Positions 1-64,000 of a stretch of 64,000 nt of DNA are shown here, in pieces (within the stretch, counting starts at the first letter, position 1; each line of letters begins with the position of its first letter). The translations under genes and the position numbers were made by a program. Origin of the DNA: Arthrobacter sp. 131MFCol6.1. Lineage in GTDB: Bacteria; Actinomycetota; Actinomycetes; Actinomycetales; Micrococcaceae. The notes beneath the pieces were generated by a model. The model was given only the letters and a program-made list of their open reading frames with translations. It made no database searches and had not been told where the DNA came from. The stretch spans positions 124,001 to 188,000 of the forward strand of contig NZ_KB895541.1 of assembly GCF_000374925.1 (NCBI RefSeq). Reading direction: 5' to 3'.

Positions 1-323
1 TGCTCGATGCCGTCAACGCCCCGGAGTCGGCGGCCGCCGCCTCCGATAGCCGGATCAGGACCCAGCTCAGCGCCTCCGGCCATGTCCTGGCCGGATTCTC
101 GACCTCCCTGACCCGGATCGAGACCACCGCGGACAACAGCGCCGCCCGGGCCGTGGTGGCCGTCACCACTGAGCCGTCCGCGTACCGGGAGGTTGACGGG
201 AACGGCGCCACAGTGGCTGAAGTACCCGCAGGCTCCGCGCAGCAGCTTCGCCTTGTCCTGGTGCCCGTCGACGGGCGGTGGCGGATCCAGGACGTTCTGC
301 CCCCGGGGCGCGGAGCCGGCTAG
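1..323 (+). CDS. C-terminal part of an unrecognised protein
   Basis: An open frame enters from the left edge (first full codon at base 3) and ends at the TAG at 321-323, giving about 106 residues. The visible part is rich in Ala, Thr and Val. It ends in a strand-like stretch (RLVLVPVDGRWRIQDVLPP) of the kind found at the end of NTF2-like or SnoaL-like extracytoplasmic domains in actinobacterial membrane-anchored proteins. That comparison is only an impression of fold pattern, and the N-terminus that would show a signal or membrane anchor is outside the window. It converges with the epimerase gene on the other strand. Function unknown. Confidence 0.6.
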   Translation, partial: LDAVNAPESAAAASDSRIRTQLSASGHVLAGFSTSLTRIETTADNSAARAVVAVTTEPSAYREVDGNGATVAEVPAGSAQQLRLVLVPVDGRWRIQDVLPPGRGAG

Positions 324-383
324 GGTGCCGCCCGGTGGTCATCCTGGCCCCGGTCACCGACCTGCCCTGGAAAAGCAACCACG

Positions 384-1277
384 CTAGCCGCGCCCTGCCA
401 CCCAGGCAGCGGCCCCGGCGAGGGACGGGTGCTGCCAGGCGAAGCTGTTCTCCGCCAGGACAGCCGGCTCCAGCCGCTGGCTCGCGAGCAGCAGTTCCTC
501 GGCGAGATCACCCATCACCAGCCGCAGCACCGGGGCGGGAACCCGCAGCGCCGCCGGCCGGTGCAGCGCCGTTGCCAGCTGCGCGATCAGGGAATTCACG
601 TCTGCGGCTTCGGGGGCGCAGACGTTGACCGGTCCGGACACGGGCGCGGAGAGAAGGAAGGAAAAGGCGGCGGCCACATCGGGCAAAGTGATCCACGGCC
701 AGAACTGCCGGCCGTTGCCCAGCGGACCGCCGACGCCGAGGCGCAGCAGCGGCAACAACCGGCCCAGTGCGCCGCCGGAACGGCTCAGGACGACGCCGGT
801 GCGGGGCGTGACCACCCGGACCCCGGCGGGTGCCTCATGCGCCGCGGCCTCCCAGTCGACGCAGATCCGGGAGAGGGTGCCGGTCCCGGCCGGCGCGTTC
901 TCGCGCAGCACCGCCGCACCGGCGTTGCCGTAGTAACCGGAGGCCGACTGGCTCAGGAACACCGCGGGCGGCGAGTCGGTCCGCGCCATGGCGGCGGCCA
1001 AGGTCCGGGTTGCCCCCAGCCGGGAGGCGCTGAGTTCCTTGACCCGTGCCCTGGTCCAGGGCCGGTCGCCGATTCCTGCGCCGGAGAGGTTGACCACCGC
1101 GTCCGCGCCCTTCAGCGCGGTGTCGTCGATCCGGCCGGCGGCCGGGTCCCACTGGAACTCGGCGGGGGACGCGGGGGCACGCCTGACCAGAGCGACGACG
1201 TCGTGCCCTTCGCTGCGCAGTGCGCCCGAAAGGGCCGTTCCGATCAGCCCGGAGGCCCCGGCAATGAGGATTCGCAT
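384..1277 (-). CDS. TIGR01777-type NAD(P)-binding SDR epimerase
   Basis: This is a 297-residue extended short-chain dehydrogenase/reductase of the TIGR01777 (SDR39U1, YfcH) family. The N-terminus MRILIAGASGLIGTAL is the Rossmann GxxGxxG dinucleotide loop. Further family patterns follow, including DAVVNLSGAGIGDRPW (about residues 85-100) and SASGYYG, which contains the catalytic-site Tyr. Family members are NAD(P)-dependent oxidoreductases or epimerases of unknown substrate. The start was placed at 1277, not at an upstream GTG, because GGTGAG lies 7 bases before it and the Rossmann strand begins immediately. It is divergent from the tricorn gene across about 75 bases. Cytoplasmic; substrate unknown. 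Confidence 0.9.
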   Translation of the reverse strand: MRILIAGASGLIGTALSGALRSEGHDVVALVRRAPASPAEFQWDPAAGRIDDTALKGADAVVNLSGAGIGDRPWTRARVKELSASRLGATRTLAAAMARTDSPPAVFLSQSASGYYGNAGAAVLRENAPAGTGTLSRICVDWEAAAHEAPAGVRVVTPRTGVVLSRSGGALGRLLPLLRLGVGGPLGNGRQFWPWITLPDVAAAFSFLLSAPVSGPVNVCAPEAADVNSLIAQLATALHRPAALRVPAPVLRLVMGDLAEELLLASQRLEPAVLAENSFAWQHPSLAGAAAWVAGRG

Positions 1278-1339
1278 GATCCATCTCACCATGCCCGGCA
1301 CGGCCGCGAAACCTCCCGGGCCGCACGGGCCGTTGTCGC

Positions 1340-1345
1340 TATGAT
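1340..1345 (+). promoter_or_regulatory. Candidate -10 element of a leaderless promoter, tricorn gene
   Basis: TATGAT is followed by exactly six bases (1346-1351) and then the ATG at 1352, so the predicted transcript would start at or next to the start codon. No Shine-Dalgarno sequence precedes the ATG. No convincing -35 element is visible. Confidence 0.5.
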
Positions 1346-1351
1346 CGAACG

Positions 1352-4300
1352 ATGACCCCCTCGAGTTACTTCCGTTTCCCGCATCTGCACGGCGATCTGG
1401 TCACTTTTGTGGCCGAGGACGACGTCTGGATTGCACCCGTGGGCGGGGGCCGCGCCTGGCGCGTGTCCTCCCTGCAATTGCCGGCCCGCAACCCCCGCTT
1501 CACCCCCGACGGCAAGCGCCTTGTCTGGACCGTCGTGCAGGGGACTGCCCCGGAGGTCGTCACGGCCAACGTCGACGGCGGCGGCTACAGCCAGCTGAGC
1601 TACTTCGGCCACCCTTCCACCCGGGTCAAGGGCTTCACGCCCGACGGCGACGTTCTGGTCACCAGCGCATTCCGCCAGTCAGACAGCCGTCACACCCACG
1701 CCTACAGCCTCCCCGTGACCGGCGGCTGGGCGCAGGAACTCCCGTTCGGCCCCGTCGAGTCCGTGGCCTATGGCCCCGTCGTCGGCGACGAACGCCCCGT
1801 GGTGCTCGCCAGCGTCCTGTCGCGTGAGCCCGCCTGGTGGAAGCGCTACCGCGGCGGCGCCGCCGGCAAGCTGTGGATCGACGCCGACGGAAACGGTGAA
1901 TTCGTCCGGCTCGCCGCCGCGCTGGACGGAAACCTCACGGACCCGCTGTGGGTCAAGGGTCGGATCGCGTTCCTGTCCGACCACGAGGGCTACGGAAACC
2001 TCTATTCCGTGCTGCCTAACGGCAGCGACCTGCGGCGCCACACGGACCACGAGGACTTCTACGTCCGCCACGCCGCCACCGACGGCGAACGCGTCATCTT
2101 CGAATCGGCCGGCGAGCTCTGGCTGCTTCCCAGCCTCGACGCCGAGGCCGTCAAGCTCGACATTGTGCTCGGCTCCGCCTCGCAGGCGCGCCGCCCCGCC
2201 CCGCTGAAGCCCTCGAAGCACCTTGGCGACGTCGTACCGGACCGCACGGGCGCGTCCAGTGCCGTCGAATCCCACGGAACCGTCCACTGGCTGCGGCACA
2301 AGGACGGCCCTTCCCGCGTCCTCGAAGCCACACCGGGCGTGCGAGCACGGCTGCCGCGGCCCTTCGGCGAGGGCCGGATCGCCTATGTCGCCGACCACGA
2401 CGGCGTCGAGGCCCTGTACCTGAAAGCCATTGCGGCTCCCCTGGCCGGCGCGGTTGCGGCAACATCGAAGGCTCCGCAGGCCGCCGCGCAGGCCCCTGTC
2501 GAGCCCGCTGCCCAGTCCAACGCCACCTCCGAAGACGCCGGCATACAGTTGCCGAAGCCGGTGTCCGCCGCCGCGCTGACTGGCGCAGGATCAACCCCCG
2601 CCGCTGCCGGCGGTTCAGTGTCCAGCCCGGTCACGGCGGGCCCGGCCGCGGCTGCTGCAGACGCATCCGGCTCCATCTCCGGCTCCCGGCCCGACCGGGC
2701 CGGTGCGGGCACCGCCGTGGAGGCAGCGCCTGCCTCCGATCAGCTGACGCGGATCGACTTCCCCAAGCCCAGCCGGGCCAGCGCCATCGAAGCCAGCCCG
2801 GACGGGCGCTGGCTGGCTGTCGGCACCGCCTTCGGTGATATTTACCTTGCCGACACACGCACGGGCACCATATCCCAGCTGAGCAGCATCGGCGAGGGCA
2901 GCATTGAGGGATTCACGTGGTCCCCGGACTCCGCGTGGCTCGGCTGGTCCGAGCCGGTCACGTCCTTCGGATCCCGCAGCCGGCTCCGGATCACCCGAAT
3001 CGACGGCGGCACCGGCGCGGCGATCATTGATGTCACCGACGGCCGGTTCCGCGACGAGTCACCGTCGTTCACCCCGGACGGCAAATACCTCGCCTTCCTC
3101 TCCAACCGCAGTTTCGATCCGGTCTACGACGGCCACTCCTTCGATCTGTCCTTCCCGAGCCCGATCAAGCCGTACCTCGTCGCCCTCGCCGCCGACACAC
3201 CGTCGCCGTTCGGTCCGAGCATCGACCTCCAGCTCTCCGCTGACGACGCCGCCGCTGCTGCGGCAGGCGCCGTCGGACCGGCAGGTGCTGCGCCCGGGAC
3301 GCAGCCGGCAGCCAAACCCGTGCCGTCCGTGCGGGTCGACGCCGAGGGCCTGGCCCACCGCGTCATCGGGGTCCCGGTGCCGCAAGGCAACTACGCCGGA
3401 CTCACCGCCGTCGCCGGCGCCCTGCTCTGGCTGGACAGCGAGCTCGCCGGCACCACCGGTGAGGGCCGGGCCAGCCTCGAGGACAAGGGCGCGGCGCCGA
3501 GCCTGGTCCGCTACGACCTGGCCAAGCGCCGCACCGCCACGATCGTTGAGGCCCTGGACAGCTACCGGCTCTCCGGTGACGGCGAAAAGATTGTGTTCAT
3601 CCAGGACAAGCAGATCCGCGTGGCGCCGGCCGCCGCCAAGGCCGACGAGGACTCCGGCCAGCTGGTCAAGGTGGATCTTGGCCGCATCCGGGTGCAGCTG
3701 GACCCGCTCAGTGTGTGGGGCCAGGCCTTTGACGAGGCATGGCGGCTCCAGCGCGACTTCTTCTGGACCGAGGACATGGCCGGCCAGGACTGGGAGTCCG
3801 TCCATGCCCGCTATCGTCCGGTGGTCGAGCGCCTCGGCTCCCATGACGACCTTGTGGACCTGCTGTGGGAGCTGCACGGCGAGCTCGGCACCTCCCACGC
3901 CTACGTCCGCCCCATGGCCGCTGTCGAGAACGGCAGCAGCCCGCAGGGCCGCCTCGGCGCGGATCTGGAGTTCACCGGCGAGGGCTGGGAAATCACCCGC
4001 ATCCTCGCGGGGGAGTCCTCGGACCCGCTGGCCACCTCGCCGCTGACCCGGCCCGGCGCCGACGCCAAACCGGGCGACGTCCTGCTGGCCATCGACGGCG
4101 TCGAACTCACGCAAACGCGGACCCCGGCAGTGCAGCTCGTCGGAGCGGCCGGCCGCGCCGTGGAACTCACCCTGCGCAACGGCGCCGGCCACGGTGCGGC
4201 CGCGGGCGCCCAGCGCCGCGTGGCCGTGGTCCCGGTCAAGGACGAGGAGCGCCTGCGCTACCAGGAATGGGTCTCCGGCAACCGGCGGACCGTCCGGGAA

Positions 4301-4957
4301 GCCTCGAACGGGACATTCGGCTACCTGCACATCCCGGACATGATGGCCAACGGCTGGGCCCAGCTGCACCGCGACCTCGATACCGAAACGGCCCTGGACG
4401 GACTGATCGTCGATGTCCGGCGGAACCGCGGCGGGCACACGTCCCAGCTGGTGGCTGAGCTCATCGGGCGAAAGGTCACCGGCTGGAGCATGCCGCGTGG
4501 GGAAAAGCCGCGGACGTACCCGCACCACGCTCCCCGCGGACCGGTCATCATCCTCACTGATGAGTTCGCCGGCTCCGATGGCGACATCATCACCCAGGTC
4601 TCCAAGCTGCGGGGGATCGGGCCCGTCATTGGCACCCGCACTTGGGGCGGCGTCGTCGGGATCGACAACCGCTTCGCGCTGGCCGACGGCACCGGCGTCA
4701 CCCAGCCGCGCTACGCCACCTGGTTCGCCGGTGGCGTTGGCTGGGGCGTGGAAAACTTCGGTGTCACCCCGGATATCGAGGTGACCTTCCCGCCGCACGC
4801 CTACGCCGCCGGAACCGACCCGCAGCTGGAGTACGGAATCGGGGCGCTGAAGGAAATGATCCAGGAACTGCCCACGGACCGTCCGCCGCTGCGCGAGGGA
4901 TACCGCCGGGTCCGGCCCGCACCGCTGCCTGCGCGCCAGCAGGCCGGCCAGGCCTAG
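1352..4957 (+). CDS. Tricorn-type protease, S41 family
   Basis: A 1201-residue homologue of archaeal tricorn protease, which trims oligopeptides released by the proteasome. N-terminal repeats such as NPRFTPDGKRLVWT and DESPSFTPDGKYLAFLSN are WD/PQQ-like blades of two beta-propellers. A PDZ domain (about 955-1010, with KPGDVLLAIDGV) and the S41 catalytic domain follow. Catalytic residues by motif are Ser848/His849 in GTSHAY, the nucleophile Ser1075 and Asp1076 in FAGSDGD, and Glu1134 in VENFG. An Ala/Pro/Ser-rich insert (roughly residues 370-460) interrupts the propellers and is unlike the archaeal enzyme. No signal peptide is seen, so it is probably cytoplasmic. It appears leaderless and ends at a shared bidirectional terminator. 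A PAC2 (proteasome-assembly-chaperone-like) gene lies nearby. Confidence 0.95.
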   Translation: MTPSSYFRFPHLHGDLVTFVAEDDVWIAPVGGGRAWRVSSLQLPARNPRFTPDGKRLVWTVVQGTAPEVVTANVDGGGYSQLSYFGHPSTRVKGFTPDGDVLVTSAFRQSDSRHTHAYSLPVTGGWAQELPFGPVESVAYGPVVGDERPVVLASVLSREPAWWKRYRGGAAGKLWIDADGNGEFVRLAAALDGNLTDPLWVKGRIAFLSDHEGYGNLYSVLPNGSDLRRHTDHEDFYVRHAATDGERVIFESAGELWLLPSLDAEAVKLDIVLGSASQARRPAPLKPSKHLGDVVPDRTGASSAVESHGTVHWLRHKDGPSRVLEATPGVRARLPRPFGEGRIAYVADHDGVEALYLKAIAAPLAGAVAATSKAPQAAAQAPVEPAAQSNATSEDAGIQLPKPVSAAALTGAGSTPAAAGGSVSSPVTAGPAAAAADASGSISGSRPDRAGAGTAVEAAPASDQLTRIDFPKPSRASAIEASPDGRWLAVGTAFGDIYLADTRTGTISQLSSIGEGSIEGFTWSPDSAWLGWSEPVTSFGSRSRLRITRIDGGTGAAIIDVTDGRFRDESPSFTPDGKYLAFLSNRSFDPVYDGHSFDLSFPSPIKPYLVALAADTPSPFGPSIDLQLSADDAAAAAAGAVGPAGAAPGTQPAAKPVPSVRVDAEGLAHRVIGVPVPQGNYAGLTAVAGALLWLDSELAGTTGEGRASLEDKGAAPSLVRYDLAKRRTATIVEALDSYRLSGDGEKIVFIQDKQIRVAPAAAKADEDSGQLVKVDLGRIRVQLDPLSVWGQAFDEAWRLQRDFFWTEDMAGQDWESVHARYRPVVERLGSHDDLVDLLWELHGELGTSHAYVRPMAAVENGSSPQGRLGADLEFTGEGWEITRILAGESSDPLATSPLTRPGADAKPGDVLLAIDGVELTQTRTPAVQLVGAAGRAVELTLRNGAGHGAAAGAQRRVAVVPVKDEERLRYQEWVSGNRRTVREASNGTFGYLHIPDMMANGWAQLHRDLDTETALDGLIVDVRRNRGGHTSQLVAELIGRKVTGWSMPRGEKPRTYPHHAPRGPVIILTDEFAGSDGDIITQVSKLRGIGPVIGTRTWGGVVGIDNRFALADGTGVTQPRYATWFAGGVGWGVENFGVTPDIEVTFPPHAYAAGTDPQLEYGIGALKEMIQELPTDRPPLREGYRRVRPAPLPARQQAGQA

Positions 4958-5010
4958 GCGCTACCGCCCGCGAGACCCGCACAGACGGTCCGCGCAGGAC
5001 AGATGACAAA

Positions 5011-5049
5011 GGCCCCCGCCACCCTGGAAATTCCAGGGCGGCGGGGGCC
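5011..5049. terminator. Bidirectional terminator between tricorn and osmC
   Basis: Arms of 19 bases (5011-5029 and 5031-5049) are complementary except for one A-C mismatch. They lie between two convergent genes, 53 bases after the tricorn stop and 22 bases after the osmC stop. An A-tract before the left arm gives a T-tract for the minus-strand transcript. Confidence 0.85.
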
Positions 5050-5071
5050 TCGCGTCGTACTGCGGCCGGAG

Positions 5072-5500
5072 CTAGGAGGCCAGGGTGGCGTCCAGGGTGA
5101 TCTCGATGCCGGTCAGGGCAGCGGAGACGGGGCAGCCGGTCTTGGCCTCCTCGGCGAGCCGCTGGAAGTCGTCGGCGGAAATGCCGGGGACCCGCGCGGC
5201 CAGGGTGAGGTGGCTGCCGGTGATCCCGGTGCCCGGCTGGAACGTCACGTCGGCCTTGGTGTTGATCTCCTCGGCCGTGTGGCCGGCCTGGGCCAGGGCG
5301 TTGCTGAACGCCATCGAGAAACAGGCGGAGTGTGCCGCCGCAATGAGCTCCTCGGGGCTGGTCTTGCCTTCGGCGGCCTCGGCGCGCGCCTTCCAGGTGA
5401 CGTCGAAGTTGCCCAGCCCGGAGCTGTCCAGGGTGGTGTTGCCGGCGCCTGTCATCAGGTCGCCATTCCATACAGTGTGTGCGGTGCGTGTTGTTGCCAT
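5072..5500 (-). CDS. osmC: OsmC family peroxiredoxin
   Basis: A 142-residue OsmC-type organic hydroperoxide reductase. These dimeric enzymes reduce organic peroxides through two reactive cysteines, often using lipoylated protein and dihydrolipoamide dehydrogenase as reductant. Both cysteines are present, in AAHSACFSMAF and in TGCPVS, and TSPEELIAAAHSA is the family signature. Length and motifs fit OsmC rather than Ohr. The start at 5500 has GAGGAG six bases upstream. The lipoyl E2 and lpd genes lie 1.2-4.4 kb away on the same strand, so a functional link is conceivable but not shown. It ends at the terminator shared with the tricorn gene. Cytoplasmic. Confidence 0.93.
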   Translation of the reverse strand: MATTRTAHTVWNGDLMTGAGNTTLDSSGLGNFDVTWKARAEAAEGKTSPEELIAAAHSACFSMAFSNALAQAGHTAEEINTKADVTFQPGTGITGSHLTLAARVPGISADDFQRLAEEAKTGCPVSAALTGIEITLDATLAS

Positions 5501-5645
5501 GTCCACTCCTCGACGTCGTTGTGAATCAGGGATCCGGCGGGTGCCGGAGCCTGCCTTGGTCAATCCTAGGGATTCTGTGCGGCCGCCGCACAGGGGTTCC
5601 GCTGTCAGAGGATTGTGACCTGAGCAGAAAGTTCGCTGTACGGTG

Positions 5646-5673
5646 TTGTCCGTGCAGCGGTTGTCCGTACAGT
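5646..5673 (+). promoter_or_regulatory. Candidate leaderless promoter of the first VOC gene
   Basis: TTGTCC (5646-5651) and TACAGT (5668-5673) are 16 bases apart, and TACAGT is followed by six bases and the ATG at 5680. A second TTGTCC at 5661 is a direct repeat of the first. Confidence 0.5.
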
Positions 5674-5679
5674 GTGGTC

Positions 5680-6060
5680 ATGGAATTTACCGAAGATGCG
5701 CAGGCGCCAGGGGCGCCCACTGCGCGCATCGCCACGATCATGGTCAACGCCGTCGACGCCGGGCGCCTGGCGCAGTTCTGGGCTGAGCTGTTGGGCACGG
5801 CGGTCTCCTCGCGCTTCGAACAGTTCGTCTGGCTGGAGCCCGCCGGCCCCGGAGCCCCGCAGTTGGCCTTCCAACAGGTCCAGGAACCCACGGACGGCAG
5901 GCGGCGCCTGCACCTGGACATCCATGGGCCGGACCCTGCGGCGTTGCGTGCCCGCGCCGAGTCCCTTGGTGCCGGGTTCGTGGAGGGCAATGACATTGGC
6001 GACTTCCACTGGGATGTCATGCAGGATCCCGAGGGCAACGAATTCTGCATCGCTGGCTAG
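5680..6060 (+). CDS. VOC family (glyoxalase/bleomycin-resistance fold) protein
   Basis: A 126-residue single-domain vicinal-oxygen-chelate protein. The beta-alpha-beta-beta-beta modules can be followed: TARIATIMVNAVDAGRLAQFWAELLG, then LHLDIHG, and the C-terminal MQDPEGNEFCIAG, whose Glu/Asn pattern is typical of the family. His and Glu residues able to bind metal are present (HLDIH, PEGNEF). The substrate cannot be told from sequence. The start at 5680 was preferred over the longer open frame because homology-like sequence begins there and a -10 hexamer lies six bases upstream, implying leaderless translation. It stands alone, divergent from osmC. Confidence 0.85.
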   Translation: MEFTEDAQAPGAPTARIATIMVNAVDAGRLAQFWAELLGTAVSSRFEQFVWLEPAGPGAPQLAFQQVQEPTDGRRRLHLDIHGPDPAALRARAESLGAGFVEGNDIGDFHWDVMQDPEGNEFCIAG

Positions 6061-6166
6061 TGACAGGCCGGCCTAACGGCGGCGGCCTTTACGGCGGGGG
6101 CTTAACGACGGCGGCGCCGCACCCCGGCGGGGGAGCGGCGCCGTCATGGCCGGTGCAGTCAGCCTG

Positions 6167-6517
6167 TTACTGCCACAGGGTCGCGATCGCAACGTTGAGC
6201 AGTGCCAGGCCGCCAACGCTGTTGGCGAGGCCCTTGCTGATCGGCTCGCCCTTCTTGTACTTGCGGCGGCCAATGAAGGCCAGCACGCCGACGATCAGGG
6301 CGATGACGAGCTTGACGCCGAGCTTGGCGTAGTTGGCGTTCATGTCCAGGGCCGGGATCAGTCCCATCATGATGATGCCCGTGATCAGCTGCAGCATCGC
6401 GCCGTCGAACTGGCGCGGGTGGACGGTGGGCTTCTTCATCTGGCCGATCCAGATGCCGACAATCATGGCGGCGCCGATGATGTGCAGGAAGACCATGACG
6501 TTATAGACGATGTTCAT
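6167..6517 (-). CDS. Small four-helix membrane protein, function unknown
   Basis: A 116-residue protein with four hydrophobic segments: residues 3-25 (MVFLHIIGAAMIVGIWIG), 40-58 (LQLITGIIMMGLIPALDM), 66-83 (LGVKLVIALIVGVLAFIG) and 97-114. A His in helix 1 and another just after it (KPTVHPRQFDG) are the only obvious ligands. The overall pattern recalls small haem- or metal-associated membrane families such as CopD- or DUF2214-like proteins, but I cannot assign it. It appears leaderless: TACACT, six bases, then ATG. A near-perfect copy of the palindrome found at cydA overlaps its expected -35 region, so it may belong to the BlaI regulon proposed here. It is flanked by unrelated genes. Confidence 0.8.
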   Translation of the reverse strand: MNIVYNVMVFLHIIGAAMIVGIWIGQMKKPTVHPRQFDGAMLQLITGIIMMGLIPALDMNANYAKLGVKLVIALIVGVLAFIGRRKYKKGEPISKGLANSVGGLALLNVAIATLWQ

Positions 6518-6523
6518 GGCATC

Positions 6524-6529
6524 AGTGTA
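6524..6529 (-). promoter_or_regulatory. Candidate -10 element of a leaderless promoter, membrane protein gene
   Basis: On the minus strand TACACT is followed by six bases and the ATG at 6517. The same hexamer occurs as the candidate -10 of cydA at 23925. Confidence 0.5.
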
Positions 6530-6538
6530 GCCAGAGTC

Positions 6539-6555
6539 TTCTACGCACCGTAGTA
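6539..6555. promoter_or_regulatory. BlaI-type operator candidate, membrane protein promoter
   Basis: TTCTAC-GCACC-GTAGTA matches the TTCTAC-N5-GTAGAA palindrome repeated three times upstream of cydA, with one mismatch. It lies 22 bases upstream of the start codon and covers the position expected for the -35 element, where a bound repressor would block transcription. Confidence 0.5.
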
Positions 6556-6590
6556 GGACCCGCCGCGGGCCCCGGGAAGGAACAGCAAAA

Positions 6591-6651
6591 ACGGCGGCGG
6601 CGGCACGGGCACCCGGTGGTTTCCCACCGGAGCCCGCACCGCCGCCGCCGT
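6591..6651 (-). terminator. Terminator of sucB
   Basis: A long GC-rich hairpin (arms 6591-6619 and 6624-6651 with one bulge) begins 16 bases after the sucB stop. In the direction of transcription it is followed by a T-rich run. Confidence 0.85.
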
Positions 6652-6667
6652 CGTGTTCTTTTAGACC

Positions 6668-8425
6668 TTAGAGGCCGAGGTCGGCTTCGAAGGCGCCTTC
6701 TTCAAGGCGTGCCTTCAGCGTTTGCAGGAAGCGTCCCGCGTCGGCGCCGTCGACCAGACGGTGGTCGTACGTCAGGGAGAGGTACATCATCGAACGGATG
6801 GCCAGCGAGTCATCGCCGTTCTCGTCGGCGACCACTACGGCCCGCTTGACGATCGCGCCGGTGCCGAGGATGGCAACCTGCGGCTGGTTGATGATCGGGG
6901 TGTCGAACAGGGCGCCCACCGAACCGATGTTGGTGATGCTGAAGGTGCCGCCGGAGAGTTCGTCCGGGCCGATCTTGCCGTTGCGGGTGCGGTCGGCGAC
7001 GTCGGCGATCTTGCCGGCCAGGCCGGCCAGGTTCAGGTTGCCGGCGTCCGAGATGACCGGAACCAGCAGGCCCTTGTCAGTGTCCACCGCAATCGCCAGG
7101 TGCTCGGCGTTGTGGTAGGTGATCTCCTGCTTGTCCTCGTCGTAGGAGGCGTTGACCTTCGGGTGCTGCTTCAGGGCCTCGGCGACAGCCTTGGCGATGA
7201 AGGGCAGGAAGGTCAGCTTGGAGCCGTTCTGGGCCTGGAAGGAGTTCTTGGCCTTGGCGCGCAGCTTGGCCACCTTGGTCATGTCGACCTCGTGGACCTG
7301 GGTCAGCTGCGTGGAGATGTCCAGTGACTCGCGCATGCGGCGGGCGATGACCTGGCGGATGCGCGGGGCCTTCTGCACGGTGCCGCGCAGCGAGGATGCT
7401 GCGCCTGCGGCCGGCGCAGATGCGGCGGGGGCCGCTGCTGTCGCCGCCGGTGCGGAAGCGGCCGGTGCCGCCTTTGCCTCAGCAGCTGCCAGCACATCCT
7501 GCTTGCGGATTCGGCCGCCGACACCGGTGCCGGTCAGGGCCGCGATGTCGACACCCTGCTGGTTGGCCAGCTTGCGGACCAGTGGAGTGACGTAGCCGGA
7601 CTCTGCCGGTGCGGCAGCTGCTGCCGGAGCCGGAGCAGCGGGAGCAGCGGCCGGCGCGGCGGGTGCCGCAGCCGGAGCAGCGGGGGCTTCCTGCTTGGGT
7701 GCTTCCGGAGCCGGGGCGGCGGGAGCTTCCTGCTTGGGGGCTTCCGGTGCCGGTGCGGGTGCAGCGGCGGGCGCCGGTGCGGCAGGTGCCGCGGCGCCGG
7801 AGCCGATGACGGCCAGGACGGAGCCGACCTCGGCCGTCTCGTCCTCGTTGACGCGGATTTCCAGGAGGGTTCCGGCAACCGGGGACGGGATTTCGGTGTC
7901 AACCTTGTCGGTGGAAACCTCGAGCAGCGGCTCGTCGACCTCTACGGTGTCGCCGACGCTCTTCAGCCAGCGGGTCACAGTGCCTTCGGTGACGCTTTCG
8001 CCCAGGGCCGGCAGCGTGACGTCGTGTCCTTCACCCGCCGGAGCAGAAACGGGAGCGGCAGCCGGCGCCTCGGCAGCGGGGGCGGCGGGAGCTTCGGCGG
8101 CCGGTGCCTCCGCGGGGGCCTCTTGGGCGGCCGGGGCTTCTTCGGCGGGCGCGGTGGCCGGAGCCTCCGCGGCGGCCGGGGCGGCATCGCCGGAGCCGAT
8201 GCGGACCAGCGGGGCGCCAACTTCAGCGGTCTCGTCCTCGGCGACGAGGATTTCCTCGATCACGCCGGCGATCGGAGAGGGGATCTCGGTGTCTACTTTG
8301 TCGGTGGAGACTTCGAGCAGCGGCTCGTCCACCTCTACCCGGTCACCGACCTGCTTGAGCCAGCGGGTGACGGTTCCTTCGGTGACGCTCTCACCGAGGG
8401 CGGGCAAGTTAACGGATTCAGACAT
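6668..8425 (-). CDS. sucB: Dihydrolipoamide acyltransferase E2 (SucB-type) with two lipoyl domains
   Basis: A 585-residue E2 core component of 2-oxo-acid dehydrogenase complexes. It has two lipoyl domains (residues 1-80 and 134-210, lipoylated Lys43 and Lys174 in TDKVDTE), each followed by an Ala/Pro/Glu-rich linker. A peripheral subunit-binding domain (about 278-318) and the acyltransferase domain (about 350-585) follow, the latter with His555 and Asp559 in DHRLVDG. Actinobacterial genes of this type are usually annotated 2-oxoglutarate dehydrogenase E2. In mycobacteria and corynebacteria, however, the equivalent two- or three-lipoyl E2 serves pyruvate dehydrogenase and the shared complex, so succinyl specificity is not certain. 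lpd, encoding E3, lies 126 bases upstream on the same strand and is probably co-transcribed. Confidence 0.95.
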
Positions 8426-8551
8426 GTCGTCCCCGTTCTCCTTATTGATCTTTAGTGCGGATGATTGCTGCCTTGGTTGAGCTTAGTGCACCCGGCATTT
8501 TCGGCCGGGTGCACCAAGCACAGAGTTCTTGCGGTGGTGCGGTCGGAGCTG

Positions 8552-9937
8552 CTAGCCGTGGAGGGGCTTGCCCGCCAGCGCCAGATGCGCCTCGCCCAGG
8601 GATTCGTTCTGGGTGGGGTGGGCGTGGACCAGCTGGGCCACGTCCTCCGGGTAGGCTTCCCAGTTCACGATCAGCTGGGCTTCACCGATCTGCTCGCCCA
8701 TGCGGGCGCCGATCATGTGGACGCCGACCACGGGGCCGTCTTTCTGGCGGACCAGCTTGACCAGGCCGGACGTGCCCAGGATGGAGCTCTTGCCGTTGCC
8801 GGCCAGGTTGTATTCCTGGGTCTGGATCTGGTCCTCGCCGAACTTCTCCTTGGCGGCCTTCTCGCTGTAGCCGACAGTGGCGATCTCGGGCTCGGAGTAG
8901 GTGACCTTGGGGATGTTGACGTCTTCGACGATGACCGGCTTCAGGCCGGCGATCTCTTCGGCGACGAAGATACCCTGCTGGTAGCCGCGGTGGGCCAGTT
9001 GCACGCCGGGGACGATGTCGCCGACGGCGAAGATGTTGCCGACGCCGGTGTGCAGGCGCTCGTTGGTGATGACGAAGCCGCGGTCGATCGTGATCCCGGC
9101 CTCTTCGTAGCCGAGGTTCGCCGTGACAGGGCCGCGGCCGACGGCGACGAGCAGGAGGTCGGCTTCGAAGGTCTTGCCGTCCACGAGGGTGACCTTCACG
9201 CCGTCGTCGTTCTGCTCGACACCCTGGAAGAAGACTCCGGTGGAGAACTTGATGCCGCGCTTCTTGAAGGCGCGCTCGAATGCCTTGACGATCGTGGCGT
9301 CCTCGTTCGGAACCAGCGACGGGAGGCCTTCGACGATCGTGACGTCGACGCCAAAGGACTTCCAGACCGAAGCGAACTCGACGCCGATCACGCCGCCGCC
9401 CAGGATGATCGCGCTCTTGGGGATGTAGTCCATGGTGAGGGCTTCGTCGGAGGTGATGACCTTGCCGCCGATTTCCAGGCCCGGCAGCGTGCGGGAGTAG
9501 GAGCCGGTCGCGAGGACAATGTTCTTGCCCTTGTACGCGGTGCCGTTCACGACGACGGTGTCGGTGCCCTGAAGCTTGCCTTCACCCTCAATGACGGTGA
9601 TGCCCTTCTTGCCCTTGATCAGACCCTGCAGGCCTTTGAACTTGCCGGCAATGATGCCGTCCTTGTAAGCGTTGACAGCGGTGATGTCGATGCTGTCAAG
9701 GGTCACGTTGACGCCGTACTTGGCCGAGTCGCGGGCGTGGTCGGCCAGCTCTGCCGAGTGCAGCAGGGCCTTGGTGGGGATACAGCCGTTGTGGAGGCAC
9801 GTGCCGCCGAGCTTGCCCTTTTCGATGAGGCCGACGGTGAGGCCAAGCTGGACAGCACGGAGGGCGGTGGCGTAGCCGCCGCTGCCGCCGCCGAGTACCA
9901 GGATGTCGAATTCTTGCGCAGTTGCCTGATCGGCCAC
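8552..9937 (-). CDS. lpd: Dihydrolipoyl dehydrogenase (E3)
   Basis: A 461-residue FAD flavoprotein that reoxidises dihydrolipoyl groups on E2 with NAD+. Visible features are the FAD-binding Rossmann motif GGGSGG (16-21), the redox disulfide Cys47/Cys52 in GGTCLHNGCIP, a second dinucleotide motif in ILGGGVIGVEFA, and the C-terminal active-site His-Glu pair in HAHPTQNESLGEAH. The start is a GTG at 9937 preceded by GAGGGAG at seven bases. The open frame continues 15 codons further upstream, but that stretch does not look like E3. It precedes sucB, giving an E3-E2 pair with shared function. It might also reduce OsmC through lipoylated E2. Confidence 0.96.
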   Translation of the reverse strand: MADQATAQEFDILVLGGGSGGYATALRAVQLGLTVGLIEKGKLGGTCLHNGCIPTKALLHSAELADHARDSAKYGVNVTLDSIDITAVNAYKDGIIAGKFKGLQGLIKGKKGITVIEGEGKLQGTDTVVVNGTAYKGKNIVLATGSYSRTLPGLEIGGKVITSDEALTMDYIPKSAIILGGGVIGVEFASVWKSFGVDVTIVEGLPSLVPNEDATIVKAFERAFKKRGIKFSTGVFFQGVEQNDDGVKVTLVDGKTFEADLLLVAVGRGPVTANLGYEEAGITIDRGFVITNERLHTGVGNIFAVGDIVPGVQLAHRGYQQGIFVAEEIAGLKPVIVEDVNIPKVTYSEPEIATVGYSEKAAKEKFGEDQIQTQEYNLAGNGKSSILGTSGLVKLVRQKDGPVVGVHMIGARMGEQIGEAQLIVNWEAYPEDVAQLVHAHPTQNESLGEAHLALAGKPLHG

Positions 9938-10148
9938 TAAAACGCTCCCTCGCGTGAACGATGACACGAGAGTACGCATCATCTGGTCTTGGAACCTGCC
10001 TGCCGTGATTGGGCCGGGCGGTTCCCTTTCATTGGTGACTACTTCATTTGGTTCTGCTTCTGGGAAACAAGGTTTACCTTAGCGAACCACTAATACATGC
10101 TCCACCTTGCCATGGCGTTTGTGGAGCGCTTGTGTCCAGTGTCACGCG

Positions 10149-10189
10149 GCTTTGTGGCCGGGAAGGCATCGCCGCCCCGGCCACAAAGC
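10149..10189 (-). terminator. Terminator of pepA
   Basis: A perfect 14-bp stem (arms GCTTTGTGGCCGGG at 10149-10162 and its complement at 10176-10189) with a 13-base loop, 12 bases beyond the pepA stop. The rest of the 263-base gap up to lpd is AT-richer and presumably holds the lpd promoter; no clear hexamers were picked out. Confidence 0.8.
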
Positions 10190-10200
10190 TGCCGTGCGCG

Positions 10201-11727
10201 CTAGACGGCGTTGGCGAGGATGTCCTCGACGTAGGCCACCAGGGTGCGGACGGTGCAGCCCGTGCCCTGTTTGTGGTTGTAGCCGTAGGGGCTGCCGTTG
10301 TTGAACGACGGCCCGGCGATGTCGATGTGCGCCCACGGGATCTGTTCCCCGTCCTTGCCCTTGCCGACGAATTCGCGCAGGAATACGGCTGCCGTCATCA
10401 TGCCGCCGTGGCGTTCGCCGATGTTGGCGATGTCGGCGACCTGTGAGTCGAGGCTGGCCCGGAGTTCTTCCGGCAGCGGCATGGGCCAGACGAGCTCGCC
10501 GGCACGGTCCGCGGCGGTCTTGATGGCGCCGGTGAGGGAGTCGGAACCCATCACGCCGGCGGTGCGGTCGCCCAGGGCAATGAGCTGGGCGCCGGTGAGG
10601 GTTGCGACGTCGATGATGGCGTCCGGGAATTCCTGGCTGGCGGCGACGATGCCATCGGCCATGACCAGCCGCCCCTCGGCGTCGGTGTTGAGGACCTCGA
10701 CGGTCTTGCCGCCGAAGATGGTCAGCACGTCGGCGGGACGCTGCGCGGCGCCGGAAGGCATGTTCTCTGCGATGCACAGCCAGGCGGTCGCCTTGACCGG
10801 CAGGCCCAGTTCGGCGATCGCCAGGACGGTGTTCAGCACGACGGCGGCGCCTGCCATGTCGGATTTCATGTCGCCCATGCCGAGGTGCGGCTTGAGCGAG
10901 ATGCCGCCGGTGTCGAAGGTGATGCCCTTGCCCACGAGCGCGATCTTGGCGGTGGCCTTGGCGGGGGCGTATTCGACCTTTACGAGGCGCGGCTGGCGGG
11001 TGGAGCCCTTGCCGACGCCGAGGATGCCGCCGAAGCCGTCCTTCTCCAGGCGCTTCTCGTCCCAGACGGTCACCTTGACGGGCAGGCCCTTGGCCAGTTC
11101 CTTGGCGGCGTCGGCAAACGTTTCGGGGTACAGGTGGCTCGGCGGCTGGTTGACCAGCGAGCGGGTGGCGTTGACGGCCTTGCCGATCAGGGCAGCGCGC
11201 TCCAGCACGGGTGCCAGGGCCTTGTCCGCGGCGAAGTCGGTGCGGATGACGACGTTCTTCACCGGGTCCTTGAGCCCGTCCTTGGAGGACCGGAACTCCG
11301 TGTAGGAGTAGGCGCCCATCGCGGCGCCCTCGGCGACCGCCGCGACCTCGGCCAGGGTGGTCGTCGGCAGGGCCAGGGTAACGGTGGTGACGCCGGCCAG
11401 TTGGCGGACGGCCGAACCGGCGGCGCGGCGCAGGGCCTCCTCGGTGAGCGGCTGCTTCGCGGACAGCTTGCCGACGCCGGCGAGCAGCAGGATGGTGGCT
11501 CCCGCCTCGGGCAGGCCGGGCAGCCGGTGAGCCTGGTCCGCCGCGCCCGTGATGCCAAGAACGCTCAGTGACTCCGCCAGGGCCTCCGCGGCCTTGGCCG
11601 TCAGCGGATTCTCGAGCAGGACCGGACCGTCCGGACCCTGTCCGACGCCGATGACGAGGGCATCGCTGGGGGACTTCTTCAAATCCCCTGCGACTGCACT
11701 AAGTTTGACTTCACTATTCTTGACCAC
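10201..11727 (-). CDS. pepA: Leucyl aminopeptidase, M17 family
   Basis: A 508-residue cytosolic di-metal aminopeptidase that removes N-terminal residues from peptides; the family is hexameric. The M17 signature NTDAEGRL is at residues 347-354, with the metal-binding Asp and Glu. The preceding GKGITFDTGGISLKP holds the metal-binding Lys and Asp, and DMKSDMAGAA supplies another Asp ligand. The start is a GTG at 11727, with GAGGA eight bases before it. The frame stays open for 57 more codons upstream, but those codons are low-complexity and out of character. Length fits PepA. It could act on peptides made by the tricorn protease at 1.3-5 kb. Confidence 0.95.
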   Translation of the reverse strand: MVKNSEVKLSAVAGDLKKSPSDALVIGVGQGPDGPVLLENPLTAKAAEALAESLSVLGITGAADQAHRLPGLPEAGATILLLAGVGKLSAKQPLTEEALRRAAGSAVRQLAGVTTVTLALPTTTLAEVAAVAEGAAMGAYSYTEFRSSKDGLKDPVKNVVIRTDFAADKALAPVLERAALIGKAVNATRSLVNQPPSHLYPETFADAAKELAKGLPVKVTVWDEKRLEKDGFGGILGVGKGSTRQPRLVKVEYAPAKATAKIALVGKGITFDTGGISLKPHLGMGDMKSDMAGAAVVLNTVLAIAELGLPVKATAWLCIAENMPSGAAQRPADVLTIFGGKTVEVLNTDAEGRLVMADGIVAASQEFPDAIIDVATLTGAQLIALGDRTAGVMGSDSLTGAIKTAADRAGELVWPMPLPEELRASLDSQVADIANIGERHGGMMTAAVFLREFVGKGKDGEQIPWAHIDIAGPSFNNGSPYGYNHKQGTGCTVRTLVAYVEDILANAV

Positions 11728-12107
11728 GAGGACAGTCCTCAATTCTCTGTGATGGTTCTCGGTGATATTCGGCAGGAACTGCATGTTTGGCGCCCTGCCA
11801 CGGATCCCGGGGCGCCGTCGGTGTGGGACGCAACCCGGTGTCTGCAAAACAAGCCCTTGGGGCCACCACCGATCGTAGTCTCTCGACCGTGCGGACATTC
11901 AATCGAATGAGAGCTGGAGCACACCCCGGGCAGGAATTAGCCCGGGGGCCGGGGCGTTGTAGTGGTAAAGGCGTTGCCGTGCGGTGAGTGCTCCATGGCA
12001 CTGGCCGGCAGGATCTGCCTGACTGGCGGTTCTGCCTGGCACCGGCCTCGGATGACCCGAACCGCGCCCCGCTTGTCCCACCGCCGCCATCGTGAAAGGA
12101 ACACGCC
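11728..12107. other. Divergent intergenic region, pepA and PAC2 gene
   Basis: A 380-base gap between two divergent genes, so it must hold both promoters. I see no convincing coding sequence, tRNA or strong hairpin. Several short GC-rich inverted repeats occur around 11795-11820 and 11935-11960, but none has a terminator's T-run. A ribosome binding site AAAGGA (12095-12100) serves the PAC2 gene. Confidence 0.5.
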
Positions 12108-13046
12108 GTGATTGAACGGATTTCCGGCTCTTTGCTGGATCCACAGTCGCTTTATGTCCGTGATGACGCGCTGTTCTCCAGCACCGAACTGCGCGGACTC
12201 AACCTCGTCATGGGGTTCACCGGCTTCGCCGACGCCGGTCACGTGGTCCGGCAAATCACCGCTGAACTGCTGGACACGCTCGATGCCGAGATGATCGCCG
12301 AGTTCGACGCCGACCAGCTGATCGACTACCGGTCCCGGCGCCCCCAGATCAGCTTCGTCGAGGACCACCTGCAGGATTACCAGGCGCCGAGCCTGGCTCT
12401 CTACCGGTTGGTCGACGGACTGGGCAGCCCGTTCCTGCTCCTCGCGGGGTTCGAGCCGGACCTGCAATGGGAGCGTTTCGCGCGCGCCGTCGTCGGCCTC
12501 GTCGAAGAGCTCGACGTCAACCTCGTCACCTGGATCCACTCGATCCCGATGCCCGTTCCCCACACCCGGCCGGTCGGTGTGACCGTGCACGGCAACCGTC
12601 CGGAGCTGATCGAGGGAATCTCTGTCTGGAAGCCCACAGTGGAGGTGCCGGCCGCGGTGGGCCACATCCTGGAGTTGCGGCTGACGGAGGCCGGCCGGAA
12701 CATCGCCGGCTATGTGATCCACGTGCCGCATTACCTGGCCGAAGCCGAGTACCCCACGGCCGCCGTAGCCGGACTCGAGTACCTGGGCGCGGCAACCTCG
12801 CTCATGTTGCCGACCGACCGTCTGCGCGAGGCGGGACGCGAGGTGGGCCGGCAGATTGCCGAGCAGATCGAGGCATCCGAAGAGGTCCAGCAGGTGGTCT
12901 CGCGGCTGGAGACCCGATATGACGAAAAGGCCGAGGGGACGGTCAGGAGGTCGCTGCTGGCGGACGAAAACGACCAGCTCCCCAACGCCGACGCCCTTGG
13001 TGCCGCCGTCGAGGCGTACCTGGCCCGTAAAGAACCCGGCGAATAA
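12108..13046 (+). CDS. PAC2 family protein (proteasome assembly chaperone-like)
   Basis: A 312-residue PAC2 protein. The N-terminal half carries the family pattern LNLVMGFTGFADAGHVVRQI and the central LLLAGFEPDLQWERFA, followed by EELDVNLVTWIHSIPMPVPHTRP; the C-terminal third is helical and charged. Actinobacterial PAC2 proteins resemble archaeal and eukaryotic proteasome assembly factors, but their role in bacteria is not settled. The start is a GTG with AAAGGA seven bases upstream. The MFS gene follows 34 bases downstream and seems to have its own promoter. Presence of a tricorn protease and an M17 aminopeptidase in the same neighbourhood is suggestive of intracellular peptide turnover, but this is inference. 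Confidence 0.88.
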   Translation: MIERISGSLLDPQSLYVRDDALFSSTELRGLNLVMGFTGFADAGHVVRQITAELLDTLDAEMIAEFDADQLIDYRSRRPQISFVEDHLQDYQAPSLALYRLVDGLGSPFLLLAGFEPDLQWERFARAVVGLVEELDVNLVTWIHSIPMPVPHTRPVGVTVHGNRPELIEGISVWKPTVEVPAAVGHILELRLTEAGRNIAGYVIHVPHYLAEAEYPTAAVAGLEYLGAATSLMLPTDRLREAGREVGRQIAEQIEASEEVQQVVSRLETRYDEKAEGTVRRSLLADENDQLPNADALGAAVEAYLARKEPGE

Positions 13047-13068
13047 ATACTATTTATCATGAACCGGG

Positions 13069-13074
13069 CATAAT
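13069..13074 (+). promoter_or_regulatory. Candidate -10 element of a leaderless promoter, MFS gene
   Basis: CATAAT is followed by six bases and the GTG at 13081. The G-run immediately before the GTG leaves no room for a normal Shine-Dalgarno spacing. Confidence 0.45.
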
Positions 13075-13080
13075 GGGGGA

Positions 13081-14412
13081 GTGACCTCTCCCCGCGCCTG
13101 GCTGATCTGGATCGTCGGGATCTTCGCCTATCTCGTGGCGGTCAGCCAGCGGACCTCTTTCGGGGTGGTCGGGCTGGAGGCAACGGAACGCTTCCACGCC
13201 AGTGCCGCGGAGATCTCCTTCTTCACCGTGCTGCAGCTGCTGGTCTACGCGGCGCTGCAGATTCCCGTGGGCATTCTGGTGGACCGGTTCGGCTCCCGCG
13301 CCATGCTCGCCGGCGGCGGTGTCCTGATGGGACTCGGCCAGCTTCAGCTGGCATTTGCCGACAACATTCCCGGCGGAGTCCTGGGACGCGTCCTGGTGGG
13401 CGCCGGTGACGCCATGACGTTTATCTCCGTAATCCGGCTCATCCCGCTCTGGTTCGCCCCGGGGCGCGTCCCGCTTCTGACGCAGCTGACCGGCATGTCC
13501 GGTCAGCTCGGCCAGCTCTTCAGCGTGGTGCCGTTCGCCATGATCCTGCACTCCGCGGGGTGGACTCCTGCCTTCCTGACCCTCGCCGCGATGTCCGGCC
13601 TCGCCGTCGTGCTGGTCCTGATCCTGCTCCAGGACCTTCCGCCCGGGCACTCCGCGCCTGCACAGTCCCAGGGGCTGCGTGCCACCGGCATTTCGCTGGG
13701 ACACGCCTGGCGGCAACCCGGGACCCGTCTCGGGCTGTGGAGCCACTTCACCGTCCAGTTCAGCGGCACGGTCTTTGCCATGACGTGGGGCTACCCTTTC
13801 CTGATTTCGGCCGAGGGGCTGGACCGCGGCACGGTCTCGGCCCTCATGGCGCTGTACGTCGCCGCCGCCATCGCCGCCGGACCCTTGATGGGCAGGTTCG
13901 TTGCCCGGCATCCGCTGCGGCGCTCCACCATGGTGCTGCTCATTTCCGGATGCACTGCCGCCGCCTGGGCAGCGGTCCTGCTGGTGCCGGGACGCGCGCC
14001 GCTCTGGCTCCTGGCCGCGCTCGTGGTGACCCTCGCCGTCGGCGGCCCCGGCTCCATGATCGGCTTCGACTTCGCCCGGACCTTCAACCCGGCCCACCGG
14101 CTCGGCACCGCCACCGGGATCGTCAACGTGGGCGGCTTCATCGCCGCGCTGGTGTCCATCTACCTGATCGGGCTGGTGCTCGACGTCCTGCATGCCACCG
14201 GGTTCTCGCAGGGGGAGCTCTATGGCCTGGATCCGTTCCGCGTGGCACTGAGCGTGCAGTTCCTGCTGCTGGCCGGGGGAGCAGCTGCCATCATCGTGAC
14301 CCGGCGGAAGGTCCGGCGCCAGATGGCGGCCCAGGGAGTCATGGTTCCGCCCCTGCTCAAGTCCCTCGCCGAGCAGCGCAGGCTGGTCGCGGAGCGCCGC
14401 CGCACGCCCTGA
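13081..14412 (+). CDS. MFS transporter
   Basis: A 443-residue major facilitator with about 12 hydrophobic segments. Segment 1 is WLIWIVGIFAYLVAVSQRTSFGVVG. The loop after TM2 contains the MFS motif-A-like GILVDRFGSRAML. A longer cytoplasmic loop follows TM6 (about residues 180-205). The C-terminus is short, basic and hydrophilic (RRKVRRQMAAQGV). The family is set by topology and motif; substrate and direction of transport cannot be told. The start is a GTG that directly follows a -10-like hexamer, so translation is probably leaderless. It stands alone, between the PAC2 and DUF4192 genes on the same strand. Confidence 0.88.
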   Translation: MTSPRAWLIWIVGIFAYLVAVSQRTSFGVVGLEATERFHASAAEISFFTVLQLLVYAALQIPVGILVDRFGSRAMLAGGGVLMGLGQLQLAFADNIPGGVLGRVLVGAGDAMTFISVIRLIPLWFAPGRVPLLTQLTGMSGQLGQLFSVVPFAMILHSAGWTPAFLTLAAMSGLAVVLVLILLQDLPPGHSAPAQSQGLRATGISLGHAWRQPGTRLGLWSHFTVQFSGTVFAMTWGYPFLISAEGLDRGTVSALMALYVAAAIAAGPLMGRFVARHPLRRSTMVLLISGCTAAAWAAVLLVPGRAPLWLLAALVVTLAVGGPGSMIGFDFARTFNPAHRLGTATGIVNVGGFIAALVSIYLIGLVLDVLHATGFSQGELYGLDPFRVALSVQFLLLAGGAAAIIVTRRKVRRQMAAQGVMVPPLLKSLAEQRRLVAERRRTP

Positions 14413-14551
14413 GCCGTTCGTTTGGCAGATTCGGGTGGTTCTGCGGGGAGCCCTTCGGCGTTCGGGTGTCATGCGCCTATTCACGATGGGTTATCCACAT
14501 AGCGCAATCCGGTACTGCCGCCGGGAACCCGGCCGCCGCGAAGCTGGGCTT

Positions 14552-16006
14552 ATGACAGCTCCCGATCACCTGAAAATAACCGGCCCCGAAGACATCCTGG
14601 GCTTCATCCCGCACTCCCTCGGTTACTGGCCGGAACACAGCCTCGTGGCCATGACCTTGCAAGGCAAACGCCTTGGAGCCACCTTGCGCGTCGACCTCCC
14701 CGTGCCCGGAGGCGGCTCAGGCCGGAGGGACATGCTGGCCGGCTTCGCGCGAAACGTCGTGACCTATCTGCAGGCGGACGACGCGGCTGACGGTTCGCTG
14801 CTGGCCTTCTTCACTGATGCCGATGCCGATGCTGACGCTGGCACGGACGCTGACAGCGCCGGAGACGGCAATCCGTGGGCGGCCCTGCTCAAGGAACTCG
14901 AGCTTGCCCTCGAGGCAGCCGGATTGCCCGTGAGGGACGCCTGGATTATCGGTACTAAGTTCTGGCGCAACGCGCACTGCAGCGACCCGGAATGCTGTGG
15001 GATGCCCGGCCGGCCGGTCGAGCAGATCAGGAACAGCAGGCTCAACGCCGAGATGGTCTACCGCGGCAGCAGCGTCGGCGCCGTCCCCGGCGCTCAAGGG
15101 ACCACCCCGGCGGCGCTGCCCGTCGACCCCGCGGTGAGCCTTGCCGAGTGCGGCTGGGCGGAGCAATTCGCCCCGCGACGGCGGGACCGGGCCCAATTCG
15201 ACCAGGTCCTCGATGTCTGGACGATGGCCCTGCAGGCCGCCATTGGCCCGGAGCAGGTTGCTGTCCCCACCCCGGGTGACGCGGCCCAGGGTGCCGTCCC
15301 CGACGCCGGGACCACCGGTTCCGGGGCGCCCGATCCCAGGACCGCGGGCCGGTCCCTGCAGCTGTCGCCGGAACTCGCCGGCTATCTGCGGGCCAGCCTG
15401 TGCATTCCGTCATGGCGGGACGCGGTGCTGGTGATGACCGCAGCCGGACGGTCCGCGGCCGAACGCGGCGCTGAGGACTTCGGCATGTTCGACCCGGACC
15501 TCGGGTCCGCCGTCTTGCCTGGAAACATGGCCGCCTCACGGCCCGGACCGACGCCCAGCCCCCTGCCGGGTCCAATGTCCGGCCGCACTTCCTCTTCCAG
15601 GTCCGTGCCGCGGACGCCGCTGCCGGACGCGTCCGCCCGCGGAGGCCCCGCCGCTGGCGCCGTGCCGGCTGCCGAGGCTGTTCCCGGTTACGGGGAAGTC
15701 CTGCTCGGACTGGCGCCGTCGGTCCCGGACTGGACCCTGATGGTCGGCCTCGAGCGGGTCCTTGAACGGCTCGGCGGTCTTGGTGACGGGGAGCCAACGG
15801 CAGCCGCCGTGACGGCACGGGGCTGGATCGAATGGTGCCGTGGCCGGGGCTCCTACGCCGACGCGCTCTACCGCCAGGCCTTGCAGGGCCACCCGGGGTA
15901 CAGGCTCGCAGAATTGCTGGCAGAGCTTGGCCGGCGCGGCACCCTTTGCGGCTGGGCTGCCAGGCGGGAGGCGGCCTGGCAGAAGTTTGCCCCGGACGCG
16001 GCATGA
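14552..16006 (+). CDS. DUF4192 domain-containing protein
   Basis: A 484-residue protein recognised by its N-terminal DUF4192 pattern DILGFIPHSLGYWPEHSLV, a conserved opening in actinobacteria, often encoded next to sigA as here. A region around residues 315-400 is rich in Pro, Gly, Ala and Ser and looks disordered. The C-terminal part (about 410-484) is helical and ends in RRGTLCGWAARREAAWQKF. No signal peptide or membrane segment is present. An open frame extends 39 codons upstream, but the DUF begins right after the ATG at 14552. The ribosome binding site is weak. Function unknown. Confidence 0.85.
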   Translation: MTAPDHLKITGPEDILGFIPHSLGYWPEHSLVAMTLQGKRLGATLRVDLPVPGGGSGRRDMLAGFARNVVTYLQADDAADGSLLAFFTDADADADAGTDADSAGDGNPWAALLKELELALEAAGLPVRDAWIIGTKFWRNAHCSDPECCGMPGRPVEQIRNSRLNAEMVYRGSSVGAVPGAQGTTPAALPVDPAVSLAECGWAEQFAPRRRDRAQFDQVLDVWTMALQAAIGPEQVAVPTPGDAAQGAVPDAGTTGSGAPDPRTAGRSLQLSPELAGYLRASLCIPSWRDAVLVMTAAGRSAAERGAEDFGMFDPDLGSAVLPGNMAASRPGPTPSPLPGPMSGRTSSSRSVPRTPLPDASARGGPAAGAVPAAEAVPGYGEVLLGLAPSVPDWTLMVGLERVLERLGGLGDGEPTAAAVTARGWIEWCRGRGSYADALYRQALQGHPGYRLAELLAELGRRGTLCGWAARREAAWQKFAPDAA

Positions 16007-16290
16007 GGTCCTGACGCGGCGGGCGAAGCCGCCGCGATATCGACGACCCGGCGTCGCGAAAGGCACCCGGCCTGAAAACCGTGAGACAATGGTTGCCGAG
16101 ACCCGGTTGGGTCCGTGTATCAAGTGCCCTAAATGTCCCTTGGAAACGGGGAACATTAAGGCCGCCCCAGCAGTTCTACTAAGTGGCTCTGCTGGTCGTG
16201 GTTGCACCTGATGTTGAACACGGACTTGACAGGGTCATAGTGGTGTTGCCCGTATGGTGATTCCGCAGACCGCAGCTAGAAAGGTTTTCA

Positions 16291-17628
<1,338 letters not shown>

Positions 17629-17662
17629 GCGCCACTGGTCACAGGCCAAGCAAAAGTTCACA

Positions 17663-17727
17663 GCAACGCGGGGTCCCTTCCCGCCCGTCCTCACCGGAGG
17701 AACGGGCCGGAAGGGACCCCGCGTTGC
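17663..17727 (+). terminator. Terminator of sigA
   Basis: Perfect 19-bp arms (17663-17681 and 17709-17727) with a 27-base loop, 35 bases after the sigA stop, followed by TTTT. Confidence 0.9.
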
Positions 17728-17795
17728 TTTTGGCCGCCGCAGCCGGGTGCACGGCACTTAACCGAACCGGCACCTGACGAAACGGCACATAACGA

Positions 17796-17828
17796 ATCAG
17801 GGCCCCTCCGGTATGGAGGGGCCCTGAT
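17796..17828 (-). terminator. Terminator of the DUF7455-type gene
   Basis: Perfect 14-bp stem (17796-17809 with 17815-17828) and a five-base loop, 57 bases after the stop of the small zinc-ribbon gene on the minus strand. It could also act as a second terminator for sigA. Confidence 0.8.
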
Positions 17829-17885
17829 GCAATGGTCCCAGGTCGCCCGGAACCCTGTGGGATGCCGGGCCGAAACCGGAGCGGT

Positions 17886-18107
17886 CTAGTCGACCGGAAC
17901 CGGGGCCTTCTGGTGAAGGCGGTCAGTCTCATCATGCCAGTCTGAACTGAGCGGCTTGAGTGTCGGTTCTACGGCGCGTGCGTGGTGGCCGCAGAAAAGA
18001 AGCTCACCGCCGGAGGCACCGAGAACAACTCGGACATATGCCTGTGCTCCGCAACGATCGCACCGGTCTGCGGCGGTCAGTGTGCGGTCCGCAACTGCTG
18101 TTGTCAT
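17886..18107 (-). CDS. Small zinc-ribbon protein (DUF7455-like)
   Basis: A 73-residue protein with a CDRCG pair near residue 15 and a CGHHA pair about 24 residues later, a CxxC...CxxH zinc-ribbon arrangement. The beta-like stretch between them is AYVRVVLGASGGELLFC. Such small proteins are widely conserved in actinobacteria beside sigA and the second gyrB-like gene. The ATG at 18107 has a full AAGGAGG six bases upstream, which is strong for this window and suggests high expression. An AT-rich promoter-like stretch (TATATAGGTATACC on the minus strand, near 18130) precedes it. Function unknown; zinc binding is inferred. Confidence 0.85.
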   Translation of the reverse strand: MTTAVADRTLTAADRCDRCGAQAYVRVVLGASGGELLFCGHHARAVEPTLKPLSSDWHDETDRLHQKAPVPVD

Positions 18108-18357
18108 GTTCGGCCTCCTTAGTAGATCGGTATACCTATATAACCAGCATTCGGGGCCAAACCATGGCACGGATGGCCTACTTTCGCTGTCCGCGTATCA
18201 CGTCTCAGTAACGGCGAGGGGCCGGAGAGTCCCCGCGGGGAGTGGCAAGCGGTGGATCACCCGGAGTCCGACTAACCTAGGAAGAGCGTCAAATTCTGTG
18301 ACTGCCGCCTGCGCACGCTGCGGTGGCCGTCCCGATCCTGTAAGGAGTTCACGACCC

Positions 18358-20466
18358 GTGGCACCCAGTTCTGATTACACCGCCCGGCACCTCTCCGTGC
18401 TGGAGGGCCTCGAGGCCGTCCGTAAGCGCCCGGGCATGTACATCGGCTCCACGGACTCCCGCGGACTCATGCACTGCCTCTGGGAAATCATCGACAACTC
18501 CGTCGACGAGGCCCTCGCCGGTTTCGGCCACGACATCAAAATCATCCTCCACGCGGACAACTCGGTCGAGATCCACGACGACGGCCGCGGCATCCCCGTG
18601 GACGTCGAACCGAAAACCGGGCTGACCGGCGTCGAAGTCGTGTTCACGAAACTGCACGCCGGCGGAAAGTTTGGCGGCGGTTCCTACACCGCCTCCGGCG
18701 GCCTGCACGGCGTTGGCGCCTCGGTGGTCAACGCGCTCTCGGCCCGCCTCGACGTCGAAGTCGACCGCGGCGGCAAGACGTACAAGATGTCCTTCCGCCG
18801 CGGGGAGCCGGGCCGGTTCAAGGATCCGGGCACCAAGCCGGACCCCGCGACCCTCTTCGAACCCTTCATCGACGGCTCTGTGCTCGACGTCGTGGGGAAA
18901 GCCAAGCGCGGCGTGACCGGCACCCGGATCCGCTACTGGGCGGACCGGCAAATCTTCACGCCCGACGCCAAATTTTCCTACGATGACCTCGCCGCGCGTG
19001 CCCGCCAGACCTCTTTCCTGGTCCCCGGACTGAAGCTCACGGTCCGGGATGAACGCAGGATTGCCGGCACCCCCGGCGAATCCGGCCCGCATGAGGAGGT
19101 CTTCCACCACGACGGCGGCATCTCCGAATTTGTCGACTTCCTCGCCGCCGACCCCGCCGTCACGGATATCTGGCGCCTCCACGGTGCCGGGAAATTCAAG
19201 GAAACCGTCCCCGTCCTCGACGAAAAGGGCCACAGCCAGCTCGCGGAGGTCGAGCGCGACTGTGAGGTCGACGTCGCGCTGCGCTGGGGGATCGGCTACG
19301 ACAGCACGGTCCGCACCTTCGTCAACATCATTTCCACGCCCAAGGGCGGCACCCACCAGTCCGGTTTCGAACAGGCCCTGCTCAAGACCTTCCGCAAGGC
19401 CGTGGAGACCAATGCCCGCAAGCTCAAGGCCGGCAACGACAAGATCGAAAAAGATGACATCTTCGCCGGCCTGACCGCGGTCCTGACCGTCCGGCTGGCC
19501 GAACCGCAGTTCGAGGGCCAGACCAAGGAAATCCTGGGCACCTCGGCCGTCCGGGCCATCGTGGCCAAGGTGGTGGAACAGGAGATCACCGCGAAGCTGA
19601 CCTCCGCGAACCGCAACGACAAGGCCCAGTCCGCGCTGCTGCTGGAAAAGATCGTCAGCGAGATGAAGTCCCGCATCTCGGCGCGGGTCCACAAGGAAAC
19701 CCAGCGCCGCAAGAATGCGCTGGAGACCTCCTCCATGCCCACCAAGCTCGCCGACTGCCGCACCGACGACGTCGGACGCTCCGAACTGTTCATCGTCGAA
19801 GGTGACTCCGCGCTCGGCACCGCCAAACTGGCGAGGTCCTCCGACTTCCAGGCGCTGCTGCCGATCCGCGGCAAAATCCTCAACGTCCAGAAGGCCTCGG
19901 TGGGGGACATGCTCTCCAACGCCGAGTGCGCGGCGCTGATCCAGGTGGTGGGGGCCGGTTCCGGCCGGACGTTCGACATCAGCGCCGCCCGGTACGGCAA
20001 AGTGATCCTGATGACCGACGCCGACGTCGACGGCGCCCACATCCGAACCCTGCTCCTGACGCTCTTCTTCCGCTACATGCGCCCGATGATCGACGAGGGC
20101 CGCGTCTTCGCCGCCGTCCCGCCGCTGCACCGTGTTGAGGTTGTCAACGCCGGCCAGAAGGCCAACGAGATGATCTACACCTACTCCGAGGCTGAGCTCC
20201 ACGTCCTGCTGGCGCGGCTCGCCAAGGAGGGCAAGCGCTACAAGGAGCCGATCCAGCGGTACAAGGGCCTGGGCGAAATGGATGCCGAGCAGCTGGCCGA
20301 AACCACCATGGACCCGCGCCACCGGACGCTCCGCAAGGTCGGGATCGAGAACGCCAAGCAGGCCGAAGAGACTTTCGACCTGCTGATGGGCTCGGACGTG
20401 GCGCCCCGCAAGGACTTCATCATTGCAGGCGCCGCCAACCTGGACCGGGAGCGCATCGATGCCTGA
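18358..20466 (+). CDS. parE: Type IIA topoisomerase subunit B (topoisomerase IV ParE / second GyrB)
   Basis: A 702-residue GHKL-ATPase topoisomerase subunit. Motifs in order: RKRPGMYIGST, the ATP-binding IIDNSVDEAL and DDGRGIPV, the ATP-lid GGLHGVGASVVNALS, the TOPRIM metal-site Glu in VEGDSALG, and MTDADVDGAHIRTLLL near residue 555. The end is QRYKGLGEMDAEQL, as in GyrB and ParE. The GTG start at 18358 has AAGGAG ten bases before it; the open frame continues upstream, but with unrelated sequence. The partner A subunit is at 36.5-39.1 kb on the other strand. This pair is taken as topoisomerase IV-like because actinobacterial gyrB-gyrA normally sit together near the origin; gyrase activity cannot be excluded. 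Confidence 0.9.
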   Translation: MAPSSDYTARHLSVLEGLEAVRKRPGMYIGSTDSRGLMHCLWEIIDNSVDEALAGFGHDIKIILHADNSVEIHDDGRGIPVDVEPKTGLTGVEVVFTKLHAGGKFGGGSYTASGGLHGVGASVVNALSARLDVEVDRGGKTYKMSFRRGEPGRFKDPGTKPDPATLFEPFIDGSVLDVVGKAKRGVTGTRIRYWADRQIFTPDAKFSYDDLAARARQTSFLVPGLKLTVRDERRIAGTPGESGPHEEVFHHDGGISEFVDFLAADPAVTDIWRLHGAGKFKETVPVLDEKGHSQLAEVERDCEVDVALRWGIGYDSTVRTFVNIISTPKGGTHQSGFEQALLKTFRKAVETNARKLKAGNDKIEKDDIFAGLTAVLTVRLAEPQFEGQTKEILGTSAVRAIVAKVVEQEITAKLTSANRNDKAQSALLLEKIVSEMKSRISARVHKETQRRKNALETSSMPTKLADCRTDDVGRSELFIVEGDSALGTAKLARSSDFQALLPIRGKILNVQKASVGDMLSNAECAALIQVVGAGSGRTFDISAARYGKVILMTDADVDGAHIRTLLLTLFFRYMRPMIDEGRVFAAVPPLHRVEVVNAGQKANEMIYTYSEAELHVLLARLAKEGKRYKEPIQRYKGLGEMDAEQLAETTMDPRHRTLRKVGIENAKQAEETFDLLMGSDVAPRKDFIIAGAANLDRERIDA

Positions 20467-20647
20467 CGCCCCGCCGGCGGGACGTGTCCGGCCGGACGCC
20501 CCGCCGACGGATATCCCTGCCCTCGCGGCGGCTTCGCCGGCGTCCGGTTCTCCCAACCTTTGCCCAAGGTGCTTCCGATAGCTTCATCTCACCCATGCGG
20601 GCAAGGACGCCCGGATTGGATTCCGCAGCCGAATCCAGGAGAACCCT

Positions 20648-22174
20648 ATGAAGCAACGCCGGAATATCCGCCGCGCGGCCATCGCCGCCTCGATCGGATT
20701 GGCGGCCAGTTTTGCGCCGCCCGCACTCGCTGACAACGGAACAAACACGGCACCCCTGCGTGCCGCCGTGTCGGCAACGAACATCATGAAGCACCTCGCG
20801 GCGCTCCAGGCCGTCGCGGACGCCAACGGCGGCACCCGCGCTGCCTTTACGCCGGGCTACGAAGCCTCCGCCCGGTACATCGAGCGCAAGTTGCGGGCCG
20901 CCGGCTACACCCCGGTCCGCCAAACCTTCCCCTACGAGCGCTACGACACCGTCTCGGCATCGCTGGAGCGTCTCTCGCCATCCCCGAAAACCTACGCCTA
21001 TGACGCCCCGGACGGCTTCCTCGATATGGAATACTCCGGTTCCGGCGACGTCACGGCCCCACTGACCGCCGTCGACATCAACCTGGCCGGCGACCGGGCC
21101 TCCACCAGCGGCTGCGAGGCGGCTGACTTCGGCGCGTTCTCGCCGGGCAACATCGCCCTGATCCAGCGCGGCACCTGCAGTTTCCGGATCAAGGCGGACA
21201 ACGCCGCCGCGGCCGGGGCAACCGGCGTCATCATCTTCAACCAGGGCAACGACGACCCGGCGGACGAGCGCTTTGCCCTCTTCGGCGGCACGCTGGGTGC
21301 GCCTCAGGCAGGTATTCCGGTGGTCAGCACCAGCTTCGCCACCGGCGCCGAACTCGCCGGGCTGACCGGTGTCAGCATGCACCTCGCCGTGAATTCCACC
21401 CTCACCAAGCTGACCTCGTTCAACATCCTGGCCGACACCGGCGGACGGGCGGACCGCACCGTCCTGGTGGGGGCGCATCTGGATTCCGTGCCGGAAGGGC
21501 CGGGCATCAACGACAACGGCACCGGGACAGCCGCCATCCTCGAGACGGCGATCCGGCTGAAGGCGTCGGGCCAGACCCCCGTGAACCGGGTCCGCTTCGC
21601 CTTCTGGGGAGGGGAGGAGCCCGGACTTGTCGGCTCCGACTTCTACACCTCCCAGCTGACGGCGAGCCAGATCAAGGCCCACGCGGTCAACCTCAACTTC
21701 GACATGGTCGGCTCGCCGAACTTTGTGCGGTTCGTCTACGACGGCGACGGCTCCTCCTTCGGCACGAAGGGCCCCAATGGCTCCGGACTCGTCGAGAAGG
21801 TCTTCCTGGACTACTTCAAGTCCCAGAACCTGCCTACTGCCCCGACGCAGTTCGACGGGCGCTCGGACTACTCCGGGTTCATCAACAACGGGATTCCGGC
21901 GGGTGGCCTGTTCACCGGCGCGGAAGACCTTAAGACGGTGGCGGAGGCGGCGGTGTTCGGCGGGACACCGAACGTGGCGCATGACGCCTGCTACCACCAG
22001 GCCTGCGACACCATCCGCAACGTCAATACCACTGTGCTGGAGCAAATGGCCGACGCGATCGCCCACTCGACACTGACCTTCGCCATGACCACCTCGGCGA
22101 TCAATGGAACGTCCAAGGGCAACGGGTCCGGCAACGTCGACCTCGAATTCAAGGCCAGCAAGCTGCTGAAATAG
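20648..22174 (+). CDS. Secreted M28 family aminopeptidase with PA domain
   Basis: A 508-residue zinc aminopeptidase with a signal peptide: basic RRNIRRAAI, a hydrophobic core, and probable cleavage after PALA near residue 30. A protease-associated insert (about residues 140-240, with GNIALIQRGTCSFRIKADNA) is followed by the M28 fold. The zinc ligand set resembles Streptomyces griseus aminopeptidase: His277 in GAHLDS, Asp in GINDNGTG, Glu-Glu in GGEEPGLVGS, Asp in NFDMVGSPN, and His in CYHQACDT. It probably cleaves N-terminal hydrophobic residues from extracellular peptides. AGGAGA lies five bases before the ATG. It stands alone, with the M56 gene convergent. Confidence 0.93.
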   Translation: MKQRRNIRRAAIAASIGLAASFAPPALADNGTNTAPLRAAVSATNIMKHLAALQAVADANGGTRAAFTPGYEASARYIERKLRAAGYTPVRQTFPYERYDTVSASLERLSPSPKTYAYDAPDGFLDMEYSGSGDVTAPLTAVDINLAGDRASTSGCEAADFGAFSPGNIALIQRGTCSFRIKADNAAAAGATGVIIFNQGNDDPADERFALFGGTLGAPQAGIPVVSTSFATGAELAGLTGVSMHLAVNSTLTKLTSFNILADTGGRADRTVLVGAHLDSVPEGPGINDNGTGTAAILETAIRLKASGQTPVNRVRFAFWGGEEPGLVGSDFYTSQLTASQIKAHAVNLNFDMVGSPNFVRFVYDGDGSSFGTKGPNGSGLVEKVFLDYFKSQNLPTAPTQFDGRSDYSGFINNGIPAGGLFTGAEDLKTVAEAAVFGGTPNVAHDACYHQACDTIRNVNTTVLEQMADAIAHSTLTFAMTTSAINGTSKGNGSGNVDLEFKASKLLK

Positions 22175-22293
22175 CGGCGCAGAGGGCTAACCTGGCGCGA
22201 AACCGGCCGCTCCGCCGCTCCTGTGGCGCGGCGGTCCGGCGTCTGGGCGGGAAGATCAGGTTCCGCGCGGACCAGGTTGGCGGGGGACCGGCC

Positions 22294-23283
22294 TTAGCCG
22301 AGCAGGCCGGGGACCAGCAACAGGGCCGTCGGCACGGCCAGCAGGAGCACGCAGCAGGCCAGGACGGCGGCGCGAAGCGGTTCCGACAGCGGCGGCTGCG
22401 GCGAGAGCAGGCGGCTGACGCGGGACGCCGTCGTACCCGCCGAGCCACTGCCTCCGGTGGCGCCGGGCTGGCTGGGGTCGACGTCGGACAGGCGAGGCTC
22501 GCCGAATGCCATGCGCACCGCCGGGGTGGCCTGGGACCCGCTGGCCACAATGGCAATCGCCCTGATCAGGGTCGCCTTGCTCTCCGTCTTGAGCGCAACG
22601 TCGTCGGCCAGCATCTCGATCAGGGAGTTGACCGACTCCTGCGCCAGCCGGGTGGTGGGCAGCCACGGCAGGGCCTGGCGCCACGCGGCGAAGGCCCACA
22701 GCAGGAGGTGGTGGCGCTGGCTCAGGTGGGCGTTCTCGTGAATCAGCACGGCGCGCAATTCATCGGGTTCCAGGGCGGCCATGAGGCCGTCGGAGAGAAC
22801 AGTCACAGACCGTGCGCCGCCGGGCAGGCAGTACGCCACGGGCGAGTCCACGTTCAGGACCATGGTCCCCGGGCCGTCGGAGGACGGTGAGGCCAGAAGG
22901 TCCAGCAGCTCGCGGTGGCGCCGGCGCTGGCGCTGGATCTTGTAGTAGGTCAGCAGCAGGGTAAATACCAGGTGCGCCGTCAGCAGGGCCGCGGCCGAGA
23001 GCGCAAAGATGTGCCAGAAGCCCAGTTCTGTGGTGGGTGCATTGTGGAAGACCATTCCCCCCAGCGCCCGCAGGCCGGAGAGCAGGTTGTCCCCGACCGG
23101 CTCGAGCCCGTAGACCAGCATGGCGCCGATCATGGACAGGCCGCCGGCCAGGGCGATCGCCTGCCACAGCAGCATCGCCGTGAAGGGGGAGCGGGCCGGC
23201 CACTGTGCACGGGAGAGCAGGATAGGCACCGGCCACGCCAATGCTATCGCCAGGACCGCCAGAAAATATGAGGTCCAGAACAT
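22294..23283 (-). CDS. M56 family membrane metallopeptidase (BlaR1/MecR1-like)
   Basis: A 329-residue membrane peptidase of the M56 family, whose members (BlaR1, MecR1) sense a signal and inactivate a cognate BlaI/MecI repressor. Hydrophobic segments at about residues 1-22, 35-58, 90-115 and 300-325 frame a cytoplasmic catalytic domain. The zinc motif HENAH is at residues 182-186, and a downstream Glu lies in SLIEMLADDVAL. Unlike BlaR1 there is no C-terminal penicillin-binding sensor domain; the protein ends just after the last helix, so the signal is unlikely to be a beta-lactam bound there. Its ATG lies six bases after the blaI stop without a ribosome binding site, suggesting translational coupling. 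Confidence 0.9.
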   Translation of the reverse strand: MFWTSYFLAVLAIALAWPVPILLSRAQWPARSPFTAMLLWQAIALAGGLSMIGAMLVYGLEPVGDNLLSGLRALGGMVFHNAPTTELGFWHIFALSAAALLTAHLVFTLLLTYYKIQRQRRRHRELLDLLASPSSDGPGTMVLNVDSPVAYCLPGGARSVTVLSDGLMAALEPDELRAVLIHENAHLSQRHHLLLWAFAAWRQALPWLPTTRLAQESVNSLIEMLADDVALKTESKATLIRAIAIVASGSQATPAVRMAFGEPRLSDVDPSQPGATGGSGSAGTTASRVSRLLSPQPPLSEPLRAAVLACCVLLLAVPTALLLVPGLLG

Positions 23284-23289
23284 CGGGCG

Positions 23290-23676
23290 CTAGCTGCGGC
23301 CCAATAGCTTGCGCAGGGTTTCTGCCTCGTTGTCTGTGACGGAACCAATGAACCGGGCCAGGACGGCTTCGCGGTCCGGGGCGGAGCCGAGGACCTCGTG
23401 CATGAGTTCCGCGGTGTGGTCCGCGCGGCTCGAGACGGCCTGGTAGCGGTGGGGGCGGGTGCCGCGTTCGCGTTCCACGAGGCCCTTCCGCTCAAGACGC
23501 GAGAGCACGGTCAGCACTGTGGTGACCGCGAGGTCCTTGCCCACGTGTCCGGCGCTGCCGTCCTGGGGCTGGGTGCTTTGTGCGAGGAGGTCCCGCAACG
23601 TGTTGGCTGTCGCAGCTTCTTGGCCTGCCCAGAGCAGGTCCATCACTGCCCGTTCCAGTTCACCGAGACTTGCCAT
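23290..23676 (-). CDS. BlaI/MecI/CopY family transcriptional repressor
   Basis: A 128-residue winged-helix repressor. The N-terminus ASLGELERAVMDLLW and the helix AVTTVLTVLSRLERKGLVERERGTRPHRYQAV are the family signature; the C-terminal helices form the dimerisation and proteolysis domain. The start at 23676 is preferred to one three codons upstream because GAAGGA sits eight bases before it. It is the first gene of a pair with the M56 peptidase. It is divergent from cydABDC across 319 bases holding three copies of the palindrome TTCTAC-N5-GTAGAA, the likely operators. Repression of both directions, relieved when M56 cleaves BlaI, is inferred from this layout. Confidence 0.92.
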   Translation of the reverse strand: MASLGELERAVMDLLWAGQEAATANTLRDLLAQSTQPQDGSAGHVGKDLAVTTVLTVLSRLERKGLVERERGTRPHRYQAVSSRADHTAELMHEVLGSAPDREAVLARFIGSVTDNEAETLRKLLGRS

Positions 23677-23791
23677 TGCGTACATCCTTCTATGCCTGCC
23701 GCGCCGGCGTCATGCTGGGAAACTGCTGGTGCCTGCCGGAGCGGTGTATGTGAATACTTCGTTTACAAATTTACCGCGTTTTGCGCATTCT

Positions 23792-23808
23792 TTCTACATG
23801 AAGTAGAA
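23792..23808. promoter_or_regulatory. BlaI-type operator candidate 1
   Basis: TTCTAC-ATGAA-GTAGAA, a perfect 6-bp inverted repeat with a 5-base spacer. It is 116 bases upstream of blaI and suited to autoregulation. The core resembles known BlaI/MecI operators, which contain TACA/TGTA or TAC/GTA half-sites. Confidence 0.7.
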
Positions 23809-23900
23809 CACGGCCGCCCGGCGTGTCGGGCCGTCGTCCGGGCGTGGCGGGTCAGGGCCCTTCTTCCATTGCAGGCCGTGACGCGCCGTGGGAGTCTGAG

Positions 23901-23930
23901 TTACGGGGAGGCGCGGATGTGTTCTACACT
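23901..23930 (+). promoter_or_regulatory. Candidate cydA promoter
   Basis: TTACGG (23901-23906) and TACACT (23925-23930) are separated by 18 bases. The -10 hexamer lies inside operator candidate 2, so a bound repressor would occlude it. Confidence 0.45.
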
Positions 23931-23938
23931 CTGTAGAA
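23922..23938. promoter_or_regulatory. BlaI-type operator candidate 2
   Basis: TTCTAC-ACTCT-GTAGAA, perfect 6-bp arms and a 5-base spacer, overlapping the candidate cydA -10 element. Confidence 0.75.
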
Positions 23939-23944
23939 GAATTA

Positions 23945-23963
23945 CTTCTACGCCACGTAGAAG
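23945..23963. promoter_or_regulatory. BlaI-type operator candidate 3
   Basis: CTTCTAC-GCCAC-GTAGAAG, the best of the set with 7-bp perfect arms. Its centre is 24 bases from that of site 2, and it lies between the predicted transcription start and the cydA start codon. Confidence 0.75.
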
Positions 23964-23995
23964 TTGCTCGGACCTAGCCAAAAGTAGGGACTGCC

Positions 23996-25591
23996 TTGGA
24001 CGCCTTGGAAATCGCACGCTGGCAATTCGGAATCACCACGGTCTACCACTTCATGATGGTGCCGCTCACGATCGGCCTCGGGCTGGTGGTGGCAGTGATC
24101 CAGACGCTCTGGTACCGCACCGGCAAGCCGGAATACCTGCGCATGACCAAGTTCTGGGGCAAGCTCTTCCTGATTAACTTCATCATGGGCGTGGCCACCG
24201 GAATCGTGCAGGAGTTCCAGTTCGGCATGGCCTGGAGCGAGTACAGCCGCTTTGTCGGTGACGTCTTTGGCGCCCCGCTGGCCCTGGAGGCGCTGCTGGC
24301 CTTCTTCGTCGAGTCAACCTTCCTCGGCCTGTGGATCTTCGGCTGGAAACAGCTCAAGCCCGCCGTCCACCTGGCCTGCCTCTGGGTCGCCGTCATTGGC
24401 TCCGTCTTCTCGGCCTACTTCATCATCGTGGCCAACAGTTGGATGCAGCACCCCGTCGGCGTCGAAATGGTCAACGGCCGGCCCGTTATGACCGACGCGT
24501 GGGCCGTCTTCACCAACAACACCGCCCTCGTCGCCGTACCCCACACCCTCTTCGGCGCCCTCGCGGTCGCCGGAGGGTTCCTGCTCGGCATCGCCTGGTA
24601 CCACCTGTGGCGCCGGCGCCACGACGGCATCGACACGGTCGGCGCCGACGGCAAGGTGATCCCCGGCGAGGCCGCCGGCATCCTCGGCCGGGACCGCAGT
24701 GACCACACCGTCTGGATCCGCTCGCTGAGGATCGGCGCCGTCGTCGCCATGATTTCCTTCGCGGGCACCGCCTTCACCGGAGATCTGCAGGGCAAGCTCA
24801 TGTTCGAGCAGCAGCCCATGAAGATGGCCGCCGCCGAGGCAGCCTGCCACGATGGCACCGGCTTCTCGGTCCTCAGCGTCGGCAACCTCGGCGCGAAGAA
24901 CTGCGACGACATCGTGGCCGTGATCGAGGTCCCGGGCATCCTGTCCTTCCTGGCCAAGGGCGACTTCACCACCGAAGTCAAGGGCGTCAACAGCCTGCTG
25001 GGCGAGTACCAGGCCAAGTACGGCACGACGCTGCCGGACAACCCCATCTACGGGGACCGCGCCGGCCAGCAAATCCAGTACGTGCCCGTCATGGAGGTCA
25101 CCTACTGGGGCTTCCGGATGATGATCGGCTTCGGCGGCGTGGCCGCCCTGGCCGCCCTCCTGGCACTGTGGGCCACCCGCAAGGGAACCGTGCCGGCGTC
25201 CCGCGGCCTGATGCGCCTGGCGGTGTTCGGCATCCTCGCACCGTTCGGCGCCAATGCGGCGGGCTGGATCTTCACCGAGATGGGCCGCCAGCCGTTCGTC
25301 GTCGCCCCCAACCCGGACCCCAGCGGCATCGACCAGGTCTTCATGTTCACCGCCGCGGCCGTCTCCTCGGGCGTCTCGGCCGGAGAGATCCTGACCTCCC
25401 TCGTGGTCCTGACCTCCATCTATGCGGTGCTGCTGGTGGTGGAGGTCAAGCTCCTGGTCAAGTACATCCGCGGCGGCGTGGCCTCGGCCATGCCGGAACT
25501 CGCCCACGCCCCCGTTGACGAAAACGAAGACGGCACCCCCCGGGGCGGTCCCGGTAAACCCGACGACGACGTCCTGGCGTTCGCCTACTAG
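23996..25591 (+). CDS. cydA: Cytochrome bd ubiquinol oxidase subunit I
   Basis: A 531-residue membrane subunit of the high-affinity terminal oxidase, which oxidises quinol and reduces O2 to water. Haem ligands by motif are His18 (VYHFMM), His183 (AVPHTLFG) and a Met at 375/376 (FRMMIG); GRQPFVV is the conserved loop near the quinol site. The Q-loop is of the short type, without the long insert of E. coli CydA. The start is a TTG at 23996 with TAGGGA about seven bases upstream; ATG is not available nearby. It is first in cydA-cydB-cydDC. Two palindromic operators in the promoter suggest BlaI control. The charged C-terminal tail has an Asp/Glu/Pro-rich end. Confidence 0.96.
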   Translation: MDALEIARWQFGITTVYHFMMVPLTIGLGLVVAVIQTLWYRTGKPEYLRMTKFWGKLFLINFIMGVATGIVQEFQFGMAWSEYSRFVGDVFGAPLALEALLAFFVESTFLGLWIFGWKQLKPAVHLACLWVAVIGSVFSAYFIIVANSWMQHPVGVEMVNGRPVMTDAWAVFTNNTALVAVPHTLFGALAVAGGFLLGIAWYHLWRRRHDGIDTVGADGKVIPGEAAGILGRDRSDHTVWIRSLRIGAVVAMISFAGTAFTGDLQGKLMFEQQPMKMAAAEAACHDGTGFSVLSVGNLGAKNCDDIVAVIEVPGILSFLAKGDFTTEVKGVNSLLGEYQAKYGTTLPDNPIYGDRAGQQIQYVPVMEVTYWGFRMMIGFGGVAALAALLALWATRKGTVPASRGLMRLAVFGILAPFGANAAGWIFTEMGRQPFVVAPNPDPSGIDQVFMFTAAAVSSGVSAGEILTSLVVLTSIYAVLLVVEVKLLVKYIRGGVASAMPELAHAPVDENEDGTPRGGPGKPDDDVLAFAY

Positions 25592-25653
25592 GCGCCCGCC
25601 CACTAACCCACCACCCAGCAACCCCACACGAAAAAGCGCAGAGGATTCTCAGC

Positions 25654-26703
<1,050 letters not shown>

Positions 26704-26711
26704 CTCCCCTG

Positions 26712-29700
26712 ATGAGACCGTTCCCCGCCGGCCCCGCGACCCGTTCCGCCCTCTACCTGCTGGGACTGATTGCCGCCCTGAAGGCGCTCTCCCTGGTGCT
26801 CATGGCACAGGCTGTGGCATCGATGCTCGCCGGGCTCGCCGCTCATGACCCCGCCTGGGCAGACCAGCTGGTTCTGGGTGCCGCGGGGGCAGTGCTGCGC
26901 TCATTGACCGTATGGGCCCAGTCCGTGGCCTCACGCCGGGCAGCGCTCGGAGTGAAGGAGGAGCTGCGCTCTCAACTGCTGGAGCAGGCACTGAGGAACG
27001 GCACACGGTCGGCCGGGCCCGCCGACGGCGGCCTCGCCGTGCTGGCCACCCGGGGGCTGGATGCCCTGGATAACTACTACACCCAGTTCCTGCCCGCGCT
27101 GGTGAACTGCGCGGCCATTCCGCTGCTGCTGGGGGCCCGCATCCTGTTCGCCGACTGGGTCAGCGCGGTGGTGATCGTGCTGACGGTGCCGCTGGTGCCG
27201 CTGTTCATGATCCTGATCGGGCGGTACACCGAGGAACGCGTCCGGGACGCCCAGTCCGCACTGGCCCGGCTCTCCGGGCACATGCTCGAGCTCGCCAAAG
27301 GCCTGCCCGTCCTCGTGGGCCTGGGCCGGGCCTCCGCCCAGCGCCAGGCGCTGGAAGACATGTCCGAGGAATATCGTTCCCGGACCATGGGGACCCTGCG
27401 CACGGCCTTCCTCTCCGCCCTGGCCCTGGAGCTCATCTCGACGATTTCCGTGGCGGTCGTCGCCGTGTTCATCGGCGTCCGCCTGGTCCACGGCGACATG
27501 GCGCTTGAGGCGGGGCTGCTTGCCCTCATCCTCGCCCCCGACTGCTACCTGCCGCTCCGGGAGCTCGGCACCGCACACCACGCCAGCGACGACGGCCGGG
27601 CAGCACTCGCCGAAACCACTGCGGTCCTCGCGGACCCGGGAGCCGCGCCGCTGATTCCGGTGCCGGCCACCGGTCCTGCATCGGGCCCGCCCGCCGTCAC
27701 CGTGGACGGGCTGACCGTCCGCTTCGGCGGACGCACGGACGTCGCCGTCGGGCCGCTGAGCTTCACCGCCGCCGCCGGCCAGATCACGGCACTCGCCGGG
27801 TCAAGCGGCGCCGGCAAGAGCACCGTGCTCGGAGTCCTCGCGGGAACCATCGGGACGGGCGCGGGGACCGTCGTGTCCGGGCGCCTCGGAGGATTCACGA
27901 CGGCGGAGGTCGCCTGGGTGCCCCAGCACCCCGTCATGGTGGCCTCGACGGTGCTGGACGAGATCCGCCTGTATCTCGGCGTTCCCGCCGATGAAGCCGA
28001 CGCCGCCGCGGCCGGCACAGCCGTGGGCGCGGAAGCCGATGCGGCAGCGCAGCGGTGCCTCGCGGCCGTGGGCGCGGGGCACCTGGCCGCCAAGCACCCG
28101 GCCGAGCTGAGCCCGGGGGAGCTGAGGCGGGTTGCGCTGGCCCGCGGGCTGGCGAGGATCGAGGCCGGCGCCCGCGTACTGCTCCTGGATGAACCCACCG
28201 CCCATCTGGACCGGGGATCCGCCACACTGGTCAACCGCGCCCTCGCCGGGCTCCGGGGACAGGTCACCGTGCTGCTCGTTGCACACGACCGGCGGACCCG
28301 GGACCTTGCCGACGCGCTCGTCGCAGTGGCGCCGGGCGCCGGAGGGCACCATGCCGGTGATTCTGCGGCCCCCGTTCCGCCGCTGCCGGCATCCGCCGGG
28401 GCAGACCCGGGCGTGCACGCGGCGGCCACCCGGGCGCCGTTCCTCGTGGGCGCCGCGGCGCCGAGCCAAGGCCAAAGGCCGGACCTTAGCCCGGCCCCGG
28501 GTCTGACCCCGGACGGCCCTGAAACCGGCGCCCCACCTGCCGCGGCCGCGGGTTCAGTGAGCTCAATCGACGCCGGCGCAGTTGGCTGGTCCGGTTCGGT
28601 CCCTGCGCAGCTGCGTCGCCTGCTGGCCCCGGTACAGGGCCGGTTTGCCGGCGCCGGAGCCGTGGGCACTTTGGCGGCGCTGTTCGCCGTCGCCCTCGCA
28701 GGACTTTCCGGCTGGCTCATCATCCGCGCCAGCGAACAGCCGCCCATCCTGTACCTGCTCACCGCGATCGTCGGCGTGAGGTTTTTCGGCGTCGGCCGGG
28801 CGTGCCTGCGGTACTCCGAACGGCTGCTGCTGCATGACGCCGTGTTCGCCGCCCTGACCCGGCTCCGGGGCCGGCTCTGGGAGTCGCTGAGCCGCCGGGC
28901 ACTGTCCCTGCGCCGGCTCCTGCAGGGCGGCAACGTACTGGGAACGGTGGTGGACGACGTCGACACGGTCCGCGAGCTGTTGCCCCGCGTCGTGCTGCCG
29001 CCCGTGACTGCCATAGCTGTTGCCGCCGCCGCGGTGGTCGGAATCGGGCTGCTGCTGCCCGCGGCGCTGCCTGCCGTGGGAGCGGCAGCGCTGCTGAGCA
29101 TCGTCGTCGCCCCCGCCCTGGCCCTGGCCGCCGACCGCATGTCTGCCGGCACCGAACAAAAACTCCGTTCCGGCGTGCTCCGTCACGTTGCCGCCGCCCT
29201 GGACGCCCGCGCAGAACTGAATGCCAACGGCGTGAGCGCCCCCGTGCTTGGTGCGATTGGCCGGGCTGACCGCGCCGCGACGGCGGCCTCACAGCGGTCG
29301 GCATGGGCGGAGGGGCTCGGCCAGGCCCTGACCGTCCTGGCCTGCGCCGGAGCCGCCCTGGCCAGCGCCCTGCTGGCCGCCCCGCTCGCCCTTAGCGGCG
29401 CGGTCGAACCGGAGACTGTTGCCGTCGTCGTCCTCGTGCAGCTTGCCCTGGTGGACCCCTACGCGGCCATCACCACGGCCGTGCGGCAGTACCCCGCGCT
29501 GCGCGCCGTGATGCGGCGGATCAGCGCGGCAGGAGTCCTGGAGCCGGGGGCAAACGGTGACCCGGACAGCGACTCCGCAACGGGCGGACTCGTGCACGTG
29601 GCTTCGCGGCCCGGCAACAGGCCAGGGATTGAACTCGCGGACCTCGCTGCCGCGTGGCCTGGTGGGGGAGATGTCTTTAGTGGACTCACGGCAGAGGCCG

Positions 29701-30338
29701 GCCCCGGGCGCTGGCTGGCCATCACCGGCGCCTCTGGCTCCGGCAAGTCAACTCTGCTGGCCGCGATCCTGGGTTTCCTGCCGGCGGCCAGCGGCCACCT
29801 GTACCTGAGCGGACGCGCGGCCTGGTGCCCGCAGGAGGCGCACCTGTTCGACTCGACCATCCGGGGCAACCTTCTCCTGGCGCGGCCGGAGCCCGCTCCC
29901 GCCGGCACGGACGGTGCGCAGCGTGGAACCGGGGATGCCGTGTTGGCCAAAGGGGACGAGCAGATGCGGGCTGCCCTCGACGCGGTCGGACTCGGCCCGA
30001 TGCTGGCCCGGCTCGAGGACGGCCTGGACACCCGGATCGGCCCGGGCGGGGCCTTCCTCAGCGGCGGGGAGCGTACCCGCCTGGCCGTTGCGCGCACGCT
30101 CATGACCGGGGCCGATGTCATCCTGCTCGATGAACCGACGGCGCACCTCGATGCGGAGTCAGGCAGGCGCATGCTCGCCGAATTGCGCGACGGGCTGCGC
30201 GGCCGGACCGTTGTCCTGGTCACCCACAACCCGAACGATATCGACGCCGCCGACACCAGACTGGACCTGGACGCCGCAGCCGCCGCTGCCGCCGCGGGCG
30301 AGGGTCCGGCGACGGCGGCCGTGCTGGCGCGGGGGTAG
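26712..30338 (+). CDS. cydDC: Fused thiol-reductant ABC exporter CydDC
   Basis: A 1208-residue single-chain fusion of CydD and CydC, each with a six-helix membrane domain and an ATPase domain. In other bacteria they are two proteins that export cysteine or glutathione (or handle haem) and are needed to assemble cytochrome bd. ATPase 1: Walker A GSSGAGKST near residue 363, signature LSPGELRRVALARGL, Walker B LLLDEPTAHLD. ATPase 2: Walker A GASGSGKST near 1006, signature LSGGERTRLAVARTL, Walker B ILLDEPTAHLD. An Ala/Pro/Gly-rich linker of about 90 residues joins the halves. The ATG is eight bases after cydB. Fused CydDC proteins are known in other actinobacteria. Last gene of the cyd operon. 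Confidence 0.95.
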   Translation: MRPFPAGPATRSALYLLGLIAALKALSLVLMAQAVASMLAGLAAHDPAWADQLVLGAAGAVLRSLTVWAQSVASRRAALGVKEELRSQLLEQALRNGTRSAGPADGGLAVLATRGLDALDNYYTQFLPALVNCAAIPLLLGARILFADWVSAVVIVLTVPLVPLFMILIGRYTEERVRDAQSALARLSGHMLELAKGLPVLVGLGRASAQRQALEDMSEEYRSRTMGTLRTAFLSALALELISTISVAVVAVFIGVRLVHGDMALEAGLLALILAPDCYLPLRELGTAHHASDDGRAALAETTAVLADPGAAPLIPVPATGPASGPPAVTVDGLTVRFGGRTDVAVGPLSFTAAAGQITALAGSSGAGKSTVLGVLAGTIGTGAGTVVSGRLGGFTTAEVAWVPQHPVMVASTVLDEIRLYLGVPADEADAAAAGTAVGAEADAAAQRCLAAVGAGHLAAKHPAELSPGELRRVALARGLARIEAGARVLLLDEPTAHLDRGSATLVNRALAGLRGQVTVLLVAHDRRTRDLADALVAVAPGAGGHHAGDSAAPVPPLPASAGADPGVHAAATRAPFLVGAAAPSQGQRPDLSPAPGLTPDGPETGAPPAAAAGSVSSIDAGAVGWSGSVPAQLRRLLAPVQGRFAGAGAVGTLAALFAVALAGLSGWLIIRASEQPPILYLLTAIVGVRFFGVGRACLRYSERLLLHDAVFAALTRLRGRLWESLSRRALSLRRLLQGGNVLGTVVDDVDTVRELLPRVVLPPVTAIAVAAAAVVGIGLLLPAALPAVGAAALLSIVVAPALALAADRMSAGTEQKLRSGVLRHVAAALDARAELNANGVSAPVLGAIGRADRAATAASQRSAWAEGLGQALTVLACAGAALASALLAAPLALSGAVEPETVAVVVLVQLALVDPYAAITTAVRQYPALRAVMRRISAAGVLEPGANGDPDSDSATGGLVHVASRPGNRPGIELADLAAAWPGGGDVFSGLTAEAGPGRWLAITGASGSGKSTLLAAILGFLPAASGHLYLSGRAAWCPQEAHLFDSTIRGNLLLARPEPAPAGTDGAQRGTGDAVLAKGDEQMRAALDAVGLGPMLARLEDGLDTRIGPGGAFLSGGERTRLAVARTLMTGADVILLDEPTAHLDAESGRRMLAELRDGLRGRTVVLVTHNPNDIDAADTRLDLDAAAAAAAAGEGPATAAVLARG

Positions 30339-30347
30339 CCCGCCTAT

Positions 30348-30353
30348 TAGCCT
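30348..30353 (+). promoter_or_regulatory. Candidate -10 element of a leaderless promoter, GNAT gene
   Basis: TAGCCT, then six bases, then the ATG at 30360. The site is directly after the cydDC stop, so the GNAT gene may also be read through from the cyd operon. Confidence 0.4.
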
Positions 30354-30359
30354 GTTGCC

Positions 30360-31436
30360 ATGACCCGAAACGGCGAGCTCCACTCCCGGCCCGCACTCGA
30401 TCCCCGGCTGTCCTGGCGGCCGGCGGAGCGCCACGACCTCGACGCGTGGGCCGGGCTGATCGCCCGCACGGCCGCCGTCGAGCAACCCGTCTGGTTTGAG
30501 CGCCAGGCTGATCTGGAACAGATCCTGGAGTCGAAGAATAACCCGGTGGCGGCAAACACCATCATCGGCTTCGATCCGGAGGGCGTTGCCCGGGCTTACG
30601 GCCGGATCACGAAGAACCGCGACGGTGACAAGGCGAACGGCTCCGGCTGCGTCGATCCTCAGTGGCAGGGGAGCGGGATCGGCACCGGACTGCTGGGCTG
30701 GATGGAACAGCGGACCAAAGACCGCTTCGCCGAGGACGCCGACGGGGCCGGGACTGCCGGGACAGGCGGGCCGGGGAACGCCGGCGGTGCCGCCGGCGCC
30801 CGGGCCGCGGTCCCGCGCCCGAGGCTGCGGCTCTACGCGGAGCAGCAGCACCAGCACCAGGCCGCATTGTTCGCCGCTTCCGGCTACGGCATTGTCCGCT
30901 ATTACAACGAGATGCACCGGCCACTGAACCAGGCCGTGCCTGAAACCGCCCTGGACCCCGGGCTGGAGCTCGTCACGTTTGGGCCGGAGTTGCACGAACC
31001 GGTGCGGCTGGCGCACAACGCGGCATTCCGGGACCACTGGGGCAGCGAACCCCGCGACCAGGAGGGATGGGGCTTTGTGGTGAACGACCCGCAGGCCCGG
31101 CCGGACCTCAGCGGCGTCGTGCTGGACCGTTCCACCGGTACCGTGGCCGGGTACCAGTTGGCCACCCACGACGCCGAGGCCGCCCTGACCCGGGGCTTCC
31201 GCGAAGGCTACACGGAGCTCCTCGGCGTCCGGCGGGAATTCCGTGGACGGGGCATCGCGCAGGCGCTCTTGGCCGATGCCATGCGCCGCTTCGCCGCGGC
31301 GGGCATGGACGTGGCCTCACTGGACGTCGACTCGGAGAACCCGACCGGGGCCCTCGCGCTCTACCTCAAGATGGGCTATGTGGCCGTCAACCGGAGCATG
31401 GCCTGGGACAAGGTGCTTCAGCCGGCAGCGCCGTAG
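30360..31436 (+). CDS. Tandem GNAT N-acetyltransferase
   Basis: A 358-residue protein with two GNAT-fold halves. The C-terminal half is the clearer: GYTELLGVRREFRGRGIAQALLADAM contains the acetyl-CoA-binding motif RGRGIA, followed by VASLDVDSENPTGALALYLKMGY. The N-terminal half has a weaker equivalent (VDPQWQGSGIGTGLLGWM). The architecture resembles mycothiol synthase (MshD), but the sequence is not close enough for me to name it that. The substrate is unknown. It follows cydDC by 21 bases but has its own candidate leaderless promoter. A Gly/Ala-rich insert sits around residues 130-150. Confidence 0.85.
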   Translation: MTRNGELHSRPALDPRLSWRPAERHDLDAWAGLIARTAAVEQPVWFERQADLEQILESKNNPVAANTIIGFDPEGVARAYGRITKNRDGDKANGSGCVDPQWQGSGIGTGLLGWMEQRTKDRFAEDADGAGTAGTGGPGNAGGAAGARAAVPRPRLRLYAEQQHQHQAALFAASGYGIVRYYNEMHRPLNQAVPETALDPGLELVTFGPELHEPVRLAHNAAFRDHWGSEPRDQEGWGFVVNDPQARPDLSGVVLDRSTGTVAGYQLATHDAEAALTRGFREGYTELLGVRREFRGRGIAQALLADAMRRFAAAGMDVASLDVDSENPTGALALYLKMGYVAVNRSMAWDKVLQPAAP

Positions 31437-31517
31437 GGGCCGTCATAGGAAACCGCAGGCCCGGCGCCTACGCGCCGGCCGTCCGCGCGACTGCCGTCCC
31501 CGTGCCGGTTCTTCGCG

Positions 31518-32036
31518 TCAGCCGTCCACATCGTGGAGGTGGTGGACGACGTCGTGCAGGAAATACTGCGCGAAGGTCAGGACAGTGAACACCGAGCCGT
31601 TGCTCCGGGTTCCCTTGCGGTCCCAATCCTCTTCCGGGACCCGCGCGAAGGACGCGGCGATCTGCTCGCCCTCGGCCGTCAGCTCGGCGCCGACCTGGGC
31701 CGGGTCGGCGCTGGCGTAGTCCTGCTCGATTGCCGTCTTGTCCTGGTCCCAGTCATCGAATTGGGCGTCGTCCTCGGACAGCATCAAGGACAGGCGGTGA
31801 TCGAAAAGCGTGAAGACGTCCCGGACGTGGCAGCCATACTCGAGGACGGACCACGTGGCCTCGTTGGGGCGTTCCGTCGCGTCCGGCCGGCGGAGGGCTG
31901 CACGCCACCGCGGGAGCATGTTAATGACTATCCCCGGCACGGTGGCCGGGGTCGCAGCGGAGGCATCGTAACCGCACTCGGGGCAGGGCCGCGACAGGAC
32001 CCAAGTCCAGTCCTTGGTATCCGGAATGATAGGCAT
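31518..32036 (-). CDS. DinB-like / mycothiol-dependent-type metalloprotein
   Basis: A 172-residue four-helix-bundle protein of the DinB/maleylpyruvate-isomerase superfamily. Candidate metal-binding His residues are placed as expected: WSVLEYGCHVRDVF (helix 2) and FLHDVVHHLHDV near the C-terminus. The N-terminus contains RPCPECGYD, a CxxC preceding the bundle. Such proteins in actinobacteria are often predicted mycothiol-dependent thiol transferases, but no activity can be asserted. The start at 32036 follows TACACT by six bases, so it is probably leaderless. It is divergent from nothing functionally related. Confidence 0.82.
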   Translation of the reverse strand: MPIIPDTKDWTWVLSRPCPECGYDASAATPATVPGIVINMLPRWRAALRRPDATERPNEATWSVLEYGCHVRDVFTLFDHRLSLMLSEDDAQFDDWDQDKTAIEQDYASADPAQVGAELTAEGEQIAASFARVPEEDWDRKGTRSNGSVFTVLTFAQYFLHDVVHHLHDVDG

Positions 32037-32042
32037 TCCAGC

Positions 32043-32048
32043 AGTGTA
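32043..32048 (-). promoter_or_regulatory. Candidate -10 element of a leaderless promoter, DinB gene
   Basis: Minus-strand TACACT, six bases, then the ATG at 32036. This is the same hexamer and spacing as at the membrane protein gene at 6.5 kb. Confidence 0.5.
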
Positions 32049-32174
32049 GGTGCATTTGTTCCGCCAGGCATCCCGACCCGTTGCTGCAGCCGATGCGGGG
32101 CCCAGGTACGAGGCGAAAGTGGCACCGCCGTCGGCCGATGCTTTGACTGCGTCGGCCGTGGCCGCCCCGGTTGA

Positions 32175-32204
32175 CGGCCCCGGCCCGAAGACGAACCGGG
32201 GCCG
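32175..32204 (-). terminator. Terminator of the DUF305 gene
   Basis: CGGCCCCGG (32175-32183) pairs with CCGGGGCCG (32196-32204) across a 12-base loop, eight bases after the lipoprotein stop codon. Confidence 0.7.
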
Positions 32205-32212
32205 GGACGCTG

Positions 32213-32836
32213 CTAGAGGCCGGCCAGCAGGGTCTTCATCTCCTGGATTTCTGCTTCCTGGGAGGTCACGATCGACTTGCTCAGCTGGATGGCGTCGGGG
32301 TTCTTGCCTTGGCTGATTTCGGTCTTGGCCATCATCACCGCGCCCTCGTGGTGGGCGATCATCTGGGCCAGGAACAGCTTCGCCGCGTCGGCGCCCTGGG
32401 CGGCGTCGAGCTTCTTCAGGTCGTCATCGCCCATCATCCCGTCGCCCATGCCGTGGCCGGATGCCATCTGGGCGGGTTCGTTCCAGGTCTTGAGCCAGCC
32501 CGTCATCTTTTCGATTTCGGGTGCCTGCGCGGCCTTGATCTTGGAGGCGAGGGCGGTGATCCGCGCGTCCATGCCCTGTCTCTTGAGCATCATGTCGCTC
32601 ATTTCCACGGCCTGGGCGTGGTGCGGGATCATCCCTTGGGTGAACATGGTGTCCGCCGCGTTGTGGTCCGCGGTTGCCGGGGCTGGGCTGGATGCCATGC
32701 CCATGCCGCCGCTGCCCATGCCCGGCATGGTGCTGGTGGGTGTGCTTCCGGAGGTGCCGGCGCAGCCGGAAAGGGCAATGGCGGCGGAAATGCCGAAGGC
32801 AGAAATTGTGGCAGAAATGGTCAGGGTTTTCTTCAT
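32213..32836 (-). CDS. DUF305 lipoprotein
   Basis: A 207-residue exported protein. The N-terminus is a lipoprotein signal (MKKTLTIS, hydrophobic core, lipobox LSGC near residue 25), so it should be anchored to the outer face of the membrane. The DUF305 domain has the two characteristic histidine pairs MIPHHAQAVEMSDMML and MIAHHEGAVMMAKTE, four-helix-like and rich in Met, and is often linked to copper or other metal handling. A Met/Gly-rich stretch follows the lipobox. GAAGGA lies nine bases before the ATG. It is the last gene of a minus-strand group with DUF6153, a multicopper oxidase and a SHOCT protein, which supports a copper role by context. Confidence 0.92.
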   Translation of the reverse strand: MKKTLTISATISAFGISAAIALSGCAGTSGSTPTSTMPGMGSGGMGMASSPAPATADHNAADTMFTQGMIPHHAQAVEMSDMMLKRQGMDARITALASKIKAAQAPEIEKMTGWLKTWNEPAQMASGHGMGDGMMGDDDLKKLDAAQGADAAKLFLAQMIAHHEGAVMMAKTEISQGKNPDAIQLSKSIVTSQEAEIQEMKTLLAGL

Positions 32837-32967
32837 GGGGTCAAGTCCTTCAATCATCAATCGGCGTTGTGGCACGCCTGCGGATGACACGCCCGCGCCG
32901 CAGGAAGAACGGGGTGGGGCGCATCGGGTAAGTGGGGGCGCCGGGCACTATTCGGCGCGATCCGTTC

Positions 32968-33501
32968 TTACGTCCGGCTGATGGACAGTTCGCCCGGCGA
33001 AGGACTTGCGGGGAGATAGGAGTAGGCCCGGACGGCGGCGGCGGCGCGGTGCGTGTCCGGGTTGTGCATTGAGGCCGGTGCCATGCCGGGCGGGGGCGCG
33101 GCCAGGGAGGACACGGCCGCGGAGGGCACACAGGCCGAGTGCATCGACGCAGGGTCGGTGCAGCCCGATTGGCACACGCACGACGCCGACGGTGCAGCTG
33201 AGCTGTTGTTGCCCGCCGGCCCGGGGCCGGCTGTGGCCGTAGCGGCCGGGGCCATGGAGTCATGGGCCGTTGTGCCGGCGTGCGGGGTATGGGAAGCCGG
33301 ATGGGATGCGAGGATGGTTGCCGTTCGCGAGGATTTCCCCGCGGGTTCCGTGGAGGAAGTCACCGCAGTCATGGCATGGGCGGCATGCATCCCGGTCATG
33401 ATGTGCATCCCGAGGAATCCGGCCACGATGGCCAGCAATCCCACCAGCAGGAATCCGCGGCGGAGGGCGGTAGCGGCATGGCTCACGAACGCTGCGGCCA
33501 T
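32968..33501 (-). CDS. DUF6153-like membrane-anchored His/Cys-rich protein
   Basis: A 177-residue protein with one membrane segment (residues 14-33, GFLLVGLLAIVAGFLGMHIM). A disordered, His- and Met-containing exterior follows (HIMTGMHAAHAM; HPASHTPHAG; MHSACVP), with a cysteine cluster CVCQSGC. It fits the DUF6153 family, which is found beside DUF305 genes and copper oxidases. The residues could bind soft metals, but that is inference. GGAGGG lies eight bases before the ATG. It sits between the multicopper oxidase gene and the DUF305 gene on the same strand, so it is probably in one operon. Confidence 0.8.
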   Translation of the reverse strand: MAAAFVSHAATALRRGFLLVGLLAIVAGFLGMHIMTGMHAAHAMTAVTSSTEPAGKSSRTATILASHPASHTPHAGTTAHDSMAPAATATAGPGPAGNNSSAAPSASCVCQSGCTDPASMHSACVPSAAVSSLAAPPPGMAPASMHNPDTHRAAAAVRAYSYLPASPSPGELSISRT

Positions 33502-33599
33502 GGCATTCTCCCTCCGGATGGCAGTGTTGGATGTTGCTCAGGTTAAGGCTACAGGCTGAGCGTTGACCGGGCCGTCGTCGGGATACTCGCTGCCAGTGG

Positions 33600-35060
33600 C
33601 TAGCGGACTTCGATGACGCCCATCATCCCTTGGTCCTCGTGGTCCAGGATGTGGCAGTGGTACACGGAGCGGCCCGTGAAATCCTTGAAGCTGATCCGGA
33701 CCCGCACCTGTCCGTTGGCGGGTATGTTGACGACGTCACGCCAGACGGACGGGCCCGGTGTTTGACCCTGCTCCTCGACGATCTGCATCGGCCAGACATG
33801 CAGATGGAAAGGATGGTCCATCGGACCGGGATTGATCAGGGTCCACTCCTCCACCGTCTGCGCGGCCACGGTTGTGTCCGTCCGGCTTGCGTTGAATTCA
33901 CGTCCGTTGATGGTGAAACTCATTCCCATCCCCATACCCATGCCGCCGACGGCGAAGATCAGCTGCCTGCGAGCGGCAACGGCCGCGGTCCTCAGGTCTC
34001 GCGGCGCAGGCCGGGCCGGCACCGCCGGAGGAGGAGCGGCCGGGGCGCCGGACACGGAGAGGGTCGCCAGCACGAGATCCCCTGAGCGCTGGCCGCCGTT
34101 GGGGGCTGGACCCGCCCGCCCCATCATGCCGGCCATGCTGCCACGGTTGTAGTAGACGGCCCTGAGTGTGGCGTCGCCCGCGACGGCTGTGACCAAGACA
34201 TCTGCACGGTTGCCCGGCGCCAGCAGCACCTCGTCCGCGTTCCGGGGTGTGGGGAAGCGGCCGGAATCCATGCCGAGGAGCTGCATCTGCTGCCCGTCCA
34301 GGCGCAGCTGCAGATAGCGGGCCACGCAGGTGTTCACGATCCGCCACCGCTCACGCTCGCCTGGCCGGGCGGAAAGTTTCGGGTTGCTTTGTCCGTTGAC
34401 CAGGACAAGTTCACCTTCCCGGCCGAGCATCCGGTCCATGGGCGAGGCGTCGGCGACGGTTCCGGACCCGTCCAGGGTGATGTCAGAGACGACCATCACC
34501 CGCTCGCGGCTGACATCCACGGGCTGTGCGTCCTCGACGATGATCGCACCGAACAACCCAGCGAAAATCTGATCCGCGACCATGCCGTGGTGGTGGGGGT
34601 GGTACCAGTACACGCCGGGCGGGTGGTCCGCAGGGAGCCGGTACTCGTAGCTGAACGAGTGGCCCGGCTGGACAACGTTGAAAACGTTGTCTCCGTTGCC
34701 CTGGGGTGAGACGTGGAGTCCGTGGACATGCAGGTTTGTCGGGACGGCCATGCCGTTGACCAGATCGACGGCGAGCACGTCCCCACCCCGCAATCGCAGC
34801 GTTGGGCCGGGGACTCCGCCGTTGTAGCCCAGCACCGAGGCCTGCTGGCCGCCGAGCTGCATCGAGCCCGCGGACGCTTCGAGCCGGACCTGCAACCGCC
34901 CGCTGCTGCTGCGCAGCTGTTCCGGCTCGGTGAAATCCCCGCCCGCTTCGGGGGCGAACCGGGAACTGAGCGTCCACCAGAGCCCGGCTCCGCCGGCGGC
35001 TATGGCTGCCGTACCGAGGCCTCCCAGCAGGAGCGCGTTCCGGCGGCTCATTGGGCGCAC
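33600..35060 (-). CDS. Multicopper oxidase with Tat signal
   Basis: A 486-residue three-cupredoxin oxidase. The N-terminus MSRRNALLLGGLG with its following hydrophobic stretch is a twin-arginine signal, so it is exported folded. All four copper-ligand motifs are present in order: LHVHGLH, WYHPHHHG, HPFHLHVWP and the C-terminal HCHILDHEDQGMMG. This supplies type 1, 2 and 3 copper sites. Such enzymes oxidise Cu(I) or phenolics; the context (DUF305, DUF6153, SHOCT) favours copper tolerance. The GTG start at 35060 overlaps the SHOCT gene's stop by one base (TAGTG) with GAGGA ahead; an in-frame ATG three codons later is the alternative. Translational coupling is likely. Confidence 0.94.
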   Translation of the reverse strand: MRPMSRRNALLLGGLGTAAIAAGGAGLWWTLSSRFAPEAGGDFTEPEQLRSSSGRLQVRLEASAGSMQLGGQQASVLGYNGGVPGPTLRLRGGDVLAVDLVNGMAVPTNLHVHGLHVSPQGNGDNVFNVVQPGHSFSYEYRLPADHPPGVYWYHPHHHGMVADQIFAGLFGAIIVEDAQPVDVSRERVMVVSDITLDGSGTVADASPMDRMLGREGELVLVNGQSNPKLSARPGERERWRIVNTCVARYLQLRLDGQQMQLLGMDSGRFPTPRNADEVLLAPGNRADVLVTAVAGDATLRAVYYNRGSMAGMMGRAGPAPNGGQRSGDLVLATLSVSGAPAAPPPAVPARPAPRDLRTAAVAARRQLIFAVGGMGMGMGMSFTINGREFNASRTDTTVAAQTVEEWTLINPGPMDHPFHLHVWPMQIVEEQGQTPGPSVWRDVVNIPANGQVRVRISFKDFTGRSVYHCHILDHEDQGMMGVIEVR

Positions 35061-35317
35061 TATTGGTCCTCGCCGAGAACCTTTAGCTGCTCGCGGTATT
35101 GCTCCGCCGTCAGTTCACCTCGGGCAAAACGTTCATCGAGGATCTGCCGGGCCCGGCTCCTGCCGGGGTAGGGCCCCTGCGGTCCCTGCATCCCGCTGTG
35201 ACTGCCGCCTCCGGCAAACATGCGCACGGCGACCAGTACCAGCAGCGCTATGCCGATGAGCAGGAGTATGCCCCACATCCACATCCAGCCCATATTCATG
35301 CCGTAGCCCCACATCAC
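35060..35317 (-). CDS. Small SHOCT-domain membrane protein
   Basis: An 85-residue protein. Residues 1-33 are a Met/Trp/Gly-rich start (GYGMNMGWMWMWG) and a single hydrophobic helix. The C-terminal 30 residues (RARQILDERFARGELTAEQYREQLKVL) are a SHOCT domain, a short helical module common at protein ends and associated with oligomerisation. Small SHOCT membrane proteins of this type commonly precede copper or multicopper oxidase genes. It starts at a GTG with AAAGGA eight bases upstream (or the adjacent ATG), and its stop overlaps the start of the oxidase gene. First gene of the four-gene module. Confidence 0.88.
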   Translation of the reverse strand: MMWGYGMNMGWMWMWGILLLIGIALLVLVAVRMFAGGGSHSGMQGPQGPYPGRSRARQILDERFARGELTAEQYREQLKVLGEDQ

Positions 35318-35388
35318 GACCGGCGTCCTTTCGCCTCAGAGCATTGCTATTCCGATTCTTTGGCCGGCCCCGGCTGACCGGTAGAGGC

Positions 35389-35416
35389 CGAAGGCCTCCC
35401 CGACCGGGAGCCTTCG
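35389..35416. terminator. Hairpin between the MFS remnant and the SHOCT gene
   Basis: CGAAGG/CCTTCG and CTCCC/GGGAG stack into an 11-bp stem with one bulged C and a five-base loop. It could end transcription of the former MFS gene. No strong T-run is seen. Confidence 0.45.
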
Positions 35417-35490
35417 ACGCCGTCATCCTAAATTCCCCACTTCGTTCTGTCAGCCCGTGACGCTGTGGTCAGCGCTTCGCATCCTCATTG

Positions 35491-35820
35491 CTACGAGAGA
35501 ATGCCGGAAGCTGCGGTGAGCGCGGCGACGGCCGTGATGGCTGCGGGGATGCCGTAAGCATCGGTGAGGAGCCCGGAGAGCAGGGCGCCGATCGCGAAGC
35601 CACCGTCACGCCAGAACCGGTAGATGCCGACGGAGCGAGCCCGCCAGTGGGGGGTGGGCGACGTCGCCGATGGCGGCAAGCAAGGTGGGATAGACCATGG
35701 CGGTGCCTGCCCCGAGCAGGATGGCCGCGGCGAGCCAGGTTCCAAAGTCGGTTCCGATGGCGACCATGGCCAGGGCTGAGGCCTGGACCACCTCTCCCTC
35801 GCCTGACCAGCGGGGGACAT
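35491..35820 (-). pseudogene. Remnant of an MFS transporter, truncated and frameshifted
   Basis: Two adjacent minus-strand frames together encode the last 100 or so residues of a major facilitator. One frame gives LAMVAIGTDFGTWLAAAILLGAGTAMVYPTLLAAIGDVAHP, a typical TM10-TM11 region. The next gives ARSVGIYRFWRDGGFAIGALLSGLLTDAYGIPAAI to a stop at 35491. They meet at a six-base G run (35649-35654), where a one-base change would restore the expected text. The N-terminal three quarters of the gene is missing. It lies just upstream of the copper module, so it may be debris from a rearrangement there. An assembly error at the homopolymer could explain the frameshift but not the truncation. Confidence 0.8.
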
Positions 35821-36026
35821 GGGGCACCGTGTCGGGGCAGTTTCCCCCACCACCGCCCCCGCCGCGCCTGGCATGAAAGTGCGGACCAAAGTGTGGGAAA
35901 GTGCGGATCCAGGGGCCGGCCGTGCCCGCGCCGGCCCTGGAAATCAGCGTTGCCGTTTCTCAGGTACGTGGGGGACGTGGAGGAGTATCATTCCTTCCGG
36001 GGGGCGGGCCTGGAAAGAGAATAGCC

Positions 36027-36410
36027 ATGCTCAAGGACAAGCAAGTCGGCGCAGTGCTACCGGCAGCGGACATCGCCCGTGCACGGGATTTCTACCGCGA
36101 TAAGCTCGGGCTCGAACCGGAGAACGCGGATGCCGAGGACAACCTGCAGTACAAGTGCGGCGGGGGTACCGGGTTCCTCCTGTACCAGACGCCCAACGCC
36201 GGAACGGCCAAGAACACGCAGATCGGCTGGCAGGTCGATGACCTTCCGGGTGCCGTTGCGGAACTCCGAGCCAAGGGAGTCGTTTTCGAGGAATACGATT
36301 TCCCGGGCCTAAAAACCGAGGACGGCATCGCCACCACTCCGGACGGAAGCTCGGCCGCGTGGTTCCTGGACACCGAGGGCAACATCCTGAGCCTCAACCA
36401 CATGACCTAG
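36027..36410 (+). CDS. VOC family protein (second)
   Basis: A 127-residue vicinal-oxygen-chelate protein. The opening VGAVLPAADIARARDFYRDKLGLEP is the usual first beta-alpha unit, with YQTPNAGTAKNTQIGWQVDDL in the middle. The C-terminal WFLDTEGNILSLNHM carries the final metal-site Glu position. Members include glyoxalases, dioxygenases and antibiotic-binding proteins; the substrate cannot be told here. GAAAGAG lies about seven bases before the ATG at 36027. The start was chosen there because upstream in-frame codons are unlike the family. It is convergent with parC and shares its terminator. Confidence 0.88.
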   Translation: MLKDKQVGAVLPAADIARARDFYRDKLGLEPENADAEDNLQYKCGGGTGFLLYQTPNAGTAKNTQIGWQVDDLPGAVAELRAKGVVFEEYDFPGLKTEDGIATTPDGSSAAWFLDTEGNILSLNHMT

Positions 36411-36474
36411 GGCCGGCCCACAGGACGCAGGCAAGGCCTTGCCCGGACTGAGGTCGCCGGAAACGATGCCGATC

Positions 36475-36519
36475 ACGAAGCCCGGCCGGAGCGCGACAGC
36501 GCCGCCGGCCGGGCTTCGT
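36475..36519. terminator. Bidirectional terminator between VOC and parC genes
   Basis: A perfect 15-bp stem (36475-36489 with 36505-36519) and a 15-base loop between two convergent stop codons at 36410 and 36532. Confidence 0.85.
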
Positions 36520-36531
36520 ATGCCCGCGGTC

Positions 36532-39060
36532 CTACGCGTCGGTGCCGGCTTCCGGTTCCTCTGACCACGCCATGCTGGGTCCAATGGCGTCTATCGCCTG
36601 GGACAGCGGGATTCCGGAGCCGTCGCGGCGGCCATGCTCGCCGGGGAGTGAGCGCGCCACGCCCGCCAGGGAGGACGCCTTGGCCGGACCGTGCCCAGCC
36701 CACCCGAGCAGCAGCGTGTCCTCGCCCTTCAGGAAGCGGTGCGCCCGCACGCCGGCAGTCGCCCGGCCCTTGACCGGGTACTCGGCCAGGGCGGTGACCT
36801 TCGCAGCCCCGGGGGCTGTGCCCGGCAGGGCACCTTCCGTCCCGGCGATGGTCACGACGACGGCGGCGGCGTCAGCGGGGCTGGCGGCCCCGAAGAACAT
36901 CACCCGGTCCCCGGCGGCCAGTTTGATCCCGGCCATGCCGCCGGCGGTCCGGCCCTGCGGGCGGACCGCGGAGGCACTGAAGCGCAGCAGCTGGGCCTGG
37001 CGCGTGATGAAGACGAGGTCGTCGTCGTCGGACCCGGCGGGGGCAACGCCCACCACGGTGTCCTTGTCCTTGAGCGCGATCGCTTCCCAGTCTTCACGGT
37101 TCAGCGGATAGTCCGGCTGCACCCGCTTGACCACGCCCTGGGCGGTTCCGATCGCCAGGACCTGGTCCAGCGGCGCGAAGGCCACCAGCGACTCACCCTT
37201 GAGGAGCGTGATGAAATCCTTGGCCGCCACCCCGCCGGCCATGTTCGGGGTCCCCGAGGTCGGCGGCAGCACAGGCATGTCCATGACCTGCAGGCGCAGC
37301 ATGCGGCCCTGCGAGGTCACGGCGGCGATCTCCCCGCGGGCGGTGGTCTTGACCACGGAGGAGAAAACATCATGCCGGGTCCGCGGTCCGGCCTCGGCCA
37401 GGCTGTCCTGGTTCGCGGTGCGGGCGATTTGTCCGGACACGGTGAGGATGGCCCAGCAAGGATCGTCCGCGATCTCGAGGGCCAGCGGTGCGGCCTTGCC
37501 CTTGGCTCCGGCGGCTGCGCCCACCGCGGCGGCCACGGTGGGGGAGACGGCCTCGGATTCCAGCAGGACGGTCCGGCGCGGTGTGCCGTACTTCTCCGCG
37601 ATCTCGCCGAGTTCGTCGGACACCAGGGCACGGAGCAGCGCGGGCGAGCCCAGGATTGCCTCAAGCTCCGCGATCTCCCGGCGGAGCTCCTCCTGCTCCT
37701 TCTCCAGCTCGACCCGCGAATACTTGGTCAGCTGACGCAGCCGCAGTTCCAGGATGTAGTTGGCTTGGATCTCGGAGAGATCGTAGATGGACATCAGCCG
37801 GGTCCGGGCCGCGGCGACCTCGTCGGAGGACCGGATGATCTGGATGACCTCGTCAATGTCCACGATCGCGACCAGGAGGCCCTCGACCAGGTGCAGGCGG
37901 TCCTTCTTCTTGCCCAGCCGGAAGGCGGTGCGGCGCCGGACCACATTGATCCTGTGGTCCACGTAGACCGAGAGCAGCTGAAGCAGCCCGAGGGTCTGCG
38001 GCTGGCCGTCGACGAGCGTGACGTTGTTGATACCGAAGGAATCCTCCATCGGGGTGTAGCGGTAGAGCTGCTGGAGCACGGCAGTGGGGTTGAAGCCGTT
38101 CTTGAGCTCGATGACCAGGCGCAGGCCGTGCTTGCGGTCGGTGAGGTCCACGACGTCGCTGATGCCGGTGAGCTTCTTGCTGTTGACGGCATCCTTGATT
38201 TTCTCGATCACCTTCTCAGGGCCCACCATGTAAGGCAGTTCCGTGACCACCAGGCCGGTGCGGCGGGCCGAGAGCTGCTCGATGTCCACCTTTGCCCGGG
38301 TCTTGAAGGAGCCGCGGCCCGTGGCATAGGCGTCGCGGATGCCGTCCAGGCCCACGATCCGGCCGCCGGTGGGCAGGTCCGGGCCGGGGACGAACCTCAT
38401 GATGTCCTCGAGCGTGGCGTCCGGGTTGTCGATCAGGTGCCGGGCCGCGGCGATGACCTCCACCAGGTTGTGCGGGGCCATGTTGGTGGCCATGCCGACG
38501 GCGATGCCGGTGGCGCCGTTGACCAGCAGGTTGGGGAACGCGGCCGGCAGCACGTCCGGCTGGGTCAGCTGGTTGTCGTAGTTGGGAACGAAGTCGACGA
38601 CGTCCTCGTCGAGGTGGTCGGTGAGGGTCAGGGCCGCGGCCGCCAGCCGGGCCTCCGTGTAGCGGGGGGCGGCGGGACCGTCGTCGAGCGAGCCGAAGTT
38701 GCCGTGCCCGTCGATCAGCGGCAGCCGCAGGGAAAAGTCCTGGGCCATGCGCACCATGGCGTCGTAGATCGCGGCGTCACCGTGCGGGTGCAGCTTGCCC
38801 ATGACCTCGCCCACCACGCGGGCGCTCTTGACATGGCCGCGGTCCGGGCGCAGCCCCATGTCGGACATCATATAGAGAATGCGCCGCTGGACGGGCTTCA
38901 GGCCGTCGCGGGCGTCGGGGAGGGCCCGCGAGTAGATCACCGAATAGGCGTATTCGAGGAATGAGCCTTCCATCTCGGACGTGACATCGATATCGACGAT
39001 GTTTTCTACGAAATCCTGGCTGGGTTCCCCTGCCGGGGGCGTGGTTTGGCGGCGTGCCAT
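36532..39060 (-). CDS. parC: Type IIA topoisomerase subunit A (topoisomerase IV ParC / second GyrA)
   Basis: An 842-residue breakage-reunion subunit. The winged-helix region contains [20 protein letters not shown] and [20 protein letters not shown]. The catalytic Tyr134 sits in PRYTEARL, and a long coiled coil ([20 protein letters not shown]) follows near residue 460. The C-terminal third is the beta-pinwheel, but I do not see a clear GyrA-box (QRRGGKG) in it, which supports a topoisomerase IV-like enzyme over gyrase. The matching B subunit is 16 kb away next to sigA. An AAGGAT lies upstream at wide spacing. It is divergent from the GNAT/acyl-CoA-synthetase gene across 67 bases. Confidence 0.9.
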
Positions 39061-39115
39061 AAGGCTGGTGGATCCTTCTGAGGGGTGCTGAACGGGTACT
39101 GCGTAAGTTTATGAC

Positions 39116-39121
39116 TAGGCT
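39116..39121 (+). promoter_or_regulatory. Candidate -10 element of a leaderless promoter, GNAT/ACS gene
   Basis: TAGGCT, six bases, then the ATG at 39128. The identical hexamer and spacing precede the aldo/keto reductase at 60893. Confidence 0.5.
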
Positions 39122-39127
39122 AAGCCT

Positions 39128-41839
39128 ATGGTGGATCAGCCGGCGGACGGCGTATATCCGGAATATTGGGAAGCCGATGTTGTCCTGCGCGACGGCGGCA
39201 CAGCGCATGTGCGCCCCATCCACCCCTCCGACGCGGATGCCGTCCAGGCCTTCCACGTGGGCCAGTCCCAGAAGTCCATCTATATGCGCTTCTTCGCCTT
39301 CAAGTCCAAGCTGTCCAGCAAGGAACTCAAGCGCTTCACCGAGGTGGACTACAAGGACCGGGTGGCCCTGGTGATCACCATCGGCGGCGAAATCCTCGGC
39401 ATAGGCCGTTACGACCGGCTCGATGACCCGGCGGAGGCCGAGGTCGCCTTCAACATCGCCGACGCCCACCAAGGCCGCGGCATCGGCTCGATCCTGCTCG
39501 AACACCTCGCCGCCGCCGCCCGCGAGCACGGGATCCGCAAATTCAGCGCCGAGGTGCTCCCGGAGAACCGCAAGATGCTGATGGTCTTCTCCGACGCCGG
39601 CTACGACGTCAAACGCCACTTCGACGACGGCGTGGTCAGCCTCGAGTTCAACATCGACCCCACCGACAAGTCCCGGGCCGTCATGGAATCCCGCGAACAC
39701 CGCGCCGAGGCCCGCAGCATCCAGGAACTGCTCGCCCCGGCGTCCGTGGCCGTGATCGGCGCCAGCCGCAAATGGGGCACCGTGGGCTACCAGCTGCTCG
39801 AACACATCATTGAAGGCGGCTTCAGCGGGCCGGTCTATGCGATCAACCCGGAGGCCCTGGAACTCGCCGGCATGCTCTCCTTCGCCCGGCTCTCCGAGGT
39901 CCCCGGCCCGGTCACGCTCGCCATCATCGCGGTCCCGTACGACGAGGTCCCCAAGGTGGTGCAGGAATGCGCCGCCGCCGGGGTCAAGGGAATTGTGGTG
40001 GCCACCGCGGGGTACGCGGACGACGGCGAACGCGGCCTGGCCCGCCAGCGCGAACTGGTCCGGCAGGCCCGCGCCAACGGCATGCGCGTGATCGGCCCCG
40101 CATCCCTGGGCATCGTCAACACCAACCCGTCCGTATCCCTCAACGCCTCGATGGCGCCGGCCCTGGCCCGCCGCGGCGGTTTGGGGCTGTTCAGCCAGTC
40201 GGCCGCGATCGGCGTCTCCCTCTACGCGGCCTCCAGCCGGCGCCGGGTTGGCATCTCGACCTTCCTCTCGGCCGGCAACCGCGCCGACGTCTCCGGCAAC
40301 GACATGATGCAGTACTGGGAGGACGACGCCGACACCACAGCGGTGGGCCTGTACCTGGAATCGATCGGCAACCCGCGCAAGTTCTCCCGGCTGGCCCGCC
40401 GGCTGGCCCGCACCAAGCCGGTGATTGTGGCCAAGTCCGACGCCATGGGCCTGAACCTGCCGCCCGGGCACGCCGTCCGCACCACCCAGGCTCCCTCGGA
40501 AGCGCTGGACGCCATGATGCGGCAGGCCGGCGTGATCCGGGTCGAGACCATCGAAGAGCTCATGGACGTTGCCCAGATCGTCTCGAGCCAGCCGCTGCCC
40601 GGGGGGCCCGGAATCGCCGTCTTCAGCAACTCGCGCGCCCTCGGCAAGGTGGTCGCGGACAGTGCCGCCCGCCAGGGGCTCGGGGTGGAACGGATCGTGA
40701 CCGACGTTGACCTCGACGCGGGCATGTCCCGGGCGCTGCCGGCGCTGCGGCGGAGCCTGCAGGAAACCCTGACCGCGGACACGGTGTACGCCGCGGTGGT
40801 CGCGCTGCTGCCGGCCCACGGCCTCACCGTCGAAAAGATCGCCGGAGTGCTGGCCGAATGCTCCGCGGCGGCCGGCAAACCCGTGGTGGCCGCCTTTAGC
40901 GGAATCCTTGATCCCTCCATCTACGTGGAGGGCATGGTCGGCGCGGAACCGGAGCAACCACACCAGCCCGCGCCCGCTCCGCCGGTTCCGTGCTACTCCA
41001 ACCCGGGTGCGGCGGTGGCAGCCCTTGGCGCCGTCGTGCGCTACGCCCAATGGCTGGACCGGGACCAGGGCCTGTTCGTGGAACCCGACGGGTGCCACCC
41101 GGAGGCCGCCCGGGCGGACCTGGAGCTGCTGCTGCGCAATGTGGGCGGAGAGCAGCTCGTCCGGCTGGACCAGGACACGGCCGCGCAGCTGCTGGGCCAC
41201 TACGGCATCCGGCTGGTCCCGTCCGTCGGGTTCGAGACGGCGGAGCAGGCCGTGGCCGCGGCCGGGCGGCTCGGCTGGCCCGTGGCATTGAAGACCACGG
41301 ATCCGGCACTGCGCCACCGCCTGGACCTCGGCGGCGTGCGGCTGGACATCCAGGACGCCGATTCGCTGCGGCGCAACGTGCTGGAGATGCGCAAGTCACT
41401 CGAAAGGTACGGCTCGCCGTCCCTGGAAGTGCAGACCATGGTCCCCGTGGGCCAGGCCTGCACTTTCCGTGCCATCGAAGACCCGCTGCTGGGGCCCGTG
41501 ATCTCCTTCGGCCTGGCCGGAGACGCCGTGAACCTGCTCGACGACTGGGCCCACCGCGTGCCGCCGCTCTCCGGCTCCGACGTCCACGACTTCATCCGGG
41601 CGCCCCGGGCGTCGCGGAAACTCTTCGGCTACCAGGGCCTGCCCGCCGTCGACGTCGCGGCGCTCGAGGACCTCGCCGCCCGCCTCACCAGGCTGAAGGA
41701 CAACCATCCGGAGGTCGCGCTGGTGCATTTCAATCCCGTCCTCGCCGGGCCCGATGGTGCCTCGATCCTTGCCGCCGACGTCAGGATCGCAAACGCCGCC
41801 CAGCGGACCGACAGTGCGCGCCGGGCGATGCGCAGTTAG
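39128..41839 (+). CDS. GNAT / NDP-forming acyl-CoA synthetase fusion (Pat-like)
   Basis: A 903-residue fusion. Residues 15-180 are a GNAT acetyltransferase (acetyl-CoA motif QGRGIG near 115). Residues 195-330 are a CoA-binding Rossmann domain (SVAVIGASRKWGTVG), then succinyl-CoA-ligase-like domains, and residues 680-890 an ATP-grasp domain (LLGHYGIRLVPSVGFETAEQ; WPVALKTTD). This is the domain set of the protein acetyltransferase Pat, which silences acyl-CoA synthetases by lysine acetylation. In Salmonella Pat the GNAT is at the C-terminus; here it is N-terminal, as known in some actinobacteria. A candidate phospho-His was not identified, so ligase activity is doubtful. Probably leaderless. 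Confidence 0.9.
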   Translation: MVDQPADGVYPEYWEADVVLRDGGTAHVRPIHPSDADAVQAFHVGQSQKSIYMRFFAFKSKLSSKELKRFTEVDYKDRVALVITIGGEILGIGRYDRLDDPAEAEVAFNIADAHQGRGIGSILLEHLAAAAREHGIRKFSAEVLPENRKMLMVFSDAGYDVKRHFDDGVVSLEFNIDPTDKSRAVMESREHRAEARSIQELLAPASVAVIGASRKWGTVGYQLLEHIIEGGFSGPVYAINPEALELAGMLSFARLSEVPGPVTLAIIAVPYDEVPKVVQECAAAGVKGIVVATAGYADDGERGLARQRELVRQARANGMRVIGPASLGIVNTNPSVSLNASMAPALARRGGLGLFSQSAAIGVSLYAASSRRRVGISTFLSAGNRADVSGNDMMQYWEDDADTTAVGLYLESIGNPRKFSRLARRLARTKPVIVAKSDAMGLNLPPGHAVRTTQAPSEALDAMMRQAGVIRVETIEELMDVAQIVSSQPLPGGPGIAVFSNSRALGKVVADSAARQGLGVERIVTDVDLDAGMSRALPALRRSLQETLTADTVYAAVVALLPAHGLTVEKIAGVLAECSAAAGKPVVAAFSGILDPSIYVEGMVGAEPEQPHQPAPAPPVPCYSNPGAAVAALGAVVRYAQWLDRDQGLFVEPDGCHPEAARADLELLLRNVGGEQLVRLDQDTAAQLLGHYGIRLVPSVGFETAEQAVAAAGRLGWPVALKTTDPALRHRLDLGGVRLDIQDADSLRRNVLEMRKSLERYGSPSLEVQTMVPVGQACTFRAIEDPLLGPVISFGLAGDAVNLLDDWAHRVPPLSGSDVHDFIRAPRASRKLFGYQGLPAVDVAALEDLAARLTRLKDNHPEVALVHFNPVLAGPDGASILAADVRIANAAQRTDSARRAMRS

Positions 41840-41904
41840 GGTCGAACCTGCCGGGCTGTAGCCCGCGTCCGGGGCCCGGCAGTTAGCAAGTCCCTTGCTG
41901 ATCT

Positions 41905-42663
41905 GTGAAAATGGAGACTATGAGCACCCAGCCTCCAGCACCCAAGCCCCTGGCGACCGTCCCCGCACGCCAGACCGCGCACCACCACGGCCTCCATGAC
42001 CACAGTGCGCAGGGCCAGAGCCTGGAAGGGGCCCTCCAGCAGGCCGGTTTCTACCCCCGGCTCGTGGCCGACGTCGTCGCCGATGCGCTGGACGGCCGCG
42101 ACTGCGTGGCCCACCTCGTTCACCTCGAGACACACTTCGACCGCGCGGAAGTCCGCCGCCACATCACCGTCCTGGTGCTGACCGACGACATGCTGGTCAT
42201 CACCCACGTCGACGACCAGCAGCTTGACGAGGCCGGCGAGCAGACCGTCGCCCAGGTATCCACCGAGTCCGTCCCCGTCACCCAGATCCGCTCGGTGGTC
42301 CTGAGCTACGTCTACGCCCAGCCGCAGGACTACAAGCCGTCCGACCCTGTCCGGGAGCTGACGCTGTCCATTGCGTGGTCCGGCGGCCAGCGCCTCGACA
42401 TGGGTCCGGCCAGCTGCGGGGACCCGCAGTGCGAGGCCGATCACGGCTACAGCGGCACCATCGCGCAGGAAGACATCGTCCTGCGGATCAGCGCCGAAGC
42501 GGACGGCCTGCAGGCCGTCCAGGACGCCAAGCTGTTCGCCCGCGCCCTGCGTGCCGTGAACACCGGCTCCGCGGCGCCGGTCCCGCACAACGGGCCCGGG
42601 CTGCCGCCCCGGCCGCGGATGGGCGTGTTCGGAAACCGCCTCAGCCGCGGCCACCAGCGCTGA
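41905..42663 (+). CDS. DUF5998 family protein
   Basis: A 252-residue soluble protein conserved in actinobacteria directly upstream of the same phosphodiesterase gene. A central alternating region RRHITVLVLTDDMLVITHVDDQ and RSVVLSYVYAQPQDYK suggests a beta-rich domain, with a PASCGDPQCEADHGYSGT loop holding two Cys. The N-terminus is His/Gln-rich (HHHGLHDH). The function is unknown. The start is uncertain: GTG at 41905, ATG at 41911 or ATG at 41920 are all in frame; a GGAG lies three bases before the last. The stop is one base before the next gene's ATG, indicating an operon. Confidence 0.82.
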   Translation: MKMETMSTQPPAPKPLATVPARQTAHHHGLHDHSAQGQSLEGALQQAGFYPRLVADVVADALDGRDCVAHLVHLETHFDRAEVRRHITVLVLTDDMLVITHVDDQQLDEAGEQTVAQVSTESVPVTQIRSVVLSYVYAQPQDYKPSDPVRELTLSIAWSGGQRLDMGPASCGDPQCEADHGYSGTIAQEDIVLRISAEADGLQAVQDAKLFARALRAVNTGSAAPVPHNGPGLPPRPRMGVFGNRLSRGHQR

Positions 42664-42664
42664 C

Positions 42665-43951
42665 ATGGCCCATTTCCGTCAGCCTGAGCCCGCCGAAGAC
42701 CAGCTGCCAGTCCCGGTATTGACCCCCTCCCTGGCCGGCGCCGCCGCAGGCCCGTTGGCCGCCGGCGCTGGTCCGTCCGTGCTCCCGCCTGCCCCGGCGT
42801 TCGGACACCGTTCCATCGCCGAGGTGCTGACCAGCGCCGCCGCAAGCCTGGGCGTCCCGGGGTTTGAGAACAAACTGAACCTTCCGGCCGCGAAACGCGT
42901 GTGTGTGGTGCTGGCCGACGGGCTGGGCCGGAACCTGTTGAAGCAGAAGAGCGCCCACACCCCGTTCCTGCGGGCGGTGCAGCAAGCCGGCCAGGGCCAG
43001 GTGCCCGTGTCGCTGGACTCGGCCTTCCCGTCCACCACTGCGGCGTCCCTCGCCAGCTTTGGCACCGGACTGTCGGCGGGCCAGCACGGCATGGTGGGCT
43101 ATGACGTCCTGGACCCGGATCAGGACCGGGTCGTGAACATGCTGGGGAACTGGGACGCCGGCGTGGACCCGCGGACGTGGCAGCCGTTCCCCACCGTTTT
43201 CGAACGGGCCGCGGAACACGTCGACGTCACGACCGTCAGCCTGCCGCAGTTCAGCACCTCGGCCATGACCGAGGCCGCGCTGCGCGGCGGCCGCTTCCTC
43301 ACCGGAACCACGTCGCACGCCCGGACCGAAGCGGCCGCCGAGGCCATGGCCGGCGCCGGCCCCTCGCTGATGTACTTCTATGTCAATGAGCTCGACAAGG
43401 CCGGGCACCGCCACGGCTGCCAGTCAGCCCAGTGGGAGCACCAGCTGGAGGAACTCGATGCCACGGTGCGCCGGCTCAACGCCACCCTGCCGGCCGGGAC
43501 CACCGTGCTGCTGACGGCGGACCACGGCATGGTGGACGTGCCCGAATCGCAGCGGATCGACTACTCCGCGGAGCCGGCGCTGCTCGCCGGCGTGCGGCAC
43601 ACCGCCGGCGAGCCGCGCATGGTCCACCTCTACCTCGAGGATGGAACGGGCGACGCCGCCCGCGCCCGGCTGCTGGCAAACTGGCGGTCCCGATTCGGGG
43701 ACAGAATCTGGGCCTTCACCCGTGAGGAAGCGATCGCGGGCGGGCTGTTCGGTGACGTGCGGGCCGAGGCAGCTTTGCGGATCGGCGACGTCATGATCGC
43801 GGCCCGGGATTCGCTGGCGCTTTACGATACACGCAGGGTCCGGCCCACCGCCCTGGAGGTCGTGGGCCAGCACGGTTCCCTCACGAAAGCCGAGCGGGAA
43901 GTCCCGCTGCTCTACTTCCAGGCCGACGGTAAAAGGGCGCCGCGCGGCTGA
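42665..43951 (+). CDS. Alkaline-phosphatase-superfamily nucleotide pyrophosphatase/phosphodiesterase
   Basis: A 428-residue enzyme of the type I phosphodiesterase/NPP family. Metal and nucleophile motifs appear in order: VVLADGLGRN (first metal Asp), SAFPSTTAASLASF (Thr nucleophile), YVNELDKAGHRHG (Asp/His), LLTADHGMVD (Asp/His), and the late VGQHGSLT (His). It should hydrolyse phosphodiester or pyrophosphate bonds of nucleotides or related esters; the true substrate is unknown. No signal peptide is present, and a Pro/Ala-rich N-terminal 50 residues precede the domain. The ATG follows the DUF5998 stop by one base, so the two are co-translated and may act together. Confidence 0.9.
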   Translation: MAHFRQPEPAEDQLPVPVLTPSLAGAAAGPLAAGAGPSVLPPAPAFGHRSIAEVLTSAAASLGVPGFENKLNLPAAKRVCVVLADGLGRNLLKQKSAHTPFLRAVQQAGQGQVPVSLDSAFPSTTAASLASFGTGLSAGQHGMVGYDVLDPDQDRVVNMLGNWDAGVDPRTWQPFPTVFERAAEHVDVTTVSLPQFSTSAMTEAALRGGRFLTGTTSHARTEAAAEAMAGAGPSLMYFYVNELDKAGHRHGCQSAQWEHQLEELDATVRRLNATLPAGTTVLLTADHGMVDVPESQRIDYSAEPALLAGVRHTAGEPRMVHLYLEDGTGDAARARLLANWRSRFGDRIWAFTREEAIAGGLFGDVRAEAALRIGDVMIAARDSLALYDTRRVRPTALEVVGQHGSLTKAEREVPLLYFQADGKRAPRG

Positions 43952-44005
43952 GTCCCGCTTGAGATCCCCGCCTGAAATCCCTGCCTGAAGTTTCGGGTCT
44001 GGTTC

Positions 44006-45433
44006 TTATTGGTCGTTGCGGGTTCCGAAGACGATTTCGTCCCAGCTTGGAACGCTGGACCGCTTCGGCTTGGCCGGCTGGCGCTCCGGCTGGTCCGTGC
44101 CGGCCTCGTTCCGGGTAGCGGCGTGGGACTCGCGGTGCTGCCGCCGGGACGTTCCGCCGCCGATCAGTTCATCCAGGCCCGGGCTTGCCGTCGGGCCACT
44201 CTTAGGGGCCGGGCGCAATTGCGAGGCCGCGATGGTGACTTCCCGGGTCTCGGTGCTGACGCCGTCGTGCAGTTTCAGGGCATCGTCCTCTTCCGGGAGG
44301 CGCGGTGCGAGGGTCAGCCGCGAGAGCATCGACGGCCTGCCGTCGCGCCGTCGCGTGAAGTGGTCGGTTTCTGACGGGGCGGCCGCCTCCACTGCCGGGA
44401 CTTCCGGGAGCCCGGGCTTGATGACGGCCGGGTCGGTGTCGGCCGAATCGGGATCGCCTTCCGCAGCGGCTTCGGGGGTGGCTTCCGGTTCCGCTGCTTG
44501 CGGAATTTCGGTTGCGTCCGGCACCTCCGACGGACGGGGGTGGGCCGCGGGGACACCGGTGGTCAGGAGTGTGGCGAGGGCGTCGTCCGCGTCCTCGTCC
44601 ACGCCGATCCGCTGGCCGCGGCGGGAACGCAGCATGTCCAGCAGCCCGTCGGCGTCCTGTTCCTGGTGGATCCTGTCCTGCTGGAGCAGCATCTGGTGAA
44701 TAATGCTGTGCTGGCCGGTCGCTGTGCGGGCCGCAGCCTCGGCATCGGTCTCAAAGTCGAAGGGTCGGTCGGAGACGGCCGTGAGCCGCCGCGTCGGCAC
44801 GGGGCCTTCGAGCGGCTCAAGTTCGCTCAGCTGCTGGGCCCAGCGGTTGGCGTTTTGCAAGGTCTTCCGGGCGGGGTGGAAGGTCCACAGGGCCGGCGGC
44901 TCCTCGCCGATTCCGGCCGGGCCGCCGGGCTTGGGCTCAAAGCGGGCCACCACGTTCCAGCTGCCGTCGGGACGGCGCCAGGAATCCCACTCCAGTGTTG
45001 AGGGTTCGACGCCGTACGCCCTGAGCCGGTGTTCGACCATGTCGCTGAGGGACGCCGGGTTTTCACCGAACACGGACCGGTAGGCGTCGTGGCCCGGGGC
45101 AGGGGAGGCGACCTCCACTTTGCGGGCCTGCTGGGCGATGTACTCGCGTTCGGCCAGGACCGGGCCCTCGTAGCGCTGGACTTTCTCCAGCGGAATTCCG
45201 GACAGTTCCGCCACTTCGGCGGCGGTGGCACCGTTGCGAATCCTGGTCTGGATATCGCGCGGTGACATGGCAATAGGGGGTGCGGCCGCGCTGGACGCGG
45301 TCTTCGCCGACGTCCGGCTGGCTGCCACCCGAAGTGCTTCATCGATCGGCAGCTGGAACATCTCGCCGCCGGTGCCACTCAACAGGAGATGCTCTCCGTC
45401 GTCGTGGACGCCTACAAGCCGTAGATCCTGCAT
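44006..45433 (-). CDS. sepH: Septation protein SepH (DUF3071)
   Basis: A 475-residue cell-division protein. The N-terminal 165 residues form the conserved DUF3071 region starting MQDLRLVGVHDDGEHLLLSG, with a helix-turn-helix-like RDIQTRIRNGATAAEVAELSGIP. The rest is acidic, Pro/Glu/Ala-rich and probably disordered, ending in a short conserved PSWDEIVFG motif. SepH in Streptomyces and mycobacteria stimulates FtsZ assembly at division sites. The ATG at 45433 has GGAGGA five bases upstream; the open frame continues upstream through repeated DNA and is not coding. Divergent from DUF4193. Confidence 0.93.
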   Translation of the reverse strand: MQDLRLVGVHDDGEHLLLSGTGGEMFQLPIDEALRVAASRTSAKTASSAAAPPIAMSPRDIQTRIRNGATAAEVAELSGIPLEKVQRYEGPVLAEREYIAQQARKVEVASPAPGHDAYRSVFGENPASLSDMVEHRLRAYGVEPSTLEWDSWRRPDGSWNVVARFEPKPGGPAGIGEEPPALWTFHPARKTLQNANRWAQQLSELEPLEGPVPTRRLTAVSDRPFDFETDAEAAARTATGQHSIIHQMLLQQDRIHQEQDADGLLDMLRSRRGQRIGVDEDADDALATLLTTGVPAAHPRPSEVPDATEIPQAAEPEATPEAAAEGDPDSADTDPAVIKPGLPEVPAVEAAAPSETDHFTRRRDGRPSMLSRLTLAPRLPEEDDALKLHDGVSTETREVTIAASQLRPAPKSGPTASPGLDELIGGGTSRRQHRESHAATRNEAGTDQPERQPAKPKRSSVPSWDEIVFGTRNDQ

Positions 45434-45775
45434 ACAAATCCTCCACCCTGGCATTACTAACAATCGAAACTCTGCCACCAGCGGGACGCATTTCGGGTTA
45501 GGACGGCTGGCGCGCCGTGATTTTCCGCGACTTTCCGCGACTTTCCGCGACTTTCCGCCGGTTTTTGCGGGTCTGCGGGAGAGATCGGGGGGAGGGGACC
45601 GGTGGGCTCTGGCATTCGGTGGGCGCTTAAGCAAAAATGACCCGACACCGGGCACAAAAACCGCATGTCCGGCGTTACAACGGTGAACCGCTCCCGGAGC
45701 CCAGGGTTACCATCCCGGCGGGCCATCCTGGAACGGCGAATCAATCGAACGAATGCGGAGTGTGAGCAACAAATA
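45434..45775. other. Divergent region of sepH and DUF4193
   Basis: A 342-base gap holding the promoters of two divergent genes and a 10-bp tandem repeat (listed separately). It contains no supported coding sequence or RNA gene. Confidence 0.5.
45521..45560. repeat. 10-bp tandem repeat, four units
   Basis: CTTTCCGCGA is repeated four times: units 2 and 3 are exact, unit 1 differs in its first base, and unit 4 in its last two. It begins 88 bases upstream of the sepH start. On the minus strand the unit reads TCGCGGAAAG. A helical-turn-length repeat suggests several protein molecules on one DNA face. Confidence 0.8.
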
Positions 45776-46075
45776 ATGGCGACTGATTACGATGCGCCGC
45801 GTAAGACCGAAGAAGACCTCAGTGAGGATTCGATTGAGGCTCTGAAGGCGCGGCGTACGGAGAAGCCTTCCGCTGTGGTGGATGAAGATGAGTCCGACCT
45901 CGCCGAAGGCTACGAACTTCCCGGCGCAGACCTGTCCGGGGAGGAACTGCTGGTCCGGGTTCTGCCCGCCCAGGCAGACGAATTCACGTGTGCCTCCTGC
46001 TTCCTCGTCCGCCACCGTTCGCAGATTGCCCGCGAAAAGGACGGCCTCAAGTATTGCAAGGATTGCGAGGGTTAG
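45776..46075 (+). CDS. DUF4193 family zinc-ribbon protein
   Basis: A 99-residue acidic protein of the actinobacteria-specific DUF4193 family. The N-terminal half is charged (KTEEDLSEDSIEALKARR), then SDLAEGYELPGADLSGEEL. The C-terminus carries CASCFLVRHRSQIA and KYCKDCEG, two CxxC pairs forming a probable zinc ribbon. Its place beside sepH, DUF3093 and dut is widely conserved in actinobacteria, and its high conservation suggests a core role, but none is established. The ATG lacks a close Shine-Dalgarno sequence. A terminator hairpin follows 12 bases after the stop. Confidence 0.9.
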   Translation: MATDYDAPRKTEEDLSEDSIEALKARRTEKPSAVVDEDESDLAEGYELPGADLSGEELLVRVLPAQADEFTCASCFLVRHRSQIAREKDGLKYCKDCEG

Positions 46076-46087
46076 GGACGCGGCAGC

Positions 46088-46116
46088 CGTGACCGGGAGC
46101 CCGGGTCCCGGTCACG
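46088..46116 (+). terminator. Terminator of DUF4193
   Basis: A perfect 10-bp stem CGTGACCGGG / CCCGGTCACG with a nine-base loop, followed by CATTT. Confidence 0.75.
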
Positions 46117-46143
46117 CATTTGGGACCCCTGCGCGCCTGGCGG

Positions 46144-46183
46144 CGCGCAGGAACCGTGGGTGGCAGCCGCGCAGGAACCGTGG
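46144..46183. repeat. 16-bp direct repeat pair
   Basis: CGCGCAGGAACCGTGG occurs at 46144-46159 and again, identical, at 46168-46183. The pair is in the gap between the convergent DUF4193 and DUF3093 genes, 16 bases past the DUF3093 stop codon. Confidence 0.75.
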
Positions 46184-46198
46184 CGGAGACGGCGGGAA

Positions 46199-46684
46199 CT
46201 AGGTGTTGAGCGCGGCGATCAGCTGTTCGGGGTGGCGGGTGGACGTGAGCCAGTACGGCGTGCGGTCCGAGGGGTCCTCGATCTCGATCCGGACCACCGG
46301 ATCCACCCAGCCGCGGATGCACAGGAACGCCAGCCCGTTGAGCCGGGTGCCGCGTTCCGCGGTCGCTTCCTTGCCCCGGAACGCCGTGGCCTTGCCCAGG
46401 AACCCGCGTTCAATGGTGGCCCTGCCCACCTTCAGGGTGGTCCTCGTGACAGCAATTGACGGCGTGGACAGGACCAGCAGCACGGAGATGATGATGAAGA
46501 GAACGATTGCTGCCGTAATGCCGGCCCAGATGCTGATGGGGGCCAGCATGAGGATCCCGGCGCTGGAGAACCCTGCCGAGACCAGCCAGATCCAGAAGTT
46601 TGGCCAAAGCTTCTCGGAGTAAAGGACAGTGGAGTCGCTCGGGGCGCTCTTCGGGGCAGGCGCGGCTGCGCTGGATTCGGGCAT
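46199..46684 (-). CDS. DUF3093 family membrane protein
   Basis: A 161-residue protein. Two adjacent hydrophobic segments (about residues 31-53 and 54-75, FWIWLVSAGFSSAGILML and GITAAIVLFIIISVLLVL) are followed by a cytoplasmic or external beta-rich domain. That domain contains SIAVTRTTLKVGRATIE and the family-like end PYWLTSTRHPEQLIAAL. DUF3093 genes next to dut are conserved in actinobacteria. The ATG at 46684 is used, but a GTG two codons upstream is also possible and neither has a good ribosome binding site. It is divergent from dut, with 164 bases between. Function unknown. Confidence 0.88.
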   Translation of the reverse strand: MPESSAAAPAPKSAPSDSTVLYSEKLWPNFWIWLVSAGFSSAGILMLAPISIWAGITAAIVLFIIISVLLVLSTPSIAVTRTTLKVGRATIERGFLGKATAFRGKEATAERGTRLNGLAFLCIRGWVDPVVRIEIEDPSDRTPYWLTSTRHPEQLIAALNT

Positions 46685-46848
46685 AAGCACAGCTTTTCAT
46701 CTTTCCCGGCCTATTTCACCTCGGCCCCCGCCCGTCTCCAGCCCCGGACCAACCCGCGTCAACCCGGCTCCAGTCCCGCGGGCGCCGTGCGCGGGCAGGC
46801 CGGCAGCGGCTAGGACGATGTTCCTCGCGGGCGTTAGAGTGAGGGACT

Positions 46849-47367
46849 GTGACTGAAGAAAACACCGCCGTCGCCAGTGCCGCCTCCACGGCCAGCGACG
46901 CAGCCTACGGAACGCCCACCTTGACGGTACAGCTGAAAATGCTCGACGACGGGCTCGAGCCGCCGTCGTACGCGCATCCGGGCGACGCCGGCGCCGACCT
47001 TCGCGCCCGGGAGGACGTCGTCCTCGCGCCGGGGGAGCGCCGCCTCGTCCCGACCGGCGTCTCGATTGCGCTGCCGGATGGTTTCGTTGCGCTGATCCAC
47101 CCCCGCTCCGGCCTCGCCACCAAGCACGGACTCACGGTGGTGAACGCCCCCGGGACCGTGGACGCCGGCTACCGCGGGGAAATCGCGGTGACACTGCTCA
47201 ATACGGACCGGCACGAGGCGATCGAGCTCCGCCGCGGCGATAGAATTGCACAAATGGTCATTCAGCGCGTGGAGTACGCCAGGTTCCTCCCGGTCGAGGA
47301 GCTCGACGGCTCCGTCCGCGGCGGGGGAGGCTTCGGCTCCACCGGCGGTTTCGGCGGACCGGCCTGA
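46849..47367 (+). CDS. dut: dUTP diphosphatase
   Basis: A 172-residue trimeric dUTPase that hydrolyses dUTP to dUMP and keeps uracil out of DNA. The five conserved motifs are visible: AHPGDAGADLRA (1), PRSGLATKHGL (2), NAPGTVDAGYRGEI (3), RRGDRIAQMVIQ (4) and the Gly-rich C-terminal RGGGGFGSTG (5). An N-terminal extension of about 22 residues rich in Ala/Ser is longer than usual. The GTG start at 46849 is eight bases after a TAGAGT hexamer, so translation may be leaderless or use the short GAGGG. It precedes the DUF3710-OB-DUF3159 operon. Confidence 0.96.
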   Translation: MTEENTAVASAASTASDAAYGTPTLTVQLKMLDDGLEPPSYAHPGDAGADLRAREDVVLAPGERRLVPTGVSIALPDGFVALIHPRSGLATKHGLTVVNAPGTVDAGYRGEIAVTLLNTDRHEAIELRRGDRIAQMVIQRVEYARFLPVEELDGSVRGGGGFGSTGGFGGPA

Positions 47368-47448
47368 GCGCAGGCCCCGGCAAGGCCACGGGAGCCAGCT
47401 GCGTTTCTGCAGTGCCGCAGGTACTGCAGAACATCGGCGCCGAAGCAC

Positions 47449-47526
47449 ACAGGCACTGAAGCACATAGGCATTGAAGCAACATAGGCATTGAAGCAACAC
47501 GGGCATGACAGCAACACAGGCGCTGG
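47449..47526. repeat. 17-bp tandem repeat array upstream of DUF3710
   Basis: About 4.6 units of ATAGGCATTGAAGCAAC. Units at 47465-47481 and 47482-47498 are identical; the flanking units (47449-47464, 47499-47515, 47516-47526) are degenerate, the first one base shorter. A separate GGGAAATGAT pair follows at 47525-47534 and 47544-47553. The array occupies the middle of the 289-base dut-DUF3710 gap and has no long open frame of its own that I would support. Confidence 0.85.
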
Positions 47527-47656
47527 GAAATGATCAGCGATGCGGGAAATGATGCAGGGAACAACGAACCGGCCGCGGGGTAGCGGGCGGCCACGCGGAC
47601 AGGCGCCAGGACGGCGCCGGGCGGCGGTACAGGACCACAACTGAAGGAGACACCCC

Positions 47657-48388
47657 ATGGTTTTTGGGCGCGGCAGGAAAGCCAAACAGGAGCAGCCAGC
47701 AGAGCCGGGCGAAGCCACGGAAGCTGCCAGTGACGCCGCTGCGACGCCGGCCGGGAACGTTGCCGAAACCGCTGGCCGGGCCGCGACCGGGCCCTTCGAC
47801 GTCTCGGAAATCGAGGACCAGGACGGGTATGTGGATCTCGGCGCGCTGCTGATCGCGCCCCGCGAGGGACTCCAGCTCCGTTTGGAGGTCGAAGAGGCGA
47901 GCCAGCGCGTCGTCGCCGTCACCATGGACCTGGAGGGCTCGAGCCTTCAGCTGCAGGCCTTCGCCGCCCCCCGCTCCGAGGGCCTGTGGGATGAGATCCG
48001 TGAGCAAATCGGCCAGTCGGTCGGCAGCCAGGGCGGCCAGGTCGAGGAGGTCGAAGGCAGCTTCGGCGTCGAGCTCGTGGCGAAGCTTCCCGCCGGCGGC
48101 GCAGACGGCAGCCAGGGGTACCGCGTGGCCCGCTTCATCGGGGTCGATGGCCCGCGCTGGTTCCTCCGCGGCGTATTCGGCGGCGAGGCGGCCCTTGACC
48201 GCGACGCGGCGGCCGGGCTGGAAGGGCTCTTCCGGAAGATCGTGGTGGTCCGTGGCGAGAACCCCATGCCGCCGCGTGACTTGCTGCAGCTGCGACTGCC
48301 CAAGGACACCGCCGCTGCACCGTCGCCGCAGGCGGCCCCCGAATTCGAACAGCCCGAACGCGGACCGGAGATAACCCAGATTGGCTGA
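47657..48388 (+). CDS. DUF3710 family protein
   Basis: A 243-residue soluble protein of the actinobacterial DUF3710 family. It opens MVFGRGRKAKQ, passes through a disordered Ala/Glu stretch, and then has the conserved GYVDLGALLIAPREGLQLRLEVEE and SLQLQAFAAPRSEGLWDEIREQI. ARFIGVDGPRWFLRGVFGG follows. The end is Pro/Glu-rich. AAGGAGA lies seven bases before the ATG. It overlaps the next gene's start by eight bases, and the three-gene order DUF3710, OB-fold, DUF3159 is the same as in mycobacteria. Function unknown. Confidence 0.9.
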   Translation: MVFGRGRKAKQEQPAEPGEATEAASDAAATPAGNVAETAGRAATGPFDVSEIEDQDGYVDLGALLIAPREGLQLRLEVEEASQRVVAVTMDLEGSSLQLQAFAAPRSEGLWDEIREQIGQSVGSQGGQVEEVEGSFGVELVAKLPAGGADGSQGYRVARFIGVDGPRWFLRGVFGGEAALDRDAAAGLEGLFRKIVVVRGENPMPPRDLLQLRLPKDTAAAPSPQAAPEFEQPERGPEITQIG

Positions 48389-48836
48389 TGCCGCCGGCAG
48401 GAAAGCCACCGCCACCATGTCCGTCCGGGACTTGCCGGACCGCGGTCGGGTACTGTGCCACGGCTTCATCGAGTCCGTGACGTACGTGCCCGCCAACCAG
48501 GTGGCCTCCTTCATTGCGATCCTGATCGATCACGACGCACCCGCGCCCGTCAGCCGGTTCCCGGGGCTTGGTGCCAAGGCCGGCTCCGGCGCAGGAGCGG
48601 CGAGCAGCCTGCCGGCCAACGGGGTCTCCACACACCGGGTGCGCCCCGGCGCTCAGCGCCAGCGGCCGGCCGGTCCCAAGGAGCGGCTGCGCGTCGTATG
48701 GCTGGGCCGGCGCCGGATCCCCGGTGTCGACGCCGGAACGGAGCTCCGCCTCGAGGGCATGGTGACCATGCGCGACGGGCTGCCGACGATCTTCAACCCC
48801 CGCTACGAAATACTCTCCCGCCAGGAGGAGCAATGA
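48381..48836 (+). CDS. OB-fold nucleic-acid-binding protein
   Basis: A 151-residue protein whose beta-rich pattern fits an OB fold: RGRVLCHGFIESVTYV, ASFIAILIDHDA, LRVVWLGRRRIPGVDAGTELRLEGMV and TIFNPRYEIL. A basic Gly/Ala-rich insert of about 35 residues (60-95) lies between strands. Its homologue in mycobacteria sits at the same place in the same operon. It may bind DNA or RNA, which is inferred from fold only. The TTG start overlaps the end of DUF3710; an in-frame ATG at 48417 is the alternative. Its stop overlaps the next ATG (ATGA). Confidence 0.82.
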   Translation: MADAAGRKATATMSVRDLPDRGRVLCHGFIESVTYVPANQVASFIAILIDHDAPAPVSRFPGLGAKAGSGAGAASSLPANGVSTHRVRPGAQRQRPAGPKERLRVVWLGRRRIPGVDAGTELRLEGMVTMRDGLPTIFNPRYEILSRQEEQ

Positions 48837-49696
48837 CCCTGCCCGAACACCCCGAGCGGGCCCGCCCGGACCGGCCTCAGCAAGACATCGGCCGGCAGGA
48901 ACCGGGGGAAACCGCCGACGGCGGCCGGGACGTTGCCGCGCCGGTGACTTCCCAGCCAACGGCCGCCGGGCCGGCGGCCGCCGATCCCGCGGCTTCCCAA
49001 TCCGTGGCGTCCCAGCCCACCGTTGCCCAGTTGGCCGGGGACTATGCGGCCAAGGCCGGCCTGCACCGGTCGAGCAACGGCAACATCGACGTGCTTAAAA
49101 GCGCCGGCGGCATCCAGGGCATCGCCGAGAGTATCCTGCCGGGCCTGGTCTTCCTGATTGCGTTCACCATCGACCGGGAAAACCTGGCGATGGCCGTCAC
49201 AGCCTCCCTGGCGGTGGCCGCCGTCTTCACTGTGGCGCGGCTGGTCCAGCGCAAACCGCTGACGCAGGCGCTGGCGGGCTTCATCGGCGTCGGACTCTCC
49301 GCCTGGCTGGCCACCTCGACCGGCAAAGCAGAGAACTTCTACGTCCTGGGGTTCTTCACCAACGTCGGCTACATCGTGGCAATGTCGATCTCCGTGGCCG
49401 TGCGCTGGCCGATCGCCGGCCTGCTCTTCGGCTTCATCCGCAACGAGGGCCTGGAATGGCGCAAGGACCCGAAGCGGATCAGGGCATACAGCATCGGCAC
49501 GTGGGTGATCGTTGCCGTGCTGGTCCTGCGGCTCGTGGTGCAGGTGCCGCTCTACTTCATGGGGGAACAGGGCCTCGCCGCCCTCGCCACCACCAGGCTC
49601 CTCATGGGTGCCCCGCTGTATATCCTCGGCATCTGGATTGCCTGGCTGATCACCCGGCCGGCCCCGGTGCCCGCCGCGGCCACAGAGGCCAACTGA
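48833..49696 (+). CDS. DUF3159 family membrane protein
   Basis: A 287-residue protein. The first 75 residues are polar and disordered (Pro, Ala, Gln-rich). The rest is a five- or six-helix membrane domain (ILPGLVFLIAFTI; AMAVTASLAVAAVFTVARLV; ALAGFIGVGLSAWLAT; NVGYIVAMSISVAV; WVIVAVLVLRLVVQVPLYF; PLYILGIWIAWLI). A conserved loop FIRNEGLEWRKDP lies between helices. A strong AGGAGGAG ribosome binding site and a 4-base ATGA overlap with the OB gene support translational coupling. Role unknown; the operon partner suggests a connection to a nucleic-acid-binding or envelope process. The gene ends at a long hairpin. Confidence 0.9.
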   Translation: MTLPEHPERARPDRPQQDIGRQEPGETADGGRDVAAPVTSQPTAAGPAAADPAASQSVASQPTVAQLAGDYAAKAGLHRSSNGNIDVLKSAGGIQGIAESILPGLVFLIAFTIDRENLAMAVTASLAVAAVFTVARLVQRKPLTQALAGFIGVGLSAWLATSTGKAENFYVLGFFTNVGYIVAMSISVAVRWPIAGLLFGFIRNEGLEWRKDPKRIRAYSIGTWVIVAVLVLRLVVQVPLYFMGEQGLAALATTRLLMGAPLYILGIWIAWLITRPAPVPAAATEAN

Positions 49697-49699
49697 CCC

Positions 49700-49760
49700 G
49701 ATGCGCTATCAGTAATGGCCGTTCCCAAGCCCCGGGAACGGCCATTACTGATAGCGCATC
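49700..49760. terminator. Perfect 27-bp hairpin between convergent genes
   Basis: Arms at 49700-49726 and 49734-49760 are fully complementary, with a seven-base loop (AAGCCCC). It starts four bases past the DUF3159 stop and ends 18 bases from the stop of the downstream RCK gene. It is followed by TTTACG and probably terminates both genes. It is less GC-rich than the other terminators here and longer than needed, so a dispersed repeat is possible. Confidence 0.85.
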
Positions 49761-49778
49761 TTTACGTAAACAGGGGGA

Positions 49779-50522
49779 TCAGCCGTCGAAGCCGTCGTCC
49801 CCGGCCGGCTGGGTGCCGTGGCCGTGCTGGTCCGAGGTCACCGGGTGCTGGTCCTCCAGCGGGGATTCGGGTGCCAGCAGGGCCCGGAGGTCGTCCTCGG
49901 CCGCGATCGTGGTGACAAAGAACAGCTCGTCGCCGCCGTCGATCACGTCGTCGCGGCTCGGTGTGATGGGCGCCTGGTCCCGCAGGATCGCGACGAGGGT
50001 GGCGTCCTCGGGCCACTGGACATCGCCCACGGTCAGCCCGATCACGTGCGAGTCGTGCGGGACCGTGAACTCCACCAGCGAGGACACCCCGGTCTGCAGC
50101 GTCAGCAGCCGGACCAGGTCACCGATCTCCACCGCCTCCTCCACCAGGGCGGTCATCAGTTGCGGGGTGTTGACCGCGACGTCGACGCCCCAGGAATCGT
50201 CGAACATCCAGTCGTTCTTGGGGTTGTTGACCCGGCCGACGGTACGCCCGACGCCGAATTCCGTCTTGGCCAGCAGCGAGACCACCAGGTTGACCTTGTC
50301 GTCACCGGTGGCGGACACCACGACGTCGGCGTCCTCGAGTTTGGCGTCCTGCAGCGTGCTCAGCTCGCAGGCATCACCGACCAGCCAGTGGGCGCCGCGC
50401 AGCCCGCTCCGGCCGATGACCTCCGGCTTCTCGTCGATCAGCAGGATTTCGTGCTTGTGGGCCAGCAACTCGCGGGCGATCGAGGACCCGACGCTTCCGG
50501 CACCGACGATGACGACTTTCAC
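49779..50522 (-). CDS. TrkA-type RCK potassium regulatory protein (second)
   Basis: A 247-residue cytosolic RCK protein. RCK_N is a Rossmann fold with VIVGAGSVGSSIA and the acidic LLIDEKPE, then VVSATGDDKVNL. RCK_C (about 140-225) follows, and the last 20 residues are His/Gln/Gly-rich. RCK subunits bind NAD(H), ATP or c-di-AMP and gate potassium transporters. The GTG start directly follows the previous gene's TAA, with AAGGAG six bases upstream, so the pair is translated together (ceoB-ceoC arrangement in mycobacteria). No TrkH/KtrB membrane subunit is in the window; a KimA-like permease is divergent from the pair. Confidence 0.93.
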   Translation of the reverse strand: MKVVIVGAGSVGSSIARELLAHKHEILLIDEKPEVIGRSGLRGAHWLVGDACELSTLQDAKLEDADVVVSATGDDKVNLVVSLLAKTEFGVGRTVGRVNNPKNDWMFDDSWGVDVAVNTPQLMTALVEEAVEIGDLVRLLTLQTGVSSLVEFTVPHDSHVIGLTVGDVQWPEDATLVAILRDQAPITPSRDDVIDGGDELFFVTTIAAEDDLRALLAPESPLEDQHPVTSDQHGHGTQPAGDDGFDG

Positions 50523-51194
50523 TTAGGACTCCTTGGCGGGGGATTTGGCGAGAATGTGGCCGATCTCGGAGCTCCGCTCCACGTTCAGCATGGCGTGGAC
50601 AGTGTCGCCGTCCTGATAGGACGTGGCGGCAGCGGGCAGCATGCCCTCGCCGAACCGGGTCAGATACGCGATCCGGATGCCGGCCGCCTTTTCGATCGAC
50701 GAGATCGGGTGCCCGATCCAGTCGGGGTTGAGGTCAACCTCCGCGAGTACCAGCCGGCCCGAGGGTTCCCGGAAGTCACCGGCAATGTGCTGTTCGGGCA
50801 GGATGCGGCGCAGCACCTGGTCGGCGCTCCAGCGGACTGCGGCGACGGTGGGAATGCCGAGGCGCTGGTAGATTTCGGCGCGGCCCGGGTCATAGATCCT
50901 GGCCACCACATGCGGAACGTGGAAGGTCTCCCGCGCCACCCGGGTGGCGAGGATGTTGGAGTTGTCGCCGCTGGAAACGGCCGCGAAGGCATAGGCTTCC
51001 TCGACGCCGGCGCGCTTCATCGTCTCGCGGTCAAACCCGACCCCCGTGACCTTCCGTCCGGAAAATCCTGTGCGGAGCCGGCGGAAGGCACGGTCATCCT
51101 GGTCGATGATGGCCACCGAATGCCCGGCGTCCTCGAGCGTGTGCGCCAGGGTTGCCCCGACACGGCCACAACCCATGATCACGAAGTGCGCCAC
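50523..51194 (-). CDS. TrkA-type RCK potassium regulatory protein (first)
   Basis: A 223-residue protein with RCK_N (FVIMGCGRVGATLA, AIIDQDDRAFRRL, AFAAVSSGDNSNILA) and RCK_C (about 135-215, SGRLVLAEVDLNPDWIGHPISSIEKAAGIRIAYLTR). It is the upstream member of a two-RCK operon. The GTG start at 51194 has AGGAGG five bases before it. The two paralogues are not identical and may form hetero-oligomers. Known partners of RCK proteins are Trk/Ktr channels, but the divergently transcribed permease here is of the KimA type, which makes that permease the most plausible local partner (inference). Confidence 0.93.
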   Translation of the reverse strand: MAHFVIMGCGRVGATLAHTLEDAGHSVAIIDQDDRAFRRLRTGFSGRKVTGVGFDRETMKRAGVEEAYAFAAVSSGDNSNILATRVARETFHVPHVVARIYDPGRAEIYQRLGIPTVAAVRWSADQVLRRILPEQHIAGDFREPSGRLVLAEVDLNPDWIGHPISSIEKAAGIRIAYLTRFGEGMLPAAATSYQDGDTVHAMLNVERSSEIGHILAKSPAKES

Positions 51195-51336
51195 ATGGGC
51201 CTCCTCTTGGTTCTGCGTCTGATACTGCGTAAAACTCTACCGGCCACGCGGTCCCGGAAGGCCACGGCCACGGGGCGCCGGCCGGCGCCCTTGTGTACGC
51301 CGGCTTCACCGTCATGACATCGCGTCCGAATCAGAC

Positions 51337-51342
51337 TAGCTT
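51337..51342 (+). promoter_or_regulatory. Candidate -10 element of a leaderless promoter, KimA-like gene
   Basis: TAGCTT is followed by six bases and a GTG at 51349. This favours the second of the two consecutive GTG codons (51346, 51349) as the true start. Confidence 0.4.
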
Positions 51343-51345
51343 TGT

Positions 51346-53325
51346 GTGGTGCTGACAATTTTCAATGCCGTGAAGCGGGTGCTGGTAGGCAAGCCCTTCC
51401 GGAACGACCGTCTGGCCCACACGCTCTTGCCGAAGCGGATCGCGCTGCCCATTTTCGCCTCGGACGCGCTGTCCTCCGTGGCCTATGCGCCCGACGAAAT
51501 CCTCCTGACCCTGGCCCTGGCCGGCGTGAGTGCGGTGGCCATCTCGCCGTTGGTGGGCCTCGCCGTCATGGTGGTGCTCCTGACCGTCGTGGCCTCCTAC
51601 CGCCAGAACGTCCACGCCTACCCCTCCGGTGGCGGCGACTACGAGATCGCCAACGTCAACCTGGGCAAGTTTGCCGGCCTCACCGTGGCCTCGGCGCTGC
51701 TGGTTGACTATGTGCTGACCGTGGCCGTGTCCATGTCCTCGGCCGCGACGTACCTGACCACCGCCGTGCCCTCGCTGCACGGACAGCAGGCGGCAATTGC
51801 CACGATCGGGGTCATCATCCTGGCCCTCGTGAACCTGCGCGGCATCAAGGAGGCCGGCAGCGTCTTCGCCGTCCCGACCTACATCTTCATGGCCTCCATC
51901 CTGGGCATGACCGCCGTCGGGATCTTCCAGGCCGCCACCGGCCAGCTGGGGCAGGCACCCTCGGCGGCGTTCGAAATTGTGCCGGAGCCGGGCTTCGATG
52001 AGGGACTTGTCGGTCTGGCCGGCGCGTTCCTGCTGCTGCGTGCGTTCTCCTCGGGCGCGGCTGCCCTGACCGGCGTCGAGGCCATCAGCAACGGTGTACC
52101 CAACTTCCAGAAGCCCAAGAGCAAGAACGCGGCCACCACCCTGCTCCTGCTCGGCGTGATTGCCTCCGCCATGCTCGCGGGCATCATCTATCTGGCCAAC
52201 GCCACCCAAGTCCACATCGTCCTGGACCCGGCGACCGAATTCCTCCTGAACGGCAAACCGTTGGAGGAGGGCTACATCCAGAATCCGGCCATCAGCCAGA
52301 TCGCACAGACCGTCTTCGGCGAGGGCTCCATCCCTTTCTACATCGTGGTGGCCGCCACCGGCGTCATCCTCGTGTTCGCCTCCAACACGGCGTTCAACGG
52401 CTTCCCGGTACTCGGCTCGATCTTGGCGCAGGACGGCTACCTGCCGCGCCAGCTGCGCACCCGTGGCGACCGGCTGGCCTTCAGCAACGGCGTCCTGGCC
52501 CTGGCGGCCGGCGCCATCGTGCTGATCCTCGCCTTCAACGCCGACGTCACAAAGCTCATCCAGCTCTACATCGTGGGTGTCTTCATCTCCTTCACGATGA
52601 GCCAGCTGGGCATGATCCGGCACTGGGGCAGGGAACTGAAACTGTCCAAGGACCCCGCCGTGCGGTTGCGCATCATCAAGTCCCGGACCATCAACACGGT
52701 GGGCTTTTGCATGACCGCACTGGTGCTGATCATCGTCCTCATCACCAAGTTCTCGCAGGGCGCCTGGATCGCGCTGCTGGCCATGTTCGTGCTGTTCCTG
52801 ATCATGTGGAGCATCCGGGCGCACTATGACAACGTGGCCAAGGAACTCGCCGTGGACGAGGACTCCTCGCCGCGCGCCCTGCCCACCCGTGTACACGCCG
52901 TGCTGCTCGTCTCGCACGTGCGCAAACCGGTCCTGCGCGCCCTCGCCTACGCCCGGGCCTCACGCCCCTCGCGGCTGGACGCCATCACAGTGGACATCAG
53001 TGCGGAGGAGACCGAGGCGACTGTTGCGGACTGGGAGAAGCTCGAAATCCCGGTGCCGCTGACCGTCCTGGCCAGCCCGTTCCGTGAAACGGTGACCCCG
53101 ATCATGGAGTACATCAAGAGCATGCGCCGGGATTCGCCCCGCGACCTGATCGTGGTGTACATCCCGGAGTATGTCGTGGGCAAATGGTGGGAGCAGCTGG
53201 TCCACAACCAGACCGCGCTGCGCATCAAGACCCGGCTGCACTTCGAGCCCGGCGTCATGGTGGCCAGTGTGCCGTGGCAGCTGAAATCGTCCGAAGAAGC
53301 CAAGAACCTGCAGGATATCCAATGA
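51346..53325 (+). CDS. APC-superfamily permease, KimA-like potassium importer
   Basis: A 659-residue transporter: 12 hydrophobic segments (to about residue 500) and a cytosolic C-terminal domain of about 150 residues. Stretches match what I recall of Bacillus subtilis KimA: GKPF, SDALSSVAYA, SYRQNVHAYPSGGGDY, LLVDYVLTVAVS, AFSSGAAALTGVEAISN and RGDRLAFSNG. Residues implicated in KimA potassium binding have counterparts at Asp40, Tyr47, Asp121 and Tyr122. The C-terminal domain ends like KimA too (VHNQTALRIKTRLHFEPGVMVASVPW). Annotation pipelines usually call such genes amino-acid permeases. Two RCK genes are divergent 151 bases away. The stop overlaps the methyltransferase ATG. Confidence 0.88.
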   Translation: MVLTIFNAVKRVLVGKPFRNDRLAHTLLPKRIALPIFASDALSSVAYAPDEILLTLALAGVSAVAISPLVGLAVMVVLLTVVASYRQNVHAYPSGGGDYEIANVNLGKFAGLTVASALLVDYVLTVAVSMSSAATYLTTAVPSLHGQQAAIATIGVIILALVNLRGIKEAGSVFAVPTYIFMASILGMTAVGIFQAATGQLGQAPSAAFEIVPEPGFDEGLVGLAGAFLLLRAFSSGAAALTGVEAISNGVPNFQKPKSKNAATTLLLLGVIASAMLAGIIYLANATQVHIVLDPATEFLLNGKPLEEGYIQNPAISQIAQTVFGEGSIPFYIVVAATGVILVFASNTAFNGFPVLGSILAQDGYLPRQLRTRGDRLAFSNGVLALAAGAIVLILAFNADVTKLIQLYIVGVFISFTMSQLGMIRHWGRELKLSKDPAVRLRIIKSRTINTVGFCMTALVLIIVLITKFSQGAWIALLAMFVLFLIMWSIRAHYDNVAKELAVDEDSSPRALPTRVHAVLLVSHVRKPVLRALAYARASRPSRLDAITVDISAEETEATVADWEKLEIPVPLTVLASPFRETVTPIMEYIKSMRRDSPRDLIVVYIPEYVVGKWWEQLVHNQTALRIKTRLHFEPGVMVASVPWQLKSSEEAKNLQDIQ

Positions 53326-54698
53326 CCCCCGACACCCGGACGCACACCCACACCGATCTCGTCGTCGACGTCGGACCCGTCGCGCACGGCGGGCACTGCG
53401 TGGCCCGGCACGAGGGACGCGTCATCTTCGTCCGGCACGGGATTCCCGGCGAAAAGGTCCGCGTCCGGCTCACCGACGACGGCCCGGCCGCGAAATTCTG
53501 GCGCGCCGATGTGGTGGAGGTCCTGGAGCCCTCCCCGGACCGGGTGCCGCACTTCTGGGACCTCGCCGATTCCGCGCGCTCCTGGTCGCACCGGCACCCG
53601 CCCGTCGGCGGCGCCGAACTCGGCCACATATCCCTGGCCCGCCAGCGCAGCCTCAAGGCCGACGTCCTGGCCGAACAGCTCAAGCGGCTGGCCGGCGTCG
53701 AATTTGCGCCCGCAGGGCAGATCACAGTCGAGGCCGTCGGCGCGGCCGCGGGCACCGGCGGTGCGGGGGAGTCGGCCGCGTCCGGCCTGGGCTGGCGCAC
53801 GCGCGCCGGCTTCGCCGTGACGCCCGCCGGCAAGCTCGGCATGCACGCCCACCGCTCCGATGCCGTCCTGCCCGTGCGGGACATGCCGCTGGCCGTGGAC
53901 GGAATCAACGCGCTCCGGCTCTGGGACGTCGACCTGCAGGGCATCGACCGGGTCGAGGTTGCCGCCCCGGCGAACGGCTCCCGGCCGCTGGTGCTGCTGG
54001 TGCCCGCCCCGGGAACACGATCCAAGCGGCTCAGCGGCATCCTGGCGCAGCTGCCCGACGACGTCTCGGTGGCCAGCCTGGACCCGGTCACCGGAGAGGT
54101 GCTGCAGCTGCGCGGCCGCACCTACGTCCAGGAGTCGGCCGCGGGCCACGACTACCGGGTCACCGGCGACGGTTTCTGGCAAATCCACCGGGATGCCCCG
54201 GAGACGCTCGTCGGCGCCGTCACCGGCTTCCTGCACGACGGCGGCTACCTCGCGCCGGGCTCGGTGGTGGCGGACCTGTACGCCGGGGCCGGGCTGTTCA
54301 CGGCACCGCTGGCCGATGCCGTGGGGGAGACCGGATCCGTGCTCTCGGTCGAGGGAGCGCCCGGAACCAGCCGCGATGCACGCAAGAACCTGCACGACGC
54401 CGCCCAGGTGGAGATCGTCCAGGGCCGCGTGGAGCGGGTGCTGCGGCAAAAACCCCGCAACTTCGACGCCCTGATCCTGGACCCGCCGCGTGCGGGTGCC
54501 GGCAAGGCGGTAGTCAAGCAGCTGATCGACGCCGGTCCCCGGGCCGTCGCCTACGTCTCCTGCGATCCGGCGTCGTTCGCCCGCGACCTGGGCTATTTCC
54601 GGCAGGGCGGCTGGGGCATGGCCGGGCTGCGCGCCTTCGACCTGTACCCGCACACCCACCACATGGAGACTGTGGCGTTACTGACTCCCCAACCGTGA
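53322..54698 (+). CDS. TrmA/RumA-family RNA (uracil-5) methyltransferase
   Basis: A 458-residue SAM-dependent RNA methyltransferase. An N-terminal TRAM-like domain (DLVVDVGPVAHGGHCVARHEGRVIFVRHGIPGE) binds RNA. The catalytic domain has SAM motif I DLYAGAGLFTAPLA (near residue 315), the LILDPPRAGAGK motif and the nucleophilic Cys in YVSCDPASFARDL; HTHHMETVALL is the family ending. The iron-sulfur Cys cluster found between TRAM and catalytic domains of RlmD is not evident here. The target uridine is not predictable. The ATGA overlap with the permease gene shows coupling, and the same gene pair occurs in mycobacteria. Confidence 0.93.
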   Translation: MTPDTRTHTHTDLVVDVGPVAHGGHCVARHEGRVIFVRHGIPGEKVRVRLTDDGPAAKFWRADVVEVLEPSPDRVPHFWDLADSARSWSHRHPPVGGAELGHISLARQRSLKADVLAEQLKRLAGVEFAPAGQITVEAVGAAAGTGGAGESAASGLGWRTRAGFAVTPAGKLGMHAHRSDAVLPVRDMPLAVDGINALRLWDVDLQGIDRVEVAAPANGSRPLVLLVPAPGTRSKRLSGILAQLPDDVSVASLDPVTGEVLQLRGRTYVQESAAGHDYRVTGDGFWQIHRDAPETLVGAVTGFLHDGGYLAPGSVVADLYAGAGLFTAPLADAVGETGSVLSVEGAPGTSRDARKNLHDAAQVEIVQGRVERVLRQKPRNFDALILDPPRAGAGKAVVKQLIDAGPRAVAYVSCDPASFARDLGYFRQGGWGMAGLRAFDLYPHTHHMETVALLTPQP

Positions 54699-54738
54699 TG
54701 CCACTAGGATGGGCGTAGTAGTCCGTCGTCGCGCTCCA

Positions 54739-54787
54739 CCAATGGTTAATTGACCATTGGCGTTAATTAACCACTGGCGTTAAGTTA
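54739..54787. repeat. AT-rich nested palindromes and direct repeat upstream of acnA
   Basis: CCAATGGT-N6-ACCATTGG (54739-54760) is an 8-bp perfect inverted repeat. It overlaps GGTTAATT/AATTAACC, a second inverted repeat (54744-54751 and 54765-54772). Two near-copies of ACCAYTGGCGTTAAKTTA follow each other at 54753-54787. The base composition is much lower in GC than its surroundings. It could be an activator or repressor site for acnA, or a terminator for the methyltransferase gene. Confidence 0.7.
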
Positions 54788-54820
54788 ACGGCCGTTCCCT
54801 GTGTTTCTTACCTGCATTGC

Positions 54821-54834
54821 GTACCTTGATGTAC
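54821..54834. promoter_or_regulatory. GTAC-N6-GTAC inverted repeat upstream of acnA
   Basis: A short palindrome ending GTACTG, about 90 bases upstream of acnA. The right half equals one half of the corynebacterial AcnR site as I recall it, but the spacing differs by two bases and the left half does not fit, so the match is weak. Confidence 0.3.
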
Positions 54835-54846
54835 TGATGCCTGTAT

Positions 54847-54866
54847 TAGTTAGGCCGACCTAACTA
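54847..54866. promoter_or_regulatory. TAGTTAGG-N4-CCTAACTA palindrome upstream of acnA
   Basis: A perfect 8-bp inverted repeat with a CCGA spacer, ending 53 bases before the acnA start codon. Half-sites TTAGG/CCTAA resemble those of DtxR/IdeR iron boxes, but the spacing is shorter than in the 19-bp consensus. Probably an operator; the regulator is unknown. Confidence 0.55.
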
Positions 54867-54919
54867 GCAAGGGTCCAGCGGCGCGACAAAGATGAAACTG
54901 TTGCGAGAGGAGTCCTGCG

Positions 54920-57733
<2,814 letters not shown>

Positions 57734-57770
57734 CGGAGCTGCCGGGCAGGCTCCGGTAACGCATGCAACG

Positions 57771-57799
57771 GCCCCGGCCGGTCACTGACCGGCCGGGGC
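57771..57799 (+). terminator. Terminator of acnA
   Basis: GCCCCGGCCGGTCA (57771-57784) and its exact complement (57786-57799) flank a single base, forming a stem of about 12 bp closed by a tight loop, followed by CTCTT. It begins 38 bases after the acnA stop. Confidence 0.85.
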
Positions 57800-57932
57800 T
57801 CTTGCGTTCCCGGGTTAAAGGGGCGGGCACTGGATCAGGGGCGGGCAGCGTGCCGGTGCAGGCCTCCGGCGCGGCGGCCCGCCCGGAGGCGTTAGAGTTA
57901 AAAGGCATGTCTACCACCCGAAGGAGGGGCCG

Positions 57933-59906
57933 TTGGGAATCTTGGACACCATCCGGAATCCGCAGGACCTGAGTAAGTTGTCCGGGGCGCAGCTGGATCA
58001 GCTGGCAGCCGAGGTCAGGGATTTCCTGATCGGCAACGTCTCCCGGACGGGAGGGCACCTGGGCCCGAACCTCGGCGTCGTCGAGCTCACCATCGCGGTG
58101 CACCGGATCTTCGATTCCCCCCGCGACAGCATTGTCTTTGACACAGGGCACCAGTCCTACGTGCACAAGCTCCTCACCGGACGGCAGGATTTCAGCACGC
58201 TTCGCCAGCAGGGCGGCATGTCCGGCTACCCGGACCGCGGCGAATCCGAGCACGACATCGTCGAAAGCTCGCACGCGTCCTCCTCGCTGTCCTGGGCCGA
58301 CGGGATCTCGCGCGCCCGGCAGCTGACCGGCGACGGCGACCGCTTCGTCGTCGCGGTGGTGGGCGACGGCGCCCTGACCGGCGGCATGGCCTGGGAGGCC
58401 ATCAACAACATCGCGGCGGACAAGAAGCGCCGTGTCGTGATTGTGGTCAACGACAACGGCCGCTCCTACGCCCCGACGGTCGGCGGGTTCGCCGACTACC
58501 TCGCGTCCCTGCGCCCCACGATCGATTCCCTCCGGGCCGCCCCCTCCTATGAAGGCACGCTCGAGTGGTGGAAGCGCAAACTGCAGAAGGGCGGCCCCGC
58601 GGGGCAGTTCACCTACAAGAGCCTGCACGCCATGAAAAAGGGCATCAAGGACTGGTGGGCCCCGCAGGGCATGTTCGAGGACCTCGGCATGAAGTACATC
58701 GGTCCCGTGGACGGCCACGACCTCCAGGCCATGGAAAACGCCCTGTCGACCGCCAAGAACTATGCCGGACCCGTGATCGTGCACGCCATGACGGAAAAGG
58801 GCCACGGCTACGCCCCGGCCCGTGCCCATGAAGCGGACCAGTTCCATGCCGTGGGGATCATCGATCCGGAGACCGGCGCACCCACCGAGGCCGGTGGCGC
58901 GAAGTCCTGGACCGCGGTGTTCGCCGACGAGATCGCCGACATCGCCGACGAGCGCCAGGACATCGTCGGGATTACCGGTGCCATGCTGATTCCGGTCGGG
59001 CTGCACAAGTTCGCTGCCCGGCACCCGGAGCGCGTGTTCGACGTCGGCATCGCCGAGCAGCACGCCCTCACCTCGGCTGCCGGCATGGCGTTCGGGGGAC
59101 TGCACCCGGTGGTCGCGGTCTACGCGACGTTCCTGAACCGTGCCTTCGACCAGTTGCTGATGGATGTGGCCCTGCACAAAGCCGGCGTCACGATCGTGCT
59201 GGACCGGGCCGGCGTCACCGGACCCGACGGCGCAAGCCATCACGGCATGTGGGACATGGCCATGGTCCAGATCGTCCCCGGGCTGCACCTCGCGGCGCCG
59301 CGCGACGCCACCCGGCTGCGGGAGGAACTGCGCGAGGCTGTGGCCATTGAAGACGCCCCGAGCGTGCTCCGCTACTCCAAGGGCAACGTCGGCCCCGAAG
59401 TCGATGCGGTCGAACGCCTGGAAGACGGCGTGGACGTGCTGGCCCGCAGGCCCGCGGGCTCGAACGAGAACGACGTCCTGATCGTCAGCGTGGGCGCCAT
59501 GTCAGAACTCGCGCTGGACGTCTCCAGCCGGCTCGGTGCCCAGGGCATCAGCTCCACGGTGGTGGATCCCCGCTGGGTCCTCCCGGTCCGGCAGTCCATC
59601 ATCGACCTCGCCGCGCGCCACCGCCTGGTCATTTGTATCGAGGACGGAGTGCGGGCCGGCGGCGTCGGCTCCCGGATCCGCCAGGAGATGCGTGCCGCGG
59701 GCGTGGACACCGCCCTCAACGAGGTCGGCCTGCCGGTCGAGTTCCTCGATCACGGCACGCGCAGCCAGGTGCTCGAACGCGTCGGCCTGACCGCCCAGCA
59801 GATCACGCACGACGTCGTCGCCCAGGTCCTGGGCACCAAGGTGCCGTTTGCGCGCCCCTTGCCCGGCCAGGAACACCCCAGCACCGGCAGCATCCCGCTG
59901 CTGTAG
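57933..59906 (+). CDS. dxs: 1-deoxy-D-xylulose-5-phosphate synthase
   Basis: A 657-residue thiamine-diphosphate enzyme that condenses pyruvate and glyceraldehyde-3-phosphate in the first step of the MEP isoprenoid pathway. [10 protein letters not shown] and [15 protein letters not shown] are the conserved N-terminal loops. [13 protein letters not shown] (from residue 144) with VNDNG downstream is the ThDP/Mg site, and [18 protein letters not shown] holds the conserved Glu of the Pyr domain. A transketolase C-terminal domain completes it. The TTG start at 57933 has AAGGAGG five bases upstream, a strong site that fixes it. It follows the acnA terminator and is separated from the next gene by 75 bases. 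Confidence 0.97.
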
Positions 59907-59981
59907 CCAGCACATCCGATGAGCACTACCCGTGGGGCGCCACTGAATCCGGCGCCGGACGGCCCAGGAAGGAACTGGCAT

Positions 59982-60539
59982 ATGAGTGGAATTATCCGAG
60001 TTTACAAGCGTGACGAAGAGGGCACCCTGCACTTTAGGGAGGCCTGGTTTGATGAGGACTACAGCCAGTTCGTGATGAACCACGGCGTCGTCGGACACCA
60101 GAGCAAGACGGACGAGACCGACGTCGCGGACGCCGAGGCCGCGGAGCGCCTCATGGACGCCTTCGCGGTGCAGTGCGCCGAGGACGGCTATGCCGAAATT
60201 CCGGCGGAGGAGCAGTCCTGGGTAGTGGCCCAGTACGCGCTGAAGACCAAGGAGGGGACCAGCCGCGACCGGTACCTCGAGGAAAAAGCCAAAGACGCCC
60301 TGATCAGCCATCTGGCCTGGCGGGGCCTGGGGATCGTGGACCGCAGCGAATTTTCCGACGCCCGGCTCAACATCTTCTGCCTCACCCCGGACGTGAATAA
60401 GACGGTCAACGCCATCAAGGTCTGCATCCGCGGCGAAGACCTCGACTTCACCAAACTGAGCATTGGCGCCGCGCCGTTTGGCGAGGATACTTTCAAGCTC
60501 AAGCACTCGCCGAAGCCGGCAAACAGCTTCACGCTTTAA
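59982..60539 (+). CDS. Conserved protein of unknown function
   Basis: A 185-residue soluble protein I cannot assign to a named family. It opens SGIIRVYKRDEEGTLHFREAWFDEDYSQFVMNHGVVGH, a pattern suggesting a beta-hairpin-rich domain. An acidic helix (DVADAEAAERLMDAFAVQCAEDGY) and EEKAKDALISHLAWRGLGIVD follow. The last third is LNIFCLTPDVNKTVNAIKVCIRG, beta-alpha-like. Codon use is like its neighbours, and GGAAGGA lies eight bases before the ATG, so it is a real gene. It follows dxs and precedes the RpoA-CTD-like gene on the same strand, possibly in one transcript. Confidence 0.85.
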   Translation: MSGIIRVYKRDEEGTLHFREAWFDEDYSQFVMNHGVVGHQSKTDETDVADAEAAERLMDAFAVQCAEDGYAEIPAEEQSWVVAQYALKTKEGTSRDRYLEEKAKDALISHLAWRGLGIVDRSEFSDARLNIFCLTPDVNKTVNAIKVCIRGEDLDFTKLSIGAAPFGEDTFKLKHSPKPANSFTL

Positions 60540-60605
60540 GCAGCACGGGCAAGGAGCCGGGCACGGCTCACACCAGTTTGGGGGCACGGACTGAAAGGCA
60601 ACGCA

Positions 60606-60824
60606 ATGACGCGCAAACCCTCGAAACCAGGCTGCACCCCGCTGCCCGCGGGACTCGCGGCGCCGGCGCGAAAGTCGCTCGCACACGCGGGGGTCGAATC
60701 CCTCGAAAACCTGGTGCAGCTTGGCCGGCGCCGGCTTGCCGGGATGCCGGGCGTCTGCCCGCGCACCCTCGCGCAGCTCCAGGACGCCATGGACGAGCAC
60801 GGACTGAAGCTGCCGGCAGGGTAG
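60606..60824 (+). CDS. Stand-alone RpoA C-terminal-domain-like protein
   Basis: A 72-residue protein. After a basic ten-residue lead (MTRKPSKPGC), the segment LPAGLAAPARKSLAHAGVES followed by LENLVQLGRRRLAGMPGVCP and RTLAQLQDAMDEHGLKL aligns by eye with the RNA polymerase alpha C-terminal domain. That domain has an N-terminal helix, helix-hairpin-helix turns at AGVES and GVCP, and a last helix ending HGLKL. It lacks the alpha N-terminal domain entirely. Possible roles are DNA binding or contact with sigma/transcription factors. GAAAGG lies seven bases before the ATG. It sits 66 bases after the unknown protein gene. Confidence 0.75.
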   Translation: MTRKPSKPGCTPLPAGLAAPARKSLAHAGVESLENLVQLGRRRLAGMPGVCPRTLAQLQDAMDEHGLKLPAG

Positions 60825-60880
60825 CGGGGTCCCGCTCTGCCGCCCGCGGCGGTCTGGCCCGGACACCCGCCGGCGCAATA

Positions 60881-60886
60881 TAGGCT
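60881..60886 (+). promoter_or_regulatory. Candidate -10 element of a leaderless promoter, aldo/keto reductase
   Basis: TAGGCT, six bases, then the ATG at 60893. It is preceded by an AT-rich ATA. No -35 element is evident. Confidence 0.55.
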
Positions 60887-60892
60887 AAAACC

Positions 60893-61870
60893 ATGACTGA
60901 ATACCGCCGCGTTGGAAATTCCGGACTGTCCGTCTCTGTCGTGGGACTTGGCTGCAACAACCTGGGCCGGTCCGGGACCGTGACTGAATCGCAGGAAGGC
61001 ACCGACGCCGTCGTGCATGCGGCGCTCGACGCCGGGATCACCTTCTTTGACGTCGCGGACGCCTACGGCCGCGAGCCCGGCCTCAGCGAGTCAATGCTCG
61101 GCAAAGCCCTTGGTGCCCGCCGCGGCGACGCGGTCATCGGCACGAAGTTCGGCATGGACATGCGCGGCGCCAACGGCGAGGACTTCGGTGCGCGCGGATC
61201 CCGCCGCTACATCATCAAGGCGGCGGAGGCCTCGCTGCGCCGGCTCGGCACGGACTGGATCGACCTCTACCAGTTCCACACCCCGGACCCGCTCACACCC
61301 ATCGACGAGACCCTCTCGGCCCTCGATGACCTCGTCACCAGCGGCAAGGTCCGCTACATCGGCCACTCCAACCGGGCCGGCTGGCAGATCGCCGAGGCCG
61401 AGTACGTGGCGCGCGCCCGCGGGGGAGCCCGCTTCATCTCCAGCCAGAACCACTACAACCTGCTGGACCGGCGCGCCGAACTCGAGGTGACCCCGGCGGC
61501 CGAGGCCTACGGCCTGGGCGTCCTGCCGTACTTCCCGCTCGCCAACGGCCTGCTCACCGGCAAATACTCCGCCGGCCAGGCCCCCGAGGGAAGCCGGCTC
61601 AGCCACACCCGCACCAACCTGGTCCACGACGCCGACTGGGAACAGCTGGGTGCCTTCGGCAAGTTCGCCGCCGACCGCGGGCTCACCGAAGTCCAGGTGG
61701 CGTTCTCCTGGCTTGCCGCCCAGCCGTCCGTCAGCAGCGTCATCGCCGGCGCCACCACGCCGGAGCAGGTGCGCCAGAATGCCGCCGCCGTGGCCTGGAA
61801 ACCCAGCCATGCCGACCTCGCCGAGCTGGATGACCTCTTCCCGCGCACGCCCAAGGTGGCGCTGTTCTGA
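60893..61870 (+). CDS. Aldo/keto reductase
   Basis: A 325-residue TIM-barrel NADPH-dependent oxidoreductase. The catalytic tetrad is in place: Asp in FFDVADAYGREPGLSE with Tyr four residues on, Lys in VIGTKFGM, and His in LYQFHTPDPLTP. The cofactor region SSVIAGATTPEQVRQNA follows near the C-terminus. It resembles the AKR11/AKR12-type general stress or sugar reductases (L-glyceraldehyde reductase-like), but its substrate is unknown. Leaderless by the -10 spacing. Its TGA overlaps the CTG proposed as the nucleoside hydrolase start, so the two may be co-transcribed. Confidence 0.94.
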   Translation: MTEYRRVGNSGLSVSVVGLGCNNLGRSGTVTESQEGTDAVVHAALDAGITFFDVADAYGREPGLSESMLGKALGARRGDAVIGTKFGMDMRGANGEDFGARGSRRYIIKAAEASLRRLGTDWIDLYQFHTPDPLTPIDETLSALDDLVTSGKVRYIGHSNRAGWQIAEAEYVARARGGARFISSQNHYNLLDRRAELEVTPAAEAYGLGVLPYFPLANGLLTGKYSAGQAPEGSRLSHTRTNLVHDADWEQLGAFGKFAADRGLTEVQVAFSWLAAQPSVSSVIAGATTPEQVRQNAAAVAWKPSHADLAELDDLFPRTPKVALF

Positions 61871-61911
61871 ACGGTCCGGGCCTGAATGGTGCGGATCTGA
61901 ACGGCGCCGGG
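61867..61911 (+). repeat. Three 15-bp in-frame repeats encoding LNGxx
   Basis: Units CTGAACGGTCCGGGC, CTGAATGGTGCGGAT and CTGAACGGCGCCGGG lie end to end. In the frame of the nucleoside hydrolase they read LNGPG, LNGAD and LNGAG. Confidence 0.8.
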
Positions 61912-61953
61912 GGCGACCCCGCGGCCGGCCCTGCCGTCACGCATTCGATCCTC

Positions 61954-63000
61954 ATGGATGTCGACACCGGGATCGACGACGCCCTCGCCCTGGTCTACCT
62001 GCTGTCCCGGCCCGAGGTCCACGTCCAGGCGATCACGTGCACCGCCGGGAACGTCGGGGCCCGGCAGGTGGCGCTGAACAACCTGGCCCTGCTGGAGCTC
62101 TGCGGCCGCGAGGGCATCGAGGTGGCCATCGGCGCCGAAGTCCCGCTGGAGATCCCGCTGGTCACCACCGAGGAGACCCACGGGCCGCAGGGCATCGGCT
62201 ACGCCGAACTGCCGCCGCCGCACCAGCAGATCTCGGCACGGCACGCCGTCGACGTCTGGGTGGAGGAGGTGCGGGCGCACCCGGGGGAGCTCACCGGCCT
62301 GATCACCGGACCGCTGACCAACTTCGCCCTCGCCCTGCGCCGGGAACCGGAACTTCCCCGGCTGCTCAAGGGACTCGTGATCATGGGCGGCAGCTTCTAC
62401 TACCAGGGCAACACCACCCCGACGGCCGAATGGAATACTTCGGTGGACCCGCATGCCGCCAAGGAGGTGTTTGCCGCCTACCGGGGCCTGCCCGAGGACA
62501 AGCTGCCGATCCTGTGTGCCCTGGAAATGACCGAGCGGATCGAGATGCTCCCGGAGCACCTGCGCCGCCTCGGCGAGGCCGCCGGCGCCCCGGAGCCCGA
62601 ACTCGTCCTCCCGGAGCAGCCCGAAGGCCAGCGCAGCCAGTCCGGGAACCCCCTCGTCGCCTGCCTGTCCGACGCCCTGCGCTTCTACATGGAATTTCAC
62701 CGGCTCTATGACCAGGGCTATGTGGCGCACGTGCACGACGCCTTCGCGGCCTGCGCCGCCGCGGGGCGCACACCGTTCGCCACCCGGCTGGCCACGGTCG
62801 ACGTCGAAACGGATTCGCCCCTGCTGAGGGGCACCACGGTGGCCGATTTCCGCGGGCTGTGGGGGCTGGCGCCGAACGCCAGGATCGTCTCCGACAACAA
62901 CCCCGGGCACTGCTTCGACGAATTGATTTCCTCGGTCGGCGCCCTCGCGCACGCGGTGGGACCCGGGCGCCGATGGGCTGAAGCCGGACATCCTTGCTGA
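61954..63000 (+). CDS. Inosine/uridine-type nucleoside hydrolase
   Basis: A 348-residue (minimum) N-ribohydrolase that cleaves nucleosides to base and ribose. The calcium-site signature DVDTGIDDA is at the very start, with LITGPLTNFALAL, LVIMGGSFY, EWNTSVDPHAA and a late SDNNPGHC region. The ATG at 61954 is the first standard start in the frame, but it cuts the first beta-strand (SILMDVD) and has no ribosome binding site. The frame is open from 61834. A CTG at 61867, overlapping the reductase stop and seven bases after AAGGTGG, is a plausible alternative that would add 29 residues. An ECF transporter S component follows 127 bases downstream, suggesting salvage of a related compound. Confidence 0.88.
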   Translation: MDVDTGIDDALALVYLLSRPEVHVQAITCTAGNVGARQVALNNLALLELCGREGIEVAIGAEVPLEIPLVTTEETHGPQGIGYAELPPPHQQISARHAVDVWVEEVRAHPGELTGLITGPLTNFALALRREPELPRLLKGLVIMGGSFYYQGNTTPTAEWNTSVDPHAAKEVFAAYRGLPEDKLPILCALEMTERIEMLPEHLRRLGEAAGAPEPELVLPEQPEGQRSQSGNPLVACLSDALRFYMEFHRLYDQGYVAHVHDAFAACAAAGRTPFATRLATVDVETDSPLLRGTTVADFRGLWGLAPNARIVSDNNPGHCFDELISSVGALAHAVGPGRRWAEAGHPC

Positions 63001-63035
63001 GTCAAGGCGGGGAGTGCCCGGGCGGGCCTGCAGAT

Positions 63036-63066
63036 CGCTAGAATGGTCGCCGCTCGCTAGGATGGT
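63036..63066 (+). promoter_or_regulatory. Duplicated -10-like element upstream of the ECF S component gene
   Basis: CGCTAGAATGGT and CGCTAGGATGGT, 19 bases apart, differ by one base. Each contains a -10-like hexamer (TAGAAT, TAGGAT). Two promoters or two operator copies are possible. Confidence 0.45.
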
Positions 63067-63127
63067 AGCTGCGCCGAGGTGACATGAGGCGGAACTTGTT
63101 GCACCCAGCCAAAGGAACACCCCCCCC

Positions 63128-63949
63128 ATGTCACAGCCAGCCCTGACCATCACTGCCCCTGGACAGGCGGCCGGCCGCAGGCGCCGCCTGCTCGAAATCG
63201 CCGGCGCCGCCGCGATCGCCGCCACGTACGTCTTCCTGGTGCTGACCCAGCCCGCGGACATTGCCAACGGCCCGGCAAGTTTCTCGGCCCTCGTCGCCCT
63301 CGGCGGCTTCCTGCTCGGTGCTGTGCTGCTGATTGTGGCCGTCCTGCCGGCGCTTCCCACCTCCACCGTGGTCCTGATCCCGGTGGCCCTGGTCCTGAAC
63401 GTCGTCCTCGGCCAGCTGATGGGCAGCACGGGCCTGCCGTTCTACATCGACGCGATCGGCACCGTCCTGATCGCCGTCCTCGCCGGGCCGGCCGCCGGTG
63501 CCGCCACCGGCGCGCTGAGCAGCATCGTCTGGTCCTTCTTCAACCCCACTGTCCTGCCGTTCGCCGCCGGTGCCGCCCTCATCGGCTTCCTCGCCGGCAT
63601 GGCCGCCCGCGGCGGCCTGTTCCGCCGCTTCTACCTCGCCCCCGTCGCCGGCTTCGTCACCGGCATCCTGGCAGGCGTCGTCTCCGCCCCGATCGCCGCG
63701 TTCGTCTTTGGCGGCACGTCAGGGCTGGGTACCGGGGCGATCGTCAGCGCCTTCCGCGCCATGGGGGACACCCTCCTGGCCGCCATCACCAAGCAGGCGC
63801 TGATTTCCGACCCCATGGACAAGGCGATCGTCTTCACCATCGCGGCGCTGCTCGCCTATGCCCTGCCCCGCCGCACCACCTTCCAGTTCCCCTTCGTGCG
63901 GCGCTACCGGGTGCTCGCCGGCAAGGCCCCGGCAGCGCCGGACGCCTGA
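63128..63949 (+). CDS. ECF transporter S component
   Basis: A 273-residue membrane protein, the substrate-binding subunit of an energy-coupling factor ABC importer. A basic N-terminal region (AAGRRRRLLE) is followed by six or seven hydrophobic segments. They include LVALGGFLLGAVLLIVAVLPAL, VVLIPVALVLNVVLGQLM and the S-component-like FYIDAIGTVLIAVLAGPAAGAATG. The ATPase and T subunits should lie beyond the right edge. The substrate is unknown; adjacency to a nucleoside hydrolase suggests a nucleoside, base or derived vitamin. AAAGGA lies 11 bases before the ATG, with a C-run between. The 51 bases after the stop hold no supported gene, only short CTGACAC repeats. Confidence 0.88.
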   Translation: MSQPALTITAPGQAAGRRRRLLEIAGAAAIAATYVFLVLTQPADIANGPASFSALVALGGFLLGAVLLIVAVLPALPTSTVVLIPVALVLNVVLGQLMGSTGLPFYIDAIGTVLIAVLAGPAAGAATGALSSIVWSFFNPTVLPFAAGAALIGFLAGMAARGGLFRRFYLAPVAGFVTGILAGVVSAPIAAFVFGGTSGLGTGAIVSAFRAMGDTLLAAITKQALISDPMDKAIVFTIAALLAYALPRRTTFQFPFVRRYRVLAGKAPAAPDA

Positions 63950-64000
63950 GCCCCGCGGCGGCTGCGGCACTCTGACACTGACACAGCGACTCTGACACGG

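Follow-up and report, generated by a model that had tools for sequence, protein, structure and literature searches.

The closest described relatives of the system analysed here are the staphylococcal BlaI/MecI-BlaR1/MecR1 systems, whose operators have TAC/GTA dyads, the BlaI (Rv1846c)/BlaR (Rv1845c) pair of Mycobacterium tuberculosis and the PetR/PetP pair of Synechocystis. According to the accessible parts of PMC5473688, M. tuberculosis BlaI binds the cytochrome bd and ATP synthase promoters, mycobacterial BlaR is devoid of a sensor domain, the response of M. tuberculosis to beta-lactams is unexplained since this domain is missing, and a control of blaR by WhiB4 has been proposed. Excerpts of two further papers state that mycobacterial BlaI binds and represses the Rv1303-atp operon (PMC12565901) and that growth of M. 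tuberculosis on haemin needs blaR (PMC7058343). PetR and PetP, as presented in part of a commentary (PMC7896320), are a BlaI-like regulator and a BlaR1-like protease that work with copper as the signal and with post-translational removal of PetR.

The locus described here lies in a window of 64,000 nucleotides from Arthrobacter sp. 131MFCol6.1, the whole stretch of DNA that was analysed, and places blaI and the gene of an M56-like membrane metallopeptidase divergently to cydA, cydB and a fused cydDC (Table 1). The initial annotation had named these neighbours and had reported three identical copies of the palindrome TTCTAC-N5-GTAGAA in the blaI-cydA gap. Both claims hold: BlaI, CydA and CydB are identified by profile, a single open reading frame matches CydD as well as CydC, and the three palindromes were recovered by an exact-match scan. 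The start of cydDC was placed by eye within an open reading frame that opens at 26367, and the likely start of blaI is its second ATG, at 23676.

Table 1. Coordinates of the putative operators and of the genes discussed in the text (positions within the window)
Feature	Position	Strand	Remarks
M56-like membrane metallopeptidase of 329 aa without sensor domain; probably the protease that partners BlaI	22294..23283	-	HExxH 182, E223; Pfam M48/M56 scores
BlaI-family repressor	23290..23685	-	PF03965, 71.8 bits (cut-off 22.6)
Operator 1	23792..23808		blaI side; exact match
Operator 2	23922..23938		would cover the cydA -10 element (conserved ACACT in spacer); exact match
Operator 3	23946..23962		follows operator 2 at 24 bp; between the start codon and the presumed promoter; exact match
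cydA, TTG start	23996..25591	+	PF01654, 501.6 bits
cydB	25654..26703	+	PF02322, 343.8 bits
Fused cydDC	26712..30338	+	TIGR02857 671.1 bits, TIGR02868 618.2 bits, both above cut-off
116-aa membrane protein gene, predicted regulon member	6167..6517	-	open reading frame; no Pfam family
One-mismatch operator (TTCTACGCACCGTAGTA)	6539..6555		in 5/5 genomes searched with one mismatch, 21 bp from the start of the orthologue

A chance origin of the palindromes is excluded by comparison with shuffled sequence and by their conservation in same-genus relatives. With up to three mismatches allowed, the window contains 13 matches, a number reached by none of 100 shuffles (mean 3.89, sd 2.15, largest 10). 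The whole genome of 4.43 Mb has seven exact matches, three of which are those of the blaI-cydA gap, as against three matches to a reversed control pattern. Operator 2 would lie over a putative cydA -10 element, as proposed in the initial annotation; the one basis for this element is the conserved ACACT in the spacer of site 2, which fits it, and a promoter scan of positions 23600-24060 gave no sigma-70-like promoter above the threshold of the tool.

We consider it likely that BlaI binds the three operators and represses cydABDC and its own gene within a regulon of some twelve operons, and that the sensor-less protease would induce these genes by cutting BlaI. A BlaI dimer would occupy each dyad; occupancy of site 2 would hide the cydA -10 element, occupancy of site 3 would obstruct the transcribed region near its beginning, and occupancy of site 1 would give autorepression of blaI. 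In parallel, BlaI would repress hemQ, hmp, a His-phosphatase/tlpA/ccdA/resB operon, ABC-ctaA, qcrCAB, atp, sucCD and three genes for small membrane proteins. The M56-like protease is predicted to cut BlaI near F112 upon a shortfall of the respiratory chain, of haem or of copper, sensed via its membrane part, and the outcome would be a rise of the whole electron-transport chain rather than the exchange of one oxidase for another. We favour repression because the operators lie over or beside promoter-like elements and because BlaI is reported to repress atp in mycobacteria (excerpt of PMC12565901).

The recognition helix of BlaI carries V54 and L58 (131-aa numbering), and the nearest solved structure is 2g9w, which we take to be that of Rv1846c BlaI. 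The protein also matches the MecI profile (9.1e-12), and its R111-F112 aligns with N101-F102 of MecI, presumably the bond that is cut there; the Phe is kept, and the Asn is replaced by Arg here and by His in BlaI of several relatives. The blaI gene of the window is the only full-length Penicillinase_R gene of the genome, the one other match being partial (26.1 bits). As for the protease, it exceeds the Pfam cut-off for M48 (39.1 bits, cut-off 20.3) and stays below that for M56 (24.9 bits, cut-off 31), and its HExxH zinc-protease motif lies between hydrophobic segments, as judged by hydrophobicity only. No sensor domain is found: the last hydrophobic segment comprises residues 306-324 and the stop follows five residues on, so that the absence of a penicillin-binding sensor domain claimed for this protein is borne out by its hydrophobicity profile. 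Nor was one found in relatives, where motif and stop are at most 193 residues apart in the loci in which the motif was found (136 of 157).

The locus thus resembles the staphylococcal systems in the BlaI fold family, in the adjacent zinc protease and, at the level of sequence, in TAC/GTA dyads at its own and at target promoters, but differs from them in that it lacks the penicillin-binding sensor domain, has mostly respiratory targets and does not keep the scissile Asn. The sensor-less protease and the presence of BlaI at the cytochrome bd and ATP synthase promoters, predicted in the case of this locus, are shared with M. tuberculosis (parts of PMC5473688 and PMC12565901), as is, by way of 2g9w, the nearest structure. 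Different from M. tuberculosis, blaI and the M56-like gene are physically linked to cyd here, and the half-site is TTCTAC. With PetR/PetP the locus has in common that regulator and protease are encoded next to electron-transfer genes and control them, the latter being a prediction here; according to the available part of PMC7896320, the cyanobacterial regulon comprises four proteins, as compared to the dozen or so operons predicted for BlaI.

But would BlaI have to be cut at all? It might repress respiration and yet be released by sensing of a ligand or of the redox state, or have its level set by transcription. The lack of the scissile Asn, a protease without a sensor domain and the control by WhiB4 proposed for blaR of M. 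tuberculosis (part of PMC5473688) would be in keeping with this. However, blaI has the protease as its neighbour in 78 of the 80 named actinobacterial loci (the best 80 of 592), neither HExxH nor the third ligand varies among the 11 aligned proteases, and PetP removes PetR post-translationally in the cyanobacterium (part of PMC7896320). We regard regulation by BlaI that does not involve cutting as unlikely, though not negligible, and prefer cleavage by the partner protease.

The initial annotation had proposed a switch that serves cytochrome bd and its CydDC exporter. This is not borne out by the distribution of the operator in the genome. The four exact sites outside the blaI-cydA gap precede hemQ, hmp, the cytochrome c maturation (ccs) operon with the gene order His-phosphatase/tlpA/ccdA/resB, and a small membrane protein gene. 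Eight more sites have one mismatch, and six of them precede operons, namely qcrC (qcrCAB), ABC-ctaA, the atp operon, sucC (sucCD) and two further small membrane protein genes; the other two (L005:4001 and L008:4001) were set aside as they lie inside coding sequences, ArsR-like and haemolysin-III-like in our naming by eye. Sites with two mismatches number 50. The qcrC and ctaA sites belong to the competing bcc-aa3 branch, and those at the genes for haem and for cytochrome c maturation, at hmp, at ATP synthase and at sucCD likewise speak against a switch centred on cytochrome bd. On the other hand, the link to ATP synthase that the initial annotation had named for mycobacterial BlaI agrees both with the repression of Rv1303-atp stated in PMC12565901 (excerpt) and with a one-mismatch site here, which lies before a small atpI-like gene that precedes atpB. 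Compared with the M. tuberculosis targets named in the available parts of PMC5473688 and PMC12565901, the set extends to haem, cytochrome c maturation, the bcc complex, haem A, hmp and sucCD. At none of the seven exact and eight one-mismatch sites did inspection by eye reveal a gene for a beta-lactamase or PBP2a, and in the lack of a recognised beta-lactamase gene at these sites the genome differs from M. tuberculosis. The three small membrane proteins with operators (window 6167-6517; L004:6076-6435; L008:7151-7501) match no Pfam family, nor does the small atpI-like protein; the former three are candidates for new respiratory or haem factors.

The same operons recur in relatives. Two sets of sites were fetched, which share the genome G020: 45 non-cyd exact sites from ten relatives, taken among the matches listed and with one G062 site excluded, and every non-cyd site with at most one mismatch from five genomes assembled in one or two contigs, which together added 17 exact and 39 one-mismatch sites. 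Among the matches listed, 61 of the 62 exact sites lie at hemQ (14), hmp (13), ccs (14), the membrane protein gene (14) or a pyridoxamine-oxidase-like gene (6). Hence 55 of the 61 belong to the four operons seen in Arthrobacter sp. 131MFCol6.1, and the remaining six to the pyridoxamine-oxidase-like gene, which has neither an exact nor a one-mismatch site in this genome. The 62nd site (L066:2001, G061) is near copC. The one-mismatch sites lie at such genes in 30 of 39 cases (sucC 5, the atpI-like gene 5, ABC-ctaA 5, qcrC 4, the two other membrane protein genes 5 and 5, the pyridoxamine-oxidase-like gene 1), 29 of which correspond to the six operons found here, and nine are at none of the listed genes. 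All 91 sites (61 exact and 30 with one mismatch) are located 4-197 bp before these 11 genes, and the qcrC site, which is present in four of five genomes, is embedded in DNA that is conserved on all sides.

Judged from these sites, the targets look like a respiratory-capacity regulon of roughly a dozen operons, most of which serve respiration or haem. That BlaI and the protease would induce cyd and CydDC alone has some points in its favour: cydA stands divergently beside blaI and the M56-like gene in 25 of the 80 named loci (the best 80 of 592), the cyd side has two operators as against one encounter per genome for every other target in the relatives, and, outside the family but within the order, cydA accounts for three of the four strict sites. 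It is nonetheless improbable, and we dismiss it since the operator recurs in relatives before hemQ, hmp, ccs, qcrC, ctaA, the atp operon and sucC.

Two of these targets show further elements beside the operator. Upstream of hemQ (L001 and relatives) a conserved CRP-like sequence, TGTGA..T....CAC, directly abuts the BlaI site; upstream of hmp (L002 and relatives) the site is accompanied by an NsrR-like gene of the Rrf2 family and an AT-rich box that is conserved, and NO defence by hmp is likely to be under double control.

Who, then, binds the palindromes? Within the genus, a BlaI match stronger than E 1e-65 was present in 36 of the 37 genomes searched and was missing in one that is 68% complete. 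In 28 of the 29 loci first fetched, cydA is divergent and all three palindromes are exact; of four further loci, three have all three and one (L240, G167) has two. The check proposed in the initial annotation, a comparison of this intergenic region among related genomes, thus gave palindromes that are conserved where the gene order is kept, with three exact sites in 31 of 33 same-genus loci in total while the spacers drift. One genome (G014) kept a single site, and cydA is absent from this place. The register between sites 2 and 3 is 23-25 bp in the relatives. An alignment of 31 gaps (30 relatives and the window, selected for three exact sites, one long gap excluded) has an identity of 74% in the 15 spacer columns and 51% in the 290 other gap columns, the 36 half-site columns being identical by selection. 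Across 41 genomes of the genus, 40 contain 6-9 exact sites and one (G027, 68% complete) contains three; the control pattern occurs 0-3 times.

The sites also go together with BlaI in a sample of 120 genomes of the family, in which an orthologue was defined by E below 1e-20. The 104 genomes with an orthologue have a median of five exact sites (range 0-15; one genome with zero), the 12 without BlaI have none in 11 cases and one in the other, and four with only a weak match have one each (Mann-Whitney test of orthologue versus rest, ignoring phylogeny, p 2e-10; control pattern p 0.07). This holds within genera too: in g27 three genomes without BlaI have no site and two with BlaI have one each, and in g35 three genomes without BlaI have no site and two with BlaI have one and none. 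The exceptions are G151, with BlaI and no site, and G120, with a site and no BlaI. Moreover, recognition helix and half-site vary together. In a scan that left the first two letters of the half-site free, 152 of 164 loci could be scored and 12 had no dyad: among 192 half-sites beside a BlaI with a Tyr helix 178 begin with TA and none with TT, and among 378 beside a non-Tyr helix 374 begin with TT and two with TA, so that Tyr goes with TACTAC and Val with TTCTAC. The loci in which the scan found no dyad include 11 of the Tyr type. A further one, L089 (G041), has blaI and the M56-like gene beside cydA, the helix LTTVHTV and no N5 dyad detectable by the scan; here the operator may have changed again. 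The change of helix and half-site may represent one or a few evolutionary events shared by descent.

Conservation of the palindromes together with the gene order, their loss together with BlaI and their covariation with its recognition helix make it very probable that BlaI uses them as operators of cyd and of its own gene. The binding of BlaI claimed in the initial annotation thereby gains support from these three lines, all of them drawn from sequence. Ownership of the palindromes by another respiratory regulator of the NsrR, CRP or Rex type, with BlaI nearby by chance, could appeal to the NsrR-like gene and the AT-rich box at hmp and to the CRP-like sequence at hemQ, but is very unlikely: the sites are absent in 11 of the 12 family genomes without BlaI, also within g27 and g35, the half-site letter tracks a residue of the BlaI helix, and Rhodococcus ruber has exact sites both at blaI and at an unlinked cydA. 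That the palindromes work as RNA hairpins or terminators is scarcely credible as the main reading and is dismissed, as the arms do not co-vary, the half-site sequence being unchanged in 31 of 33 same-genus loci, and in the membrane protein class of L004 the site comes after a conserved TAAACTAG at the promoter position, even though the hemQ site of this genome also lies inside a terminator-like hairpin with extra flanking pairing and a T run and site 3 passes the terminator scan on the minus strand (one found, shuffle mean 0.6).

Putative BlaI operators of this kind are found beyond the family as well. Among 22 genomes from other families of the order six have a BlaI match, and in five of these blaI and the M56-like gene form one cluster with cyd (L088, L089, L091, L093 and, downstream of cydDC, L096); the sixth (G037) has two copies of the pair, one near tlpA-resB. 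A strict TWCTAC search of the 22 genomes gave four places, three upstream of cydA in clusters with BlaI and one in a genome without a BlaI match (G055). The named actinobacterial loci range from Kineococcus to Mycobacterium; being the best 80 of 592 and selected by patterns that include AYTTVMTV, they are biased to the Tyr helix. In their 25 cyd-linked gaps N5 dyads agree in 11-12 of 12 letters, a value reached by none of 300 mononucleotide shuffles in 24 gaps and by one in the remaining gap. From the 55 loci not linked to cyd, 18 were scored without a shuffle control, and 14 have at least 11 of the 12 letters, two have 10 and two have 7-8. A strict TACTAC-N5-GTAGTA search of five genomes of the Tyr type gave nine places, six of them at cydA or blaI; Kribbella had none, and the surroundings of the two exact TACTAC sites in Mycobacterium simulans contained no gene that we recognised as respiratory. 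The three exact TACTAC sites of Rhodococcus ruber, which has no cydA within 8 kb of blaI, are at blaI, at cydA and at a PCu(A)C copper-chaperone locus (L293:1501).

Operator-like sites near copper genes thus occur in two relatives, at CopC (L066, G061) and at PCu(A)C (R. ruber), which hints that copper and the assembly of oxidases are connected. Haem and copper may be taken as leads for the signal, because haemin growth depends on blaR (excerpt of PMC7058343), because PetR/PetP responds to copper (PMC7896320, in part) and because of the sites near copC and PCu(A)C. Tentatively, we suggest that BlaI and a sensor-less M56-like protease could form a controller dedicated to the whole respiratory chain that is widespread in Actinomycetia, and perhaps ancestral, and that has an operator code of its own, in which the protease would sense the state of the chain, haem or copper, and of which the control of beta-lactamase would be a side branch.

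The kind of system described here is already known from M. tuberculosis; new are its breadth, its conservation, the linkage to cyd and the operator code. In the literature surveyed, in which Sala 2009 on the M. tuberculosis regulon figured as a citation, we met no account of this regulon for organisms other than mycobacteria. One small regulator, removed by its partner membrane protease, is predicted to set the respiratory capacity of the cell. This would give one point of access to the question of when actinobacteria increase both oxidase branches in concert with haem supply and ATP synthase. A relative outside mycobacteria that has the pair beside cyd and a compact, strongly conserved regulon makes it directly testable what sensor-less BlaR proteases sense, and the loci provide a natural series for how the BlaI helix chooses its half-site.

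Individual lineages depart from the common pattern. In the same-genus locus L018 (G010) all three sites are present, and the distance between operators 1 and 2 is 815 bp as compared to the usual 87-212 bp, probably owing to an insertion between them. In the family genus g24, all six sampled genomes are without a BlaI match and five of the six without sites, and this genus is a natural loss of the BlaI system. Finally, the genomes of genus g33 (G073, G103, G127, G150 and G168) contain 9-15 exact sites, about two to three times the family median of five, and possibly have an enlarged regulon.
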